Assembly (NCBI RefSeq): GCF_017811155.1
Contig: NZ_JACVCV010000009.1
Coordinates: forward strand, 124,001 to 188,000
Direction: 5' to 3'
Length of the DNA stretch: 64,000 bases
Source of the DNA: Lunatimonas salinarum
GTDB taxonomy: Bacteria; Bacteroidota; Bacteroidia; Cytophagales; Cyclobacteriaceae
The notes under the pieces are model-generated. The model was not told the DNA's origin, did no database searches, and saw nothing but the letters and a program-made list of their open reading frames with translations. Shown here one piece after another: positions 1 through 64,000 of the stretch; within the stretch, counting starts at the first letter, position 1, and each line of letters begins with the position of its first letter. The position numbers and the translations under genes were made by a program.

Positions 1-1071
1 TGTTTCCAAGGTAGGTTTCAGTTGCGTTGGGGGGAAAAAGTCGTATTCGATGGCATATCCTGGTCTGAACATCTTGGCTTGTTCGAATCCTGGAATTTGT
101 CGTAGTGCTTTGTATTGGACATCTTCGGGTAGGGACGTTGAAAATCCATTTACGTAGATCTCCACGGTATTCCAACCCTCAGGCTCTACGAATATTTGAT
201 GGCGTTCTCGTTCGGCAAATCGGTTTATCTTGTCCTCTATGGACGGGCAGTAGCGTGGCCCTAATCCTTTAATTCGCCCATTGAACATAGGAGATCGGTC
301 AAATCCAGTCTCTAGGGTTTCGTGTACGGCTTTGTTCGTATAGGTAATCCAGCAGCTGCGTTGGTTTTTTAAGGCTTGTGTAGTGGGTGAATAGGAAAAC
401 TTTTCTGGGAATTCATCTCCGTGTTGTTCTTCCATTTTGGTGTAATCGAGGGACCTTCCATCTACTCTGGGTGGTGTTCCTGTTTTCATTCTCCCTGATT
501 CAAAGCCTAGTGCTGTTAGGTCTTCTGTAATTCCTTTAGCTGGTGACTCGCCGGTTCGGCCACCGCCCATCTGTTTTTCTCCGATATGGATAATTCCGTT
601 GAGAAACGTTCCATTGGTTAGTACAACAGATTTTGCAGGTATTTCTATTCCTATTCCAGTTCGAACTCCTCTTACGACGCCATTTTTGACGATGATACCC
701 CGAATCATCTCCTGCCAAAAATCAACGTTAGGTGTTTGTTCTAGTGCTAGGCGCCACTCTTCGGCGAATCGCATGCGATCATTTTGGGTTCTGGGTGACC
801 ACATGGCAGGTCCTTTAGAACGGTTTAGCATTCGAAACTGTATCATAGAGTTGTCGGATATAATCCCCGACATACCTCCAAGTGCATCAATCTCTCGGAC
901 GATTTGCCCTTTTGCGACGCCTCCCATTGCCGGATTGCAAGACATTTGTGCAATGGTGTTCATATTCATTGTACATAGGAGTACTTTAGATCCCATACGT
1001 GCAGCAGCATGTGCTGCTTCGCATCCGGCATGACCCGCTCCTACTACAATTACGTCATATTCTGGAAACAT
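1..1071 (-). CDS. mnmG: tRNA uridine-5-carboxymethylaminomethyl(34) synthesis enzyme MnmG (partial, N-terminal 357 residues)
   Basis: MnmG (GidA) works with MnmE to place the carboxymethylaminomethyl group on U34 of certain tRNAs, using FAD and methylene-tetrahydrofolate. The visible N-terminus has the FAD-binding dinucleotide fold with GAGHAGCEAA at about residues 11-20. It is followed by the MnmG blocks CNPAMGGVAKG and GPAMWSPR, and further in by MGGGRTGES and MKTGTPPR. The gene runs leftward and is cut by the window start; the full protein is normally about 620 residues. The ATG at 1069-1071 gives the usual MnmG start with the beta strand DVIVVGAG close behind. The 108 bp between this start and the ybeY stop hold two parS-like palindromes, so its promoter must overlap or sit among them. 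Confidence 0.96.
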   Translation of the reverse strand, partial: MFPEYDVIVVGAGHAGCEAAHAAARMGSKVLLCTMNMNTIAQMSCNPAMGGVAKGQIVREIDALGGMSGIISDNSMIQFRMLNRSKGPAMWSPRTQNDRMRFAEEWRLALEQTPNVDFWQEMIRGIIVKNGVVRGVRTGIGIEIPAKSVVLTNGTFLNGIIHIGEKQMGGGRTGESPAKGITEDLTALGFESGRMKTGTPPRVDGRSLDYTKMEEQHGDEFPEKFSYSPTTQALKNQRSCWITYTNKAVHETLETGFDRSPMFNGRIKGLGPRYCPSIEDKINRFAERERHQIFVEPEGWNTVEIYVNGFSTSLPEDVQYKALRQIPGFEQAKMFRPGYAIEYDFFPPTQLKPTLET

Positions 1072-1088
1072 GATTTTTTTTTCTTAGG

Positions 1089-1104
1089 TGTTCCACGTGG
1101 AACA
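1089..1104. other. parS: parS-like centromere site 1 (ParB binding)
   Basis: The sequence TGTTCCACGTGGAACA is a perfect 16-bp palindrome. It fits the bacterial parS consensus TGTTNCACGTGNAACA, which ParB binds to start spreading along the chromosome around the origin. It lies 17 bp upstream of the mnmG start codon. Known from the family: parS sites cluster near oriC and are often close to gidA/parAB. ParB binding here is inferred from the exact match. Confidence 0.85.
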
Positions 1105-1156
1105 GTTTTGATTTAATACCTCAATTTTCTGTTGCGCAAAGTACTGGTTAGTGAAG

Positions 1157-1178
1157 TACTGTTCCACGTGGAACAGTA
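1157..1178. other. parS: parS-like centromere site 2 (ParB binding), 22-bp perfect palindrome
   Basis: The same 16-bp core, TGTTCCACGTGGAACA, recurs at 1160-1175. Here three more complementary bases on each side extend it to a 22-bp perfect palindrome (1157-1178). The two cores start 71 bp apart, about seven helical turns. The palindrome ends 1 bp before the ybeY stop codon, so on RNA it could also form a hairpin just after ybeY, although no U-tract follows. Two exact copies in a 90-bp interval make chance very unlikely. Confidence 0.87.
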
Positions 1179-1179
1179 G

Positions 1180-1611
1180 CTACTGTTGGGTTGCATGGAA
1201 TTGATCGATGGCTTGTTCTTCTTTGGTTCGCATTATAGAGACTTCCTCTGTTGTTTTGTCTTTATACCCACAAAGGTGGAGAAGCCCATGACTGATTACT
1301 CTTTTAAGTTCGCGATCGAACGTTTGGTTTAATTTGCTGGCGTTTTCGCTTACTCTATCAATACTAATGTAGATTTCTCCTTCTATGCGGTTTTTTCCGT
1401 CGCTTTGGTCAAAGGTAATGATATCGGTATACGTATCGTGTGCGAGATACGCTAGGTTGATGTGATGTAAATAGGTATCGGAGCAGAATATGTACAAAAG
1501 TTCCTTGATAGATAGCCCCTCCTTTTCTGCTACGGCTGTCAGCCATTTTTTGTAGGCGTTTTTTTGCTTTAACTCAAAGGAGGTATCTTCTGTAAAAAAG
1601 CGAATGGCCAT
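1180..1611 (-). CDS. ybeY: endoribonuclease YbeY (rRNA maturation)
   Basis: YbeY is a single-domain metalloprotein needed for 16S rRNA 3'-end maturation and ribosome quality control. The 143-residue protein has the expected small size. The family signature is HGLLHLCGYKD at about 108-118, with metal-ligand histidines H108 and H112. The third position, usually His in GYDH, reads Lys-Asp here (GYKDKT), so D118 may replace it. DIITFD (63-68) is the other conserved block. It lies 1 bp from the upstream anti-sigma-like gene, so the two are probably co-transcribed. Its stop sits directly beside the second parS site. Confidence 0.93.
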   Translation of the reverse strand: MAIRFFTEDTSFELKQKNAYKKWLTAVAEKEGLSIKELLYIFCSDTYLHHINLAYLAHDTYTDIITFDQSDGKNRIEGEIYISIDRVSENASKLNQTFDRELKRVISHGLLHLCGYKDKTTEEVSIMRTKEEQAIDQFHATQQ

Positions 1612-1612
1612 T

Positions 1613-2014
1613 TCAATTTAGGTAAAAGGTAAGCGTCGTTTTGCTTCCATTATTTTCGAATGAGAGCTCATCGCACAGATGCTTCATTAAAAAGACCCCT
1701 CTCCCACCAGTCTTCTCTAAGTTTTCGGGAGCGGTAGGATCCTTAAGGTGTTGGTAATCGTACCCGCTTCCTTCATCCTCAACGATGAATTTCAGTTGGT
1801 TTTCATGAAACTCCAACACTAACTTAACCTGCTTTTTTGGATCTTCCCTGTTTCCGTGTATAATGGCATTACTCACACATTCCGTTACAGAAATCATGAT
1901 ATTGCCGTAGATATCGTCGTTTATCTGATATTTTACCTTGGCATTGTCGATGAAACTTTCAACGATTGTTATGTTTTCAATCAATGAAGGAATAGAAATT
2001 TTGATCGATTTCAT
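1613..2014 (-). CDS. RsbW-like ATP-binding protein (HATPase, anti-sigma/serine-kinase type)
   Basis: This is a 133-residue stand-alone GHKL ATPase domain of the RsbW/SpoIIAB type. The N-box ECVSNAIIHGN is at 45-55, the G1 box DEGSGYD at 80-86 and the glycine lid GGRG at 103-106, so ATP binding should be intact. Relatives bind a sigma factor or phosphorylate an anti-sigma-factor antagonist, and in Bacteroidota they often act in PP2C/STAS switch systems. No sigma factor or STAS gene lies beside it, so the partner is unknown. It ends 1 bp before ybeY starts, suggesting one transcript with ybeY and possibly mnmG. Confidence 0.85.
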   Translation of the reverse strand: MKSIKISIPSLIENITIVESFIDNAKVKYQINDDIYGNIMISVTECVSNAIIHGNREDPKKQVKLVLEFHENQLKFIVEDEGSGYDYQHLKDPTAPENLEKTGGRGVFLMKHLCDELSFENNGSKTTLTFYLN

Positions 2015-2056
2015 TTATAATATGCTCTTATACGTTGAAATACTTTACCTATTTAT

Positions 2057-2821
2057 TCACTGAATCTCGATTAAAATAGGGCAGTGATCGGAGTGCTCTG
2101 CGTCAGGTAATATCGTTGACGTTTTTATTCTTTCGGTTAGCGATAAGGTATTCATGTGGTAGTCTATACGCCATCCTTTATTTTTTGTTCGCGCATTGGC
2201 CCGGTAGCTCCACCATGTATACTTACCGGCTTCTTCTGGGTGCAAACGCCTGAAGCTGTCATCAAAGCCAGATTGGGTGAATTTGTCCATCCATGCACGT
2301 TCTTCTGGAAGAAATCCAGAGGATTTCTTATTTGATATTGGATCGTGGATGTCTATCGCCTGATGACAGATATTGTAATCCCCGCTCCAAATCAAATTTG
2401 GGTGTGTTCTTCTGATATCCTGGGATATTCCGAAGAGATCGTCCAAAAACTCGTATTTGAAAGATTGCCTCACATCTCCGGTTGTTCCTGAAGGAAAGTA
2501 TGTATTGATAAAACTGAAATCTCCAAAATCTAACCTTAGCATTCTCCCTTCGTCATCGTACTTGGGCAGATCCATCCCGTATTTTACGTGATTTGGCTTA
2601 ATTTTGGTAAGAGTGGCTACACCGCTGTATCCTTTTTTAACCGCTGCATGCCAGTATATCTCATATCCTAAGTCTTTAAATGCTGATGTATCTATCTGGT
2701 CTTCAGTTGATTTAACTTCTTGTAGGCCAATTACATCCGGATTTAAGCCTGCGAGCCAGTCGATAAACCCGCGCTTTATCGCAGCCCTGATTCCGTTTAC
2801 ATTGTAAGAAACAATCTTCAT
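2057..2821 (-). CDS. xth: exodeoxyribonuclease III (AP endonuclease family)
   Basis: This is a 254-residue member of the exonuclease III / ExoA AP-endonuclease family, which nicks DNA at abasic sites and trims 3' ends in base-excision repair. Metal-site residues are visible: N7 and N9 in SYNVNG, E35 in LQEVK, the catalytic GDYN at 147-150, and the C-terminal SDH at 244-246. Length is normal for the family. It starts directly where the upstream gene stops (2822), so the two are almost certainly translated from one mRNA. Confidence 0.95.
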   Translation of the reverse strand: MKIVSYNVNGIRAAIKRGFIDWLAGLNPDVIGLQEVKSTEDQIDTSAFKDLGYEIYWHAAVKKGYSGVATLTKIKPNHVKYGMDLPKYDDEGRMLRLDFGDFSFINTYFPSGTTGDVRQSFKYEFLDDLFGISQDIRRTHPNLIWSGDYNICHQAIDIHDPISNKKSSGFLPEERAWMDKFTQSGFDDSFRRLHPEEAGKYTWWSYRANARTKNKGWRIDYHMNTLSLTERIKTSTILPDAEHSDHCPILIEIQ

Positions 2822-3184
2822 TTAGTTAATTTCTGTTTCAAATTCTTTTTCAAAGTATTCCAACACATGAAGTTTGAGGAGCTTTTCTTGTTCCGCACTG
2901 TCCAAATGTGGAAGTTCCTTTAACAGATTCCAATGAGGCCATCCGTCTTGATCAATAAATGCCAATTCGTAAAATCCAGATAAGCTGAGCACCTTACATA
3001 CAGCGATGTGCATTAAATCCTGCTTCTCCTCCTTTGAAAAGGGTCTATGTCCCTGACCAAGTTCTTGAACACCAATGATAAATAAAACGGCGTTCAGATC
3101 AGAGGGTTTTTTGTTGAGTAAATTTTCCAGACCACTCAGTAATTTACCCCATCGAATATCTAAGTCTAGGTCTTTTTTAAACAT
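2822..3184 (-). CDS. conserved hypothetical protein upstream of exonuclease III
   Basis: The function of this 120-residue soluble protein is not recognised. It is rich in Leu, Glu and Lys, with several predicted helices and no signal peptide, membrane segment or cysteine cluster. A striking segment is GVQELGQGHRPFSKEEKQ near residues 38-55. It abuts the exonuclease III gene with no gap, so the pair form an operon. A promoter-like TATATTTG lies about 55 bp upstream. Direct coupling to a repair nuclease suggests a housekeeping role, but that is inference only. Confidence 0.75.
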   Translation of the reverse strand: MFKKDLDLDIRWGKLLSGLENLLNKKPSDLNAVLFIIGVQELGQGHRPFSKEEKQDLMHIAVCKVLSLSGFYELAFIDQDGWPHWNLLKELPHLDSAEQEKLLKLHVLEYFEKEFETEIN

Positions 3185-3238
3185 AATTGACTTACCGCCT
3201 GATTTTGATTAAATTAACTGAAAACTAGCCTCAAGCTA

Positions 3239-3246
3239 CAAATATA
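3239..3246 (-). promoter_or_regulatory. candidate -7 element TATATTTG for the hypothetical gene / xth operon
   Basis: Read on the minus strand, the sequence is TATATTTG, a full match to the Bacteroidota -7 element TAnnTTTG. It would start transcription near 3232, giving a leader of about 48 nt before the ATG at 3184. No clear TTG/TTTG -33 element is found at the expected 19-21 nt spacing, so the call rests on the -7 element and its position. Confidence 0.4.
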
Positions 3247-3289
3247 GTAGGAATTGACAGTACTTATAACTTAACAACCCTTTTTACCT

Positions 3290-3982
3290 ATGCGTTTCAC
3301 CTTATGGGAGGATTTTTTGGCCTTGGTATTCCCAGTTACCTGCGGCTTGTGCAACAGAAGCCTGTATGCGTTTGAAACGGATTTATGCCGTATCTGTGAA
3401 GCTTCTCTCCCTGTCACGCTTTTTCATACGACACCTAGAGATAACGAGCTTACAAGAAAGCTTGCAGGACTTGCCAATATACGAATGGCACTAGCCTATT
3501 TGCGTTTTTCGAAGCGCGGTAAAAGCCAGAAGCTGCTACATCAACTTAAATATAGAAACAAGCCTATGCTTGGAATCAAGTTGGGTAAATTGTATGGGCA
3601 TTTACTTCTCGAACAGGGTTTCCATCAAGAGTGGGATTTGATCATACCCGTTCCACTGCATCGTAGTAAAGAAAGGAGGAGAGGCTATAATCAGAGCCGT
3701 TGCTTTGCGGACGGCTTGGGAGAGGCCTTGGGCATAGCGGTGATAAATGGATTGGAAAGATGTGTAAACACGAGTACCCAAACCAGAAAAACGAGGCTTC
3801 AGCGATGGGAAAACGTGGCGGAGGTTTTCAAAATAGTTGATGAAGGTCCTATAGCAGGAAAGCGAATACTGCTAGTGGATGACGTCATGACCACAGGAGC
3901 TACGCTTGCCGCCTGTGCCAATCTACTCCAAGAAGCGCAACCAGCAAGCATAGACCTTGCTGTTATAGCCGCCGGAAGGTAA
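3290..3982 (+). CDS. comF: ComF family protein (phosphoribosyltransferase fold)
   Basis: This is a 230-residue ComF/GntX-type protein, linked to DNA uptake in naturally competent bacteria, though its exact reaction is unclear. The N-terminal zinc-finger-like cysteines are C18-x2-C21 and C33-x2-C36. The body is a type I phosphoribosyltransferase domain with the family segment PVPLHRSKERRRGYNQS (120-136) and the PRPP-binding loop LLVDDVMTTGAT (194-205). It converges with the nuclease gene and leaves only 3 bp between the stops. The ATG at 3290 is the first in frame and places the cysteine motif at the usual distance. Confidence 0.93.
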   Translation: MRFTLWEDFLALVFPVTCGLCNRSLYAFETDLCRICEASLPVTLFHTTPRDNELTRKLAGLANIRMALAYLRFSKRGKSQKLLHQLKYRNKPMLGIKLGKLYGHLLLEQGFHQEWDLIIPVPLHRSKERRRGYNQSRCFADGLGEALGIAVINGLERCVNTSTQTRKTRLQRWENVAEVFKIVDEGPIAGKRILLVDDVMTTGATLAACANLLQEAQPASIDLAVIAAGR

Positions 3983-3985
3983 TGA

Positions 3986-4759
3986 TCAACCGTATATATC
4001 GTTTAAAATTCCGGCCAGGCGCAAGCCAGCAGCCAACAGCCTTTCCTCGATCACGGGAAAAGCCACGTAGTCGTATCCGTAACTGAGGCGACCATCCTGG
4101 GGAATATCGTAAACGATAGGCCTGAGGGCTACTGCCTCCCGAAGCCAATCCTCGATGGAGGCTTTTTGGTATTTTTGTACCGTGTTAGCATTGGCTCGGC
4201 GATTTAGATGTTCCGCCAGTTCCATATAGCTTAGTTGCTTTCCATCAATGATTTGACTGTCCCAAACCCGGTGAATATTGGAGTTCTGATTGAAATAGGT
4301 CACGCATACGTCGTTCCCCCCCCTATCATCGCCTTTTCCTACATGCAATGGTTGGTGAAGGTCTCCAACAAGATGAATGAGCATCTTTAGGTATTCGGAC
4401 TCTTCTTTTTCTGTCAATCCGCCATCCTTAAGGGCTTTTATGATCATATTTGTTTTGTCGTAAGCATCACCGTCCTTTTCCTGAATGGATGGGTTGTAGG
4501 GTTTTCCTTCTTCCAGGGTAAGATAGTGCCATGTATTCAAATGATCGTAGCGTCTATCAGACTTCACATTGTCCATCCAGTTAGCTGCCATTGCTACCGA
4601 CTCTGACCCCAATATCGCTTTAATCCGTTTTCTAGCTTTATTGTTCAAATGCCATTCTGCAAGTTGCCCCACAACGCGGTGACCGGTTTGACCCCATCCC
4701 CAGCAATCTATTGCAGCTAGTGATGTGATGAGTAATAATATCAGGTATTTCCTTTTCAT
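3986..4759 (-). CDS. secreted S1/P1-type nuclease
   Basis: This is a zinc-dependent single-strand nuclease of the S1/P1 family, 257 residues, acting outside the inner membrane on RNA, ssDNA and 3'-phosphates. A short signal peptide (about 1-19) precedes W20, which in this family becomes the mature N-terminus and a zinc ligand. Other expected ligands are H27 (GQTGHR), D63 (NWMDNVK), HLVGDLHQPLH at 129-139, and H163/D167 in NIHRVWDSQ. All three zinc sites therefore look complete. It probably serves nucleotide or phosphate scavenging. It is a single gene, convergent with comF. Confidence 0.93.
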   Translation of the reverse strand: MKRKYLILLLITSLAAIDCWGWGQTGHRVVGQLAEWHLNNKARKRIKAILGSESVAMAANWMDNVKSDRRYDHLNTWHYLTLEEGKPYNPSIQEKDGDAYDKTNMIIKALKDGGLTEKEESEYLKMLIHLVGDLHQPLHVGKGDDRGGNDVCVTYFNQNSNIHRVWDSQIIDGKQLSYMELAEHLNRRANANTVQKYQKASIEDWLREAVALRPIVYDIPQDGRLSYGYDYVAFPVIEERLLAAGLRLAGILNDIYG

Positions 4760-4782
4760 GTGTCTATAATTGATTTTTCAAA

Positions 4783-4917
4783 GGTCACATGGAATCTCGC
4801 ATGGCGGATAGTCATCCCAGTGTGTGTCGCTTGCGTCATGCTCGATTTCATCTATTTATAATTTGTTCTTAAGCGGTCAGATGGAATCTCGCACGAATTC
4901 CCTGATAGCTATCGGGG
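4783..4917. repeat. intergenic repeat pair plus near-palindrome between nuclease and amidohydrolase genes
   Basis: A 19-bp unit occurs at 4783-4801 (GGTCACATGGAATCTCGCA) and again at 4875-4893 with one mismatch, the copies starting 92 bp apart. Right after the second copy, 4900-4917 is an 18-nt near-perfect palindrome around GATAGCTATC with one G-T mispair. The palindrome could act as a terminator for the leftward amidohydrolase transcript, but no U-run follows. The 251-bp gap shows no coding potential. Confidence 0.4.
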
Positions 4918-5010
4918 CATCCCCCTGTATGAGATTGCTTTCTCATGGGCATTTCATGTGTCTTTTCGATGAATCGATTTAAGCCCGTGGGCGTGAATGA
5001 GAGAAAACCC

Positions 5011-6198
5011 CTATTTTTTGAGCTCTTCCAGGGCTAGCCAAGCCATCAGTCCAGTACTTACCTCCAATGCATCTTCCTCTACATCAAAAGTAGGCGTGTG
5101 TACACCGGAGACGATGCCTCTGGCTTCATTTCTTGTTCCGAGCCTATAAAAACACCCCGCCATCTCTTGGGTATAATAGGAAAAATCTTCTGCTGCCATC
5201 CATAGATCCAGGTCTAACACGTTCTCTTCACCCAAGTATTCCTTTGCCGCTAGTATGGAGCGCTCGGTGAGTTCTGGATCATTCCTTAAAAATGGATAGC
5301 CGTGCAAAATATTTACCTCAACTTTCCCTCCCATGCCCTCGGCAATGCCGGTAGCAATCTGGTGTATCAGTTCCTTCGCTCTTTTGCGCCAAGCCTCATC
5401 CAAGGTACGGAAGGTGCCCTCGATACGTACCTCGTTAGGAATTACGTTGGTGGCACCATTGGCGATTACTTTTCCGAAAGAAAGCACTGAGGGAACCTTG
5501 GGACTAGCGTTCCGGCTCACAATCTGTTGTAATGCCACAATCAGATGAGAGGCAATCAAAACGGGGTCTACGAGTGTCTCGGGCATAGCTCCGTGTCCTC
5601 CCTTCCCCTTTACCGTTATATAAATTTCATCTGCACTGGCCATATACATCCCGGGACGAAAGCCAACTTTGCCGGCTGGTATGTGGGGCATCACATGCTG
5701 ACCAATAATTGCTGTGGGTTTAGGATTTTCGAGGCACTTATCTTGGATCATGAAAGAGGCTCCTCCCGGAGCTTTTTCTTCTCCTGGCTGAAAGATGAGC
5801 TTTATAGTGCCTTCAAAATCATTTTGTAGACGGTGCAAGATATCGGCAGTACCTAACAGGGAAGAAGTATGCACATCATGCCCGCAAGCATGCATAACAC
5901 CTGCTCTTTTGGATTTATAGGGGACGTCATTTTCTTCTGTTATTGGAAGTGCGTCCATATCCGCTCGTAGGGCGATCGTCTTTTTGCCGGGATTTTTGCC
6001 TTCTATAAGGGCTACCAGCCCGGTAGTCGCTTTCTTTTCAATCTTTTGGATCCCGATCGAACGAAGCTTCGCCTCTACGAACTGAGCTGTTTCGTACTCT
6101 TCGAACGAGAGTTCGGGATGCTGATGGAGGTGTCTGCGGACGGCAATGGATTCTTCTTTGATTTCTTTTGCAAGATCCTTAATCCTGTTCTTGAGCAT
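5011..6198 (-). CDS. M20 family metallo-amidohydrolase (N-acyl-amino-acid / IAA-amino-acid hydrolase type)
   Basis: This 395-residue M20D peptidase-like enzyme removes acyl groups from amino acids with a two-metal centre. Ligands are seen in HACGHDVH (103-110, with C105, H107 and probable H110) and in GEE at 139-141. Further conserved blocks are IGQHVMPHIPAGKVG, MAAEDFSYY and GVHTPTFDVEED near the C-terminus, the last carrying the final metal histidine. There is no signal peptide, so it is cytoplasmic. Its start overlaps the end of the upstream SPOR lipoprotein gene by 20 bp, so translation is probably coupled. The physiological substrate is unknown. Confidence 0.92.
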   Translation of the reverse strand: MLKNRIKDLAKEIKEESIAVRRHLHQHPELSFEEYETAQFVEAKLRSIGIQKIEKKATTGLVALIEGKNPGKKTIALRADMDALPITEENDVPYKSKRAGVMHACGHDVHTSSLLGTADILHRLQNDFEGTIKLIFQPGEEKAPGGASFMIQDKCLENPKPTAIIGQHVMPHIPAGKVGFRPGMYMASADEIYITVKGKGGHGAMPETLVDPVLIASHLIVALQQIVSRNASPKVPSVLSFGKVIANGATNVIPNEVRIEGTFRTLDEAWRKRAKELIHQIATGIAEGMGGKVEVNILHGYPFLRNDPELTERSILAAKEYLGEENVLDLDLWMAAEDFSYYTQEMAGCFYRLGTRNEARGIVSGVHTPTFDVEEDALEVSTGLMAWLALEELKK

Positions 6199-6727
6199 TC
6201 TCTAGTGTGTCTTGTGGTTGTTCGGGAAGGTTTCGTTCAAATCGGTCTTGGATAATTCGGGCCGAAGGAAAATCAACCTTAATTTTTTCATACCAAGCCA
6301 AGGCCTCAATCCGGTTGATGTACCGACCTACCTTTACCAAATAGCGGGGCTGTTGGTATTGCATAAAGGTGGTGATTTCCTTGTGAGCGGAGTACAGGTC
6401 ATTTCTGGTTTTAAAGGCCTCCTCCCGGTCTACACCGCTATATACCAGAATCGTAAATCCACTGAAAAAGTTTTCACTTTCATTCGTCTTAATATAATTT
6501 TGGTTAGCTATGGCCAAATCATCGTCTACAGGCGCAACAGCAGCCCCCGTTTTGCGGACGGTCTCCACTGTTGTAGGTAAGGCGTCAAAGGATTTTCGAG
6601 TGGTACTTAGATCCTCCCGGTAATCGGCATATCTTTCAGCCGATCCACCGCTTTTTGAAATGGTGATAAAACCGCATCCGGAGGAAACACTCAGCCAAAA
6701 TCCGGCAAGCAAGATTCGTTTAAACAT
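6179..6727 (-). CDS. SPOR-domain lipoprotein
   Basis: This is a 182-residue exported protein. A hydrophobic N-terminus ends at a lipobox-like SVSSGC, so it is probably lipid-anchored. The C-terminal half (about 95-165) reads as a SPOR domain, with FTILVYSGVDREEAFKTRNDL followed by PRYLVKVGRYINRIEA, the usual beta-alpha-beta repeat. SPOR domains bind denuded septal peptidoglycan. It lies 12 bp downstream of secA and overlaps the amidohydrolase gene, forming a leftward secA-SPOR-amidohydrolase set. Its role is probably in the cell envelope or division; the partner is not known. Confidence 0.8.
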   Translation of the reverse strand: MFKRILLAGFWLSVSSGCGFITISKSGGSAERYADYREDLSTTRKSFDALPTTVETVRKTGAAVAPVDDDLAIANQNYIKTNESENFFSGFTILVYSGVDREEAFKTRNDLYSAHKEITTFMQYQQPRYLVKVGRYINRIEALAWYEKIKVDFPSARIIQDRFERNLPEQPQDTLENAQEQD

Positions 6728-6739
6728 TCTTATCGGGTT

Positions 6740-9700
6740 TTATTCTTCGATTACCACACATTTGGCTTCAGCAAGATCCTGCTCTACACTCTTGTATTTT
6801 ACATCCTTCTTTACTACACCGTCCATGTACCTGACGGATACCCGGTCATTTCTACCGTAAACCTTTTCTGTTTTTCTCGGCATTACCGCTTCCCGCCTTG
6901 CTGCGGCAGATTGGGCTACGGCAGCTCTTTGTGCTGCCGGGCTACCTCCAAGGGTGCTGCCTACCTCTTCTTTGGAAGCAGTTACTTTAGCCTCTTCCTT
7001 TTTAGCCGGCTGTGCCGCCCTTACCTGATCGGGATCTTGCTTGGGCAGGTCGGACTTGGCAATGAAGGATATGATATCATCGTTCAGTCGCCCTACAAAA
7101 CGCTTAAACATTTCAAAGGCCTCAAACTTATAAATCAAGAGCGGATCCTTTTGCTCATAGACGGCATTTTGCACAGATTGCTTGAGGTCGTCCATGTCGC
7201 GGAGGTGCTCCTTCCAGTTTTGATCGATAATCGCCAGGGTTACGGTTTTTTCAATGGCTCTAATCAGGTCTCTGCCTTCATTGTTGACGGTCGATTCCAA
7301 ATTAATGACTACACCGATCTGCTTGATCCCATCTGAGATCGGCACCATGATCTCCTTCACTGTAGCGCCACGCTTCTGATATACGTCCCGAAGAATGGGC
7401 ATCGCCTTCGTAAGAATACCGTTGTTTTTGGCTACATAGTTTTGATACGCAGCATCAAACAATTCTTTGGTTAATGCGGCACTTTCCTTTGTTTTCAGGT
7501 CTTCAGCAGAGATGGGATAATCAATACCCAGCGAACTGAAAATATTCATCCGCAAATTCTCGGAATCTTCGGTGGATTTGGCCATCTCGATGATGCTCTC
7601 CGCCACATCGTACATGATATTGAGTATGTCCAGCTCCAATCGATCGCCTATCAGTGCGTTTTTGCGTCGTCGGTACACAACTTCCCGCTGACTGTTCATG
7701 ACATCATCGTACTCCAACAAGCGTTTACGCACACCAAAGTTGTTTTCTTCCACCTTGCGCTGGGCTCTCTCAATAGATTTGGTAATCATGGAATGCTGTA
7801 TTACCTCTCCTTCTTCCAGGCCCATCCGATCCATGAGTTTGGCAATCCTTTCAGACCCGAAGAGCCGCATCAAGTTGTCTTCCAAAGAAACGAAAAACTG
7901 GGAAGAACCTGGATCTCCCTGTCTACCGGACCTACCTCGTAATTGTCGGTCTACCCTCCTGGATTCGTGCCGCTCCGTGCCGATAATAGCCAAGCCTCCC
8001 GCAGCCTTTGATTCAGCGGTTAGCTTGATGTCAGTACCTCTACCGGCCATGTTTGTGGCGATGGTAACCGTCTTTGGTTTGCCCGCTTCTGCCACAATAT
8101 CAGCCTCACGCGCATGTTGCTTCGCATTCAGCACTTGGTGTTTGATTTTACGAATCGTCAGCATTCGGCTGAGCAATTCTGATATTTCCACAGATGTGGT
8201 ACCCACTAGCACCGGCCTATTCGCTTCGGTAAGCTCGTTGATTTCGTCCGCAACGGCATTAAACTTTTCCCGCACGGTTTTATAGACTTTGTCTTCCCAG
8301 TCTTTTCGCTGTATGGGCTTATTGGTGGGAATGACTATCACGTCAAGTTTGTAGATTTCCCAAAACTCACCGGCTTCGGTCTCTGCAGTACCGGTCATGC
8401 CAGCTAGTTTGTGGTACATCCGGAAATAGTTTTGAAGCGTGATCGTCGCGTAGGTCTGTGTAGCATCCTCTACCTTTACATTCTCTTTTGCTTCGATGGC
8501 CTGATGCAAGCCGTCAGAATACCTTCTGCCTTCCATCACCCGACCGGTTTGCTCGTCTACGATCTTCACCTTGCCGTCCACGAGGATGTATTCGGTGTCT
8601 TTCTCAAACATGCAATAGGCCTTCAGCAATTGGTTTACTGTATGGATACGCTGCGCTTTGACCCCATAGTCCTTGATAATTTCCTCTTTTCGGATCAGTT
8701 TTTCCTTGTCATCCAAGGAAGTATCTTTTTCCATTTCAGCGATCTCCATACCAATATCGGGCAGGATAAAAAAGTTTGGATTTTCGTTTTTCCGCGTAAT
8801 GGTTTCTATTCCATTATCAGTTAGGTCCACGGTATTCGATTTCTCTTCAATTGTAAACAGTAATGGCGCATCAGCCTCAGGCAGGTTACGCTTGTTGTCC
8901 TGCAGATAGTAGTTTTCAGTTTTCTGAAGGATAACCCGAATCCCAGGTTCTGACAAATACTTGATCAAAGGTTTGTACTTGGGCAGTCCGCGATAGGCTC
9001 GAAACAGGGCCAAACCACCCTCCTTTTCATTGCCTTCCTTGATAAGCCGCTTGGCATCGGTCAGGTAAGCTTGTACCAGCTTCCGTTGCTCGTCTACCAA
9101 AGTGGATACTCGCGGTTTCATCTCATCAAACTCGTGCTGATCTCCTTTCGCTACTGGCCCTGATATGATCAATGGCGTACGCGCATCATCGATCAATACA
9201 GAGTCGACCTCATCTATCATGGCAAAATGGTGCTTGCCTTGCACCAAGTCCCTGGAGTCTCTCGCCATATTATCCCTCAGGTAGTCAAACCCAAACTCGT
9301 TGTTTGTACCGTATACGATGTCGCAGGCATAGGCCCGCCGTCTCGCCTCGGAATTGGGTGGGTACTTGTCGATACAGTCTACCTTCAATCCGTGAAACTC
9401 AAAGAGCGGGGCATTCCATTCCGAGTCCCTTTTGGCGAGGTAGTCGTTTACGGTTACAATGTGTACTCCCCTACCAGAGAGGGCATTCAGATAGGCAGGT
9501 AGTGTCGACACTAGTGTCTTTCCTTCACCGGTTGCCATCTCGGCAATATTTCCTTTATGCAAAGCTACGCCTCCGAGTAACTGCACGTCGTAATGAAGCA
9601 TCTCCCAAGTCACTTCTACACCGGCTGCGGACCAGCTGTTTCCCCAGGTAGCGGTTTCACCGTCCAGATGTACATAGCTCTTGGTGGCGGCCAGTTCTTT

Positions 9701-10120
9701 GTCCCAAAGGGAGGCAGTTACCCGTAGTTGCTTGTTCTCCTTTAATCTACGCGCTGTTTCTTTTACGACTGCAAAGGCCCGCGGAAGCACTTTCTCCAAA
9801 CTTTTTTCCAGTTCTTCGTCGCGGCTTTTTTCTATCTTGTCAATCTCGTTAAACAAGGCATCTTTGGCATGAACGGCATCGGGAGGAAGCCCGTTGATCT
9901 TAGCCCTTGTATCGGCGATTGTGTCGTCATAACTTTTTAGGTCAGCATTGATTATTCCCTTGATCTCTTCGGTTTGCTGTCGTAGCTCATCATCTGTTAG
10001 TGTTGCCAGTTTAGCATACTCCGCCTTGATCGTTTCCACGATCGGCGTAAGTGACTTGATGTCTCTATCGGATTTGGTACCGAATACCTTTGATAGCCCT
10101 TTTGCAATAAAATCTAACAT
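6740..10120 (-). CDS. secA: preprotein translocase ATPase SecA
   Basis: SecA is the motor ATPase that drives unfolded proteins through SecYEG. This 1126-residue copy is long, as is usual in Bacteroidota, owing to insertions in the DEAD motor. Walker A is ATGEGKTL (196-203) and Walker B is IDEVDS (302-307). Also present are GGLAIIGTERHESRRVDRQLRGRSGRQGDPG-type motor motif VI, described here by position around residue 700, and the helical scaffold with WKEHLRDMDDLKQSV near the C-terminal third. The tail lacks the CxCx8CH zinc motif of proteobacterial SecA and ends in a lysine-rich, acidic stretch. It precedes the SPOR gene by 12 bp and follows dapF by 35 bp. Confidence 0.98.
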   Translation of the reverse strand: MLDFIAKGLSKVFGTKSDRDIKSLTPIVETIKAEYAKLATLTDDELRQQTEEIKGIINADLKSYDDTIADTRAKINGLPPDAVHAKDALFNEIDKIEKSRDEELEKSLEKVLPRAFAVVKETARRLKENKQLRVTASLWDKELAATKSYVHLDGETATWGNSWSAAGVEVTWEMLHYDVQLLGGVALHKGNIAEMATGEGKTLVSTLPAYLNALSGRGVHIVTVNDYLAKRDSEWNAPLFEFHGLKVDCIDKYPPNSEARRRAYACDIVYGTNNEFGFDYLRDNMARDSRDLVQGKHHFAMIDEVDSVLIDDARTPLIISGPVAKGDQHEFDEMKPRVSTLVDEQRKLVQAYLTDAKRLIKEGNEKEGGLALFRAYRGLPKYKPLIKYLSEPGIRVILQKTENYYLQDNKRNLPEADAPLLFTIEEKSNTVDLTDNGIETITRKNENPNFFILPDIGMEIAEMEKDTSLDDKEKLIRKEEIIKDYGVKAQRIHTVNQLLKAYCMFEKDTEYILVDGKVKIVDEQTGRVMEGRRYSDGLHQAIEAKENVKVEDATQTYATITLQNYFRMYHKLAGMTGTAETEAGEFWEIYKLDVIVIPTNKPIQRKDWEDKVYKTVREKFNAVADEINELTEANRPVLVGTTSVEISELLSRMLTIRKIKHQVLNAKQHAREADIVAEAGKPKTVTIATNMAGRGTDIKLTAESKAAGGLAIIGTERHESRRVDRQLRGRSGRQGDPGSSQFFVSLEDNLMRLFGSERIAKLMDRMGLEEGEVIQHSMITKSIERAQRKVEENNFGVRKRLLEYDDVMNSQREVVYRRRKNALIGDRLELDILNIMYDVAESIIEMAKSTEDSENLRMNIFSSLGIDYPISAEDLKTKESAALTKELFDAAYQNYVAKNNGILTKAMPILRDVYQKRGATVKEIMVPISDGIKQIGVVINLESTVNNEGRDLIRAIEKTVTLAIIDQNWKEHLRDMDDLKQSVQNAVYEQKDPLLIYKFEAFEMFKRFVGRLNDDIISFIAKSDLPKQDPDQVRAAQPAKKEEAKVTASKEEVGSTLGGSPAAQRAAVAQSAAARREAVMPRKTEKVYGRNDRVSVRYMDGVVKKDVKYKSVEQDLAEAKCVVIEE

Positions 10121-10155
10121 GTTGTAGTTTCTGTGTCTAGTCTAAATTAAGTTGG

Positions 10156-10953
10156 TTACAGGGAAGCAAATTCTTCCATTTTTATCGATATTTTTCCGCT
10201 GAAAACCTGCATTGCAGGTCCAATCAATTGGATTTGGTGAAAACCGCCTTTCCCATCTTCTTGAAAGCGAACTCTGAGCAAACCGCCTTTGGTATGGATG
10301 CTAACTTCATTCAAGCCGTTCTCTTTGCCAAAAAGCAACGCGCAAGCCGTTACGCCCGTGCCACAGGACAAAGTTTCGTCCTCTACCCCTCTTTCATAGG
10401 TCCTTACCTGTAAGGAATGATCTGGGTTGACCATCACAAAGTTGACGTTGGTGCCTTCGGGGTACAATTCCTTGTTATAGCGGATTTTGGCACCCTCTTT
10501 CACTACCGGATAATGCGCCAGGTTTTCCACGTACCTAACATGGTGTGGCGCTCCCGTGTGGATAAAGGTGTCACCTTCAACTTCCCTGAATTCGTTTACC
10601 GGGATCATTTCCAACCTGACTTCTTCGCCATATATTTCCGCATGGTGGGAACCGTCTACGGCCAAGAAATGGGTGCTGAGACCACACATTCCCAGAAAGT
10701 TTGCAAAGGAAACCGCACAACGGGCACCGTTGCCACACATGCTTTGGGAACCGTCTGCATTAAAGTAGGTCATCTCAAAATCGAATCCAGCGGCGTTTCG
10801 GAGGATAATCAACCCATCTGACCCAATGCCCAGTCTTCGGTGACATAACTTCTGTATCAAGGCAATGTTCTCCACGTTAAACCTGCTCCCCCGGTCTTCA
10901 ATCATCACAAAATCATTGCCAGTGCCTTGATATTTATAAAATTCTATGGTCAT
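10156..10953 (-). CDS. dapF: diaminopimelate epimerase
   Basis: DapF interconverts LL- and meso-diaminopimelate in lysine and peptidoglycan synthesis. The 265-residue protein carries both catalytic cysteines of this PLP-independent epimerase: C73 in MCGNGARC and C197 in SCGTGVTAC. FYKYQGTGNDF at the N-terminus is the family start signature and fixes the ATG. It lies 35 bp upstream of secA on the same strand and may share its transcript. The upstream 351-bp divergent gap should hold its promoter. Confidence 0.96.
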   Translation of the reverse strand: MTIEFYKYQGTGNDFVMIEDRGSRFNVENIALIQKLCHRRLGIGSDGLIILRNAAGFDFEMTYFNADGSQSMCGNGARCAVSFANFLGMCGLSTHFLAVDGSHHAEIYGEEVRLEMIPVNEFREVEGDTFIHTGAPHHVRYVENLAHYPVVKEGAKIRYNKELYPEGTNVNFVMVNPDHSLQVRTYERGVEDETLSCGTGVTACALLFGKENGLNEVSIHTKGGLLRVRFQEDGKGGFHQIQLIGPAMQVFSGKISIKMEEFASL

Positions 10954-11304
10954 TTCTATTCCACTTATTGAGAGAAATATTCCAGCCTCAATTTGAGGCT
11001 AGTTAGCTGAATTACAAAAATAAGGAACTTGACCGAATATATGGTCTAATCGTTCAGGTTTCCCCAGAAACGATGCCTAACTTTCGGTTAGCTGAATATG
11101 GGGTCAAATTTGCTAAATACTCTGACAAATTGGCTTGTTCTTGGTATTTATTTTGATTTACAGGCAACAATGAAGCTCTCGGCAAACTTTTTGAATACTT
11201 AAGGATTAGGTGTGCTACATTTTAGCGATTTATTGGTTACTTTAGCATATGCTACACTGACCAATTATTGTCTAACCAAAATCATGCAACAAATTACATC
11301 AACC
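10954..11304. other. divergent intergenic region dapF / superoxide dismutase
   Basis: This gap of about 350 bp separates leftward dapF from the rightward dismutase. It holds a perfect 7-bp inverted repeat AGCCTCA-att-TGAGGCT (10984-11000). A minus-strand TATTTTTG at 11015-11022 matches TAnnTTTG and could serve dapF. On the plus strand, TTTG at 11190-11193, 22 nt of spacer and TACATTTT at 11216-11223 resemble a weaker promoter for the dismutase. No gene is visible. Confidence 0.4.
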
Positions 11305-12072
11305 ATGAAAAAACCAACATTGCATACCTCAAGGAGATCATTTATCGCACAAAGTACCAAGGTTACCCTTTCGCTGGGTCTGGGAAGCAGCCTGGTAGGT
11401 TCCTCCTTGTTGTCATCTTGTTCTTCCTCCACGGACTCTAAGGCGAAGCCGACGATTGCCACGGGTTTTTCTCAAACGCCCCTGCTATATGACTATGCAG
11501 CGCTGGAGCCGCACATCGATGCGATGACGATGGAAATCCACTATACCAAACATGCCGCTGCCTATGCCAATAACCTCAAGGATGCGGCAGCAGAAGAAAA
11601 TGTGGACACCCAAAAACCGGTGGAAGAGCTGATGGCCAAGATATCCAACTATTCAACCAAAATGAGAAACAACGGTGGTGGGCATTACAATCACGAGCTA
11701 TTTTGGTCTATTATGTCGCCCACGGGAGGCGGAGAGCCAGACGGTGAATTGGCCGCTGCCATTGCAAAGGATTTTGGCAGCTTTAGTGCATTTATTGAGG
11801 CTTTTGAAACTGCCGCCAAAACCCGCTTTGGATCGGGTTGGGCTTGGCTTGTTTTGGATGGAGGCACCCTCAAGGTGGGTTCTACCCCCAATCAGGATAA
11901 TCCATTGATGGATATTTCCGAATTTAAAGGCCAACCGCTTTTGGGTATTGATGTGTGGGAACACGCCTATTACCTAAATTATCAAAACGAAAGGCCAAGG
12001 TACATCAGCAGTTGGTGGAATTTGGTCAATTGGGCAGCCGTCCAGGAGCGCTTCGACGCTTTCAAGGCCTAA
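11305..12072 (+). CDS. exported Fe/Mn superoxide dismutase with Tat-like lipoprotein signal
   Basis: The C-terminal 200 residues are an iron/manganese superoxide dismutase, converting superoxide to oxygen and peroxide. Metal ligands are H79 (MEIHYTKH), H130 (GGHYNHELFW), and the Asp and His of DVWEHAYYL near the end. The N-terminus is unusual: the twin-arginine motif SRRSFI (residues 9-14), a hydrophobic stretch, and a lipobox LLSSC with C39. This predicts export in folded, metal-loaded form and lipid anchoring outside the cytoplasm. The start at 11305 is preferred because it places RR near the N-terminus. Upstream in-frame ATGs at 11212 and 11284 would bury the signal, and 11212 lies before the likely transcription start. 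Confidence 0.9.
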   Translation: MKKPTLHTSRRSFIAQSTKVTLSLGLGSSLVGSSLLSSCSSSTDSKAKPTIATGFSQTPLLYDYAALEPHIDAMTMEIHYTKHAAAYANNLKDAAAEENVDTQKPVEELMAKISNYSTKMRNNGGGHYNHELFWSIMSPTGGGEPDGELAAAIAKDFGSFSAFIEAFETAAKTRFGSGWAWLVLDGGTLKVGSTPNQDNPLMDISEFKGQPLLGIDVWEHAYYLNYQNERPRYISSWWNLVNWAAVQERFDAFKA

Positions 12073-12099
12073 TTACCGTTTGAAATTCGATTAGCTTTG

Positions 12100-12131
12100 A
12101 TGGCTCCTGTATTTACGCAGGAGCCATTTTT
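12100..12131 (+). terminator. intrinsic terminator after the superoxide dismutase gene
   Basis: A 10-bp perfect stem, ATGGCTCCTG (12100-12109) with CAGGAGCCAT (12118-12127), has an 8-nt loop and is followed by TTTTG. It lies 27 bp after the dismutase stop and separates it from the pyrophosphohydrolase gene. Confidence 0.88.
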
Positions 12132-12193
12132 GATAAATCTGTTCAAGAATTTTTACCTAATTTATTGACCGATCACCCCGACTATTACTTATA

Positions 12194-12667
12194 ATGAAAG
12201 AACCTGAAAGTTTAACCTCCGTTGCAGCATTTCACAAAACCTTCAAACATCCCATTCTGGATGCCCCGGCCATTCCATCTGAAAAGCGATCCGCGCTAAG
12301 GGTAGCCCTATTGGCGGAGGAGGTGAAGGAACTGGAAGCAGCAATTGCAGAGAACGACATCGTGGAGATAGCGGACGCCCTCTGCGATATCCAATATGTG
12401 CTGGCCGGAGCCGTTTTGGAATTTGGCCTGGCGGACCATTTTAAGGCGCTATTTGACGAGGTGCAGCGATCCAATATGAGCAAAGCTTGCCATACCGAAC
12501 AAGAAGCCCAAGAGACAGTGACACATTACAAGCAAATGGGTGTTTCCTGTTTCTATGAAAAGGATGGGGATAAGTTTTTGGTATTTAGGGAAGAAGACCG
12601 AAAAACACTTAAATCCATTTATTATTCTCCCGCGGATTTAAAGAAAATCCTTTTTCCCAAGTCCTAA
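12194..12667 (+). CDS. MazG-like nucleoside triphosphate pyrophosphohydrolase family protein
   Basis: This 157-residue protein has the all-alpha NTP pyrophosphatase fold (MazG / DR2231 type). The Mg-binding pattern is EEVKELEAA followed by EIADALCDIQYV at about residues 34-68, giving the usual ExxE and ExxD pairs. FDEVQRSNMSK after it is typical of the phosphoribosyl-ATP-pyrophosphohydrolase-like branch. Such enzymes hydrolyse non-canonical or excess nucleotides to monophosphates. The C-terminal 60 residues (CFYEKDGDKFLVFREEDRK) look like an added substrate-specific tail. It stands between two terminators or gaps, probably with its own promoter, or co-transcribed with the peptidase 46 bp downstream. 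Confidence 0.85.
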   Translation: MKEPESLTSVAAFHKTFKHPILDAPAIPSEKRSALRVALLAEEVKELEAAIAENDIVEIADALCDIQYVLAGAVLEFGLADHFKALFDEVQRSNMSKACHTEQEAQETVTHYKQMGVSCFYEKDGDKFLVFREEDRKTLKSIYYSPADLKKILFPKS

Positions 12668-12713
12668 TCGGGCATTCAGATAGCCTGTTCCTTTAACCAC
12701 TTACCGTACAATC

Positions 12714-13841
12714 ATGAAGAAAATTCTTTTCTGCGCAAGCTTTTTGTTCATTGCCTATACAGCTGAGGTGAAAGGTCAGGAGCGGGCCCGTCAATATGGA
12801 TTCGAATTTGGCGTAATGTCCCCGGGCCCGCTCAATGCAATTACCGATGTGGTCGGAGTAAAGGTGGGTCAAGTCACCCTGTTGGAGGGAGAGTCCATCC
12901 GAACCGGGGTCACAGCCATCCTGCCCCATGACGGAAACATCTTTCGCGAGAAAGTGCCCGCGGCAGTATACGTTGGCAATGGCTTTGGAAAACTTGCTGG
13001 AAGTACCCAAATTCAGGAATTGGGTAATTTGGAAACCCCCATAGTCCTGACCAATACGTTGAGTGTGGCCGCCGGTTTGGACGGGATAATTGACTATGTA
13101 TTTTCTTTTCCGGAAAACAGCGCCGTGCAATCGGTAAATGCCGTAGTGGGCGAAACAAACGATGGAGGCTTAAATGATATCAGAGGTAGACATGTGAAAG
13201 CCCACCATGTACTATCGGCTATTCAACGGGCGTCGGCCGGTCCGGTCCAAGAAGGGAATGTGGGCGCAGGTACGGGTACCACGGCTTTTGGGTTCAAAGC
13301 AGGAATCGGGACCTCGTCCCGAAAATTACCTGCATCGATGGGAGGGTACACCGTAGGGGTTTTGGTGCAGGCCAACTTTGGTGGAGTCCTCCAAGTAGAC
13401 GGCTTGCCGCTCGGAAAGTTATTGAATCAATACAGTTTTCGACAGAACCTCGAGTCGGTGGACGGTTCCTGCATGATAGTCGTCGCTACGGATGCTCCGA
13501 TTGACCACAGAAACTTGGAGCGTATCGCTAAGCGTGCCATGATGGGGCTGGCAAGAACCGGTGGTATAGCAAGCAACGGGAGTGGTGACTACGTCATTGC
13601 CTTCTCCGTGCACGAGGGAATGCGTATCCCATCGGACCTTAGGGAATATTCGAATGAAGGGCGCTTGCCACTGCTGAATGATGAGGTTACGGGATTGTTT
13701 TTGGCTACCATCGAGGCTACGGAAGAAGCGATCGCCAATGCACTCTTTGCGGCAGAAGACATGAAAGGAAAGGGAGGTCGGGAAATCAAAGCCCTGCCCA
13801 AACAGCGGATTCGAGAGCTAATAAAGGCGCAAAAGCCCTAA
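12714..13841 (+). CDS. secreted P1 family peptidase (DmpA-type aminopeptidase/esterase)
   Basis: This 375-residue member of the DmpA/BapA family comprises N-terminal-nucleophile aminopeptidases that self-cleave and act on small or beta-peptides. A Sec signal peptide ends near residue 22 (EVKGQ). Family blocks are NAITDVVGVKVGQVTL, the AAVYVGNGFGKLAG strand, ETNDGGLNDIRG, and GNVGAGTGTTAFGFKAGIG followed by TSSR, the region where autoproteolysis takes place. Export to the periplasm suggests peptide or amide degradation. The true substrate cannot be inferred. A bidirectional-looking hairpin lies 5 bp after the stop. Confidence 0.9.
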   Translation: MKKILFCASFLFIAYTAEVKGQERARQYGFEFGVMSPGPLNAITDVVGVKVGQVTLLEGESIRTGVTAILPHDGNIFREKVPAAVYVGNGFGKLAGSTQIQELGNLETPIVLTNTLSVAAGLDGIIDYVFSFPENSAVQSVNAVVGETNDGGLNDIRGRHVKAHHVLSAIQRASAGPVQEGNVGAGTGTTAFGFKAGIGTSSRKLPASMGGYTVGVLVQANFGGVLQVDGLPLGKLLNQYSFRQNLESVDGSCMIVVATDAPIDHRNLERIAKRAMMGLARTGGIASNGSGDYVIAFSVHEGMRIPSDLREYSNEGRLPLLNDEVTGLFLATIEATEEAIANALFAAEDMKGKGGREIKALPKQRIRELIKAQKP

Positions 13842-13876
13842 AAAAGCCCGAAGACTACTCTTAAGTGCCTTCGGGC
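13840..13876 (-). terminator. intrinsic terminator of the DUF1080 gene (minus direction)
   Basis: The stem GCCCGAAG (13846-13853) with CTTCGGGC (13869-13876) has a 15-nt loop. Read on the minus strand it is followed by six U residues (A-run 13840-13845), the signature of a terminator for the leftward DUF1080 gene ending at 13909. The same stem may stop the rightward peptidase transcript less well, since no U-run follows on that strand. Confidence 0.82.
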
Positions 13877-13908
13877 GGGTTAACAAGACGGCAAGAATGT
13901 ATCGAATG

Positions 13909-14874
13909 CTATTTTGCCGGGGTAATAATGAGTGTTTTGAATTCGATGGGGCCGTGGTCACCTTGAAGCATGATCGGCCCAGGTTCTCCTTCTTTGCTGT
14001 CCAGCGCCCCTCCGGTGATACCTGGGATAATCTGATCACAGATAATGGTCTTGCCGTTTGCCACGATCGTCACACGTCTTCCGACTAGGGTGATTTCATA
14101 GCTTTGCCAGATACCCGGCCCCTGCGCCACCATTTCATTGGGCGTAAGAAATCCATAGATACCACCATAATAGACGTTTGAAGGTTCTGTCCCTTTGTTG
14201 TCCTCAATCTGAAGCTCGTACCTGCCTCTCAGATAAATCCCACTGTTGCTTCCTTCTGGATAACGGAATTCGGCATACAGTTTGAAATCATCGAATTTTT
14301 GTTCTGTGATTAAATTTGCTCCGGCTTTATCGCTTGTAAGAATACCATTCTTCACTGTCCATTGGTTTTCAGCTTTATCGGCACGCCAGCCATCCAAGTT
14401 TTTTCGGTTGAATAACTCGATTGCGTCGCCCCATTCTGGCTGTGTTTCCCGCACGAGTGAAGGTGCTCTTTCACCCACGAAGGAATGCTTTTTTCCAGAA
14501 CTGGTCGTTAATATCCCGCTGAGCTTTCCATTGGTGAGGGTAGCTTTCAGTTTTGTGTCCTTTTTTCCAGGATCCCACTGTGGAGGGATGCTAAAAGAGA
14601 CCACGTTGTTTTTGAAGTTTACCTTCGAGACCGGTCGGGCACTTCCATGTTCTTCCACAAAATAGCCCACCAATGTGCTATACCCTGAAAGCTTTACTTC
14701 CATCCAAGAGGGCAACTGTCTTCCGTCAACATCCACCGTCAGGTCCCAGCGACCGATGATCTCCGAGTTGGATTGGGCGGAAACGTATTGATTCAAAGTG
14801 AGTCCGATAAAAAGGGCCATTGCCCCAAGTATCACCCTACGGTAATTGCATGATTTAAGACGCATTTTATACAT
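13909..14874 (-). CDS. secreted DUF1080 / 3-keto-disaccharide hydrolase-like protein
   Basis: This is a 321-residue exported protein. A hydrophobic signal segment lies at about 15-33, ending near YVSAQS. Residues 38-130 form a beta-rich front domain with IIGRWDLTVDVDGRQLPSW. Residues 150-320 form the DUF1080 concanavalin-like fold, with ELFNRKNLDGWRAD, EFRYPEGSNSGIYLRGRYELQI and PIMLQGDHGPIEFKTLII. DUF1080 proteins are common in Bacteroidota and Planctomycetes, and some hydrolyse 3-keto-glycosides. Catalysis is not proven for this one. It is a single gene with its own terminator, convergent with the P1 peptidase. Confidence 0.88.
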   Translation of the reverse strand: MYKMRLKSCNYRRVILGAMALFIGLTLNQYVSAQSNSEIIGRWDLTVDVDGRQLPSWMEVKLSGYSTLVGYFVEEHGSARPVSKVNFKNNVVSFSIPPQWDPGKKDTKLKATLTNGKLSGILTTSSGKKHSFVGERAPSLVRETQPEWGDAIELFNRKNLDGWRADKAENQWTVKNGILTSDKAGANLITEQKFDDFKLYAEFRYPEGSNSGIYLRGRYELQIEDNKGTEPSNVYYGGIYGFLTPNEMVAQGPGIWQSYEITLVGRRVTIVANGKTIICDQIIPGITGGALDSKEGEPGPIMLQGDHGPIEFKTLIITPAK

Positions 14875-15302
14875 GATTTAAAAACGAATACGGTTAATTT
14901 GACCTTAAAAATACGTCAATTTTCATATTTACCCCAAGAAGCGATCGATTCTTTGGAATTTTGGAGGCGGAAGAGCGCTAAAACAGCTTAAAGGAATTCC
15001 AAAGCTGCGGGAAATAGATCGCCCACCAGGTTGTCTCCACTTGACTGAGGGAAAACCGAAATCTACCTGTTGATTATTTGCTTGTTTAAATTAACCCCAG
15101 GTTGAGACTAATTCATTTTTAGCTGAATTGTTAATTCGTGTTAAAATCCCCGGTGTATCTCGTTAAAGGGTCAAAAGATTTTTTTCTCGCGCAACGAACC
15201 TATCCGTTTTTTGGATATCTTTGTCCTAAATACGAATTTCGAATTTCCCACCCTATCACAACTCCCATTATTCATTTCCGATTTCTTTCTTAATTTCATT
15301 CT
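14875..15302. other. 428-bp divergent intergenic region with nested inverted repeats
   Basis: There is no coding potential in this gap between the leftward DUF1080 gene and the rightward desaturase. Two mutually exclusive hairpins can form: CTTTGGAATT (14951-14960) with AATTCCAAAG (14995-15004), and CAGCTT (14984-14989) with AAGCTG (15002-15007). A TATCTTTG at 15216-15223 is a full TAnnTTTG match on the plus strand, about 80 bp before the desaturase start, but lacks a clear -33 partner. Confidence 0.4.
15216..15223 (+). promoter_or_regulatory. candidate -7 element TATCTTTG for the desaturase gene
   Basis: This is a full match to the TAnnTTTG element; transcription would start near 15230, giving a leader of about 73 nt. 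No TTG/TTTG is found at 19-21 nt upstream, so confidence is modest. Confidence 0.4.
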
Positions 15303-16370
15303 ATGCGTCCGCCCCGATTTAACCAGGCTACGTCCTTTCATGCAGAGCTTAAAAAGCGTATCAAAAGTCATTTTGCCGAAAACAACCTCAAACCCACTGG
15401 TAACAGATCCTTATATATCAAGGCACTATTATTTGTGGTCTCTTTTGTTGCCGTTTATATTCATCTGGTATTTTTCACCCCTCATTGGGCTGTGGCCTTG
15501 TTGGAAGCCGTTTTGATGGCTGCATTAGCAGCGGGCATCGGCTTTAATGTGATGCACGATGGGGCCCATGGTAGCTTTTCCACCAAAACGTGGATAAACG
15601 AACTTGCCGGGATATCGATTAATTTTCTCGGGGCAAACGTTTTTATGTGGAAGACAAAGCACAATGTGGCCCATCATTCCTTTACCAACGTGGCCGAACA
15701 CGACGACGACATGAATGCGCGGCCTCTTCTAAGGCTATGTCCCACCCAGAAGCGGTACGCGATCCACAAATACCAGCACATTTATTTCCTGCTAGTATAT
15801 GCCATTTTATACCTTTATTGGGTGTTTGTCACGGATTACAAAAAATACATCCTCAGACGAGTGGGATCCATTCTAATTAAACCCATGACCTGGAAGGAGC
15901 ATTTTTCTTTCTGGGCCTACAAAGTAGTTTATTCGTTGCTATTTATAGCCCTGCCTATTTACACACTCGGGTTTAGTTATTGGCTGGTAGGATTCTTGGT
16001 ATTTGGCGTGGCCACGGGGATATTTCTGAGTGTGGTATTTCAACTGGCCCACTCCCTTGAGGAAACCGTGTTTCCTTTGCCGGATGATGCTACCAATAAG
16101 CTAGCAGATGATTGGGCGGTTCACCAATTGAGAACTACTGCGAATTTTGCCACAAAAAACAAAGTCCTTTCTTGGTTGGTCGGTGGGCTGAATTTTCAGG
16201 TGGAGCATCACTTATTCCCTCATATTTCCCATATCCACTACGGAGACATCAGCAAGATCGTCAAAGCCACCTGTGCAGAATTTGGGATTCCCTACCTAGA
16301 GCACCCTAAGATGCGTTTGGCATTTGCGTCTCACGTGGGTCACTTAAAAAACCTAGGATCAATGGTTTAG
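15303..16370 (+). CDS. membrane fatty-acid desaturase (acyl-lipid / linoleoyl-CoA desaturase-like)
   Basis: This 355-residue integral-membrane di-iron desaturase inserts a double bond into acyl chains. The three histidine boxes are complete: HDGAH (85-89), HNVAHH (120-125) and QVEHHLFPHISH near residue 300. Q in place of the first His of box three is typical of front-end (delta-5/6-type) desaturases. Several membrane segments flank the boxes (about 42-80, 160-180, 205-250). There is no cytochrome b5 domain, so electrons must come from a separate ferredoxin or similar. Membrane-lipid adjustment, for example to cold, is likely but the product is not known. A strong terminator follows. Confidence 0.92.
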   Translation: MRPPRFNQATSFHAELKKRIKSHFAENNLKPTGNRSLYIKALLFVVSFVAVYIHLVFFTPHWAVALLEAVLMAALAAGIGFNVMHDGAHGSFSTKTWINELAGISINFLGANVFMWKTKHNVAHHSFTNVAEHDDDMNARPLLRLCPTQKRYAIHKYQHIYFLLVYAILYLYWVFVTDYKKYILRRVGSILIKPMTWKEHFSFWAYKVVYSLLFIALPIYTLGFSYWLVGFLVFGVATGIFLSVVFQLAHSLEETVFPLPDDATNKLADDWAVHQLRTTANFATKNKVLSWLVGGLNFQVEHHLFPHISHIHYGDISKIVKATCAEFGIPYLEHPKMRLAFASHVGHLKNLGSMV

Positions 16371-16398
16371 TTACTTATTCCATAGCCTACGTCATGAC

Positions 16399-16439
16399 AA
16401 GGCGGTACACGGAAATCCGAGTGCCGCCTTTTCTTATTT
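16399..16439 (+). terminator. intrinsic terminator after the desaturase gene
   Basis: The stem AAGGCGG (16399-16405) with CCGCCTT (16424-16430) continues inward with mostly paired bases to an AAAT loop, and is followed by TTTCTTATTT. It insulates the next, riboswitch-controlled transcript from the desaturase gene. Its U-tract overlaps the -33 element of the next promoter. Confidence 0.82.
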
Positions 16440-16468
16440 GGTTTTTTGAATCGCTTGGTCTAAATTCG
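16437..16468 (+). promoter_or_regulatory. promoter of the TPP-riboswitch transcript
   Basis: TTTG at 16437-16440, a 20-nt spacer and TAAATTCG at 16461-16468 match the Bacteroidota promoter (TTTG, about 20 nt, TAnnTTTG) with one mismatch. The predicted transcription start near 16474 coincides with the first base of the riboswitch P1 stem, which supports both calls. Confidence 0.6.
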
Positions 16469-16474
16469 CAGCGA

Positions 16475-16554
16475 TCATTAGGGGTGCCTTAATATAACGG
16501 GCTGAGATCATACCCATTGAACCTGATCCGGGTAGTGCCGGCGAAGGGAAATGA
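16475..16554 (+). promoter_or_regulatory. TPP riboswitch (THI-box)
   Basis: The conserved thi-box blocks are present in order: GGGGTGCC at 16481-16488, GGGCTGAGATCATACCC spanning 16499-16515, GAACCTGATCCGGGTAGTGC at 16519-16538 and GGCGAAGGGAA at 16540-16550. P1 is formed by TCATT (16475-16479) with AATGA (16550-16554). Binding of thiamine diphosphate should lower expression of the downstream gene. Two competing hairpins follow the aptamer (16588-16592 with 16604-16608, or 16594-16599 with 16609-16614) and probably form the expression platform. The controlled gene is the TonB-dependent receptor starting at 16649. Confidence 0.95.
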
Positions 16555-16648
16555 CATAAGCCGCTTTTTGGCTTTTGGGTGAACAGTAAAGGAGGAGATT
16601 TCCCCTTTATCTCCTTCATGTTTTACCAATGTTATTTAGTACCACATC

Positions 16649-19054
16649 ATGAAAAAATTGTTTCTGAGTCTGTTTTTCGGACTCCTGGCAGGCTATGCCT
16701 CAGCACAACACAGTCTAAGCGGAAAAGTGTTGGATGGAGTTTCGGGCGAACCTTTGCCCGGTGCCAATGTCCTCGTTATCGGATCCAACAAAGGAACGGT
16801 CTCAGGTAGAGACGGAAGATTCGCCCTAGGCGATTTGTCCCCTGAAAGCCTCACTCTGCGAATCAGTTACATCGGCTTTGAAACCCGTCGTATCGAGGTA
16901 AGCATCCCCTACGCGGATGAGCTTATCGTTTCACTCCAAGCAGCTACCATTTCGGCAGAGGAGTTTATCGTAGCAGCCACTCGGGCGTCAGAGACTACAC
17001 CTACCACCTTTAAGGTGATTTCACGGGAAGAAATCAGCCGCAACAACCTGGGTCAGGACATCCCGTTTCTTCTAAACTATACCCCAGGAGTAGTTTCTCA
17101 CTCCGACGCTGGAGCCGGGGTGGGCTATACGGGACTGCGTATACGCGGATCAGATCAGACCCGTATCAATGTCACGGTAAATGGCATACCGCTGAATGAC
17201 GCTGAGTCGCACGGGGTTTTTTGGGTAAATATGCCTGATTTCGCATCATCGGTAGAAAACATCCAAATCCAACGGGGTGTAGGTACTTCTACCAACGGAG
17301 CCGCCACCTTCGGGGCATCCATGAATATCCAAACTGATACCAAGCGGGAGGAGGCCTACGCTGAAACCGATAACAGCGTGGGCTCCTTTAATACTCGCAG
17401 GCACACCATCAAAGCCGGAACCGGCTTACTCGACGGTAAGTGGGCAGTAGATGCCCGCCTGTCACAAATCACCTCTGATGGATACATTGATCGAGCCTTT
17501 TCAGATCTCCGGTCCTATTTCGTATCTGCCGGCTACTATGGTGACAATCACGTGCTGAAGTTCAATATTTTTTCCGGCGCAGAGCAAACGTACCAAGCGT
17601 GGAACGGTGTGCCCGAGCACCTGCTGGAAAGTAACCGGACCTTCAATAGCTATACCTACGAAAATGAAACCGACAATTACCAGCAGGATCACTACCAATT
17701 GATCTATGCGGGAAATATCGGAAACAACTGGCGGGCAAACGGGGCCCTTCATTACACCTATGGGAGGGGGTATTACGAGCAATACAGACCCGATGACCGG
17801 CTGCTGCAAAACTACGGAATACAGCCGATCATCATAGGCAATGAAACGATTGAGCGAACGGACATCATTCGGAGAAGGTGGCTGGACAACGATTTTTATG
17901 GCGCAGTATTTTCGTTAAATTATGTCTCTGACGACGGAACCACAGATTTGACGCTTGGAGGTGGTGCCAATCGCTACGATGGAGACCATTTTGGGGAAAT
18001 CATCTGGATGGCTATGGCCGGAAACACGAACATTCGGGATCGTTATTACGATAACGTAGCGGTGAAAGATGATCGAAACCTCTATGCAAAATTTACCCAA
18101 GAGGTACGTGAAAACCTATACTTATTCGGAGACCTTCAATACCGAAGCGTTTTTTACCGATTCAACGGTACCAACAACGACCTGCGAAATATTTCCGGGA
18201 GTCAAAATTATGGTTTTTTCAACCCCAAAGTAGGTATGTCCTATGAAATGGCCCCTGGCAAAACCTGGTATGCCTCCTACGCCGTAGCCAACCGCGAGCC
18301 TGTAAGAAGGGATTTTACCAACTCTCCCCTAACCGAAATCCCCCGCCCTGAGCGTCTGGGCAACATAGAAGCTGGACTTCGGGTAAGCCAATCGCAGTTT
18401 CAGTACAATTTTAACGCCTATTATATGGGTTATCGAGATCAGCTCGTATTGACCGGTCAGCTCAACGATGTGGGGGCTTACATTAGGGAAAATGTGGCCA
18501 ACAGCTATAGGGCGGGTATCGAGCTTGATGGTAGCTACCAGATTAATCCTACCTGGTCACTGGGAGGAAATATCGCAATGAGCAGAAATAAAATTCAGGA
18601 GTTCGTGGCATACGACGATGTATATGACGAAGAATGGAATCTGATTGGCCAGGAGGCTACCACTCATACAGATACCGATATTGCGTTTTCACCCAATGTG
18701 GTAGCGGCTGCTATAGTGGATTATTCGCCGGTATCTGCTCTTCGAGTGAGCTTGATGAACAAATATGTTGGCGACCAATATTTGGATAACACGCAAAGCG
18801 ATAATAGGAAATTAGATGCCTTTTGGACGACGGATGCGCGGATATTCTATTCCTTTTACCCAGGGTTTGTGAAGCAGATAGATCTAAATCTCACAGTATA
18901 CAATGTATTCAACCGGCTTTATGAGCCAAATGGGTATACGTTCAGTTACTTTTTGCCTGCAGAAGGCGGTGATGGTCGTACGTTGGTTACGGAAAATTTT
19001 TACTACCCGATGGCAGGAACCAACTTTTTGGCGGGCGTGAGTATTAAGTTTTAA
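16649..19054 (+). CDS. TonB-dependent outer-membrane receptor, probable thiamine (or thiamine precursor) uptake
   Basis: This 801-residue receptor has a signal peptide ending at about residue 20 (YASAQ). A carboxypeptidase-regulatory-like beta-sandwich follows (about 22-110, SGKVLDGVSGEPLPGANVLV). The plug (about 115-225) carries GYTGLRIRGSDQTRINVTVNG and NIQIQRGVGTSTNGAATFG, and a 22-strand barrel ends in an aromatic-rich C-terminus with terminal Phe (VSIKF). The TPP riboswitch directly upstream indicates a thiamine-related ligand. Related receptors in Bacteroidota feed inner-membrane PnuT-type carriers, but none is nearby. It is a single gene with its own promoter and terminator. Confidence 0.92.
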   Translation: MKKLFLSLFFGLLAGYASAQHSLSGKVLDGVSGEPLPGANVLVIGSNKGTVSGRDGRFALGDLSPESLTLRISYIGFETRRIEVSIPYADELIVSLQAATISAEEFIVAATRASETTPTTFKVISREEISRNNLGQDIPFLLNYTPGVVSHSDAGAGVGYTGLRIRGSDQTRINVTVNGIPLNDAESHGVFWVNMPDFASSVENIQIQRGVGTSTNGAATFGASMNIQTDTKREEAYAETDNSVGSFNTRRHTIKAGTGLLDGKWAVDARLSQITSDGYIDRAFSDLRSYFVSAGYYGDNHVLKFNIFSGAEQTYQAWNGVPEHLLESNRTFNSYTYENETDNYQQDHYQLIYAGNIGNNWRANGALHYTYGRGYYEQYRPDDRLLQNYGIQPIIIGNETIERTDIIRRRWLDNDFYGAVFSLNYVSDDGTTDLTLGGGANRYDGDHFGEIIWMAMAGNTNIRDRYYDNVAVKDDRNLYAKFTQEVRENLYLFGDLQYRSVFYRFNGTNNDLRNISGSQNYGFFNPKVGMSYEMAPGKTWYASYAVANREPVRRDFTNSPLTEIPRPERLGNIEAGLRVSQSQFQYNFNAYYMGYRDQLVLTGQLNDVGAYIRENVANSYRAGIELDGSYQINPTWSLGGNIAMSRNKIQEFVAYDDVYDEEWNLIGQEATTHTDTDIAFSPNVVAAAIVDYSPVSALRVSLMNKYVGDQYLDNTQSDNRKLDAFWTTDARIFYSFYPGFVKQIDLNLTVYNVFNRLYEPNGYTFSYFLPAEGGDGRTLVTENFYYPMAGTNFLAGVSIKF

Positions 19055-19077
19055 GGGAAGTGTTTGTTCAATCAATT

Positions 19078-19119
19078 AGCCAGCAGGAAAGCAATGCTTT
19101 TATGCTGGCTTTTTCGTTT
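19078..19119 (+). terminator. intrinsic terminator after the thiamine receptor gene
   Basis: An 8-bp perfect stem, AGCCAGCA (19078-19085) with TGCTGGCT (19103-19110), is followed by TTTTCGTTT. It lies 24 bp after the receptor stop. Confidence 0.85.
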
Positions 19120-19176
19120 ATTTGATTCGATTAACTCACTGATAGTGACATTACAGCACTGCAATTACTTCCTATA

Positions 19177-19353
19177 ATGAGGACAGGGCATGTTTTTCAA
19201 CGGGAAGGCGATACATTCCTGTATCGCTTTCTTTCGAAAGATCTGTTTGCTGATCAGGAAAGCGTTTGGAGGACTTTTTGGTATTTTATGGAAGAGATTG
19301 GAGAACAAATCATATGGGCTAGTAACTCGTGGTTAAATCGAATGCCGCTTTAG
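19177..19353 (+). CDS. possible small ORF of 58 codons, unknown function
   Basis: An ATG-to-TAG frame encodes a protein-like sequence starting MRTGHVFQREGDTFLYRFLS, with several acidic and aromatic residues in the middle (VWRTFWYFMEEIGEQI). No family is recognised. A perfect hairpin, GCGATACA-ttcc-TGTATCGC (19208-19227), lies inside it and would be odd for a real gene. It may be a remnant of a larger gene or a chance frame. It stands alone in AT-rich DNA. Confidence 0.25.
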   Translation: MRTGHVFQREGDTFLYRFLSKDLFADQESVWRTFWYFMEEIGEQIIWASNSWLNRMPL

Positions 19354-19761
19354 TAGCGATAGACCATTTTTTGAAAACATGTAGCGAGAACTTTGTTGAG
19401 TTGTTTATGGGGGTAAGTTGGTAAGTCTATAATTGTTTCCTAGGTTTTATTCGCTCTATATTAATAGTATGTATCTCTACGACTGCTTCTACAAAAGATA
19501 ATCATATGTCTCAATATTGGCTTGATAATATCTAGAAAGTAATCTAAATTCCTTGAATTCAAACGTAATTTTGATTCTAGGGGAACTTACTATTTTGAGC
19601 TCTCAAAGTTTGCGCAAGAAAAAAATGTTAAAAGGTAAATATATCATACTATTCGGTATTTGTCGTAGATGCCAATGTAACAATGGAAAAAAGTTATTAA
19701 TGCAGATTTTTTATTCAAAATATTCCATATATTAGAATATCAAACAACCTAAGCTTTCAAC

Positions 19762-20361
19762 ATGTTACCCTTAGATAAAGTTTCGACTCACTCGAAAATA
19801 AGCATTTTAGAAGGTTGGGAACTCCTTAGGCAAGGTGAAAAAGAGGGTTTGGCCATGATCTATGATGCATATGCAGGCGATATGTTTCGCTTGGGAATGG
19901 CGATAAAGCCCAATAGTAGCTACGTACAAGATTGCATTCATGAAGTATTTGAAAGTCTATGGAAGTATCATGCGGGCTTGAAGGCAACTGACAATGTGAA
20001 GCTCTATTTGTTAAGGTCGATTAGCAATAAGGTTCACCGTGATTTGGCTGATAATCAGGGCAAATTGCATAGCAGTCACGTGGAAGATCTCGACGGAACG
20101 TTCAGTATAAACTCTCACGAATCTGATTTGGTACGGGATCAAGGTAACGAAGAGCTTCGGAAACGGCTGTTTTATGCCTATGATAAATTACCCCCTCGCC
20201 AAAAAGAGGTGATCCACTACTTGTTTTATGAATCGCTGTCCTACGAGGAGACTTCCACGGTGATGAACCTTCACCTTAAATCCGTCTATAATCTGGCCTG
20301 CAAGGCCATCGCGAACTTAAGAAAAAGCATGATTTTATTCCTGTTTTTCTACGCTTTCTAA
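19762..20361 (+). CDS. ECF RNA polymerase sigma factor (FecI-like, Bacteroidota sigma-70 family)
   Basis: This 199-residue sigma factor has region 2 at about 30-100 (MIYDAYAGDMFRLGMAI, then the helix CIHEVFESLWKYH). Region 4 is at about 135-190, with LPPRQKEVIHYLFYESLSYEE and the helix-turn-helix TSTVMNLHLKSVYNLACKA. The FecR-type anti-sigma gene 120 bp downstream and the STN-containing SusC after that form a cell-surface-signalling set: substrate binding at the receptor should release this sigma factor to switch on the susCD operon. The first ATG gives a usual-length protein. The C-terminus is hydrophobic (SMILFLFFYAF), which is unusual. Confidence 0.92.
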   Translation: MLPLDKVSTHSKISILEGWELLRQGEKEGLAMIYDAYAGDMFRLGMAIKPNSSYVQDCIHEVFESLWKYHAGLKATDNVKLYLLRSISNKVHRDLADNQGKLHSSHVEDLDGTFSINSHESDLVRDQGNEELRKRLFYAYDKLPPRQKEVIHYLFYESLSYEETSTVMNLHLKSVYNLACKAIANLRKSMILFLFFYAF

Positions 20362-20481
20362 ACGTATATTTTTTTCATCAGCTCCCGGATTAACTCAGAA
20401 TCCGAAAAAATACCTATCTACAGAATAATATTTTTTAATTGACATGGTGAAGTTTTCGCTTTTTTCCCCTTATATAGGTAG

Positions 20482-21588
20482 ATGACTTTCGGTATGGACA
20501 TTTCAAATTGGACGGTGGATGACTTTGTTCTCGATCCTGATTTCAGAGATTGGGTGTCGACCCATGATTTGAATTTAAACCTGATCTGGGAACAGAGAAT
20601 TAAAGATTATCCACATAAGATCAGGGAAATAAAGCTTGCCAGAGATTTGGTGTTGAATCTGCCAAAAGCTTCCTACTCCATGTCTGACCAAGATTTACGA
20701 GCACTCTGGGAACGGATAGACGAAACCACTGACGCTATACCCAATCCGGATGCACCTGAAGTTGCCAAAATATTTCCGCTTAACTCGCAGAGCACCATCA
20801 AACGAATGGATAGAGTTCCCGTCAGAGAAACGATGCTCAGGCAAAGGCATAAGGTTGCATTGATCCTAGCGATGGCTTTTTTGATCGGGTTTCTTGTAAG
20901 TTCCCATTTTGGCGAAGTCAACTTAGTCGAAGAGACTCCCTTGGTTTTCACAGAACACGTAACGCCATTGGGGGTGAAGTCTACCATCATCCTACCAGAC
21001 AGCTCGAAAGCAATATTGAATGCCGGAAGCAAGTTGGCCTATCAGGAAAACTTCTCAGGTGTAGCTAGGGAAGTATTTTTGGAAGGGGAGGGGTATTTTG
21101 AGGTGACAAGTGACCCCAATAGACCCTTTGTCGTCAACGCCGGGGCCACTTCAACCAAAGCTATTGGCACCTCATTCAATATAAACGCATACAATAAGGA
21201 GAAGATCGGCATTTATCTGGTCACGGGAAAGGTAAAGGTATTAAACAAAGAACTGAACGACAGCGAGGCACTCCTCTCCGAAGGAGAATCGGTAGCACTG
21301 ATTTCAGGTAAGCTCTCTGAGAAAAAAAGGTTTATTAAGGAAAAAGTGACAGCATGGACCAAGGGCGTACTATTTTTTGATGATACTCCAATTCTGGATG
21401 CGGTCCGTGTCATGGAAAATTGGTATAACGTGAAGATTTCCTTAACGAATTCTCCTCCTGCGAATCTACGCGTATCAGGAAAATTCGAAAACGAGACACT
21501 AAAAAATATCTTAACGGGATTGAGCTTTTCAAGCAGGTTTCAATTCGAACTGAAAGGAAACGTAGTCAATTTAACATTCATAAAATAA
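20482..21588 (+). CDS. FecR-type anti-sigma factor / sigma regulator
   Basis: This 368-residue single-pass membrane protein has an N-terminal cytoplasmic part (1-120) predicted to hold the sigma factor and one membrane helix at about 125-141 (VALILAMAFLIGFLVSS). The FecR domain follows (about 160-255) with VFTEHVTPLGVKSTIILPDSSK and VFLEGEGYFEVTSD. The C-terminal DUF4974-like domain (about 295-366, GVLFFDDTPILDAVRVMENWY) should contact the STN domain of the SusC receptor in the periplasm. Position between sigma factor and susC is the standard order. An alternative in-frame ATG at residue 5 is equally possible. Confidence 0.93.
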   Translation: MTFGMDISNWTVDDFVLDPDFRDWVSTHDLNLNLIWEQRIKDYPHKIREIKLARDLVLNLPKASYSMSDQDLRALWERIDETTDAIPNPDAPEVAKIFPLNSQSTIKRMDRVPVRETMLRQRHKVALILAMAFLIGFLVSSHFGEVNLVEETPLVFTEHVTPLGVKSTIILPDSSKAILNAGSKLAYQENFSGVAREVFLEGEGYFEVTSDPNRPFVVNAGATSTKAIGTSFNINAYNKEKIGIYLVTGKVKVLNKELNDSEALLSEGESVALISGKLSEKKRFIKEKVTAWTKGVLFFDDTPILDAVRVMENWYNVKISLTNSPPANLRVSGKFENETLKNILTGLSFSSRFQFELKGNVVNLTFIK

Positions 21589-21760
21589 AAAATAGCCAAT
21601 GAAGTAAAAAACAGCACTAAAAAAAAACAGGTGACACGCGAATGCCACCTGCTACTCAATAAGCTAGCCAAGTGGAATGTAAACGACCAAATCCACAGAT
21701 CCACTGGGCAGCGTCTATCGCAACAGTGTAAAATATGTTACAATAAACCATCCCAAAGAT

Positions 21761-24700
21761 ATGAAAAAGATAGTACTACTCTACGTACTCAATATGACCA
21801 AACGAATAATTCCCATACTGCTCTGCCAATGCCTTTCTATGAGTTTTTTACTTGCAGAAAGCGGGAACGCCCAAGTCAAAGGCATCGATGACGTGACTAT
21901 TTCCATCGGTTTTGATGATGTTCCATTAAAATCTGCCATTTCAAAAATCGAAAAGGAAACGGGCTACAATTTTGTCTACACCAATCACGAAATAAACAAG
22001 GAAACTTTGGTTTCTTTAGAGGAGAAGCAGCAGACGTTACATCAATTATTGACCGAAGTGGCGCGGCAGGTAGATCTGGAGTTTCTTCAGGTAAATCAAA
22101 ACATACACATAAAAAAGCCCACTTCCGCTGGTATGCCGGTTGCCATTAAAAATGAGGCTGCTGAAATAGTAGTAACAGGACGGGTGGTGGATGCAAACGG
22201 TGAGCCGCTACCTGGTGTAACGGTATCCGTACCCGGAACATCCATTGGCACAGCTACGGACCTGGACGGCAAATACTCCATACGTGTCGACAACGGAGCA
22301 ACATTGGTTTTCTCTTTTATTGGATTTCAAAGTCAACGAACAGCAATTGGTGACAGGAGTATCATCGACATTGTGCTGCTGGAGGACATGTCCGCTTTGC
22401 AGGAGGTCGTCGTTATAGGATATGGTACGCAACTTCAACGGGAAGTGACAGGCTCGGTAGCGACGTTGGAAGCTACTCAACTTGAAGACCAACCGGTTGG
22501 TCAATTTGCGCAAAAACTTCAAGGACGAATCGCAGGAGTGCAAATAAGCCAAGCATCCGGAACGCCCGGTGGGGGAATGGCGATCAGAATTCGAGGCGCG
22601 GCTTCCATTAATGCAGGTAATAACCCTTTGTTCGTCGTGGACGGTTTCCCAATTGTGGGTGACATAAATAATATTAACCCCAACGAAATAGAAAGTTTCT
22701 CTGTCCTTAAAGGGGCTTCAGCCGCAGCGTTATATGGATCAAGAGCGGCGAACGGAGTAGTCCTGATTACGACAAAGCAAGCAAAATCCGGTCAAACTGC
22801 TGTTCAGGTAAACGTGATTCAGGGAGTGACACAGGTTCCTCAACGGGGGCGAGCAAAACTCATGAATTCCAGGGAATTCCTGGCTGACCGAAAAGCCATT
22901 TATGAAGACAAGATCAAATATGAAGGCTTTACGGGAGGAATCCCCGAATTATACCAGAACCCCGAAGCATGGAATGGCCCGGACACCGATTGGTACGACG
23001 AATTGTTGCAGTCAGGCACCCAAAATAGCTATAATCTTTCTTTCATGGCGAATAAAGACAATTATCGCTCTGCAACGAATGTTGGATATTTCGAGGAACG
23101 CGGAGCGGTCATCAATACTGGCTTTAATAGATTCTCGCTTCGTACTAACAATGAATACCAAATTAATAGCAACATGAGGGTTGGAGTAAACCTGGCACCA
23201 ACCTACCAGACAAGTAAAAATCAGGCGACTGATGGATTTTATAGCATTTTGTATTCTGCCATTATTACCCCTCCCATTTTCTCACCTTATGATGTCGACG
23301 AAAACGGAAACCAAAAACTCAGTTTTACCGGGCCGGGTTTGTTTACCTTCCCCAACTGGAAAAAAACGATGTTGGAAACCATCGATCGCTCAGCGACAGT
23401 ACGGCTCTTGTCAAATGCCTTTTTTGAAGCAAATATCCTTTCTGATTTTACGTTCAAAAGTTCAGTTTCCGTAGACTTAGGTGCTAGCAAACGACGGGTG
23501 TTTAATCCTTCGACCGCCGGGGGTATATTCGCTCCGCCACCCAGACTGGCCACGGCTTCTTACGGAACCCAAACATACGATTCCTGGCTAACAGAAAATA
23601 CCCTAAACTATGTAATGAAGATAAATGATCATGCAATTGATATCATTGGGGGATACTCTGCCCAAAAATATCGAATGGAAAACAACTCGTTGACTGGTAC
23701 TGATTTTCCGGACGACGAGGTAAGTTGGATTGACGCAGCGGCGATTCGATATGGAAGCAGTAATCTCTCTGAATGGTCGTTATTATCCGCCTTTAGTCGA
23801 ATCAATTACAATTACAAAGGTAAATACCTCTTGTCTGTATCAGCGAGAAGAGATGGATCTTCCAGATTCGGATCGGAAAACCGATGGGGAACCTTTCCTT
23901 CCGTATCCGGTGGTTGGATCATCTCAGACGAGAATTTCGCCATGAACCTGCCTAAAATCAGTTACCTGAAGTTGAGGGCAGAGTATGGCCACGCCGGAAA
24001 CTTCAACATTGGTAACTATAGCCAATTTGGAAACATAGCATCAACAAACTATGTATTTTCGAATGCTTTAGCACAGGGAAGAAGTCCTATTTCTATCGGG
24101 AATCCATTTTTGACATGGGAAACTACGGTCGGTACAGATATAGGTTTGGATGTGGGGCTTTTCGATGATCGGGTTTCCCTGGTGTTAGACTTTTATGATA
24201 AAAGAACCACCAATATGTTATACCAAGTAGACATACCAAATGGTACCGGATTCTCAAATATTCAGGATAACATTGGCGAATTTCACTTTTGGGGATATGA
24301 ATTCGGAATCAATGCAAGAGTACTCCGAACAAATTCATTTACCTGGAACTCAGATTTTAATATCTCCTTCAATAGAAACAAGGTGATCCAATTGGGAACA
24401 AACAACACACCGATAGGCGGAATTGGAAACTATTCTTCAACAATTTGGAAAACGGAGGTTGGAAGACCGATAGGCCAGTTTTATGGGTATGTGTTCGATG
24501 GACTCTATATGACTCAAGAAGAATTCGATTCACAACCTAAACACGTTACCTCTAGCGTAGGAACTATCCGATACAAAGACGTAAATGGTGATGGAGTAAT
24601 CAATGTGGACGATAAAACCTACATTGGAAATCCAAATCCAAAATTCTTTTTCGGATTCAACAATAGCTTCAATTACAAAAAATTTGACATGAATATTGTC

Positions 24701-25135
24701 ATGTCGGGATCCTATGGTGGAAAGATGTACTATGCGCTGGCCGAGTGGACAGAAACACTAGAGGGAATCTTCAATGTTGAAAAGTATATGGCAGACAGAT
24801 GGAGATCTCCTGAGAACCCCGGAAATGGAATAATCGGTAGGTCTTTATCGGGCACAACTGAGTTTCCGAGGAACGTGCAGGATAGGCTGGCTTTGGACGC
24901 TTCCCATTTGACTGTGAAAAACTTTACCATAGGGTATACCTTTTCCGAGTTTAGTAAGCACATTAAGTCTGCTCGCGTGTTTACAAGTATTCAGCAAGCA
25001 TTGGTCCTAACCAGATACAAAGGGGCAAACCCTGAATCAAGCTGGCAAGGGTTAAATGGACTACAGGAAGGTGTGGACATTAGCCCGTATCCAGTTCCGA
25101 GGACATTCGCTCTAGGCTTAAATTTCAATTTTTAA
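21761..25135 (+). CDS. SusC/RagA-family TonB-linked outer-membrane protein with STN signalling domain
   Basis: This 1124-residue outer-membrane transporter forms a pair with the SusD-like lipoprotein downstream. In order it has a signal peptide (ending near AESGNAQ, residue 38), an STN domain (about 45-120, ISIGFDDVPLKSAISKIEKE), a carboxypeptidase-like beta domain (about 135-215, GRVVDANGEPLPGVTVSVPG), a plug with the SusC motif EVVVIGYGTQ, and a barrel ending in ...ALGLNFNF. The STN domain and the preceding FecI/FecR pair mean it senses its own substrate. The substrate is unknown; no glycoside hydrolase is linked. Confidence 0.95.
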   Translation: MKKIVLLYVLNMTKRIIPILLCQCLSMSFLLAESGNAQVKGIDDVTISIGFDDVPLKSAISKIEKETGYNFVYTNHEINKETLVSLEEKQQTLHQLLTEVARQVDLEFLQVNQNIHIKKPTSAGMPVAIKNEAAEIVVTGRVVDANGEPLPGVTVSVPGTSIGTATDLDGKYSIRVDNGATLVFSFIGFQSQRTAIGDRSIIDIVLLEDMSALQEVVVIGYGTQLQREVTGSVATLEATQLEDQPVGQFAQKLQGRIAGVQISQASGTPGGGMAIRIRGAASINAGNNPLFVVDGFPIVGDINNINPNEIESFSVLKGASAAALYGSRAANGVVLITTKQAKSGQTAVQVNVIQGVTQVPQRGRAKLMNSREFLADRKAIYEDKIKYEGFTGGIPELYQNPEAWNGPDTDWYDELLQSGTQNSYNLSFMANKDNYRSATNVGYFEERGAVINTGFNRFSLRTNNEYQINSNMRVGVNLAPTYQTSKNQATDGFYSILYSAIITPPIFSPYDVDENGNQKLSFTGPGLFTFPNWKKTMLETIDRSATVRLLSNAFFEANILSDFTFKSSVSVDLGASKRRVFNPSTAGGIFAPPPRLATASYGTQTYDSWLTENTLNYVMKINDHAIDIIGGYSAQKYRMENNSLTGTDFPDDEVSWIDAAAIRYGSSNLSEWSLLSAFSRINYNYKGKYLLSVSARRDGSSRFGSENRWGTFPSVSGGWIISDENFAMNLPKISYLKLRAEYGHAGNFNIGNYSQFGNIASTNYVFSNALAQGRSPISIGNPFLTWETTVGTDIGLDVGLFDDRVSLVLDFYDKRTTNMLYQVDIPNGTGFSNIQDNIGEFHFWGYEFGINARVLRTNSFTWNSDFNISFNRNKVIQLGTNNTPIGGIGNYSSTIWKTEVGRPIGQFYGYVFDGLYMTQEEFDSQPKHVTSSVGTIRYKDVNGDGVINVDDKTYIGNPNPKFFFGFNNSFNYKKFDMNIVMSGSYGGKMYYALAEWTETLEGIFNVEKYMADRWRSPENPGNGIIGRSLSGTTEFPRNVQDRLALDASHLTVKNFTIGYTFSEFSKHIKSARVFTSIQQALVLTRYKGANPESSWQGLNGLQEGVDISPYPVPRTFALGLNFNF

Positions 25136-25152
25136 TTCCAAATGAAAAGAAA

Positions 25153-26688
25153 ATGAAAAGGTTAATCATAATATTTCTGACTTTAGTCACTTCTGTCTCT
25201 TGCTCTGACGATTTCCTAAATCTGGTGCCTGATAGCTCCATTACTTCGGGCAATTTCTATCAAACGGAAGCTCACTTCAATCAAGCGCTCGTCGGTGCCT
25301 ATGCCGCTGTACGGGGTACCCATGGATCAATAGCATCTTGGGTAATGGGTGAAATGAGATCCGATAACACCCATTTGGAGTTCAATATTACCAATAGAGG
25401 GCCTGCGTATATAGAGAGAGAATATACTGACTTCTTCATGGATGATGTCAATAGTGGTCTTGTGGCCAATAAATATAATTCATGCTACGTTGGAATTGGA
25501 CGAACCAATGAAATTCTTGCCTCTGCTCAGGATGGTTCATTTTCACAAGAATCAAAGGATAGAATCATAGGTCAGGCAAGTTTCTTAAGGGCGTTGTTCT
25601 ATTTTGACCTGGTCAGGTTTTTTGGCGGAGTTCCATTGTACCTTGCACCGGTCAGAGGAGCTTCAGATGCCTATCTGCCAAGGTCTACCACAAGCGAGGT
25701 ATACCAAGCGATCATACGTGATTTGGAGACCGCGATCGAGAAACTGAGCCCTCCCTCCTTTCCTCAAAGTGGAAGAGCAACACAAGGTGCTGCGCGGATG
25801 CTTTTGGCTGATGTCTACCTAACCCTGAAAGACTATCCAAAAGCAGAAGCTGAATTGCGACAGGTTATCGGCATGGGGTACTCCTTGTTGCAGAACTACA
25901 GAGACGTCTTTAGACTGAACAACAAAAATAGTGTAGAGTCTATTTTCGAAGTTCAATATCAACAAGGGAACCAAGGACAGCAAAGTGATTTTCTATACCC
26001 CTTTATTCCCCTATCCGCAAACGTGAGCCTAATAACAGGAATCTCCTCACAAAATCTTCAAGGCGGTGGCTGGAATACGCCAACCTTTGAAATGAAGGAC
26101 GCTTATGAAGCAGGAGATCAAAGGTTAGATGTTTCCATCGGGGTGGTTGAAGGAACCGGTCAGATTGGGAATATGTTCATTGATGCCCTAAAGAGTCCGG
26201 TAAATTATGTTCCCACCCCGGGAAAAAGATCTTACCTGTTCGTTAACAAATACCGAAATCCTCATTCGCTGGAGAGAAATACCGATGATAATTTCCCGGT
26301 TTACCGCTTCGCGGAAGCATTGCTCTCCTTAGCGGAAGTTCTCAATGAACAAAATAAATCAGCCGAAGCGCTAGAATTTTTGAATCGAGTAAGGATTAGA
26401 GCAGGTCTGGAGCAGATCACAACCACCAATCAAGCGCTACTCCGGGAAATTATTGCAAAGGAACGACGGGTGGAGTTAGCTTTTGAAAATAAGAGGTGGT
26501 TTGATTTGTTAAGGACAGGAAAAGCAATCGAGGTTATGAATGCCCATGGAGTATATATAAAAGACTTCTATTCAGGAGAATCCTATTTGCCTGAAATGAG
26601 CTATAATGTTACCCCAGAAAGATTACTGTTTCCAATTCCTTTGAGAGAAATACGTATTGGTAATCTTGAGCAAAATCCAGGTTACTAA
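25153..26688 (+). CDS. SusD/RagB-family nutrient-binding outer-membrane lipoprotein
   Basis: This 511-residue lipoprotein has a lipobox (TSVSCSDDFL, C at about 17) and the SusD fold. LNLVPDSSITSGNFYQTEAHFNQA and QASFLRALFYFDLVRFFGGVPL are the family signatures, and the C-terminal RagB block ERRVELAFENKRWFDLLRTG is clear. It caps the SusC pore and captures substrate at the cell surface. It starts 17 bp after susC, so the two are co-translated. A strong hairpin lies between it and the next gene. Confidence 0.95.
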   Translation: MKRLIIIFLTLVTSVSCSDDFLNLVPDSSITSGNFYQTEAHFNQALVGAYAAVRGTHGSIASWVMGEMRSDNTHLEFNITNRGPAYIEREYTDFFMDDVNSGLVANKYNSCYVGIGRTNEILASAQDGSFSQESKDRIIGQASFLRALFYFDLVRFFGGVPLYLAPVRGASDAYLPRSTTSEVYQAIIRDLETAIEKLSPPSFPQSGRATQGAARMLLADVYLTLKDYPKAEAELRQVIGMGYSLLQNYRDVFRLNNKNSVESIFEVQYQQGNQGQQSDFLYPFIPLSANVSLITGISSQNLQGGGWNTPTFEMKDAYEAGDQRLDVSIGVVEGTGQIGNMFIDALKSPVNYVPTPGKRSYLFVNKYRNPHSLERNTDDNFPVYRFAEALLSLAEVLNEQNKSAEALEFLNRVRIRAGLEQITTTNQALLREIIAKERRVELAFENKRWFDLLRTGKAIEVMNAHGVYIKDFYSGESYLPEMSYNVTPERLLFPIPLREIRIGNLEQNPGY

Positions 26689-26779
26689 ACTTTAAGACAA
26701 GGGAAAAGAATCAAAGAAAATACAGTATCCGTATTTCTTTATAACTTAGATCCTTTCAGTAATCGTGCATGCTCCAAGA

Positions 26780-26813
26780 TTCCGGCACCATTCAAATTGG
26801 TTTGGTGCCGGAA
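26780..26813 (+). promoter_or_regulatory. intercistronic hairpin between susD and the DUF1549/DUF1553 gene
   Basis: An 11-bp perfect stem, TTCCGGCACCA (26780-26790) with TGGTGCCGGAA (26803-26813), has a 12-nt loop and no U-tract. It ends 15 nt before the likely ATG at 26829. It may stabilise the susCD mRNA, tune translation of the next gene, or mark a processing site. Its lack of a U-run argues against a terminator. Confidence 0.6.
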
Positions 26814-26828
26814 ACTAACCGTTTAAAG

Positions 26829-29171
26829 ATGACAAACCAATTACTCAAACGATCCCATTTCCTGCTGATTGGCACCATCTTGTGGCTGCTGGGTTGGATG
26901 CAGTCCTGTGAACGGGACTCCAGCTCTCGCTCAGAAAAAATCCCCAATGTGATCAGCTACAATTTCCACATACGCCCCATCCTGTCTGACAATTGCTTTG
27001 CCTGCCACGGCCCGGATGCCAATAAACGGGAGGCAGGCCTTCGGCTAGACCTGGCCGACGCTGCCTACAGCGCCTTGGCCGAAAACTCCGGCAAATACGG
27101 CATTGTTCCGGGTAACCCTCGGGAATCGGAGGTTTGGCACCGTATCGTCTCCTCGGATGAGTCGGAAGTGATGCCTCCACCTTCCTCCCACCTGACACTA
27201 ACGGCCCACCAAAAGAAGCTGATCGAAGCCTGGATCAAACAAGGAGCCAAGTACGAGAAACACTGGGCGTTTATACCCCCTCAAAAACCGGAAATACCTA
27301 ACGTCAAAAACAAGGATTGGCCCAAAAACCCCATCGATTTCTTTGTGTTGAGCAAACAGGAATCCCTGGGCCTCCTCCCCAATGCAGAAGCGGATCGGGA
27401 AAGGTTGCTGCGCAGAGTTAGCTTTGAGCTAACCGGCCTGCCTCCGGATCTGGCACGAATGGATGCCTTTCTCTCTGATAAGCGGGAAGATGCCTACGAG
27501 CACCTGGTGGAGGAGTTGCTCAATTCCCCCGCCTACGGAGAACGCATGGCCCTGCTGTGGATGGATGTGGCCCGCTACGCCGATTCCTATGGCTACCAGT
27601 TGGACAACCTACGCACCCAATGGCCCTGGAGGGACTGGGTGATCCATGCCTTTAATCAAAACCTACCCTACGACACCTTTATCCGCTGGCAACTGGCCGG
27701 CGACCTACTCCCTAACCCCACCAAAGAGCAGCTCCTGGCAACCGGCTTTAACCGAAACCACAAAATCACCGAGGAAGGGGCCATCGACGAGGAAGAGTAC
27801 CGTGTGACCTACGTGGCTGACCGCACCAATACACTTGGCAAAGCCCTACTTGGGATTACGCTGGAATGTGCCGCCTGCCACGATCACAAGTACGACCCCA
27901 TTTCCCAAAAGGAATACTACGAGTTGTTTACCTTTTTCAACAATATCGACGAACGACGAACCACGACCACACCCATAGACCCACTGGTAGGCACGCCGGC
28001 CTCCTATGCGAAGAAACCCCTGATGGAAATCACCGACGAGGACGTCCGATCTGTTCTATCATTTGTAAACAAGCAGGACACGGCCAAGTTGATCGTGTCG
28101 GTGATGGGCGAACTGGACACGCTGCGCAAAAATCACATCCGAGAGCGGGGCATATTCGATGCGTTCGGCGAAGAGGTTTTTGCAGCAACCCCCGAGGCCA
28201 TACTTTCGTTTCCTTCTTCCAATCCCCCAAACAGGCTCGGTTTAGTGGATTGGTTGTTTGATCCTCAGAATCCCCTCACGGCGAGAGTATTTGTAAACCT
28301 GATTTGGAAGGATGTTTTTGGCAGGGGAATCGTCAATACTCCAGGTGATTTTGGCATGCAGGGTGACCTTCCCACCCATCCGGAGCTGCTGGATTGGCTG
28401 GCGAGGGATTTTATGGAAAACGGCTGGGATATTAAGCGCCTGATGCGCCAATTGGTCACGTCGGCCACCTTTCGCCAGTCAGTCGTAGCGGATCCGCGGA
28501 GAATGGAATCCGACCCGGATAACACGTATTACACCCGGTTTTCTAGGCAGCACCTTAAAGCAGAGTTTATCCGCGACATGGTATTGGCCTCCAGCGGGCT
28601 ATTGGTACCCAAGCTGGGAGGGCCCAGCGTAAAACCCTACCAACCGCCCGGTTTGTGGGAGGGAGCGACTGCGGGAGGATCCACCCTGTCGGAATACAAG
28701 CAGGACAGCGGGGCCGCTCTCTACAGAAGAGGCCTATACACCTTTGTCAAACGAACCGTACCACCTCCTTCCATGCTTATTTTCGATGCCAGTAACCGTG
28801 ATCAATGCGAGGTGGAGCGAGGTAATACAAATACCCCGCTGCAGGCATTGGTGATGATGAATGATCCGACCGTCTTGGAGGCCTCACGGGTATTTGCCTC
28901 CCGACTTGGGAACGAGCCTATTTCCCTAGCAGAAAAGATCGAAAAGGCATTTCGGGTGATCGTCTGCCGTCAGCCCAAAGAAAAGGAAAAAGCACTTCTG
29001 GTGGACTATTACCAAAGCAGACTTAACGCCTTGGATCAAACGAAGGCGGAAGCGCTGTTGGATGTGGGGGAATACCCCATGGAAGTGAATTCGGATCCCA
29101 TAGCCACCGCAGCCCTGATGCAGGTAATCACCACCCTTTATAATTTAGAGGAAACCATTAACCGATCTTAG
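26829..29171 (+). CDS. planctomycete-type cytochrome c / DUF1549 / DUF1553 lipoprotein
   Basis: This 780-residue exported protein has a hydrophobic signal (about 10-25) ending at a lipobox-like WMQSC. A planctomycete-type cytochrome c domain follows (PSCyt1) with haem motif CFACH (56-60). DUF1549 (PSCyt2) is at about 130-340, with a second haem-like CAACH in LECAACHDHKYDPIS. DUF1553 (PSD1) fills the rest, with LTARVFVNLIWKDVFGRGIV and NTPLQALVMMNDPTVLEASR. These proteins occur in pairs with DUF1501 proteins; their substrates are unknown. Start 26829 is chosen over 26769 because it puts the signal at the N-terminus and clears the hairpin. Confidence 0.9.
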   Translation: MTNQLLKRSHFLLIGTILWLLGWMQSCERDSSSRSEKIPNVISYNFHIRPILSDNCFACHGPDANKREAGLRLDLADAAYSALAENSGKYGIVPGNPRESEVWHRIVSSDESEVMPPPSSHLTLTAHQKKLIEAWIKQGAKYEKHWAFIPPQKPEIPNVKNKDWPKNPIDFFVLSKQESLGLLPNAEADRERLLRRVSFELTGLPPDLARMDAFLSDKREDAYEHLVEELLNSPAYGERMALLWMDVARYADSYGYQLDNLRTQWPWRDWVIHAFNQNLPYDTFIRWQLAGDLLPNPTKEQLLATGFNRNHKITEEGAIDEEEYRVTYVADRTNTLGKALLGITLECAACHDHKYDPISQKEYYELFTFFNNIDERRTTTTPIDPLVGTPASYAKKPLMEITDEDVRSVLSFVNKQDTAKLIVSVMGELDTLRKNHIRERGIFDAFGEEVFAATPEAILSFPSSNPPNRLGLVDWLFDPQNPLTARVFVNLIWKDVFGRGIVNTPGDFGMQGDLPTHPELLDWLARDFMENGWDIKRLMRQLVTSATFRQSVVADPRRMESDPDNTYYTRFSRQHLKAEFIRDMVLASSGLLVPKLGGPSVKPYQPPGLWEGATAGGSTLSEYKQDSGAALYRRGLYTFVKRTVPPPSMLIFDASNRDQCEVERGNTNTPLQALVMMNDPTVLEASRVFASRLGNEPISLAEKIEKAFRVIVCRQPKEKEKALLVDYYQSRLNALDQTKAEALLDVGEYPMEVNSDPIATAALMQVITTLYNLEETINRS

Positions 29172-29174
29172 CCC

Positions 29175-30632
29175 ATGTCCAAAGAACTAATAGAATTCCA
29201 ACTGAATCAGACCCGCAGAAGGTTTCTATCCCGAATGAGCCTCGGGCTCGGAGGCGTAGCGCTAGGATCCCTGCTCATTCCGGATCTATTAAATGGTCCC
29301 ACCGAACCGCAACGATTGTCGTTTCCGGGTGTTCCGGATTTTGCGCCGAAGGCGAAGCGGGTGATTTACCTGTTTCAGAATGGGGCTCCTTCTCAGTTAG
29401 AGTCTTTTGATTACAAGCCTTTGCTGGAGAAAATGGTCGGCGAAAACCTTCCGGACGAAGTCCGCGGCGGTCAGCGGCTAACCGGATTTACGGCCAACCA
29501 ACCGGGCGGTCTCCCCTTAGTAGGCTCCTTTACCGGCTTCAAGCAATACGGTGCGTCGGGCACCTGGGTCAGCGATCTCTTTCCCCACACCGCCAAGATT
29601 GTGGACGAAATCTGTATTGTGAAGTCCATGCATACCGAAGCTATTAACCACGACCCGGCCCTTACATTTTTTCAAACCGGCGCGCAGCAGGGCAACCGCC
29701 CCAGTATGGGCTCTTGGCTTAGCTATGGCTTAGGGAGCGAAAACAGCAATCTGCCTGCCTTTACCGTCCTGATTTCGCGTGGCAAGGGAAATAGTCAAGG
29801 TGTGTATGCTAAGCTCTGGTCCAACGGCTTCTTGGATCCCATACATCAGGGCGTGCAGTTTGGATCCGGAGAAGATCCCGTCCTTTACCTGAGGGATCCC
29901 AAGGGAATGGGTAGGGACGACCGAAGGGAGATGCTGGACAAGCTGGCCCAGTTAAACCAATGGTCTTACGAGCAATTGCACGATCCCGAAATCGCTGCCA
30001 AAATACAGCAGTACGAGATGGCATACCGCATGCAGACTGCCGTACCGGAAACGCTGGATCTCAGTAAGGAGCCCCAATCGGTGATCGATATGTATGGGGA
30101 GGACTGCCTGACTCCCGGAACTTTCGCAGCGAACTGCCTAATGGCAAGGAAGCTGTCTGAGGGCGGTGTACGCTTTGTGCAGCTTTACCATCAGGGCTGG
30201 GATCAGCATGTGAATTTGCCGCAAGAAATTACGGGGCAGGCCAAAGATGTGGACAGGGCTTCTGCAGCGCTGGTTATGGACTTGAAGCAACGGGGATTAT
30301 TGGATGAAACGCTTGTCGTCTGGGGGGGTGAATTTGGCCGTACCTGTTTTAGCCAAGGGCCCATTACCAAGGGAAACTATGGAAGGGACCACCATCCGCG
30401 CTGCTTTAGTATCTGGATGGCAGGTGGAGGTATCAAGCCAGGCCTTGTGTACGGGGAAACCGACGATTTTAGCTATAATATTGTGAAAAATCCCGTTCAC
30501 GTACATGACTTTCATGCTACCATGCTGCATCAGCTTGGTTTAGACCACGAGAAACTGACTTATAAACATTTAGGTAGGCGATTTCGGCTTACCGATGTGG
30601 CTGGCAGTGTAGTCCGTGATTTGCTGGTGTAG
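29175..30632 (+). CDS. Tat-exported DUF1501 protein (sulfatase/alkaline-phosphatase-like fold)
   Basis: This 485-residue protein begins with a twin-arginine signal (TRRRFLSRMSLGLGG at about 13-27), so it is exported folded. DUF1501 blocks include KRVIYLFQNGAPSQLESFDYKP, MHTEAINHDPALTFFQTG and the C-terminal VVWGGEFGRTCFSQG with NYGRDHHPRCFSIWMAGGGI, the last giving the His/Asp metal-ligand-like cluster of the alkaline-phosphatase superfamily. It lies 3 bp after the DUF1553 gene, so they are translationally linked and probably work on one substrate. Its reaction is not known. Confidence 0.9.
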   Translation: MSKELIEFQLNQTRRRFLSRMSLGLGGVALGSLLIPDLLNGPTEPQRLSFPGVPDFAPKAKRVIYLFQNGAPSQLESFDYKPLLEKMVGENLPDEVRGGQRLTGFTANQPGGLPLVGSFTGFKQYGASGTWVSDLFPHTAKIVDEICIVKSMHTEAINHDPALTFFQTGAQQGNRPSMGSWLSYGLGSENSNLPAFTVLISRGKGNSQGVYAKLWSNGFLDPIHQGVQFGSGEDPVLYLRDPKGMGRDDRREMLDKLAQLNQWSYEQLHDPEIAAKIQQYEMAYRMQTAVPETLDLSKEPQSVIDMYGEDCLTPGTFAANCLMARKLSEGGVRFVQLYHQGWDQHVNLPQEITGQAKDVDRASAALVMDLKQRGLLDETLVVWGGEFGRTCFSQGPITKGNYGRDHHPRCFSIWMAGGGIKPGLVYGETDDFSYNIVKNPVHVHDFHATMLHQLGLDHEKLTYKHLGRRFRLTDVAGSVVRDLLV

Positions 30633-30675
30633 ACCAAAGTTGTTCCATGAATCGGTGCGCTTTGGGTACTTTCCC

Positions 30676-30683
30676 TATCTTTG
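30676..30683 (+). promoter_or_regulatory. candidate -7 element TATCTTTG for the HopJ-family gene
   Basis: This is a full TAnnTTTG match. Transcription would start near 30690, giving an extremely short leader before the ATG at 30696. This also argues against the TTG at 30681 as start. No -33 element is evident at the expected spacing. Confidence 0.4.
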
Positions 30684-30695
30684 CCGAAAAAACGC

Positions 30696-31040
30696 ATGAA
30701 TCTCTTGGATCAAATTCGTCAAAATCCTCAAGAAATTGCCTTTTCTGAGGTCATTGCCCATATTGATGCGCATTATGAATTCTATCCTACCCGGTTTACA
30801 AACGGTGATATGGTCAACGAAGCCGGTCAAAACAACGGAAGCTGTAAATTGTTGTTTTTTGCGCAAGAACTGGGCTTGGATGCAGCTACCACCCTACAGT
30901 TATTTGGGGACTATTATCGCACCGATGTGCTCAAAAACCCGGAGGGCAAAGACCATCAAAATATCCGGAATTTCATCCGATATGGGTGGAACGGCGTGCT
31001 TTTCGAGGGCACTCCGCTCCAACGAAAGGCATCCCGGTAA
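30696..31040 (+). CDS. HopJ type III effector family protein (housekeeping homologue)
   Basis: This is a 114-residue small soluble protein of the HopJ family. Its conserved segments are FSEVIAHIDAHYEFYPTRFTNG and NNGSCKLLFFAQELGL, then FGDYYRTDVLKNPEGKDHQNIRNF. Members were named after a plant-pathogen effector but are widespread in free-living bacteria without type III secretion, and their function is unresolved. No secretion system is nearby, so an effector role is unlikely. The ATG at 30696 is used in preference to an in-frame TTG at 30681. It converges with polA, with 2 bp between the stops. Confidence 0.85.
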   Translation: MNLLDQIRQNPQEIAFSEVIAHIDAHYEFYPTRFTNGDMVNEAGQNNGSCKLLFFAQELGLDAATTLQLFGDYYRTDVLKNPEGKDHQNIRNFIRYGWNGVLFEGTPLQRKASR

Positions 31041-31042
31041 AG

Positions 31043-33868
31043 TTAATGGGCTTCCAGCCAATCTTTGCCTAAACCAACTTCCGCAACGACAGGTATGCCG
31101 ATATCCACCGCCTCTGCCATGAGGCGTGGGATTTCCCGCTTGAGGAGTTCTATCTCGGATTGGTGCGCATCAAACACCAATTCATCGTGCACCTGAAGAA
31201 TCATTTTGGATCGGAGCTGTTCTTTTTTCATCCAATGGTGCACGTTGATCATCGCAACCTTGATCATGTCCGCCGCAGAGCCCTGAATAGGGGCATTTAT
31301 GGCGTTCCTTTCGGCAAATCCACGCATGGTGGCGTTGCGGCTGTTGATATCGCGTAAGTAGCGCCTTCTTCCGAGGATGGTTTCCACATATTCCTGCTTA
31401 CGTGCTTTTTCAATACTGCTGTCCATGTAGTCTTTCACGGCAGGAAACTCTTTGAAATAGGCGTCTATGATTTCCTTCGCTTCGCTTCGCGGTATGTTCA
31501 GACGTTGGGAAAGGCCAAAGGCGGAGATGCCATAGATGATTCCGAAGTTGGCGGTCTTTGCCTTTCGGCGCATATCGGAAGTGACCTCCTCGAGGGGTAC
31601 CTGAAAGACCTTGGCAGCGGTGGTTGCGTGCACGTCCCTGCCATTTCTAAACGCCTCAATCATCGATTCATCCTTGGAAAAGGCCGCCATGATGCGTAGC
31701 TCTATCTGGGAATAATCCGCCGCCAGAATCAGATGGTCCTCATCCCTTGGAACAAAGGCTTTTCGGATCTCCCGGCCCCGCTCGGAGCGAATGGGAATGT
31801 TCTGTAGGTTGGGATTGATCGATGAAAGCCTCCCGGTGGCGGCGACGAATTGATTGTACGTGGTATGGATGCGACCTGTCTTGGGATTGATCAATCCGGG
31901 GAGCGCATCTACATAGGTGGATTTCAGTTTGACCATCTGCCGGTAGTCCAGAATGGCTTGGGCGATTTCGTGCTCTCCTGCCAGTTTGCTCAGCACTTCT
32001 TCTCCGGTAGCAAATTGCCCGGTTTTGGTTTTCTTTGCCTTGGGGTCGAGATTCATCTTGACGAAGAGGATTTCACCCAGCTGCTTCGGAGAGCTGAGGT
32101 TAAACGATTCCCCGGCCAACTCAAATACCCGGGTTTCCAGTACCCGGCTTTCTTTTTCCAATTCCGCAGAAAGTTCGGCAAGCGCCTCCGTGTGTATCTT
32201 CACCCCTTCATATTCCATGGCAGTCAGCACTTCTATCAAGGGATTTTCTACCTCGTGGAGCAGTTTTTCCACGCCGTGTTCCTTCACCAAAGGATCCAAC
32301 ACCTGCTTTAATTGCAAGGTGATGTCAGCGTCTTCGGATGCGTAATCAACTACCTCATCGATGTCCACGTCCCGCATATTGCCTTGGTTTTTGCCTTTTT
32401 TGCCGATCAGGCTGGTGATGGAGACGGGCTTGTAATTCAGGTATTGCTCTGCCAGCCAATCCATCGAATGCTTGCCCTCCGGTTCAATCAGGTAATGCGC
32501 CAGCATGGTGTCGTAGAGCCTGCCTTTGACTTCTATGCCGTAATTTTTCAGTACAAGCAGGTCGTATTTTACGTTTTGTCCGATTTTGGTAATGTTTTCT
32601 GCGGTGAAGACCGGCTGTAACCACGACAAAATCTCTTTAGCGGCGCTTTCATCTGCAGGGATGGGTAGGTAGTAGGCCTCTCCCGGAATATAGGCAAAGG
32701 AAATCCCCACTAGTTCGGCTTCGTTCGGATTTAGGGAGGTGGTTTCCGTATCGAAGCATATTTCCGGTTGCTGGATCAGGTATTTTACCAATTCATCCAC
32801 TGCTTTCTTTCCTGACACCTTGTGGTAGCTGTGTGGTCTACTATGGAGGGTGTCCTGCGTTTCGGGCAGGATTGCCGAGGGAACTGGCTCCGGTGCGGCG
32901 TTATCGGTTTTTTCCGGTTCTTTTTCATCTGTGCCAGTAAACAAACCCAGCTGTTCGTCCACGCGCAGGTTGGGTTTCTTCATCGCTTCACCAAATACCC
33001 GCTTTGTAAGCGTTCTGAATTCCAGTTCGGCAAAGAGCGCTTTGAGCTTTTCCTCGTCGGGCCCATCGTAGCGGAGCTCCTCTTCCACAAAGTCGATGGG
33101 TACATCCTGGCTGATTGTGGCCAATTCTTTTGACAGAATGCCTTGTGGTCCAAATTCCTCCACCTTTTCGCGTTGCTTGCCTTTTAGGTCTTGCGTGTTT
33201 TTGAGTAGCTCTTCGATGGTTCCGTAGGTTTTTAGCAGTTTTACGGCAGTTTTTTCCCCTATACCGGGGATACCGGGGATGTTATCTACCGCATCCCCCA
33301 TGAGACCCAGAATATCTCTTACCTGATCTACGTGTGCGATATCCCATTTGGCGCAGATTTCCTTCGGACCCATGACATCCACTGCATTACCCATAAAGGC
33401 AGGCTTGTATAAATAGATGTGTTCTTCTACCAGTTGCCCATAATCCTTGTCAGGAGTCATCATGTAAACCACGAAACTGGTCCGCTCTGCTTTTTTGGCA
33501 ATGGTGCCTATGATGTCGTCGGCTTCAAATCCGTCCAGTTCCAACACAGGAATGTTAAAAGCCTGTACGATTTGCTTGACCCAGGGAATGGCAATCCCAA
33601 TATCTTCGGGTTGCTCTTGGCGGTTTGCCTTGTAAGCCTCAAACCGCTCGTGGCGAAAGGTTGGCGCAGGGGTATCAAATGCCACAGCGATGTGGGTTGG
33701 CTTTTCTTTTTCCAGTACTTCCAGCAGCGTGTTGGTAAATCCCAGCATCACGCCGGTATTCAGCCCCTTGCTATTGATGCGTGGAGTTTTGCTAAATGCA
33801 AAGTGGGCGCGGTAAATCAGCGCCATCGCGTCCAATAAAAACAGTTTTTTTGAACCTTTGGTTAACAT
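31043..33868 (-). CDS. polA: DNA polymerase I
   Basis: This 941-residue PolA fills gaps and removes RNA primers. It has the N-terminal 5'-3' exonuclease (LFLLDAMALIYRAHFAF, MTPDKDYGQLV, DNIPGIPGIGEKTA) and a 3'-5' proofreading domain that appears active (CFDTETTS with the DxE pair, and YASEDADIT). The family A polymerase has LAADYSQIELRI (motif A), RRKAKTANFGIIYG (motif B) and LQVHDELVFD (motif C). The ATG at 33868 is chosen because family members begin a few residues before the KLFLLDAMALIYR block. An upstream in-frame ATG at 33913 would add 15 residues (MKPTGKPVFSPNPTP) not typical of the family. Confidence 0.97.
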   Translation of the reverse strand: MLTKGSKKLFLLDAMALIYRAHFAFSKTPRINSKGLNTGVMLGFTNTLLEVLEKEKPTHIAVAFDTPAPTFRHERFEAYKANRQEQPEDIGIAIPWVKQIVQAFNIPVLELDGFEADDIIGTIAKKAERTSFVVYMMTPDKDYGQLVEEHIYLYKPAFMGNAVDVMGPKEICAKWDIAHVDQVRDILGLMGDAVDNIPGIPGIGEKTAVKLLKTYGTIEELLKNTQDLKGKQREKVEEFGPQGILSKELATISQDVPIDFVEEELRYDGPDEEKLKALFAELEFRTLTKRVFGEAMKKPNLRVDEQLGLFTGTDEKEPEKTDNAAPEPVPSAILPETQDTLHSRPHSYHKVSGKKAVDELVKYLIQQPEICFDTETTSLNPNEAELVGISFAYIPGEAYYLPIPADESAAKEILSWLQPVFTAENITKIGQNVKYDLLVLKNYGIEVKGRLYDTMLAHYLIEPEGKHSMDWLAEQYLNYKPVSITSLIGKKGKNQGNMRDVDIDEVVDYASEDADITLQLKQVLDPLVKEHGVEKLLHEVENPLIEVLTAMEYEGVKIHTEALAELSAELEKESRVLETRVFELAGESFNLSSPKQLGEILFVKMNLDPKAKKTKTGQFATGEEVLSKLAGEHEIAQAILDYRQMVKLKSTYVDALPGLINPKTGRIHTTYNQFVAATGRLSSINPNLQNIPIRSERGREIRKAFVPRDEDHLILAADYSQIELRIMAAFSKDESMIEAFRNGRDVHATTAAKVFQVPLEEVTSDMRRKAKTANFGIIYGISAFGLSQRLNIPRSEAKEIIDAYFKEFPAVKDYMDSSIEKARKQEYVETILGRRRYLRDINSRNATMRGFAERNAINAPIQGSAADMIKVAMINVHHWMKKEQLRSKMILQVHDELVFDAHQSEIELLKREIPRLMAEAVDIGIPVVAEVGLGKDWLEAH

Positions 33869-34071
33869 AGGTGTCGGGTTTGGAGAAAATACCGGTTTCC
33901 CGGTGGGCTTCATAAATAAAAAGCCAAGTTACAAATTAATCCCTAAAAGGTCGGAACAAAATATTCCATGGCCCAATCAGAATTTGATCGGTACCTGGTA
34001 GGCATTTTCGTAGTTCGGTAATAGCCAACTTTCGCTTGTCGTTCGCCTACCGATAGGTGTTTTATTAGAAA

Positions 34072-34506
34072 TTATTCTTGCAGGCTCTTTAGGTATTTTC
34101 TTCCCTGAATGGCCTTATAGCCGATAATGGCCAGGGGAATGATCCAAATTAGATCGTTGGCAATCAGATAGAAAAGTGACCGTTTGTTCCAAGTGACCAT
34201 TTCCGAGTAGGCTAATACAAACCAAGTGGCGGATACGAATTTTCCCAATAATCCCGCTCCGATAAGATATACCCAGCTAAAGGGGTAGAAAGCACTGAGG
34301 AAAATCAGAAAGCCGACTAACATGCCGAAGGTTCCAAATGCATTGGATGTTAGGTTTTCGGGTATTGGATTCAACGCCATCCAGCCAAGCACCGTCGGCC
34401 CGAACCATTTGAAAAAGGCCCCCCAAATAAAGGTATATACGCCGGCAAGTAACAAGACACCTCTTAAAGGCATTCCAAAAATCGGAGGGGTTGGGTTCTC
34501 TGTCAT
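34072..34506 (-). CDS. conserved membrane protein, four predicted helices
   Basis: This 144-residue protein has four hydrophobic segments, near residues 13-32, 55-73, 78-98 and 108-128, and a basic C-terminus (YKAIQGRKYLKSLQE). No enzyme motif is recognised. It sits alone between polA and the next leftward unknown gene, with 100-200 bp gaps on either side. Its function is unknown. Confidence 0.7.
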   Translation of the reverse strand: MTENPTPPIFGMPLRGVLLLAGVYTFIWGAFFKWFGPTVLGWMALNPIPENLTSNAFGTFGMLVGFLIFLSAFYPFSWVYLIGAGLLGKFVSATWFVLAYSEMVTWNKRSLFYLIANDLIWIIPLAIIGYKAIQGRKYLKSLQE

Positions 34507-34606
34507 GGGATTAAAGAATTCGGTTTTTAGATTTGACTAAACAGCGTTTGCGTAAGGAGTGTTTTAAAGGTAAGGAAATTTTTGGGTAAGGCTTTTGATA
34601 GATGCT

Positions 34607-35206
34607 TCAATATCGGCCTACTAGCTGATAAAAATCCTTTACGGTTATTCTCAGCGCATCCCGTTCTTTTTCGTCGTTAAGAATTGGAACCCAACGATCT
34701 TCCAACTGCACTTCAAACGAAATGGCTTCGTCTAAATAGGGAAAAATTTCCTCAATAAATCGGTAGTGCGTATAGCGGTCTCCTTGCCTGAAGAAGCTTC
34801 TTTTCAGTATTCCAGAAGAATCCGTCCAACGTACATACAGGGTGTCCAGTCCTTTTAGGTCTCCTTGAGGTTCCAAAAAGAGGTAAGCGGCATCTTTGAC
34901 CTTGTTGATGATGAGGGTTCCGTTTAGTACGAGCGCCGTGGAATCAGTAATTCGGCTTCCCAGCCGATAGAGTTCCATTTTGGCATCAGATCGGATTTCG
35001 CCATCGTAGTAAGCTCTTCGGACATTTTTGAAGTACAGGCGACTGGCCGAAGTGATGCTAAATTCATCGGTGTCGGCGCGATTGGAGGCCCTGCGTTCGT
35101 TGAAAAGGGACATGATCAGCACCAATACCAAAGAAGCAGCCCCAAAGATCTTCATAAGCCGAATTAGCTCGGGGGTCATGGAATCGTTGGGTTTGTAAGT
35201 TGCCAT
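34607..35206 (-). CDS. hypothetical membrane-anchored protein upstream of gltX
   Basis: This 199-residue protein has one N-terminal membrane helix (about 17-35, IFGAASLVLVLIMSLF) and a mostly beta-strand extracytoplasmic domain. The helix is followed by charged NERRAS, suggesting a signal anchor. No known domain is recognised. The ATG at 35206 is preferred over 35233, since the latter adds a charged stretch before MATYKPNDS. It is divergent from gltX, sharing a promoter region of about 150 bp. Confidence 0.65.
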   Translation of the reverse strand: MATYKPNDSMTPELIRLMKIFGAASLVLVLIMSLFNERRASNRADTDEFSITSASRLYFKNVRRAYYDGEIRSDAKMELYRLGSRITDSTALVLNGTLIINKVKDAAYLFLEPQGDLKGLDTLYVRWTDSSGILKRSFFRQGDRYTHYRFIEEIFPYLDEAISFEVQLEDRWVPILNDEKERDALRITVKDFYQLVGRY

Positions 35207-35320
35207 CGCATAAGGGATTTCCCTTATCAACAAAATCAGCTCGTCGATGGTTTAGGCCCAATGGTAAGGATTGGAAAAACAATACTTTGGCCTTATTCCT
35301 TATCATTCCTTGTAATTTTT

Positions 35321-35328
35321 TATCTTTG
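35321..35328 (+). promoter_or_regulatory. candidate -7 element TATCTTTG for gltX
   Basis: This is a full TAnnTTTG match 29 bp before the gltX ATG, with a predicted start near 35335. A -33 element is not evident at the expected spacing. Confidence 0.45.
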
Positions 35329-35357
35329 CGGTTTGGAAAAAATAGTATATCGAAACG

Positions 35358-36896
35358 ATGAGTAGAGAAGTCCGCGTAAGATTTGCCCCTTCTCCTACCG
35401 GTGCACTGCATATCGGTGGGGTCAGGACCGCATTGTACAATTACCTGTTTGCCCGAAAGACCGGAGGCAAGTTTTTGCTCCGGATTGAGGACACCGATCA
35501 GACGAGGTTTGTACCGGGAGCGGAAGAATATATCAAAGAGTCGTTGGAGTGGCTGGGTATCAGTCCAGATGAAAGCCCTTGGAATCCTGGGGAGTATGGA
35601 CCTTACCGCCAGTCCGAGCGCAAGGAAATGTACATGCAGTATGCACAGGATTTGCTGGATAAGGGCCATGCCTATTATGCATTTGATACGGCGGAGGAGT
35701 TGGAAGCCATGCGGGAGCGTTTATCGGCAGCAAGGGTCGTATCTCCCCAGTACAACTCGATCACCCGCATGCAGATGAAAAATTCCCTGACACTACCAGC
35801 CGACGAGGTGAAAGCCCGGCTGGAATCCGGAGACCCCTACGTGATCCGGGTAAAGATCCCCCGTAAAGAGGAAGTCAGGCTACAGGACAATGTAAGGGGT
35901 TGGGTGATGGTACATTCCAGTACCTTGGATGACAAGGTGTTGATGAAGTCAGACGGTATGCCTACTTACCACCTCGCAAATATCGTCGATGACCACTTGA
36001 TGAAAATTACGCACGTAATCAGAGGAGAGGAATGGTTACCATCTGCTCCCCTGCATGTGCTATTATATAAGTATTTCGGCTGGGAAGATACCATGCCGGA
36101 GTTTGCCCACCTACCTCTACTGCTAAAGCCTGATGGAAACGGAAAGCTATCCAAGCGGGATGCGGAAAAGCATGGCTTCCCCCTATTTCCACTCACTTGG
36201 ACAGATCCAGCCACGGGTCAGGTGGCCGACAGCTTCAAGGACCAGGGTTACCTGCCGGATGCATTTCTGAATTTCTTGGCCTTTTTGGGTTGGAACCCTG
36301 GAGATCACCGGGAGATCTTCTCCGTGGAGGAACTTGTAGATGCGTTCAGTATCGAACGCATTGGTAAGTCCGGAACCAAATTCGACATACACAAAGCCAA
36401 GTGGTATAACGAGCAATACCTCAGAAGAAAGTCCGACTCGGAATTAGCAGCCTATTTGTTGGCAGATTTGGCTAAGGAGCGCATCGAGATTTCCCAAGAG
36501 AAAGCTGAAAAGATTGCGGCATTGATGAAAGAGCGTGCTACCTTTCCGGGCGATCTATGGAAGGAGGGAAGGTTTATGCTTTTTGCTCCGGAAAAATTTG
36601 ACGAGAGTGTGGCCGAAAAGAAGTGGAATGCCGATGCCGTGAAGGTGCTTGCGGCGTTTCAGGCCAAAGTCACTGCGCTGGAATCGGATTTGGATGCGGA
36701 TACCGCGAAACACCTGCTACAAGAAGCCGCCGAAGCGTGCGAAGTAAAGCTGGGTAAAATCATGCAGGCGGTTCGTCTCGCCGCCACTGGTGTGGGTGCA
36801 GGGCCTGACCTGATGCAGGTATTTGAGATCTTGGGCAAGGAAGAATTGGCCAAAAGAATCGCATTTGCGTTAAATACATTACCCGTAAATGCCTAG
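35358..36896 (+). CDS. gltX: glutamate--tRNA ligase
   Basis: GltX charges tRNA-Glu. The 512-residue class I synthetase has the HIGH-type motif PSPTGALHIGG at 11-21 and KLSKRDA at about 259-265. The N-terminus VRVRFAPSPTG fixes the start at 35358. The Zn-binding cysteine insert of some GltX proteins is not seen. The C-terminal anticodon-binding region is intact (ACEVKLGKIMQAVRLAATG). It is followed 41 bp later by a small lysine-rich gene, and both end at one terminator. Confidence 0.97.
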   Translation: MSREVRVRFAPSPTGALHIGGVRTALYNYLFARKTGGKFLLRIEDTDQTRFVPGAEEYIKESLEWLGISPDESPWNPGEYGPYRQSERKEMYMQYAQDLLDKGHAYYAFDTAEELEAMRERLSAARVVSPQYNSITRMQMKNSLTLPADEVKARLESGDPYVIRVKIPRKEEVRLQDNVRGWVMVHSSTLDDKVLMKSDGMPTYHLANIVDDHLMKITHVIRGEEWLPSAPLHVLLYKYFGWEDTMPEFAHLPLLLKPDGNGKLSKRDAEKHGFPLFPLTWTDPATGQVADSFKDQGYLPDAFLNFLAFLGWNPGDHREIFSVEELVDAFSIERIGKSGTKFDIHKAKWYNEQYLRRKSDSELAAYLLADLAKERIEISQEKAEKIAALMKERATFPGDLWKEGRFMLFAPEKFDESVAEKKWNADAVKVLAAFQAKVTALESDLDADTAKHLLQEAAEACEVKLGKIMQAVRLAATGVGAGPDLMQVFEILGKEELAKRIAFALNTLPVNA

Positions 36897-36937
36897 TGGG
36901 AGAATATTTCCCAGGGCTCCGGTTAAACGATGTAATC

Positions 36938-37138
36938 ATGAGTAAAAAATCTAAAAAGGAGGAAACTCCAAAGGTTAATCCAGAGCTGGAAGGGTTTAAG
37001 ATGAATATCAACTCTTTCGGCGAGATATCCAGTTCCTTTTCTATCGACAAGATCAACGAGTTTCTCAACAATAATGTGGATGACAAGAAGTTGAGAGATC
37101 GCGAGGATTTGGACGAGCTAAAGAAAAAAAAGAAGTAA
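36938..37138 (+). CDS. small conserved lysine-rich protein downstream of gltX
   Basis: This 66-residue charged soluble protein has Lys-rich ends (MSKKSKKEE at the start, ELKKKKK at the end) and a middle (GFKMNINSFGEISSSFSIDKINEFLN) that looks like a short folded helix-strand unit. Similar small proteins follow gltX in relatives by general memory, but the function is unknown. The ATG at 36938 is preferred over an in-frame ATG at 36896 that overlaps the gltX stop codon. Its Lys-rich 3' end forms one arm of the terminator. Confidence 0.75.
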   Translation: MSKKSKKEETPKVNPELEGFKMNINSFGEISSSFSIDKINEFLNNNVDDKKLRDREDLDELKKKKK

Positions 37139-37161
37139 GCGCCTAATCGCTTACTTCTTTT
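37128..37161 (+). terminator. intrinsic terminator overlapping the stop codon of the small gltX-linked gene
   Basis: A 14-bp stem, 37128-37141 with 37148-37161 (core AAGTAAGCG and CGCTTACTT), has the loop CCTAAT and is followed by a pyrimidine/T-rich stretch. The left arm includes the last codons and the stop codon, so ribosomes reaching the end could melt it and couple termination to translation. Confidence 0.85.
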
Positions 37162-37182
37162 CCCTTTGATACCTATTTAGGA

Positions 37183-37830
37183 ATGAAACTTCTACGTAAC
37201 CTATGTTTACTGATTTTTTTATCCTTGGGGACGGGCGTTTCGGTGCTTGGTCAGACAAGTATTGGTTTTCGGACGGGATATTCCACTTCCAGTGCCTCCT
37301 ACAGGGTTACATTGGGTTCTTTTCCGCGAAGCGTGCAGGGATTTACCGCCCAGACCCATTCATTTGTAATTGAGCAGTTTTTTGAAAAAAATGCCGGTGG
37401 GCAGATTGAATTTCAGTTGCTTACGACGGGATATGCAGCAGTGGATTCCGTAAACGAGGGTAATGAGACACGCTTTGATTACCTCAAGATTCCGATTCTC
37501 TCTAATTTTTATTTGGGAAATACCGGTCGTTTTCACCTCAAATTAGGTCCCCATATAGGGTATTTGCTAAACGTGCAGGATGTCAGCAGGGTATCTGAAG
37601 GTACCTTGGTAATTCCCACGTATGGGCAGCCCGGTGATAATCCGCGGAAAATCATGTATGGACTGACCGGGGGTGTGGGAATTTCAAAGTTGTTTGGCAA
37701 ACACACGATACAGGGCGAAGCCCGCTTTTCTTATGAATTTGGCAGGCCGGAGACGCAAAACCGTATTTTTGACCTGAACTTTACCCAACTGGAATTTACC
37801 CTCGCTTATTTATTTAGGGTTTTGAAGTAA
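37183..37830 (+). CDS. outer-membrane beta-barrel protein (PorT-like)
   Basis: This 215-residue exported protein has a Sec signal ending near residue 24 (VSVLGQTS) and alternating strands ending in an aromatic residue pattern, EFTLAYLFRVLK. GFRTGYSTSSASYRVTLG and LKIPILSNFYLGNTGRFHLKLGPHIGYLL are typical of PorT/opacity-like small barrels of Bacteroidota. The role is unknown. It has its own unit after the gltX terminator. Confidence 0.85.
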   Translation: MKLLRNLCLLIFLSLGTGVSVLGQTSIGFRTGYSTSSASYRVTLGSFPRSVQGFTAQTHSFVIEQFFEKNAGGQIEFQLLTTGYAAVDSVNEGNETRFDYLKIPILSNFYLGNTGRFHLKLGPHIGYLLNVQDVSRVSEGTLVIPTYGQPGDNPRKIMYGLTGGVGISKLFGKHTIQGEARFSYEFGRPETQNRIFDLNFTQLEFTLAYLFRVLK

Positions 37831-37897
37831 TAATTTTTTTTGTTTTGCTTAGTCTATTTACTTTAGCGAAATCTAGGTTGAATTAACGAAGCGATCA

Positions 37898-39034
37898 ATG
37901 GGAATTACTTCCTTAATAAGTTTAATTGGAGTAGGTATAGGAATATTGGCGGTTCTTATCTCACTTTTTAAACATAAAGGAATTTCTTTCGGAAAAGCCG
38001 CTTTTTCCTTGATGTTATCGTGTGTAACCTATTATTGTTGGATGGATTTTTTGGTAGAGAGTGGAAATATTTTTAAGTATCCACATTTTTTTAAAACCGG
38101 AAGCCCTGTTTTTTACCTGCTTTTCATTTCCATTTATTGGGTCGGACAAGTTCATCTGAACAAAAAGACTAAACTTCAAGCAAGGGACTATTTACTACTT
38201 CTGATTCCACTACTAAATTTAATAGAGCTTATACCTTTTTATACACGGTCGACGGAGGAAAAATTGATTTACCTTCGTGAGCTAATGTTGGATAGAGATC
38301 AGATCATCTATGCCTACGAGGGTTGGATTCCAACTTTTTTCCATTACCTAGCACAAGTAACTTCCGGCTTAATCGTAACCGTACACTTATTAGTGGCCTC
38401 GATATTCAAGAAGGTACAGGTAGATCTGGGAGGAACCAGAAAATATAATTTGAATTGGTTGATTTACTTGTCCGCCATATTAGCAATTTTTTACTTAGCA
38501 GCGGTTTTGATGCTACTTTTTGATAGTGAAACCACCCAAATCCATATACATGCCTCATGGCTTTTTGCGGCGACAATTTTAGCGTTATTGGTATTGCTCT
38601 TTTTTGAACCCAGAATACTTTACGGCAGCAATACTGGGTTTAGGAGTGCGTCCACTCAGCGAAGTCTATTGCTTACAGATGAAGCTGAAAAAGAATACTA
38701 CAAACAAAGACTCGATCAGTTTTTTTTGAACGAGCAAAGTTACCTGGACGCTACATTCAGGCAACAGGACCTGGCCAATCATTTGCAAGTTCCTAAGACC
38801 AAGCTATCGACGATAATTGGCGAACTTTACGATCAAAACTTCAATCAGCTTATCAACGATAAGCGCATTCAGGTCGCAATTGAAAAAATGCAAAACAACG
38901 CCTGGGAAAACTTAACGATTGAAGGAATAGGCCAAGAAGTTGGCTTTAAGTCGCGTACTACCTTCTATAAAGCATTTCAGGAAAAAACAGGTCTTACACC
39001 GTCTCAGTTTCGAAAGAGATTAGCAAACAGCTGA
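37898..39034 (+). CDS. AraC-family transcriptional regulator with membrane-embedded N-terminus
   Basis: This 378-residue protein has six to seven hydrophobic segments in its first 240 residues and an AraC-type DNA-binding domain at about 270-376. The two helix-turn-helix parts are DLANHLQVPKTKLSTIIGEL and GIGQEVGFKSRTTFYKAFQE, followed by KTGLTPSQFRKRLA. Such membrane-sensor AraC proteins are common in Bacteroidota and probably sense an envelope or lipid signal. It lies between an outer-membrane barrel gene and aquaporin; the regulated genes are unknown. Confidence 0.9.
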   Translation: MGITSLISLIGVGIGILAVLISLFKHKGISFGKAAFSLMLSCVTYYCWMDFLVESGNIFKYPHFFKTGSPVFYLLFISIYWVGQVHLNKKTKLQARDYLLLLIPLLNLIELIPFYTRSTEEKLIYLRELMLDRDQIIYAYEGWIPTFFHYLAQVTSGLIVTVHLLVASIFKKVQVDLGGTRKYNLNWLIYLSAILAIFYLAAVLMLLFDSETTQIHIHASWLFAATILALLVLLFFEPRILYGSNTGFRSASTQRSLLLTDEAEKEYYKQRLDQFFLNEQSYLDATFRQQDLANHLQVPKTKLSTIIGELYDQNFNQLINDKRIQVAIEKMQNNAWENLTIEGIGQEVGFKSRTTFYKAFQEKTGLTPSQFRKRLANS

Positions 39035-39277
39035 TTTTAACAAATTTATTTTTTGTTCAATATTTCATTTTTGGACAGATTATGCCCATGCAAGAGAAAT
39101 TTAGCAGGGGGTTTAATTTACTTTTGACCCATTACCACGGATTTTTAAACAGGTAACTACATCAGCAAAAATGATACAAAAAGGCCAATCTGGATTTTTC
39201 AATCCGCTTTGTCTGTGAAGAAGAAAAATCTAAGTGAGTAACCGAATTCAAATAAATCCATCAAAGAAAATTTAGCT

Positions 39278-39958
39278 ATGAAAAAGAAGAATCTCGCGGA
39301 GTTTTTAGGGACCTTTTGGTTGGTCCTAGGAGGATGTGGAAGTGCCATGTTGGCAGCCGGTTTTCCAGATGTCGGCATTGGGCTTGTCGGTGTTTCGTTG
39401 GCCTTTGGGTTGACCGTACTAACGATAGCCTATTCAATGGGGCCAATTTCCGGGGCACACCTCAACCCAGCGGTAACCATAGGGCTTTGGGTAGGCAAAC
39501 GAATCGACTCTAAGGTAGTGCTTCCGTATATTCTTTCCCAAGTATTAGGGGGGTTGGCTGCTGCACTCGTGTTGTTTGTTATTGTGACGGGCAATGGGAG
39601 TGAAATAGGTTCTTTTGCGGCGAATGGATATGGAGAACATTCTCCTGGTGGTTATAGCATGACAGCGGCTGTAGTTACAGAGCTTGTAATGACGTTTATG
39701 TTTATGTTGATCATACTTGGGGCGACCGACGCAAAGGCGAGTCCAGGATTTGCCGGACTTGCTATAGGGTTAGCGCTAACATTGGTGCACTTAATTAGTA
39801 TACCGGTGACCAACACCTCGGTTAATCCAGCCCGAAGTATCAGCCAAGCGGTTTTTGTCGGCGATTGGGCCCTCGCGCAGCTTTGGTTATTTATCCTCGT
39901 GCCTATAGCGGGAGCCTCTTTGGCAGGATTGGTCTTTAATTACCTAAAGTCGGAATAA
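39278..39958 (+). CDS. aqpZ: aquaporin Z
   Basis: This 226-residue water channel has both NPA motifs, HLNPAV (NPA 63-65) and SVNPARS (NPA 183-185), with six membrane helices and two half helices. Selectivity-filter residues F43, H171 and R186 with nearby T180 match the water-specific AqpZ pattern, so glycerol transport is unlikely. It is a single gene. The 243-bp gap before it shows no other gene. Confidence 0.96.
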
Positions 39959-40099
39959 CCTACCTGACCAATAAAACCTGACGTGTGATGACAGCTAAAT
40001 CAGCCAGTTAGTATGAAGGAACTGTTAAGTTATATATTTTAGTAGGCAAAGTAAAAATTGGGTAAAACAGCCTGTATAGTTAAACTAATTGAAATAATG

Positions 40100-40133
40100 T
40101 TTGTGTATCCTTTAAAATATTTTGCTATCTTTC
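40100..40133 (+). promoter_or_regulatory. candidate promoter of the RND efflux operon
   Basis: TTTG at 40100-40103, a 22-nt spacer and TATCTTTC at 40126-40133 (seven of eight bases of TAnnTTTG) precede the adaptor ATG at 40153 by about 20 bp. The flanking DNA is very AT-rich. Confidence 0.45.
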
Positions 40134-40152
40134 TAATATATATATCATAATT

Positions 40153-41289
40153 ATGAAAAGCGGTTACAGACTTTTGGTGTTGTTAGCGGCCATCCCATTA
40201 GCGATGTGCTCCCCGAAGGAAACGGAACAGAAAGCGCCTTTAAGCCTTAAGGTTGTTGAGGTAAATCAAAGGCAGGTACCTATTTATAAGGAATTCGTTG
40301 GGCAAGTATATGGTAGGGCTGATATTCCGATTCGGGCCCGTGTGGATGGCTTTGTGGAAAATATCCATTTTCAAGAGGGCGTCAGCGTCAAGAAGGGACA
40401 GCTTCTTTACAGTATCGATGACCAACCGCTTCGGCTTAGTCTCAGCCGTGAGGAGAGTATCCTCTCTGAAGCGGAGGTAAATCGGGTAAATGCGGAAGCG
40501 GAGTTGTCTCGGATTGCACCTCTCGCGGAGATCAATGCGATCAGCAGACTGGATTTAGATGCGGCAATGGCCCGAAGGGACGCTGCGGAAGAAGCCGTAA
40601 GGGCTGCGGAGGCAAACGTAAATTTGGCCAAGGTAAATCTAAGCTATACCAAGATTCAAGCTCCGATTACAGGTATAATCGGGAAGTCAGCGGCCAAAGT
40701 GGGTGAATATGTAGGGAAGAGTCCAAATCCGGTAATTCTGAATACAGTCTCTCGAATAGACAGTGTGGTGGTAGAGTTTTTTCTGAATGAGAAGGATTAC
40801 CTTGCTTTTTTCAAACAACGTTCCCAAGCGGGGAAATTAAACTTTGATCGCGAGGATTTCCCCTTGGAGTTGTATTTGGCAGATGGGGTCAAGTTTCCCT
40901 ATGCCGGCACAATTACCTTCTTGGATAGAAATGTAGATCCAAGTACCGGAACGATCTTGGTGCAAGGAGTTTTTCCCAATCCGGAGGGCCTTATCCGGCC
41001 AGGTCAATTTGCCAAAGTAAGAAGCGTTGTCCAAGTGATGGAGGAGGCGCTCGTGGTTCCCCAGCGTTGTGTGGTTGAGCTTCAGGGATTTTACAATGTG
41101 TTCACGGTCGGGGCAGATGGTATCGTGGCCCAAAAGCGCGTCGAATTACTGGGCGATGTTGACGATCTTTTTGTAATTGGGACAGGCTTGGAGAAGGGGC
41201 AGCGAATCCTTGTTGAAGGATTGATGGCAGTGCGATCCGGTCAGCAGGTCGAGACAGAACTAATCACATTCAATCAGTTAGCCCGATGA
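40153..41289 (+). CDS. RND efflux periplasmic adaptor subunit (lipoprotein)
   Basis: This is a 378-residue membrane-fusion protein. The lipobox PLAMCS (C at about 19) anchors it. It has a barrel-sandwich hybrid (VDGFVENIHFQEGVSVKKGQLLYSID, and YTKIQAPITGIIGKSAAKVGEYVG), a helical hairpin between (about 85-155) and a beta-barrel and proximal domain C-terminally. It links the inner-membrane pump to the outer-membrane channel. Its stop overlaps the pump start by 4 bp (ATGA), so translation is coupled. Confidence 0.94.
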   Translation: MKSGYRLLVLLAAIPLAMCSPKETEQKAPLSLKVVEVNQRQVPIYKEFVGQVYGRADIPIRARVDGFVENIHFQEGVSVKKGQLLYSIDDQPLRLSLSREESILSEAEVNRVNAEAELSRIAPLAEINAISRLDLDAAMARRDAAEEAVRAAEANVNLAKVNLSYTKIQAPITGIIGKSAAKVGEYVGKSPNPVILNTVSRIDSVVVEFFLNEKDYLAFFKQRSQAGKLNFDREDFPLELYLADGVKFPYAGTITFLDRNVDPSTGTILVQGVFPNPEGLIRPGQFAKVRSVVQVMEEALVVPQRCVVELQGFYNVFTVGADGIVAQKRVELLGDVDDLFVIGTGLEKGQRILVEGLMAVRSGQQVETELITFNQLAR

Positions 41290-44200
41290 ACGACTCACCT
41301 CATCATTTTTTTGTGCGTAGGCCCATCGTCGCGATAGTGATATCAATCATTACTGTTACGGTTGGTTTGGTCTCGCTGGGTACCCTACCCATCGAGCAAT
41401 ACCCCGATATCACACCGCCGGTAGTCAGGGTAAGTGCGAAGTATACAGGGGCCAATGCCATTTCCGTAGAGCAGTCTGTAGCCACCGCACTGGAGCAGCA
41501 GATCAATGGCGTGGAAAACATGATCTACATGAAGTCCACGAACTCCAACGATGGCACGATGAGTATTCAGGTGACCTTTGATATTGGTACGGATCCGGAC
41601 ATGAATACGGTATTTACGCAAAACCGCGTATCGTCGGCTATGGCCAAGCTCCCGGAAGAGGTCACTAGAATGGGGGTTACGACTGAAAAATCCATGTCAA
41701 ATATCCTGCTTTTGATTTCGCTCACCTCTCCAAATCAAGCTTACGATCAGCAGTTTTTGGGGAATTATGGGATGATTAATATCAAGGACAGATTGGCAAG
41801 AATTCCGGGTGTGGGTAGGGTGAGTGTGATTGGTGCTTCGGATTACTCGATGCGAATTTGGGTTCAGCCGGATCGACTTTCTAATTTGGGCATCACCATT
41901 GGAGAGATCACACAGGCTATTCGGTCCCAAAATACAATTGTCCCCGGTGGCAAACTTGGGGCGGAACCTGCCCCACCTGGTACGGAATTTACCTACGTGG
42001 TCCGTCTTCCCGAACGACTGCAAACGGAAGAGGCGTTTCAGGAGATTGTGGTGAGAAATAATGCCGATGGGTCACAGGTAAAATTAAAGGACATCGCTAG
42101 GGTTGAACTTGGAACAGAAAGTTACAGTGCGTTTACACGGACGAATGGCACCGATGCCGCCCTGATATCGATTTATCAATCTCCTGGGTCCAATGCGGTA
42201 CAAGTAGCAGAAGATGTCAAAAAGGAATTGGAGCTGTTGTCGCAGGGTTTTCCGGAGGGCATAGACTATGGAATTTCGCTGGATGCAACCAAGCCGATTG
42301 TAGCAGGTATCGATGAGATCGTGGAAACCTTGGTCATCGCCTTGGTATTGGTGATTTTGGTGGTGTTTCTTTTTATCCAAGATTGGCGGGCCACCCTCAT
42401 ACCGACCTTAGCGGTACCAGTCTCGTTGATAGGAGCCTTTATGCTGTTTCCATTATTGGGATTCAGTATAAATGTGTTATCGTTGCTTGGGCTGGTGTTG
42501 GCTATTGGGATTGTGGTAGACGATGCTATTGTGGTGGTAGAAGCCGTTCAAGTAAAGATGGAGCAAGGTATGGGTGTCAAAAGGGCCACTACGGAGGCGA
42601 TGAAGGAAGTAACAGCTCCGGTAATTGCAACAAGTCTGGTATTGGTAGTTGTATTTGTTCCGGTGGTGGGTATCGCAGGCATCACGGGTAAGCTATATCA
42701 GCAATTTGCAATTACCATTGCCGTATCGGTGATTATTTCAAGCATCAATGCATTGACGCTGTCTCCCGCACTATGTGCACTGATATTACAGGAAAAAGGG
42801 GCCGAAGAGAGAAAGAAGGGCTTTCTTGGACGTTTTTTTGCGCAGTTTAACCAGGTCTTTGATCGGGCGACTGTCTCGTATACCTCGATGACTTCCGTGT
42901 TTTCAGGTAAGTTGAAAAGAGGTGCAGTATTTATTTTGCTTACGTTAGTGGCTGCCGGTATCTTGGGAGCCCGCTTGCCAGGCGGGTTTATTCCAGAGGA
43001 GGATCAAGGCTACTTGTTTTTAAGTGCCCAGTTGCCAAATGCGGCAAGTTTGCAGCGTTCCGATGCCGTGGTAAAGCGCATTGAAGGATTGTTGGCGGAT
43101 ATTCCGGAGATCGAGACCTATTCGTCAGCAGTAGGTTACAACATGCTTGCGGACGCACTTAGCACGAACGCAGCGTTTATGTTTATTTCGTTAAAAGACT
43201 GGGATGAAAGGACGGATCAAACAGCTAAGCAGGTAGCCGAGAAAATCAACGGGATCTTGTCTGGACAGATAAAAGACGCCGTAACCTTTGCCTTTGGTCC
43301 ACCGGCGATTCCGGGACTGGGATCGGGAGCGGGCTTCAGTGTGATGATACAGGACAAAATTGGGGAAGATCCGCAATACCTGTTTCAACACACCCGAGCG
43401 TTTATCGAGGCGGCTAGCAAACGACCGGAGATAGCCCGGGCGTCTACACAATATCAAGCATCGGTTCCACAGCGCTTTATCGAGCTGGATACCGATAGGG
43501 TATTGAAATCGGGGGTAAATTTGCAGGATTTGTATCAAACCTTCGGGGCATTTCTCGGAGGGGCTTATGTCAATGACTTCTCTAAGTTTGGCCGGACCTA
43601 TCGCGCTTATATTCAGGCTGAATCGGAGTATAGACAGAATGTACATGGCTTGGATCTTTTTTACGTGAAAAACAGCCAAGGAGAAGCAGTACCCATCACC
43701 ACATTTCTCACCGTAAAGGAAGTTAGTGGTCCGGAATATACCAATCGATTTAACCTGTTTAGGTCTGCCGAGGTAACAGGCATTCCAGCTACGGGCTATA
43801 GCTCCATTCAGGCACTTGATGCATTAGAGGAAGTAGCCAATGAAGTGCTACCCGAAAATATGGCATTTAGTTGGAGTGGGATGAGTTTTCAGGAAAAGGT
43901 TTCATCCGGTTCGGCAGGAGTTATTTTTGCCTTTTCCTTTTTCTTGGTGTTTCTCATACTGGCCGCACAATATGAAAGTTGGTCGTTGCCATTGAGCATT
44001 TTGCTGGGTACCCCCTTCGCCCTTTTGGGAGCCTTTTTGTTTTTGACGGTCGCTCGGTTTTTCAGTTTGAGTTTTGAAAACAATATTTTTGCTCAGATAT
44101 CGCTTATCCTGTTGATCGCGATGGCAGCAAAAAATGCCATTTTGATTGTGGAGTTTGCAAAAATGAAGTTTGATGAAGGCCTATCGCTTTTTGATTCGGC

Positions 44201-44462
44201 GATAGAGGCTGCGAGACTTCGATTTCGTCCAATCTTAATGACGGTATTTTCTTTTGTTCTTGGGATTCTGCCGTTGATTTTGGCCTCAGGCTCTGGAGCT
44301 GAGGCTCGCAAGGTCATGGGAATGGCACTACTTGGGGGTATAGGATTAGCCACCTTTTTGGGTGTTTTCCTCTATCCCATGCTCTTTGTGATGGTGGGAA
44401 AAGTATTTGGTTACGAGAAAAAGCGCGCCATGGAACAACAAGCTAATTCATCGGAATTATGA
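41286..44462 (+). CDS. RND (HAE1-type) multidrug efflux permease
   Basis: This 1058-residue AcrB-like pump uses the proton gradient to export hydrophobic compounds. Twelve membrane helices and two large periplasmic loops fit its length. GTLPIEQYPDITPPVVRVSAKY at the first periplasmic entry and VDDAIVVVEAV in helix 4, with the proton-relay Asp pair, are visible. The second half has GFIPEEDQGYLF and AKNAILIVEFAK. It is coupled by 4-bp overlaps to the adaptor before it and the outer-membrane factor after it, forming a complete tripartite pump. The exported substrate is not predictable. Confidence 0.96.
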   Translation: MNDSPHHFFVRRPIVAIVISIITVTVGLVSLGTLPIEQYPDITPPVVRVSAKYTGANAISVEQSVATALEQQINGVENMIYMKSTNSNDGTMSIQVTFDIGTDPDMNTVFTQNRVSSAMAKLPEEVTRMGVTTEKSMSNILLLISLTSPNQAYDQQFLGNYGMINIKDRLARIPGVGRVSVIGASDYSMRIWVQPDRLSNLGITIGEITQAIRSQNTIVPGGKLGAEPAPPGTEFTYVVRLPERLQTEEAFQEIVVRNNADGSQVKLKDIARVELGTESYSAFTRTNGTDAALISIYQSPGSNAVQVAEDVKKELELLSQGFPEGIDYGISLDATKPIVAGIDEIVETLVIALVLVILVVFLFIQDWRATLIPTLAVPVSLIGAFMLFPLLGFSINVLSLLGLVLAIGIVVDDAIVVVEAVQVKMEQGMGVKRATTEAMKEVTAPVIATSLVLVVVFVPVVGIAGITGKLYQQFAITIAVSVIISSINALTLSPALCALILQEKGAEERKKGFLGRFFAQFNQVFDRATVSYTSMTSVFSGKLKRGAVFILLTLVAAGILGARLPGGFIPEEDQGYLFLSAQLPNAASLQRSDAVVKRIEGLLADIPEIETYSSAVGYNMLADALSTNAAFMFISLKDWDERTDQTAKQVAEKINGILSGQIKDAVTFAFGPPAIPGLGSGAGFSVMIQDKIGEDPQYLFQHTRAFIEAASKRPEIARASTQYQASVPQRFIELDTDRVLKSGVNLQDLYQTFGAFLGGAYVNDFSKFGRTYRAYIQAESEYRQNVHGLDLFYVKNSQGEAVPITTFLTVKEVSGPEYTNRFNLFRSAEVTGIPATGYSSIQALDALEEVANEVLPENMAFSWSGMSFQEKVSSGSAGVIFAFSFFLVFLILAAQYESWSLPLSILLGTPFALLGAFLFLTVARFFSLSFENNIFAQISLILLIAMAAKNAILIVEFAKMKFDEGLSLFDSAIEAARLRFRPILMTVFSFVLGILPLILASGSGAEARKVMGMALLGGIGLATFLGVFLYPMLFVMVGKVFGYEKKRAMEQQANSSEL

Positions 44463-45904
44463 GAAAGTTGCTTCATCTTTTATTGCTGCTCCTAACATTG
44501 GGGGCGTGTAAAGTGGGCAAGCCCTATAGGGGAGTAGATGTTCCCATGCCCTCCACGTATCTGACGTTCCTAGAGGGTGATCAAATACCCGATACGGAAA
44601 CCATTAACACACTGGATTTGGAAAAGGTCGCGGCAATCAATTTGGGATGGTGGCAGTTTTTTGACGACGCCATGTTAGATTCCTTGATCCGGATTGCGCT
44701 TCGCCAAAACCGAAACATACATATTGCTGCGGAGCGAATCATGCAAAACCGCTATGCCCTTCGGTTTCAACGGGCGGAATTGTATCCCAAGATTGGAGTT
44801 CAAGGTTCAGCTGAGCGAGGTAACTTTCTCTTTAACCAAATTGGCCAGGTTAACGAACTCTATATCGCAGGGACAGGCCTTAATTGGGAAATTGATTTTT
44901 GGGGGAGGCTGCGGAATTTATCCCAATCCGCTCGCTATGATCTCTTAGCTAGCGAATATGGGTTGAAGAGTCTCCAATTATCCCTGATTACCGATGTGGC
45001 ATCCACTTATTTTAATTGGCTTCAGTCTTTGGAAGAGCTTGAAATTGCACAGCGAAACTTTGCGTTAAGGGACAGTATGCATCGGATTATTGTCGCAAGG
45101 TTCGAAAAAGGGATCATTCAGCAAACAGACGTTGATCAATCGAATATTCTAAAGACCATAGCAGCAGGGTTTGTTCCGAGGTTTGAAAGAAAGTCCGTCC
45201 AGTTGGAAAATGCGTTGAATTTCTTAGTTGGTCGAAATCCGACGCGTTTACCAAAGACAGGTAAATTACCTGCGCTAAATTCCGATTTAGAACTTGATCC
45301 CGGCAGTCCGGTAGATCTTCTCCGAAACCGCCCGGATATTTTGGAAGCAGAGTACCAACTTGCGGCTCAAAATGAGCAAAAGGGTGCAGCGAAGGCCAAT
45401 AGATTGCCTACTATCAGGTTAAATGGGAGCTTCGGTTTGATCACAGACGATTTTCAACAGTGGGATTTGTCCAATCCCTTGTGGAATTTGGGTGGCCAAT
45501 TGGTAGGGCCCTTGCTTTTTTGGGGTCAAATGCAGCGAATGGTTGACATGGCTCAAAGCAGAGAGTACCAGCAACTGTTCGCCTATGAAAATAAGGTACT
45601 AAATGCCTTGAGGGAAATGGAAGATGTCATTATCGAGATCAATACATTGAAGCAGGAAATTGTGGCTGCAGAAGCGCGAAAGAAATCAGCGTTAAGCGCT
45701 CAATTTCTAAGTGGTGAGCGATATTCCCAGGGAGTAACCAGCTACTTGGAGGTACTCGAATCCCAGCGACAGGCTTTTGATGCGGAGTTGGCACTTGTAC
45801 AACTTAGGCAGGCCTTCCTGTCTGCCCATGTGCGGTACTACAATGTAACCGGGGGTGCCCCTCCACTAATGAAAGGCTCATCCTTGACAACCAAGCCGAA
45901 TTAA
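44459..45904 (+). CDS. outer-membrane efflux lipoprotein (TolC/NodT family)
   Basis: This 481-residue outer-membrane factor completes the pump. It has a signal with lipobox (LTLGACKVG, C at 17), then the NodT start region with GWWQFFDDAMLDSLIRIALRQNRNI and repeated long helices. RPDILEAEYQLAAQNEQKGAAKANRLPTI and YSQGVTSYLEVLESQRQAFDAE are OEP-family signatures. Its start overlaps the pump stop by 4 bp, and it ends 11 bp before the next gene. Confidence 0.95.
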   Translation: MRKLLHLLLLLLTLGACKVGKPYRGVDVPMPSTYLTFLEGDQIPDTETINTLDLEKVAAINLGWWQFFDDAMLDSLIRIALRQNRNIHIAAERIMQNRYALRFQRAELYPKIGVQGSAERGNFLFNQIGQVNELYIAGTGLNWEIDFWGRLRNLSQSARYDLLASEYGLKSLQLSLITDVASTYFNWLQSLEELEIAQRNFALRDSMHRIIVARFEKGIIQQTDVDQSNILKTIAAGFVPRFERKSVQLENALNFLVGRNPTRLPKTGKLPALNSDLELDPGSPVDLLRNRPDILEAEYQLAAQNEQKGAAKANRLPTIRLNGSFGLITDDFQQWDLSNPLWNLGGQLVGPLLFWGQMQRMVDMAQSREYQQLFAYENKVLNALREMEDVIIEINTLKQEIVAAEARKKSALSAQFLSGERYSQGVTSYLEVLESQRQAFDAELALVQLRQAFLSAHVRYYNVTGGAPPLMKGSSLTTKPN

Positions 45905-45915
45905 AAATCAACACA

Positions 45916-46572
45916 ATGAAAAAATGTATCCTTAGTTTACTCTTGATAAGTTTTGCCCTTATCACCCATGGTCAAGATATCAGAATCAATACATACGGAG
46001 GCTACGTCTTTAAGGATCGTGTAGATTCCTATTACTCTAGTAATTCCTATTACAATGGTCAGATTCAGGATGGGTTTAGGTGGGGAGCGGGTATAGAGTA
46101 CCTTATTCCTGAAAAAGGCGGCATAGAGCTAATGTATGCGAGACAGGAAACAAATGCTCCTACCACCTATTTGGATGGTATCTTGACTGGGGGTCAGCTG
46201 AGGAGAACTAACTTTGACTTAAACCTTAATTGGTTGATGTTGAATGGCACCAGGTATTTTTCGATCAATGAACGGTTAGAACCGTTTGCAGGATTGGGAG
46301 TAGGAATGGGAATCTTTTCGCTTACCAATCCCAATTCTGGCAACGAGCGTTCTGCGACCAAATTGGCTTATTCTGCACGAGGTGGCATCAATCTATGGGC
46401 GATGGAAAATGTGGCCATTCGGATCCAAGCATCCTTTTTCTCCGCAGTTCAGTCAGTCGGAGGTGGATTTTATTTCGGAACCGGCGGTTCGGGCGTTGGC
46501 CTTACTACCTATTCCAGTATGTTTCAATTTGCCTTTGACGGCGGACTGGTTTTTCGATTGCCAGGTCGATGA
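45916..46572 (+). CDS. outer-membrane beta-barrel protein linked to the efflux operon
   Basis: This 218-residue exported protein has a signal peptide ending near residue 20 (THGQD) and alternating polar/non-polar strands with Tyr- and Gly-rich turns (GFRWGAGIEYLIPEKGGIELMYARQ, PFAGLGVGMGIF). The last residues DGGLVFRLPGR form a final strand. Its position 11 bp after the outer-membrane factor suggests co-transcription with the pump, but its contribution is unknown. It resembles general OmpW/opacity-like small barrels. Confidence 0.82.
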   Translation: MKKCILSLLLISFALITHGQDIRINTYGGYVFKDRVDSYYSSNSYYNGQIQDGFRWGAGIEYLIPEKGGIELMYARQETNAPTTYLDGILTGGQLRRTNFDLNLNWLMLNGTRYFSINERLEPFAGLGVGMGIFSLTNPNSGNERSATKLAYSARGGINLWAMENVAIRIQASFFSAVQSVGGGFYFGTGGSGVGLTTYSSMFQFAFDGGLVFRLPGR

Positions 46573-46769
46573 ACAAGCTGACTCAAAGGATTTACGTTGA
46601 CTATTTCGAATTCAGTTCAACCAACTAGCCATCAAACCTAGAGACTTATGGGCGGCCAGGTATAAGTCAAGAGACACAGGTTTGAAATCAAGTATTATGG
46701 GCCATCTACTGATGTGGGAATAGATACCCGGTTTGCGTAAATGACGATATATCGACACCCTTAATCATT

Positions 46770-46801
46770 GTTACGAATATTTAATGTTACGAATATTTAA
46801 A
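46770..46801. repeat. tandem 15/16-bp repeat upstream of the secreted helical protein gene
   Basis: GTTACGAATATTTAA occurs twice head-to-tail (46770-46784 and 46786-46800), each followed by one base (T or A). The pair ends 13 bp before the ATG of the next gene. It may be a duplicated regulator-binding site or a promoter duplication; no TAnnTTTG match was found in it. Confidence 0.5.
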
Positions 46802-46814
46802 TTCAACATCCCCT

Positions 46815-47288
46815 ATGAAAAAATCTATTTGTTTTCTTTTATTGACGCTAGGCATAGTCAGCTTAGGATATTCACAGGTTGTGAATGATGAGATTACGCT
46901 ATTCCAAGCCAAGTTTGGAATGGAGAAAAAGCAGTTGGTGGAGGCTGTGATGGACTTGTCTGCATCCGCTGCGCCAGGATTTTGGATGGTCTATCAACAG
47001 TACGAAGAGCGAAGACAACTGTTGGCGCGGGAGCGTATCTTACTGATCAATGAGTACTTAGTGCATTACGATGCCATAGACAATGAGAAGGCGGATTTTC
47101 TTTCCAAAGCACTTCTAAAAAATACGGCGGCTAGAAATAAACTGCATACCCAATATTATAAGAAATTCAAGAAGGTGGTAGCTCCCCGGGAGGCTGCAAA
47201 GTTTCTACAGCTAGATAACTACATTCATTCCACCCTACGAACACTCGTTTTACAGGAGCTTCCGTTTATCGACGAATTTCAGGAATAG
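46815..47288 (+). CDS. secreted helical protein of unknown function
   Basis: This 157-residue exported protein has a signal ending at about residue 20 (GYSQ) and a mature part that is almost entirely helical and charged, like small periplasmic chaperone-like or Spy-type proteins. No CpxP/Spy LTxxQ motif is seen, so this is only a structural likeness. EAAKFLQLDNYIHSTLRTLVLQELPFI forms a long C-terminal helix. It sits between the efflux operon and a lipoprotein gene, behind a tandem repeat. Confidence 0.7.
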   Translation: MKKSICFLLLTLGIVSLGYSQVVNDEITLFQAKFGMEKKQLVEAVMDLSASAAPGFWMVYQQYEERRQLLARERILLINEYLVHYDAIDNEKADFLSKALLKNTAARNKLHTQYYKKFKKVVAPREAAKFLQLDNYIHSTLRTLVLQELPFIDEFQE

Positions 47289-47440
47289 AAAAGAATTGTT
47301 CAAATCCATTTAATGTACCTGCTTTAGTCAGCATGAACCTACATTTTCAGTAGTAGATGTTCCAGGACAGGCACGCCGAATAGTGGTGCTTTTCCTATCT
47401 GACTTACAAAAAATACAAAAGATTTTAGCTTACATAGGTA

Positions 47441-48094
47441 ATGAAAACGAAAATTATGAAAAACTCACGCGTATTTCTACCGTTGCTCCTAATGCTTTTA
47501 GCCGCATGCTCATCAAGTGTGCGGGTTACCGGTTCTTGGACGAGTCCTTCGAAGCCGGCAGAGGGGTATAAGCGTGTCTTTGTGACCGCCCTTACAAAGA
47601 ATGTTTTGGCAAGGCAGACGGTAGAGATGCATTTGGAAGATCTGATGCGTGCTCAGGGAGTTACCGCGTTTGGTAGTTTCGAGATCATGCCCGTTGGTTT
47701 TCGCGCAAAGGAAGCAGATAGGGACGAGGTGTTGTCGAAAATCAAAAAATTGGGTAGCGAGGCTATCCTGACCATCGCGCTACTGGATCAAACGAGTGAA
47801 ACGAGGTATGTGCCCGGTAACACCATGATGTATACCCCGATGGGATTCGGCTATCATGGGCGTTTTTGGTCTTACTATAACACCTACAATCCCCTAATGT
47901 ACGATGCAGGCTATTATACTACGGATAAAAACTATTACTTGGAAGCCAATCTGTACGATACGGACTCCGAGCAGCTTATATGGTCGAGTCAATCGACAAC
48001 GGTAAATCCTTCCTCTTTAGATGGCTTCGCCAATGCGTTTGCGGCAGTTGTGGTAAAGCAGCTGATAAAGGACGGTGTAATTATTACACCCTAA
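47441..48094 (+). CDS. lipoprotein of unknown function (possibly DUF4136-like)
   Basis: This 217-residue exported lipoprotein has lipobox LMLLAACSS with C at about 23. The mature part has an alternating strand/helix pattern (KRVFVTALTKNVLARQTVEMHLED) and a Tyr-rich, repeat-like insert (GFGYHGRFWSYYNTYNPLMYDAGYYTT), then a typical lipoprotein end, SLDGFANAFAAVVVKQLIKDG. The assignment to DUF4136 is a guess from the layout; no function can be given. An alternative start ATG lies at 47456, five codons later. Confidence 0.65.
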   Translation: MKTKIMKNSRVFLPLLLMLLAACSSSVRVTGSWTSPSKPAEGYKRVFVTALTKNVLARQTVEMHLEDLMRAQGVTAFGSFEIMPVGFRAKEADRDEVLSKIKKLGSEAILTIALLDQTSETRYVPGNTMMYTPMGFGYHGRFWSYYNTYNPLMYDAGYYTTDKNYYLEANLYDTDSEQLIWSSQSTTVNPSSLDGFANAFAAVVVKQLIKDGVIITP

Positions 48095-48160
48095 CCCACC
48101 TGTTGGTTGAACCACGCTTTTTATGGTCTCAATTGTTGGTATTGGGGAAATTAGCAAATA

Positions 48161-48188
48161 AAAAAGGGACCGCTTTCGGTCCCTTTTT
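48161..48188. terminator. bidirectional intrinsic terminator
   Basis: AAAAAGGGACCG (48161-48172), the loop CTTT, and CGGTCCCTTTTT (48177-48188) form a perfect 12-bp stem with A-run and T-run flanks, so it terminates in both directions. It serves the rightward lipoprotein gene (stop 48094) and the leftward susD gene (stop 48200). Confidence 0.93.
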
Positions 48189-48199
48189 AGGAAGAATAG

Positions 48200-49582
48200 T
48201 TAATCGCCAACATACGAATCCCAGCTTACTTCAGCTTGTGGATGCGGGAACTGTCGGAAGATCGTCCCGTTGTCGTATTGGGTAGGAATCTCATTTAGCT
48301 TGTCGTATCGCCTTGCGTCTATCCATCGATGTCCCCAAGGTTCTGCCCAAAGGGAGTATCTCCGTTGGTAAAGAATCTCATCGATAAGTGCCTCCGTGCT
48401 GGTAGCACCAGCGTAGTCTCCAATACCGGCAGCGTTTCGGATCACATTGATGGCCTCAACCGCATCATCAGACTGACCTAACTGCGCATGGGCCTCTGCT
48501 TTTAATAAGATCAACTCTTCGTTTCTGATAAACGGAACCGGTGCGGTATTCGTTTCCCATCGGTTATCCTGATGCGTTCCAATCAATGCACCTGCAGCAT
48601 CCGTGGTGATGGTGATAGGTGTAGTACGCTCGAAAAACTTGCGACGTACCCGGAGATCTCCCGCCGTAGTGTCAGCCAATACGGAAGGATGCACCACGAT
48701 CATCGTATTCACCGCAGCGTTTCTTACGTAGAACAGAGGGTTGAAGACGTCTGGCGGGCCGGTGTATGGGTGTGCAGGACCTCTCTGAAGATTACCATTC
48801 AGATCCATAAACGAAGCATCCAATGCGGTCAACACGCCCTGCCAGTCTTTACGGTAAATATTCAACCGGGCCAGGATCGCATTGTTCACTTGCCTAAGTG
48901 CAGCAAGCGTGTTAAATCCGGCAAAGCCTGGAGTCAGCATTAAAGGGAAATTTCCGGTACCGGCTGCCTGAAAGCTTTGATCGGCTTCCAGAAGAAGGCT
49001 TCTCGCGTGGTCAAGCGCTTCTGCATAGGGGACAAATCCACCGGGGTTCAGTTCATCTGCTACGTCGATTCGGATGCCATTGTCATATACGAAGTTTGCC
49101 GGTATCATAAATTGATACCCTTGGATCATCTTGGCAAAGCCTATCACTGCTTCCCGTTCTTGAGTACTGATAAGGTTTGTATTTGACGCAGATTCTATCA
49201 AGACCCTACCCTGTAGGATTGCTTGGTAGGGGGAGAAGAAGGAACCTCCACCGGTGTTTCCAAAGCCAAAGTAGGAACGATCCGGAACACGGCCAGCCTG
49301 ACCTAACCAGTCTGTTTGGAATCGCGGATCCGAGGCATTCAAATACCAGATTTCACGACCAAAGGTGTTCCAGGCTTGTGATACATTGGTTACGTATCCC
49401 CTATGCCTGGCTTCCAAACCTGTCAACACAGATTGGATTTGAGAACGCGTCGCATTGTTGGTGACGCTGTTTACGGAGGGATTGTTGGGATCATCAATTG
49501 GATCCAACTGCAATGGATTGCAACCGCTAAGCAATAAACCTCCTAAAACCAAGCTTGATAAATAGGTTATAACTCTTTTCAT
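48200..49582 (-). CDS. SusD/RagB-family outer-membrane lipoprotein (second copy)
   Basis: This 460-residue lipoprotein has the lipobox GGLLLSGCNPLQ (C at about 21). The SusD fold is supported by the C-terminal RagB-type end SLWAEPWGHRWIDARRYDKLNEIP and by helical repeats such as GFAKMIQGYQFM and ELILLKAEAHAQLG. It is shorter than the first SusD of the window (511). It lies 19 bp after the frameshifted susC on the same strand and must be translated from the same mRNA. If that susC is non-functional, this lipoprotein would be an orphan. Confidence 0.9.
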   Translation of the reverse strand: MKRVITYLSSLVLGGLLLSGCNPLQLDPIDDPNNPSVNSVTNNATRSQIQSVLTGLEARHRGYVTNVSQAWNTFGREIWYLNASDPRFQTDWLGQAGRVPDRSYFGFGNTGGGSFFSPYQAILQGRVLIESASNTNLISTQEREAVIGFAKMIQGYQFMIPANFVYDNGIRIDVADELNPGGFVPYAEALDHARSLLLEADQSFQAAGTGNFPLMLTPGFAGFNTLAALRQVNNAILARLNIYRKDWQGVLTALDASFMDLNGNLQRGPAHPYTGPPDVFNPLFYVRNAAVNTMIVVHPSVLADTTAGDLRVRRKFFERTTPITITTDAAGALIGTHQDNRWETNTAPVPFIRNEELILLKAEAHAQLGQSDDAVEAINVIRNAAGIGDYAGATSTEALIDEILYQRRYSLWAEPWGHRWIDARRYDKLNEIPTQYDNGTIFRQFPHPQAEVSWDSYVGD

Positions 49583-49601
49583 TTCTTTATAGGTTTAGTC
49601 T

Positions 49602-52572
49602 TTAGAAGTCCAAGTTGATGTGGAAGAAGATTCTCCTTGGGGTTGGGTAGGGAGCAATGTCCACGTTGTTGTCCACTGACCTGGCTCCAAATGTAGAGGT
49701 CTCTGGATCGAATCCGAAGTAGTCGGTAAACAAGAAGAGGTTGTTTCCGGATACACCGAGCCTAACGTTTTCCAGCGCATTTCCGAACATATTGTTCAGC
49801 GTGGTTTTAGGAACGGTATAATAAAGACCTATCTCCCGTATTTTTACGAAGGAAGCGTCTTGTACCCACCTTGCCGCATTGTTATGAGGAGCTGGCGGTC
49901 GTTGCCTTCCGTTTGGAATACCGTCTCCGTTGTCGTCGTCAAACCAACCCGGTGTGGTTCCTCCCGAGTCAGACAGGAAAGAGGTTAAGTTGATGTTTTC
50001 ACCACCTTGACGCCATTCCGTCATGATGGACAGCTCCAAGTTTTTCAGAATGTTAAAACTGTTAAAAATGGACATGTTTAACTTGGGTTGTCCGTCTCCC
50101 CATATGGTAAATCCTCCGGGAACGCTAGCATCTGCCGGTGTTCCAACAATCGTGGTGGGAGAATATCCTTGCGCGTACAAGAAGGTTCCCAATCCTGATC
50201 CAAAAGCCCCTTGGGTATAGGTAGGAATCCCCAAATAGGTCATGTTCAGGCGGTTTTGCCAGTAAAGTACTCTAGAGAACCATTTGAAGTTGGCGTTGTC
50301 TACTACGGTGGCCGATAAGCCCAGCTCGATTCCCTTATTCTGGAGTTCCGCTTGATTACTCGGGGTAGACGATAAGCCTGTAGCAGGAGACAAATTCAAG
50401 TTCTGAATATTGTTCTGTGTATTTTTGATGTAATAGGTGGCTTCCAATGCGATTCGGTTGCTCAGGAACGCCATATCCAATCCGAACTCAAGTTCAGTAG
50501 CAGTTTCAGGAAAAATGTTGGTATTCCCCACTTGGGTTCCCACCACAGATCCCAACATTCCCCCAATACTGGAAGCAGGCAGCTGTGTAAACACGTTTCC
50601 AAAGGCTACTGGACCAGCTGTTTCACCGTAGGCAATTCGGGGCTTAAGCTGATTGATTGCCGGAACATCCCAAAAGTCAAAGTTGGCGACATTCACTGCC
50701 AAGGAGGCCCTCGGGAATGCATAGAACTTTTGATAGTCTCCGTTCAGCGTGGATTTGTCCCAGCGAACACCCACCGTACCTACAATTTTGTCGTCAAAGT
50801 TGGCTTCCTGCTGCAAAAATACTCCCGCTTCTTGTACCATGGTTTTCTCGTCGATAACGATTTCCTGAACATTTGCCTGTTTCAGGTTAGTCTGTCCAGC
50901 TACCAGTCCCCGGCCCCGGTTAAACAATGCGCTGTTGTTAAAGTCAAGCCTGACAATACCCGCTTGCGAATTCATGTTTACCTTGCCCAAATTCCAGTTA
51001 TATATCAACGCAGCTTGGAAGTTGGTGTTGAAGCTTTCCTGCCGCCCTACATACAAATCACCGGGATTTGCCTGACCCCTCTGAAACTGCAGAAATTCCG
51101 GCAAGTACACCATCGTGCTGTTTTGCAGGTAGTCCAAGCCACCCGCCACATTAGCTCGCAGGAAGCTGTTATTGGTTTTCAGTAGGTCTATGTCCATGTT
51201 AAAAGCCTGCACAAAGCGGTTGACCTCGGAGGTATTTATCCCATGGTCGGTTACTGCTACAGGGTTTTCGGCAAAATAAGGGTTGATTGGATAGTCACCA
51301 TTTGCATTTGGCCGTAAGTCAAAGTAGTTCGGCACATAGGCAATGCTATATCCGATACTCGCTCCTGAGTTATTTTGGTTGCCCGTGAACCCACGGTCTG
51401 TATTGGACTGAATATAGTTGGATGAGAAGCCCAATTTGATCCGGTCAGAAAGCTGATGGTCCACGTTTGCACGGATCGAGTAACGGTCAAATCCGGTGTT
51501 CCTCACTGTACCGTCTTCGGAAGTAATGTTGCCGGACAGGAAAAATTTGGTCTTATTGTTACCCCCTGACACGTTGAGGCGCGTATTGCTGAGCAGCGCG
51601 GTGTTGTTGTAGAAGAAATCTTCGTAATCGATGCGTGTCCCCTGTCGGAATCTTTCCAATTCCGTGGCGCGTCTAGCTTCTGTGGTGAAGAAGAAATTGA
51701 TCTTTTCCTCGCTCCAGTCGTCCACACCCAACAGCCTAAGCGGAGTTGCAAAACCGATGTCCTGGGACAAGGATACCTTGGTACGACCTTCAGCTCCCCG
51801 TTTGGTGGTAATAATGATTACACCGGCATTGGCTCTCGTTCCGTAGATCGCTGCTGCAGAGGGCCCTTTTAGAATCTCTATTGACTCAATGTCTGCCGGG
51901 TTGATATCGGCTAGCCGGTTGGCTCCGTCGTCTTGGGTGTTTGCCCCTGCTCCCGTTACCGCCGCTCTACCTGTTTGCTGGAAGGAGTTGTTAATATATA
52001 CTCCATCCAAAATAATCAGGGGCTGAGAAGCACCGATCAAACTCGAAATACCCCTCAATTGAATGGAAACACCACCTCCGGGAGCGCCACCATTGGAGCG
52101 GATCGTCGCACCGGCTACCTTTCCATACAAAGCCCCATCAGTGGTTTGGATGGTGGTCGTACCAGTCAATTCCCTAGCAGATACCGAACTGACTGCGTTT
52201 GCCAGATTGGAACGCTTCACGGTAGACGCCAAACCGGTGATCACTACCTCTTCTAAGTTAGTGGCATCTTCTCGGAGCGTAACCTGTAGGTTGTTGTTGC
52301 TTGGACTGACACTAAATGTTTGACTTAAATACCCTAAACGAGGAAATTACCAGCGTAGCGGCCTCGTTGCTGTCAAATGAAATGCTGAATCGACCATCGA
52401 TGTCAGCCACCGTACCACGCGTGGTATTTCTGACCAATACACTGGCACCTATGAGTGATTCTCCTGTACGTTCATCAGTGACAACACCTGTCACCGTGTA
52501 TTGGCCATAGGCCATTCCCATACTAAGAACCATCAATGCCAAGCTTAACGAAAACTTGTAAATTTTTACCAT
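49602..52572 (-). pseudogene. SusC/RagA TonB-linked outer-membrane protein, frameshifted near the N-terminus
   Basis: Two frames together make one SusC. The N-terminal piece, 52572-52312, has a signal peptide (MGMAYGQ) and the carboxypeptidase-like domain (TGVVTDERTGESLIGASVLV), then runs to a stop at 52312. The second frame carries LGYLSQTFSV and NLEEVVITGLAST upstream of its first ATG at 52244, then the plug (VAGATIRSNGGAPGGGVSIQLRG) and barrel down to 49602. The shift falls at about 52335-52344 and is a net +1 (or -2) base: total length 2971 is 3x990+1. Without it the protein would be 989 residues. The remaining 880 residues could still start at 52244 but lack a signal. The cause could be a real mutation or a sequencing error. 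Confidence 0.85.
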
Positions 52573-53093
52573 TGATCTTTGTTTGATTGTTAACCTTTAA
52601 TTTTTTTTCTCCTTTACTACGAAAATCGAGCCCCTGCTGAAGGAGCCACCAAAGTCACTTGCAGTATCAATTTGATTTTAGTGTAAACATATAAATGTTA
52701 TTATAGTTCAATTTGGCGCTCAGGTAATTGTAACCGCCGCTTTCCCGAAAAATCAAAGGGATTGTTGAAAAGGGATAAAAGAATGTTTTTGATAAAGAAC
52801 TCAGTTGGCTTGTTTGTGTGGTAACTTTTCCTGAAAATAATTGTTGGCGTTTAGGCCATTTTTTATAGTTTTATTACGGCAAAAATCGGTTTTATAATTT
52901 TGTGTTAAAGCCAAAGATCACGAGGGAACAGGAAATATAATTATTGTTTTTTGGAAGAATTAGGAATAAAATGCCGTGTAGTTCTGAACTTAAATCCAAT
53001 AGCTTTTTGAAACCAAGGGGGTATTTCGCCATATCACGGTTGAAATTGCAGCCTATATCACTTAGTTTTGGCCTTAATTTTCTTCCTGCCAGT
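52573..53093. other. 521-bp divergent intergenic region, susC-2 / ydcF
   Basis: This gap is AT-rich and shows no convincing gene. A minus-strand TATGTTTA (52684-52691, seven of eight bases of TAnnTTTG) with a TTG on that strand about 17 nt upstream could promote susC. The plus-strand promoter for the YdcF-like gene is at 53040-53070. The long frame starting at 52944 is thought to be non-coding up to 53093. Confidence 0.4.
53040..53070 (+). promoter_or_regulatory. promoter of the YdcF-like gene
   Basis: TTG at 53040-53042, a 20-nt spacer and TAGTTTTG (53063-53070, full TAnnTTTG match) predict transcription from about 53077, giving a leader of about 17 nt to the ATG at 53094. This is why the upstream start at 52944 was rejected. 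Confidence 0.55.
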
Positions 53094-53762
53094 ATGAGTG
53101 AACACATAAGCGGAATTGCCATGACCACTTGGCGCTTGGCCAAAACTCTGTGGGACTATCACCACACCAACCATGTGTTGGGCGAGGCGGATTGTATCCT
53201 TGTGCTTGGAAGCAATGACCTGCGTGTGGCTGAACGAGGCGCGGAATTGTACCTTCGTGGTTATGCGCCCTTGCTGGTGTTTTCGGGGGGATTGGGCAAT
53301 TTCACCCAAGGGCATTGGAATGAGCCCGAAGCGGATAAGTTTGCTAAAATCGCCTATCGCATGGGCGTGCCCGAAGATAAGGTGTTGATTGAAAACAAAT
53401 CCACCAATACCGGTGAGAATATCCGCCATACGCAGCGTCTTTTTGCTGCCGAGGGACTGAATCCAAACCGCTTTATTGTAGTGCAAAAGCCTTTTATGGA
53501 GCGGCGTACCTTGGCTACTTTTAAGGTACACTGGCCAGAAAAAGAGCTCGTGGTTACCAGTCCGCAAATTTCCATGGAGGATTACCCTAATGACGAAATC
53601 AGCCCGGATCTGTTGATCAATGCCATGGTCGGTGACCTACAACGCATCAAGATCTATCCCGAGAAGGGTTTCCAGGTTTACCAAGAAATCCCCCCTGCTG
53701 TCTGGTCGGCCTATTTGGAACTCGTACGATTGGGATATGACAAACACTTGATCGTAGAATAA
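53094..53762 (+). CDS. YdcF family protein (DUF218)
   Basis: This 222-residue DUF218 protein has CILVLGSNDLRVAERGAELYL near residue 34 and the second fold part LLVFSGGLGNFTQGHWNEPEADKF. ENKSTNTGENIRHTQRLF is the third conserved block and IVVQKPFMERRTLATF the fourth. YdcF relatives bind nucleotides or S-adenosylmethionine and are thought to act in envelope or vancomycin-resistance-like steps, but their reactions remain unclear. The start 53094 is supported by a promoter just upstream and by beginning before a conserved amphipathic helix; a longer frame from 52944 adds 50 basic residues. Confidence 0.85.
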   Translation: MSEHISGIAMTTWRLAKTLWDYHHTNHVLGEADCILVLGSNDLRVAERGAELYLRGYAPLLVFSGGLGNFTQGHWNEPEADKFAKIAYRMGVPEDKVLIENKSTNTGENIRHTQRLFAAEGLNPNRFIVVQKPFMERRTLATFKVHWPEKELVVTSPQISMEDYPNDEISPDLLINAMVGDLQRIKIYPEKGFQVYQEIPPAVWSAYLELVRLGYDKHLIVE

Positions 53763-53966
53763 ACGTTTTAAAAAAATTGGCTTTTCGGTTTGTCTAAGCA
53801 TCTGTCCCACTTTTAGTTGAGGGCTGTCGCTAAATTTTCGATGGTATTTAGTGATAAACGAACTTTCTTGGCAATTTTGGCAAAAAAGTTATTATCTTCA
53901 ACTTCTTAGCTTGATTTCCCAACAAGAAAGCGCACTACCACCGATCACCCAATTACCAACCTGCGT

Positions 53967-55667
53967 ATGAATCCACGCATTTCTCAAGCGGCCGGCTTGA
54001 CATTTCTGTTCCTGCTAGTCGCACTTTTTGGGCTCAAATTTAAAGAGTCCAAAGAACCGCATAAACCGAAATCCACCAAGTTTTCTCCGCGGCTCGAGGC
54101 GGTTCGGCAATTTGCGGAAACAGTCCTCGAACGCGCCGGAGATACCTACCGGGATATACCCACTCCGTTATTTGTAGACGGGTTGCGGGTGGTGGATTAT
54201 GCCCCAGTAAAGTGGCTGCACGAGGGAGAGGCTTGGATTCCCTCTAATTTGGCCAATCAGCAAAACCTATTTCGCACATTTGTAGGGTTAAGTAGACTTA
54301 CCGGCGATAACCGCTACATGGATGCCGCAAAAGCTGCCATGTCGTATGGCTTTGCCCATCAACAACATGCGAATGGGTTGATGTATTGGGGAGGGCACCG
54401 GTTTTTTGATCTGGCGTCCGGCCGCTTCGTGGGAGAGGGCTACCGCCATGAGTTTAAGTTTACGCTGCCTTATTATGAATTTATGTGGGAGGTGAATCCC
54501 GCAGCTTGCAGAACCTTCATGCGAGCTTTTTGGAATGCCCATATACTTGATTGGGAATCCATGGACATGAATCGTCACGGAGCCTATGAGACACCGTCTG
54601 GTAAACTTTGGGATCATTCGCTAACCGATTCTCCGCCATTCTTTGAGGGTGACGGCCTAACCTTTATCAATGCCGGCACAGATTTGATTTATGCCGGTTA
54701 CATGTTGTATCAATTGGATGGAGATGTAGGTGCTTATACCTGGGCCAATCACTTGGCTAAAAAGTATGTCGAAGCCCGTCATCCGGAGACGCAGCTTGGT
54801 GTATATCAGTACAGCAAGCCCATACGCAAGGACACCCCGCCTGCTTCCGGTTCTTTGCCCACCACCTCCAATTTCGGGGACCGTGCCGAGAATCAGTTTT
54901 CCGCTGATTTTGGGGAAGTTGCCCGAGAAGGGTACCTCCTGCGTAGTCCGGGTTCCATCTACGGGCACAATGCCATTATTCAACTACAGATCGCAGAAAA
55001 GATAGGGTTGGAAGGGGAAGAGCTTCTGGGTTGGACGGTGGCTGGCCTCAAGGCTTGGGCGAAATTCGGCTACGATTCCGTCCGGAATCATGCCAAGCCC
55101 ATATGGGCAGATGGAACAGACCTATCCGGGTACGAAATTAAGCGGGATGGCTATTACGGCAAGGCGGGGACCAAGTTTGAATCATCAACCGTACCGTCGA
55201 TTCTACTTTGGTCATATGCATTGGCTTTTCGGCTATCCGGTGACCCGGTGTTGTGGGAGACGGTACGGCATATGTCCAAGGGGTTTGGTTTGGGAGACTT
55301 GGGTATATGGGGAGAAAAACCCCACGTGAATTTGGGTACACAGGCATCGGATCCCTTGATGCTTTTTGCCATCTTGGAACTGGCGAAGGCTTCTGATCGG
55401 GCCGAATTCCGCGTATTAGCGGAGCGAATAGGTGATAATATCCTTTATCAACGTTTTAGAAGGGGTTTGTTCACCCCAAGTGCCGATCATCTGTATGCCA
55501 GTGTCAATGCAGTAGAACCACTTGCGCTGTTGGCATTAGAAGCTATGCTGACCGGAAAAGAAGGGTTGGTGCCTGCATATAACGGAGGTAGTGGCTATTT
55601 CCACGGTCCTCACGATGGCTTGGGACGGACTACCGATTTGGCGGTATTTTGGAATGCCAAAAAATGA
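53967..55667 (+). CDS. PL2-type pectate lyase-like protein (PelW-like alpha/alpha toroid)
   Basis: This 566-residue protein has an N-terminal hydrophobic segment (about 7-23) that acts as signal or anchor. Blocks that fit family 2 polysaccharide lyases (exo-pectate lyase PelW type) are DTYRDIPTPLFVDGLRV, SNLANQQNLFRTFVGLSRLTGD, LMYWGGHRFFDLASG and FWNAHILDWESMDMNRHG. The family cleaves (oligo)galacturonate by beta-elimination. The nearby susCD-2 pair could supply oligosaccharide uptake, but this is only proximity. Catalytic residues were not assigned. It is a single gene, convergent with gldD. Confidence 0.78.
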   Translation: MNPRISQAAGLTFLFLLVALFGLKFKESKEPHKPKSTKFSPRLEAVRQFAETVLERAGDTYRDIPTPLFVDGLRVVDYAPVKWLHEGEAWIPSNLANQQNLFRTFVGLSRLTGDNRYMDAAKAAMSYGFAHQQHANGLMYWGGHRFFDLASGRFVGEGYRHEFKFTLPYYEFMWEVNPAACRTFMRAFWNAHILDWESMDMNRHGAYETPSGKLWDHSLTDSPPFFEGDGLTFINAGTDLIYAGYMLYQLDGDVGAYTWANHLAKKYVEARHPETQLGVYQYSKPIRKDTPPASGSLPTTSNFGDRAENQFSADFGEVAREGYLLRSPGSIYGHNAIIQLQIAEKIGLEGEELLGWTVAGLKAWAKFGYDSVRNHAKPIWADGTDLSGYEIKRDGYYGKAGTKFESSTVPSILLWSYALAFRLSGDPVLWETVRHMSKGFGLGDLGIWGEKPHVNLGTQASDPLMLFAILELAKASDRAEFRVLAERIGDNILYQRFRRGLFTPSADHLYASVNAVEPLALLALEAMLTGKEGLVPAYNGGSGYFHGPHDGLGRTTDLAVFWNAKK

Positions 55668-55715
55668 AGAACCCCTTGTTCAATTATTCCTGGATAAAAT
55701 CCGGCTGTGCATTGG

Positions 55716-56354
55716 CTATTTTTGGCGGGATGCGAATTCCGAGGTACTAAAATCAAGGGTATTTATCAAGTGCATCACATCTGACTTGATATATTCGATA
55801 ATTGGGGCTAGGGAGTCATTTTTCACAGCCGTGTTAAAATACAAGGCTCCCCGTAAAAAGTGGCTAGTCGAATCGGTCACCAAAAACTGAAACTGCGTAG
55901 GTACTTCCCCTGTCAATTCGGCTACCATCCCAGCGTAACCGGCTGGGGTACGAACCACCATTTCGTCAATACCGTACGCTTTGATTTGATGTTTGGAGGT
56001 CAGGGAAAGCGCATCGTCCAAATAGGCCTTGAGGGTGGTTCGCTGCCCGTCTAGGGCCTTATAGGTTAAGTGTACCCTTGCCTCCCATCTGGGGTAGTGT
56101 AGGTTGATCCACTCTTTTTCTTCCGGGTTAAAGCGGTCTGCTTCTACGAGGGCATATTTCGAGTATTCGAAGCGATAAGGCAGATCGCCTGCCAGTGGCA
56201 AAAAGGCCGGTTCGGGCAGATCGATGCGGTTGTAGCCCTTGGGTTTGGGAATAAAATCCGACTGGCAGGAAGCTAAAGACAGCGCCAAGCCAAACACAAT
56301 GATCAGTGAACGTAAGCTAAAGCGATTATGGTGGAGGTGCATGTATTTGCTCAT
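55716..56354 (-). CDS. gldD: gliding motility lipoprotein GldD
   Basis: This is a 212-residue lipoprotein with signal LALSLASCQ (C at about 30). The family core PKPKGYNRIDLPEP(A), YRFEYSKYA, NLHYPRWEARVHLTYK and YFNTAVKNDSLAPIIEYIKSDV are GldD signatures. GldD is required for gliding and type IX secretion in Bacteroidota. Its presence implies the organism glides or has a T9SS; no other gld genes are in view. A second in-frame ATG at 56342 could also be the start. Confidence 0.9.
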   Translation of the reverse strand: MSKYMHLHHNRFSLRSLIIVFGLALSLASCQSDFIPKPKGYNRIDLPEPAFLPLAGDLPYRFEYSKYALVEADRFNPEEKEWINLHYPRWEARVHLTYKALDGQRTTLKAYLDDALSLTSKHQIKAYGIDEMVVRTPAGYAGMVAELTGEVPTQFQFLVTDSTSHFLRGALYFNTAVKNDSLAPIIEYIKSDVMHLINTLDFSTSEFASRQK

Positions 56355-56397
56355 ACGTTTCTATAATTGCTATTGACGGGTTTGTAGTATACCATAC

Positions 56398-56425
56398 AAA
56401 AAAAGCCTTGGAAGAATTCCAAAGC
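56398..56425 (-). terminator. intrinsic terminator of guaB (minus direction)
   Basis: Read on the minus strand, GCTTTGGAA pairs with TTCCAAGGC (one G-U pair) around a 3-nt loop and is followed by seven U residues. It lies 30 bp after the guaB stop and upstream of gldD, separating their transcripts. Confidence 0.88.
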
Positions 56426-56455
56426 TTTCTGAAAAGAGCTGTCGAAAGAGGCCCG

Positions 56456-57998
<1,543 letters not shown>

Positions 57999-58127
57999 CT
58001 GTTCTTAAAAATTTCTACCAAAGATGCTAAAAATCGCATCCATTTCAGGAATTTTCTTTGGCACACAAGGTAAACTTCCCGGAAATCCCGCTTGGATTGT
58101 CGTTGGGTTCGAGGTAATGTAGGCTGG

Positions 58128-59318
58128 CTAGCGGATCTTTTCCATTCGGGCAATGTAAAATCCATCAAAACCACTCTCGTGCGCCAAGATCTTTTGATCG
58201 TCCAATAGTTTGAATGATTTGCCCGACTCGGATGCCAAAAACTGCTCCACCTGCAGCTCGTTTTCCTCCGGGAGGATACTACAGGTAGCATAAACCACCT
58301 TACCACCCGTTTTGACCATGGAGGTATAGTTTTGTAGAATATCTTGTTGTATGCCTTTTACTCGTTCTATCTCTTCCAGGCTTAATTTCCATTTGGAATC
58401 GGGATTTCGCTTGAGCACACCCAGCCCCGAACAGGGGGCGTCCAGTAGCAAGCGATCTGCAGTATTACGAAGCCTTTTGATGGTTTTGCTTCCTTCTATG
58501 ACCCGGGTTTCGATCACGGATATGCCGGCCCTTCGGGCCCTAAGTTTGGTGTTTTTTAACTTATAGTCCAATACATCCATGCTTAGAATCCGTCCTTTGT
58601 TCTCCATCAGGGCAGCTAAATGCAATGACTTGCCTCCAGCACCCGCACAGGCATCTATTACCCGCATGCCGGGCTCCACATCCAATGCCCGCGCCACCAA
58701 CTGGGAAGAAGCGTCCTGCACTTCAAAATAGCCTTCCTTGAAATAGGGTGAGCGAAAGATGTTTTGCCGTTGATCCAATACCAGTGCATCCGGATAGCCT
58801 GCGGGCTGATGGTTGCCAATGCCTTCTGCTAGCAATTTTTCGCTAAGACCCTGGGTACTTATTTTAAGCGTGTTTACACGCAGCACTACCGGGGCAGCTT
58901 CGTTTAACGCCGCCATCTCGGCATCCCACTTGTCGCCAAGGGATTGGGCTCCGAGCTGATCCATCCAATCCGGTATGGACTCGAGCACGGAGCGCTGTTC
59001 GATTTTTGCCAATCTATGTTTCACCTGACGGCTATCCAATCCATGAAATTCCTTCCAGTCGGGGAGATTCTGTTCTTTCCAAAGCAGGTAGGTGCCCAAC
59101 ATTTTATACAGATCTTTGCTCGGACTTAGCGCCTGAATCAACCGCCACCAACGAACCATCTCGTAGACCGTTTCGGCAACAAAACCGCGATCTCGGGCAC
59201 CCCATTTGGGGTGGGATTTCAGTGTCCGCTCGATGACTTTATCTGCATAGCCCTGTTGGTTAAATATGGCATCCAAGGCTTCGATTACCCCCTGAACGGT
59301 ATTTTGATGGAGTTTCAT
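58128..59318 (-). CDS. RsmB/NOP-family rRNA (cytosine-C5) methyltransferase
   Basis: This 396-residue SAM-dependent methyltransferase has an N-terminal NusB-like helical part (about 1-140), then the Rossmann fold with DACAGAGGKSLHLAALM (motif I), DAPCSGLGVLKRNPDSKW (motif IV with the Pro-Cys pair) and YATCSILPEENE (motif VI with the catalytic Cys). The target is most likely a cytosine of 16S rRNA, like RsmB or RsmF. It is monocistronic or shares a leftward transcript with guaB across 194 bp; no terminator is seen between. Confidence 0.93.
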   Translation of the reverse strand: MKLHQNTVQGVIEALDAIFNQQGYADKVIERTLKSHPKWGARDRGFVAETVYEMVRWWRLIQALSPSKDLYKMLGTYLLWKEQNLPDWKEFHGLDSRQVKHRLAKIEQRSVLESIPDWMDQLGAQSLGDKWDAEMAALNEAAPVVLRVNTLKISTQGLSEKLLAEGIGNHQPAGYPDALVLDQRQNIFRSPYFKEGYFEVQDASSQLVARALDVEPGMRVIDACAGAGGKSLHLAALMENKGRILSMDVLDYKLKNTKLRARRAGISVIETRVIEGSKTIKRLRNTADRLLLDAPCSGLGVLKRNPDSKWKLSLEEIERVKGIQQDILQNYTSMVKTGGKVVYATCSILPEENELQVEQFLASESGKSFKLLDDQKILAHESGFDGFYIARMEKIR

Positions 59319-59555
59319 AGGATTATAATTGCTTTTTCACCGGTCTGGATTTGTTCTGAACCGAAGGTAAGGAGTAATGCCTAGCCTGTAATTCCTTCAT
59401 GGGAGCTCTTTACACAGGGGCACGTTATGTCAAATTTTTTAAATTTAGCCTGCAAATATACGGATTTACTCTCCGCAAGACCTAATCTCTTGCTTTTGGT
59501 TGTAAGCTACCCGATCGGCGGCCGGTTTGGGAGGAATTTGGTATATTTGTTCGGT

Positions 59556-59840
59556 ATGGGAGAAAAGAAATGTCCGCACTGCGGAGCTTGGTCTAAATGG
59601 AACCAACATATACAAGATACCTGCGAGCATTGTGGCGAAAAATTGGGCGGTGCGGATCTGGCCTACCACGAAAAACGCTTGGCCCAGGAAAAAGCCAACC
59701 GGGAAAATTGGATTTTTTATATCAAAGAAACCGATGGCGAATTTGTCCAGCTGGTGAAGAAGGTGGGTAATTTTTTCTACACCCTATACATCGCCATCAT
59801 TACCTTTCTGGCCTGGCTCATCGCTGTCCTGCCTGGCTAA
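59556..59840 (+). CDS. small zinc-ribbon protein with C-terminal membrane anchor
   Basis: This 94-residue protein has CPHCGAWSKW and CEHCGEKLGG (C6, C9, C23, C26), forming a zinc ribbon, followed by a charged helix (about 34-60) and a C-terminal hydrophobic helix (about 73-92, FYTLYIAIITFLAWLIAVLPG). It is probably a tail-anchored inner-membrane protein. The ATG at 59556 gives the zinc ribbon at the N-terminus; a longer frame from 59427 adds 43 residues and looks non-coding. TATATTTG at 59542-59549 lies only 6 nt before the ATG, hinting at a leaderless transcript. Its stop overlaps the next ATG (TAATG). Confidence 0.75.
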   Translation: MGEKKCPHCGAWSKWNQHIQDTCEHCGEKLGGADLAYHEKRLAQEKANRENWIFYIKETDGEFVQLVKKVGNFFYTLYIAIITFLAWLIAVLPG

Positions 59841-60202
59841 TGAAAATTTGGAAAAATCCCTATTTTCTCGGACCCTGTGTGGCTTTTTGGGCAAATCAGT
59901 ACCTTGAAAAGGGTGTAGGGATCTTTGTGCCACTGCTATTTAGCTACTTGGATGATTTACTGGCCATGCCGGTTATTTTGGGCACCACACTGCAGGTGTT
60001 TCGTTGGATTCATCCTGCTGGTGCGCTTTTTCGTTTTTCCTCCATGCAGATGGTAGTGGGTGTAGCCTATATCAGCCTGCTGTTTGAAGTGCTGTTACCG
60101 TTGTGGTCAGAAATTTACACCAGGGATTTTTGGGATGTGGTTTGCTATGCGATAGGGGCCTTGTATTTTTGCCATTTCATCAATATCCCAACCGCTAAAT
60201 AA
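59840..60202 (+). CDS. small conserved membrane protein coupled to the zinc-ribbon gene
   Basis: This 120-residue protein has about four hydrophobic segments (YFLGPCVAFWANQYLEK, IFVPLLFSYLDDLLAMPVILG, MQMVVGVAYISLLFEVLLPLW, DVVCYAIGALYFCHF). Its start codon shares one base with the preceding stop, so translation is coupled to the zinc-ribbon protein. No transporter motif is seen. Its function is unknown; similarity of layout to VanZ-like proteins is only superficial. Confidence 0.7.
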   Translation: MKIWKNPYFLGPCVAFWANQYLEKGVGIFVPLLFSYLDDLLAMPVILGTTLQVFRWIHPAGALFRFSSMQMVVGVAYISLLFEVLLPLWSEIYTRDFWDVVCYAIGALYFCHFINIPTAK

Positions 60203-60209
60203 GTCCTTG

Positions 60210-61055
60210 ATGGCTATAACTGTCAGACAATTGTATCTCGCCGATAGGGAAAAATTATTGTCTTCCTATTCGAGGGAAGAGTCCGAAAGCCTGGTACGCT
60301 GGTTAATGGAGCATTACCTGGGGGTTTCTAGAAAGGACCTTCTCTCGGATAAGACGCTGCCCGAGCTGCCGCAAACCTATCGGTCGGCCATGGATCAGCT
60401 GATTGCCGGTAGACCGGTACAATATGTGCTGGGGGAAGCACCGTTTTATGGCAGAACGTTTCTGGTAAATGAAGCCGTGCTGATTCCTAGAAGAGAGACC
60501 GAGGAGTTGGTGTATGAGGTAGTGCAAGGCCAACGCGCGCCGGGGCTGCGAATGTTGGACATCGGCACGGGCTCCGGCTGTATTCCGATCACCCTGGCCC
60601 TAGAGCTACTTGATTCGGAGGTCTATGCCGTTGATATTAGCCCAGAAGCCTTGGAACTAACCAAACGAAACGCCCAGCTTCACGGGGCAAAAGTAGGGTT
60701 TCAGCGCTTGGATATTCTAAAGGAGGCATTGCCATGGAAAGACCTTGACGTCATTATCAGTAATCCACCCTATGTAACTGAGCGGGAAAAGGATCAAATG
60801 AGCGGTCATGTCCTACTACATGAGCCCCATCTGGCACTGTTTGTGCCGGATCGTGACCCGCTGATGTTCTATCGGGAGATCGCTAAAAAAGCACTGGGTG
60901 CACTTAGGCCGGGTGGTGTGCTGTATGTAGAGATCAACGAAGCGTTTGGCTTAGAGACGGTCAAACTGATGGAAGAGAATGGGTTTGTGAATGTGGTCCT
61001 AAAAAGGGATATGCAGGGGAAAGACCGCATGGTGATGGCCCAATTAGCCCTGTAA
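60210..61055 (+). CDS. prmC: peptide chain release factor N5-glutamine methyltransferase PrmC
   Basis: PrmC methylates the Gln of the GGQ motif of release factors. The 281-residue enzyme has the N-terminal helical domain (about 1-85), motif I DIGTGSGC at 117-124 and the catalytic NPPY at 185-188. The start ATG at 60210 follows an in-frame TTG at 60207. It lies 7 bp after the small membrane protein. Its 3' end overlaps the next, convergent gene by 12 bp. Confidence 0.96.
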   Translation: MAITVRQLYLADREKLLSSYSREESESLVRWLMEHYLGVSRKDLLSDKTLPELPQTYRSAMDQLIAGRPVQYVLGEAPFYGRTFLVNEAVLIPRRETEELVYEVVQGQRAPGLRMLDIGTGSGCIPITLALELLDSEVYAVDISPEALELTKRNAQLHGAKVGFQRLDILKEALPWKDLDVIISNPPYVTEREKDQMSGHVLLHEPHLALFVPDRDPLMFYREIAKKALGALRPGGVLYVEINEAFGLETVKLMEENGFVNVVLKRDMQGKDRMVMAQLAL

Positions 61056-61670
61056 ATTGCTACCGAAAAACTCCCCCACCCAAAATATCCCCGTGCTTTT
61101 GAAGTGGATAGTCCCCTCTTCGGTTTCCACAAAAGTAGCATGCTGGATTTGATGCACCGTATTTTCCCGTTCCGTTCCGACTTCCACAAAGCTGTTCTCC
61201 TGTCCATGCAGTTGGATACTGCCTCCAGGCATCCATTTTTTAAATGCGGGATCTTTTACCGGAAAGTACCGAAGCGGACCATCAAAAATCACCAAATCCA
61301 GTTGCGGAAGAAAGGGCTCAAGGAGCGGAGTCTCCCGGTGGTCGTAGCCGATTATGTTGACGGCTTTTTGGCCGGATTGGATCAGGTATTCGAGCCCCGA
61401 GACCAATTGACTTCTTCCCTCCAAATTGATCACTGTTAGGGGAAACTGGGCATCGGCGATTTCAGCGAAGGGCTGGTCTAATGGAGTCTGAGTAACTAGC
61501 GCATCAATTTTGATGCCTTGAGAGGCCAGATTTTCCAGAACCTCTAGTGTGGCGACCACTGTAGGTACCCACTCCAGCAACTCGCCGATCACCTCTGCGT
61601 GCAAGCTATCCACGGCAAGTATAAAAAGAGCGGGTTCTTGATTCTCTCGGACGAAATGGTGTGAAGACAT
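61044..61670 (-). CDS. thiamine-pyrophosphokinase-like protein
   Basis: This 208-residue protein resembles thiamine pyrophosphokinase in its C-terminal half: AVNIIGYDHRETPLLEPFL, then GGSIQLHGQENSFVEVG and the terminal TIHFKSTGIFWVGEF, which fit the small beta-rich TPK-binding domain. The N-terminal nucleotide-binding half (ALFILAVDSLHAEVIGELLEW) is divergent and the usual Asp-rich site is not evident, so catalysis is uncertain. The start at 61670 (MSSHHFVRENQEP) is preferred over 61721. It converges with prmC with a 12-bp overlap and is divergent from the dioxygenase gene. Confidence 0.55.
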   Translation of the reverse strand: MSSHHFVRENQEPALFILAVDSLHAEVIGELLEWVPTVVATLEVLENLASQGIKIDALVTQTPLDQPFAEIADAQFPLTVINLEGRSQLVSGLEYLIQSGQKAVNIIGYDHRETPLLEPFLPQLDLVIFDGPLRYFPVKDPAFKKWMPGGSIQLHGQENSFVEVGTERENTVHQIQHATFVETEEGTIHFKSTGIFWVGEFFGSNLQG

Positions 61671-61873
61671 GATCGAAACACTGCAAGTTGGAAATGGCAA
61701 AGGTAGCGATAGATTGGGCATTTATGCACTTTTGGGTTAGATAGCCCATTTTGCACCGTCTTTCTATGGAATTCTTCGGGGACTTTTTGCGAGAAGGTGT
61801 TTTATGCCTACTTTTAGGGCTATTAAATCGATTGTTTTCACACGCATCTTTCGAGAGCAATATCCTGACAGTT

Positions 61874-62386
61874 ATGGCCATTTCCCAACCGATTAATTTC
61901 TCCAAGTGGATAGAAACAAATAGACACCTTCTGAAACCACCCATTGGAAACCAAGTCATGTACAAGGGAAATGATGACTTCATCGTCATGGTAGTCGGAG
62001 GGCCAAACTCCCGCAAGGACTTCCACTACAACGAAGGCGAAGAGTTTTTTTACCAAGTAGAGGGAGATATTACGTTGAAGGTCGTAGACGAAGGAGAGGT
62101 GAAGGACGTCGTGATTAAAGAAGGCGAGATGTTTCTGCTGCCAGCTAGGGTACCTCATAGTCCAAGAAGGCCGGCGAATACCATAGGTTTGGTATTTGAG
62201 CGGTATCGTAGACCCGGAGAGAAAGATGGATTTATCTGGCATTGCGAGCAATGCGGCCAAAAACTGTACGAAGAATATCAGGTGGTAACCGATATCGTCA
62301 GTCAGCTGCCTCCCATCATGGAGCGATTTTGGAGTGATGCGGCGCATACCACCTGTAGTTCGTGTGGCACGGTGATGACTAAGTGA
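61874..62386 (+). CDS. nbaC: 3-hydroxyanthranilate 3,4-dioxygenase
   Basis: This enzyme opens the ring of 3-hydroxyanthranilate to aminocarboxymuconate semialdehyde in the kynurenine route of tryptophan breakdown or de novo NAD synthesis. The 170-residue cupin has the iron ligands H51 and E57 (DFHYNEGEEFF) and H95 (VPHSP). A C-terminal rubredoxin-like site is formed by C124, C127, C161 and C164, as in bacterial forms. The start at 61874 gives the known MAISQPINFSKWIE beginning; an upstream in-frame ATG at 61751 would add a non-conserved hydrophobic stretch. Confidence 0.95.
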   Translation: MAISQPINFSKWIETNRHLLKPPIGNQVMYKGNDDFIVMVVGGPNSRKDFHYNEGEEFFYQVEGDITLKVVDEGEVKDVVIKEGEMFLLPARVPHSPRRPANTIGLVFERYRRPGEKDGFIWHCEQCGQKLYEEYQVVTDIVSQLPPIMERFWSDAAHTTCSSCGTVMTK

Positions 62387-62660
62387 AGCTTTTGACAGGT
62401 GTCGCTTGCATATCTAATTTATTGGCTATATTTACAGAAATCAGTGTATTAGTATGGAAAAGGGAAATTTCACAGGTGATTTTTCAGTGACATGCTCAGC
62501 GGAAAAGCGTCGCACCGCCCGTTATTTTTGGCACAATAGGGCTTTTGTAGCCTAGTCCCCTGCTGCAAGGGATGGCAGGGGAAGCGTACCCGAGTGGAAT
62601 ACGGATCCGTGTATAATCCTACGTTGGCTTTTTCGGAATTCGAACCAAATAGATTACATT
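62387..62660. other. long GC-rich, structured leader/intergenic region
   Basis: This 274-bp stretch has no known gene but unusual structure. A hairpin CCCCTGC-GCAGGGG lies at 62557-62563 and 62575-62581, and a 10-bp palindrome ACGGATCCGT at 62601-62610. A promoter-like TTG (62406-62408), 18-nt spacer and TATATTTA (62427-62434) could start transcription near 62441, making a leader of about 220 nt to a small ORF at 62661. Known riboswitch cores were looked for and not recognised. Confidence 0.45.
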
Positions 62661-62783
62661 ATGCCATCAGATAGTGTGTTAGTTAGTCTTAGGCAAAACT
62701 ACCTGTCGGAAGTAGCCGAATCAGATGAAAAACCTACTATGCAAAAGGGAATTTGGTGGCTAGGAAAACCAGAAAAGAGATGA
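62661..62783 (+). CDS. possible 40-codon leader ORF coupled to the sensor gene
   Basis: An ATG-to-TGA frame starts MPSDSVLVSLRQNYLSEVAE. Its stop TGA overlaps the ATG of the next gene in an ATGA quartet (62780-62783), a classic sign of translational coupling and the main support for it. No family is recognised. It may be a small protein or an upstream regulatory ORF. Confidence 0.4.
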   Translation: MPSDSVLVSLRQNYLSEVAESDEKPTMQKGIWWLGKPEKR

Positions 62784-63409
62784 AGTGGGTTTATAGTATC
62801 AAAAATAAAATGATGGCGGCGACGTGCTTGGCTTTGGTGCTCATGTTGGTGCTTATGAATAATTTTTCAGAACGTGAAAACACGCTGAAAGTCAATAAGG
62901 CCATCCATTCCATTTATGACGATCGATTGATTGCGGAAGGCTGTATCTTTCATTACCTAAACCATTCCCATCAGATCATCGAAGCAATTGATGAAGTCGG
63001 TGTCAGTGTCCGGGAGAAAAGGCAGGCAGTGGATGAACGGCTTCGACAGGTACGCGGGATCCACGAAGACTTTTTGCAGACAACCTTTACTGATCTGGAG
63101 TCGGTGGATTTCGATGCGCTGACAGCACTTTATGCCGATATGGAACAGGCATCGGCCCAGGGTAACTTGATTCAGGTAAGGATATCAGCGAAAGAAACAA
63201 TAGGATTGTTGGAAGCCCTTTCTGATATCCAACTCGCAGAGGCCGAGAGTCAAATCCGCGAGATTAACCGCATCAACAGTTCAACTATCCTGCATTCGTA
63301 TATGGAGGTGGCGGTATTAATTGTGATAGCCGTGTTTATCCAAGCGTTGGTATTGGCTTCCAAATCACTAAAAGAGGAAGTAATCAAGTCGGACCCTAGC
63401 CTAAATTAG
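62780..63409 (+). CDS. membrane protein with four-helix-bundle sensor-like periplasmic domain
   Basis: This 209-residue protein has a first membrane helix at about 12-27 (ATCLALVLMLVLMN), a long charged helical extracytoplasmic part (about 30-170, with HAIHSIYDDRLI-like 4HB_MCP start around KAIHSIYDDRLIAEG and repeated amphipathic helices), and a second membrane helix at about 175-192 (EVAVLIVIAVFIQALVL). It ends just after it, without HAMP or methyl-accepting parts. It may be a small ligand-binding partner of a separate signal protein. The ATG at 62780 is used in place of an in-frame TTG at 62753, and is coupled to a 40-codon ORF. Confidence 0.65.
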   Translation: MKWVYSIKNKMMAATCLALVLMLVLMNNFSERENTLKVNKAIHSIYDDRLIAEGCIFHYLNHSHQIIEAIDEVGVSVREKRQAVDERLRQVRGIHEDFLQTTFTDLESVDFDALTALYADMEQASAQGNLIQVRISAKETIGLLEALSDIQLAEAESQIREINRINSSTILHSYMEVAVLIVIAVFIQALVLASKSLKEEVIKSDPSLN

Positions 63410-63554
63410 CTAAGAGACCGGAGATTAGGCCACACCGTACTGCAACCGTTTCTCGCTGGTTTGTTTTGGTAAGGTGGTCATAAATCTGTCGAAGATCATC
63501 GAGCAAGCAGCCGATAAAATCGGAGCAGGCCGTATTTCAATCGGCACTTCTCCT

Positions 63555-63562
63555 TATATTTG
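63555..63562 (+). promoter_or_regulatory. candidate -7 element TATATTTG for kynU
   Basis: This is a full TAnnTTTG match 43 bp before the kynU ATG, with a predicted start near 63570. No perfect -33 element is seen (TTTC with 17-nt spacing is the closest). Confidence 0.45.
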
Positions 63563-63605
63563 TCCTGCACGACCACCATTAGAAAAAAGCCCATACCCTG
63601 ACTAC

Positions 63606-64000
63606 ATGTCTTTAAAAGCCTTTCAGTACGCCGAGTCTTTTGCGTTGCAAATGGATGGGCAAGATCCGTTAAGGGGATTTAGGGATTGTTTTTTTATTCC
63701 CGAGCAAAACGGCAAGCCGGTGGTTTACCTGTGTGGAAATTCGCTTGGGTTGCAGCCCAAGCAGGTGGGAGAATACATCCAAAAAGAGCTCGACACATGG
63801 GCTCACCTTGGAGTGGAGGGACACTTTCAGGGGGAAAATCCCTGGGTATATTACCGCAAACGATCCAAACATACTTTGGCTTCCCTTTTGGGAGCCTGCG
63901 AAGAGGAAGTGGTTGCCATGAATCAGCTGAGTACAAACCTTCATCTGCTCATGGTTTCTTTTTATCGGCCGCAGCCTGGCAGGTATAAAATTCTAACCGA
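63606..64000 (+). CDS. kynU: kynureninase (partial, cut by the window end)
   Basis: The visible N-terminal 131 residues match kynureninase, a PLP enzyme that splits kynurenine or 3-hydroxykynurenine to (3-hydroxy)anthranilate and alanine. The N-terminal blocks are LRGFRDCFFIP, VYLCGNSLGLQPKQV (substrate-binding GNSLG) and WAHLGVEGHFQGENPWVYY, then LASLLGACEEEVVAMNQLS(T)NLHLLM. Its product is the substrate of the nearby dioxygenase (61874). The PLP-lysine lies beyond the window. Confidence 0.95.
   Translation, partial: MSLKAFQYAESFALQMDGQDPLRGFRDCFFIPEQNGKPVVYLCGNSLGLQPKQVGEYIQKELDTWAHLGVEGHFQGENPWVYYRKRSKHTLASLLGACEEEVVAMNQLSTNLHLLMVSFYRPQPGRYKILT

Follow-up and report, generated by a model that had tools for sequence, protein, structure and literature searches.

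The stretch of DNA analyzed here (the window; 64,000 nucleotides) corresponds to bases 124,001–188,000 of contig C166 of the Lunatimonas salinarum genome. Its left edge falls within mnmG (gidA), which was recognized from its open reading frame and its homologues: the first 357 codons are in the window (1..1071, minus strand), and the gene runs on outside it, with the whole occupying C166:123206-125071. The mnmG start codon is located at 1069-1071 on the minus strand. On the other side of an intergenic segment of 108 bp (1072..1179, no strand assigned) lies ybeY, an endoribonuclease gene (1180..1611, minus strand; Pfam PF02130, E = 9.5e-27). Both of the features of interest are contained in this segment: parS site 1, proximal to mnmG, is an exact match to TGTTCCACGTGGAACA at 1089..1104, and parS site 2, proximal to ybeY and upstream of which that gene lies, is an identical, exact match at 1160..1175; neither is assigned to a strand. 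A first-pass annotation had described two exact, perfectly palindromic 16-mers in the gap between mnmG and ybeY and had proposed that they fit the parS consensus TGTTNCACGTGNAACA. A search of the window confirmed the copies, their palindromic nature, and their location, with both flanking genes on the minus strand, and each site fits the consensus exactly. No further parS site had been noticed by eye, and indeed none is present in the window with two or fewer mismatches. Dinucleotide shuffles of the window yielded a mean of 0.20 matches at this tolerance (≤2 mismatches), and two matches were reached in only 1 of 100 shuffles.

An even distribution of the 16-mer around the chromosome would have spoken against a centromere. 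It was not seen in a search of the whole assembly (5,459,576 bases in 166 contigs, 99.99% complete): TGTTCCACGTGGAACA occurs exactly twice, both times in the ybeY–mnmG gap. The copies are few and clustered (2 in 5.46 Mb, 71 bp apart from start to start), and a reversed-pattern control had no exact match anywhere in the assembly. Relaxing the match to two mismatches brought in one place on each of four contigs, including one on C166 at a distance of 13 kb; because the reversed control yielded 15 such places, we regard these four as noise and rejected them as further parS sites. On the strength of these searches, the pair looks like the sole parS centromere of the L. salinarum genome.

A centromere of this type calls for a cognate ParB, and the first-pass annotation had staked the parS reading on the presence of a parB gene. 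One was found, adjoining parA: the genome search detected one protein with an HTH_ParB domain, and its N-terminal, HTH, and C-terminal ParB domains are all present. The parAB genes are on a different contig from parS. A parA-like ATPase gene lies directly upstream of parB, and downstream are a DUF5683 gene and an open reading frame that, by eye, looks like dapB. Among the solved structures nearest to this ParB by sequence, ParB and Spo0J chains rank before the first Noc. Its residues at the parS-contact positions are Q162, G170, K171, N172, R173, N178, G201, and R204, and it has Y at position 179 and K at position 184; these numbers derive from an ungapped count from the GK-x-R motif, not from an alignment to Caulobacter ParB. 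In the available part of PMC7383237, the combination of R173 and G201 is the mark of parS-type as opposed to Noc-type proteins, position 172 is S in the published set (N here), and about 28% of ParBs have K or R at position 184. Judged by its DNA-reading residues R173 and G201, the L. salinarum ParB is of the parS type. The sites resemble Noc-binding sites (NBS) in that the latter are related 16-bp sequences read by ParB paralogues; they differ in that the sites here fit parS and the protein has R173/G201, not Q173/R201. The genome also encodes a full-length SMC (SMC_prok_B match, 1038.9 bits).

We examined the conservation of the pair in a set of relatives composed of the best 80 of 449 matches to the MnmG query, which share 86–93% identity with it. 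The top-scoring entries include Lunatimonas, Lunatibacter, Mariniradius, and Algoriphagus, and several are titled Cyclobacteriaceae. In every one of these 80 best matches, the 400 bp upstream of mnmG contain two or more core sites (GTTYCACGTGRAAC). When the entire locus is counted, the number is two in 73 relatives, three in four, four in two, and five in one. The placement of the proximal site is tight: in 79 of the 80 relatives its center precedes the mnmG start codon by 20.5–29.5 bp, and in the remaining one by 151.5 bp. In a separate group of 30 family loci, the site or sites were upstream of mnmG in every case, one locus having a single core site. A hand count extended this analysis to 148 family genomes. 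The core is present in 140 of them and occurs exactly twice in 101; otherwise it is absent from 8, single in 12, and found three, four, or five times in 20, 6, and 1, respectively.

The first-pass annotation had suggested that the two sites, at nearly seven helical turns, could nucleate one ParB complex, a suggestion that the comparison does not support: the spacing in the relatives is 31–68 bp (n = 80; median, 45.5 bp), and the 71 bp of this genome, equivalent to 6.8 turns at 10.5 bp per turn, lies outside that range. Across the 80 mnmG loci, helical phasing at 10.5 bp gave an R of about 0.51, but most of the spacings fall in one narrow peak (43–48 bp) of related species. A broader collection of 48 spacings was also assembled from 35 family loci (consecutive pairs less than 150 bp apart), with 7 more taken from the table of 148 genomes. 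In this collection, R was 0.33 at 10.5 bp, and a smoothed null gave a higher value in 0.6% of 5,000 draws; R was 0.36 at 9 bp, and because this value is the higher of the two, the helical period is not singled out. The 71-bp spacing deviates from the mean phase of this collection by about 4.5 bp.

The tight placement before the start codon raises a question: does the pair serve mnmG as well as the chromosome? It could be that parS also lets ParB set the transcription of mnmG, which would explain the constant distance to the start codon. TAnnTTTG, a Bacteroidota promoter motif, matched once in the 160 bp before mnmG over the 80 loci, so that no promoter could be located with respect to the parS sites. 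A precedent for such a dual role exists in plasmids F and P1, the ParB proteins of which silence genes near parS (PMC7333895, in the part available). The constant placement may, however, simply reflect the shortness of the gap, and we consider the dual role unlikely.

The first-pass annotation had further inferred that the window lies near the replication origin, and this proposal is supported by a conserved cluster of DnaA boxes and by GC skew that mostly agrees with it. When C166 was scanned, unguided, for the 500-bp stretch richest in DnaA boxes (≤1 mismatch per box), the search settled on position 120,170, with 6 boxes; the next best place in 237 kb had 4. None of 200 shuffles of a 17-kb stretch exceeded 3 boxes. 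The cluster, 4.5–4.9 kb from the parS pair, falls in a 565-bp intergenic gap of 35.8% GC, the putative oriC (C166:119994-120558), which is 4.5–5.1 kb from the pair and 3.4–4.0 kb beyond the window’s left edge. Thus, the arrangement looked for in an oriC, an intergenic DnaA-box cluster beside AT-rich DNA, is found here. It is also found in the relatives: among the loci of at least 12 kb (9 of the 80 were shorter and were dropped), the densest cluster is 4.45–4.67 kb from the proximal parS site and beats its runner-up in 71 of 71. Among three relatives assembled as single contigs, genome G036 has 10 boxes 5.0 kb from parS, and G028 has, at 4.9 kb, a weak cluster of 3 boxes, a number equaled at two other places; in G107, no cluster was present in the DNA on the one side of parS that was read.

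An alignment of the putative oriC from this genome and five relatives revealed a conserved box next to AT-rich DNA. A 19-base signature of the cluster, ACAWATCCACANNWTAATA, occurs in 34 of the 148 family genomes, once in each except one genome, with no control hits; it is 4,787–4,874 bp from the proximal parS site among the 18 of these 34 genomes for which parS positions were listed. The signature is absent from the other 114 of the 148, including G028 and G036. In 19 larger regions from other families, no comparable box cluster was found near parS (3 boxes in one 10.5-kb contig and 0–2 elsewhere), and we therefore confine the oriC proposal to the Cyclobacteriaceae. As a separate observation, a conserved DnaA-like box together with TAATA stands beside an AT-rich run at C166:120226-120244, with one copy in this genome; this arrangement resembles the unwinding elements of other origins.

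GC skew and dnaA had been put forward as the landmarks with which to compare the parS positions. The first served in part. In 6-kb bins of C166, the skew is negative in 10 of 10 bins between 60 and 120 kb and positive in 15 of 16 after 144 kb, with parS between the two at 125 kb; in the first 60 kb, 8 of 10 bins are positive despite the expectation of a negative side. Cumulative skew reaches its minimum at 135,577, which is about 10 kb beyond parS as seen from the box cluster, with a second low near 120,000; the former is the minimum of one contig of a 166-contig assembly, not that of a whole chromosome. A coarse change of skew sign at parS is clear in two single-contig relatives and weak in a third. 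In G028, all 10 samples on one side are negative, and all 10 on the other are positive; in G036, 11 of 11 are negative (the last of these spans parS) and 7 of 9 positive; and the noisy profile of G107 has 7 of 9 negative on the left and 6 of 11 positive on the right. A finer view of G028 (400 kb around parS, 10-kb bins) was far less clean, with 16 of 20 negative bins on the left but only 7 of 20 positive on the right. Its cumulative minimum is not at parS, mainly because of a negative-skew patch of low to ordinary GC content (G028:C1:5860001-5950000, GC 0.36–0.47) that is 70–160 kb from parS in an otherwise positive arm and that could be an island or an inversion.

The second landmark, dnaA, is a poor guide to the origin: it is on a different contig from parS here and 0.76–1.43 Mb away from it in six of six single-contig relatives. 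The sites could be genuine parS while replication begins at dnaA or at the C166 skew minimum (near window position 11.6 kb) rather than at the box cluster. The position of that minimum and the imperfections of the skew evidence speak for such an origin. Yet there is no box cluster at dnaA, either in the 4.4-kb dnaA locus of this genome (best, 2 boxes) or in a 20-kb region of G036 (best, 2, vs. 10 near its parS); in both G028 and G036, dnaA falls within the arm of positive skew; and the cluster near parS is conserved in all of the relatives’ loci examined. We accordingly hold an origin elsewhere to be quite improbable. The sequence data favor an origin that is probably close to parS and away from dnaA, and that most likely coincides with the DnaA-box-rich intergenic stretch.

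Is the association of parS with mnmG peculiar to this family? In a hand count of 392 genomes from the phylum, the core is present in 359, with one copy in 48, two copies in 239, and a larger number in 72; the other 33 lack it. The reversed control was non-zero in 19 of the 392. From these genomes we chose a panel of 50, all having a match and representing 49 families (one genome each, except for two from family f7), and inspected fetched regions of 10–20 kb, one contig without mnmG being only 10.5 kb long. Because the mnmG starts in the panel came from alignment to the MnmG of this genome, the following distances err by a few codons. A parS site lies within about 510 bp of mnmG in 43 of the 50. 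Of these 43, 18 have sites close to both ends of the gene (no more than about 115 bp away), 10 have them near the upstream end alone, and 15 near the downstream end alone (as far as about 510 bp away); in the 7 other panel genomes, mnmG is outside the fetched region. Two of the 18 both-end genomes and one of the 15 downstream-only genomes have a parS site inside the last codons of mnmG. One group of 20 regions was picked mostly for a spacing of about 1.9 kb, and its 18 of 20 is thus not a frequency, whereas the 18 of 50 is. Outside the panel, five genomes of family f8 have no mnmG in the 19–20 kb around parS, and the gene is presumably located elsewhere; ybeY is there in four of them (L307–L310).

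These results bear on the notion that the palindromes are no centromere at all but an operator of mnmG or an RNA hairpin, acting as an attenuator or translation-control element. The constant position before the start codon would suit it, as would the predicted RNA folding of the segment (z = -5.61, with 0 of 200 shuffles as good), although two identical palindromes must pair in any case; still, we judge this highly improbable, as the sequence is that of a ParB site, with few copies in any one genome, the panel includes genomes with sites only downstream of mnmG or with mnmG outside the fetched region, and the hairpin was rejected because the two variable positions lack stem covariation (C stands opposite A in 19 proximal and 28 distal sites, out of 80 each).

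We return to the reading of the pair as the chromosomal parS of a ParABS system, with the origin most likely in the nearby DnaA-box-rich gap, which we hold with high confidence. It is based on the sites themselves, their uniqueness and conservation, the parA, parB, and smc genes, the DnaA-box cluster, and the mostly agreeing skew. ParABS, origin-near parS, and the loading of SMC by ParB are established (PMC7333895, in the part available). The system resembles chromosomal ParABS of the Spo0J/Soj type (Bacillus subtilis, Caulobacter, and Pseudomonas) in its 16-bp parS consensus, its few sites, and their proximity to a probable origin, as well as in the adjoining parA and parB, the parS-type residues of ParB, and the presence of SMC. 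It departs from that type in that parAB and dnaA are off the parS contig and in that the sites form a tandem pair before mnmG. By analogy with known ParABS systems, ParB from the parAB operon on the other contig would bind each 16-bp palindrome as a dimer, close as a CTP-dependent clamp, and slide over the flanking mnmG and ybeY DNA; the resulting complex would be moved by ParA and could load SMC. Replication would start at the DnaA-box cluster. Because the origin most likely lies 4.5–5.1 kb from the pair, parS would be among the first sequences copied and could segregate first.

The panel counts at the ends of mnmG argue that the tandem pair of the Cyclobacteriaceae is a local version of a broader attachment of parS to this gene. 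In Bacillus and Pseudomonas, gidA, gidB, and parAB are neighbors at the origin. With that arrangement in mind, the present one suggests that parS and mnmG have kept the old neighborhood of the ancestral origin, while dnaA and parAB have moved away. A stronger proposal, that in many Bacteroidota parS and mnmG constitute one selected unit, with parS at one or both ends of the gene and with mutual effects between ParB loading and mnmG expression, seems to us rather doubtful; were it true, it would link translation quality to chromosome segregation.

The parS sites themselves are ordinary; it is their attachment to mnmG in many Bacteroidota families that holds the interest. Our literature search found no paper joining parS, or oriC and parS, with mnmG, and none on Bacteroidota among those on parS sites with gidA, judged by title; the 2007 study of Livny et al., which we take to be the standard parS survey, was outside the search. 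In the available part of a study of gut bacteria that included two Bacteroidetes (PMC10197239), parS clusters mark ori and dnaA does not do so systematically; mnmG and gidA have no occurrences in its main text. The present genome is similar in that parS marks the probable origin and dnaA does not, and dissimilar in that, according to the same part of that study, its two Bacteroidetes are without known condensin, whereas an SMC_prok_B match exists here. The core sequence beside mnmG offers a sequence handle with which to locate the origin in the Cyclobacteriaceae, and perhaps across much of the Bacteroidota, where dnaA misleads. Such a handle would be useful for orienting assemblies and for estimating growth rates from coverage. 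The bond between parS and mnmG, together with the frequency of both-end genomes, also raises the question of why the centromere stayed at this gene.

Copy number varies considerably in one genus (g93, of family f7), the genomes of which have 3–10 parS cores, a number that rises with genome size. Over 25 genomes of 2.9–5.7 Mb, the correlation coefficients, uncorrected for relatedness, were 0.91 (Pearson) and 0.89 (Spearman). In the one genome of this genus that was read (G167), six parS sites lie upstream of mnmG and one lies downstream.
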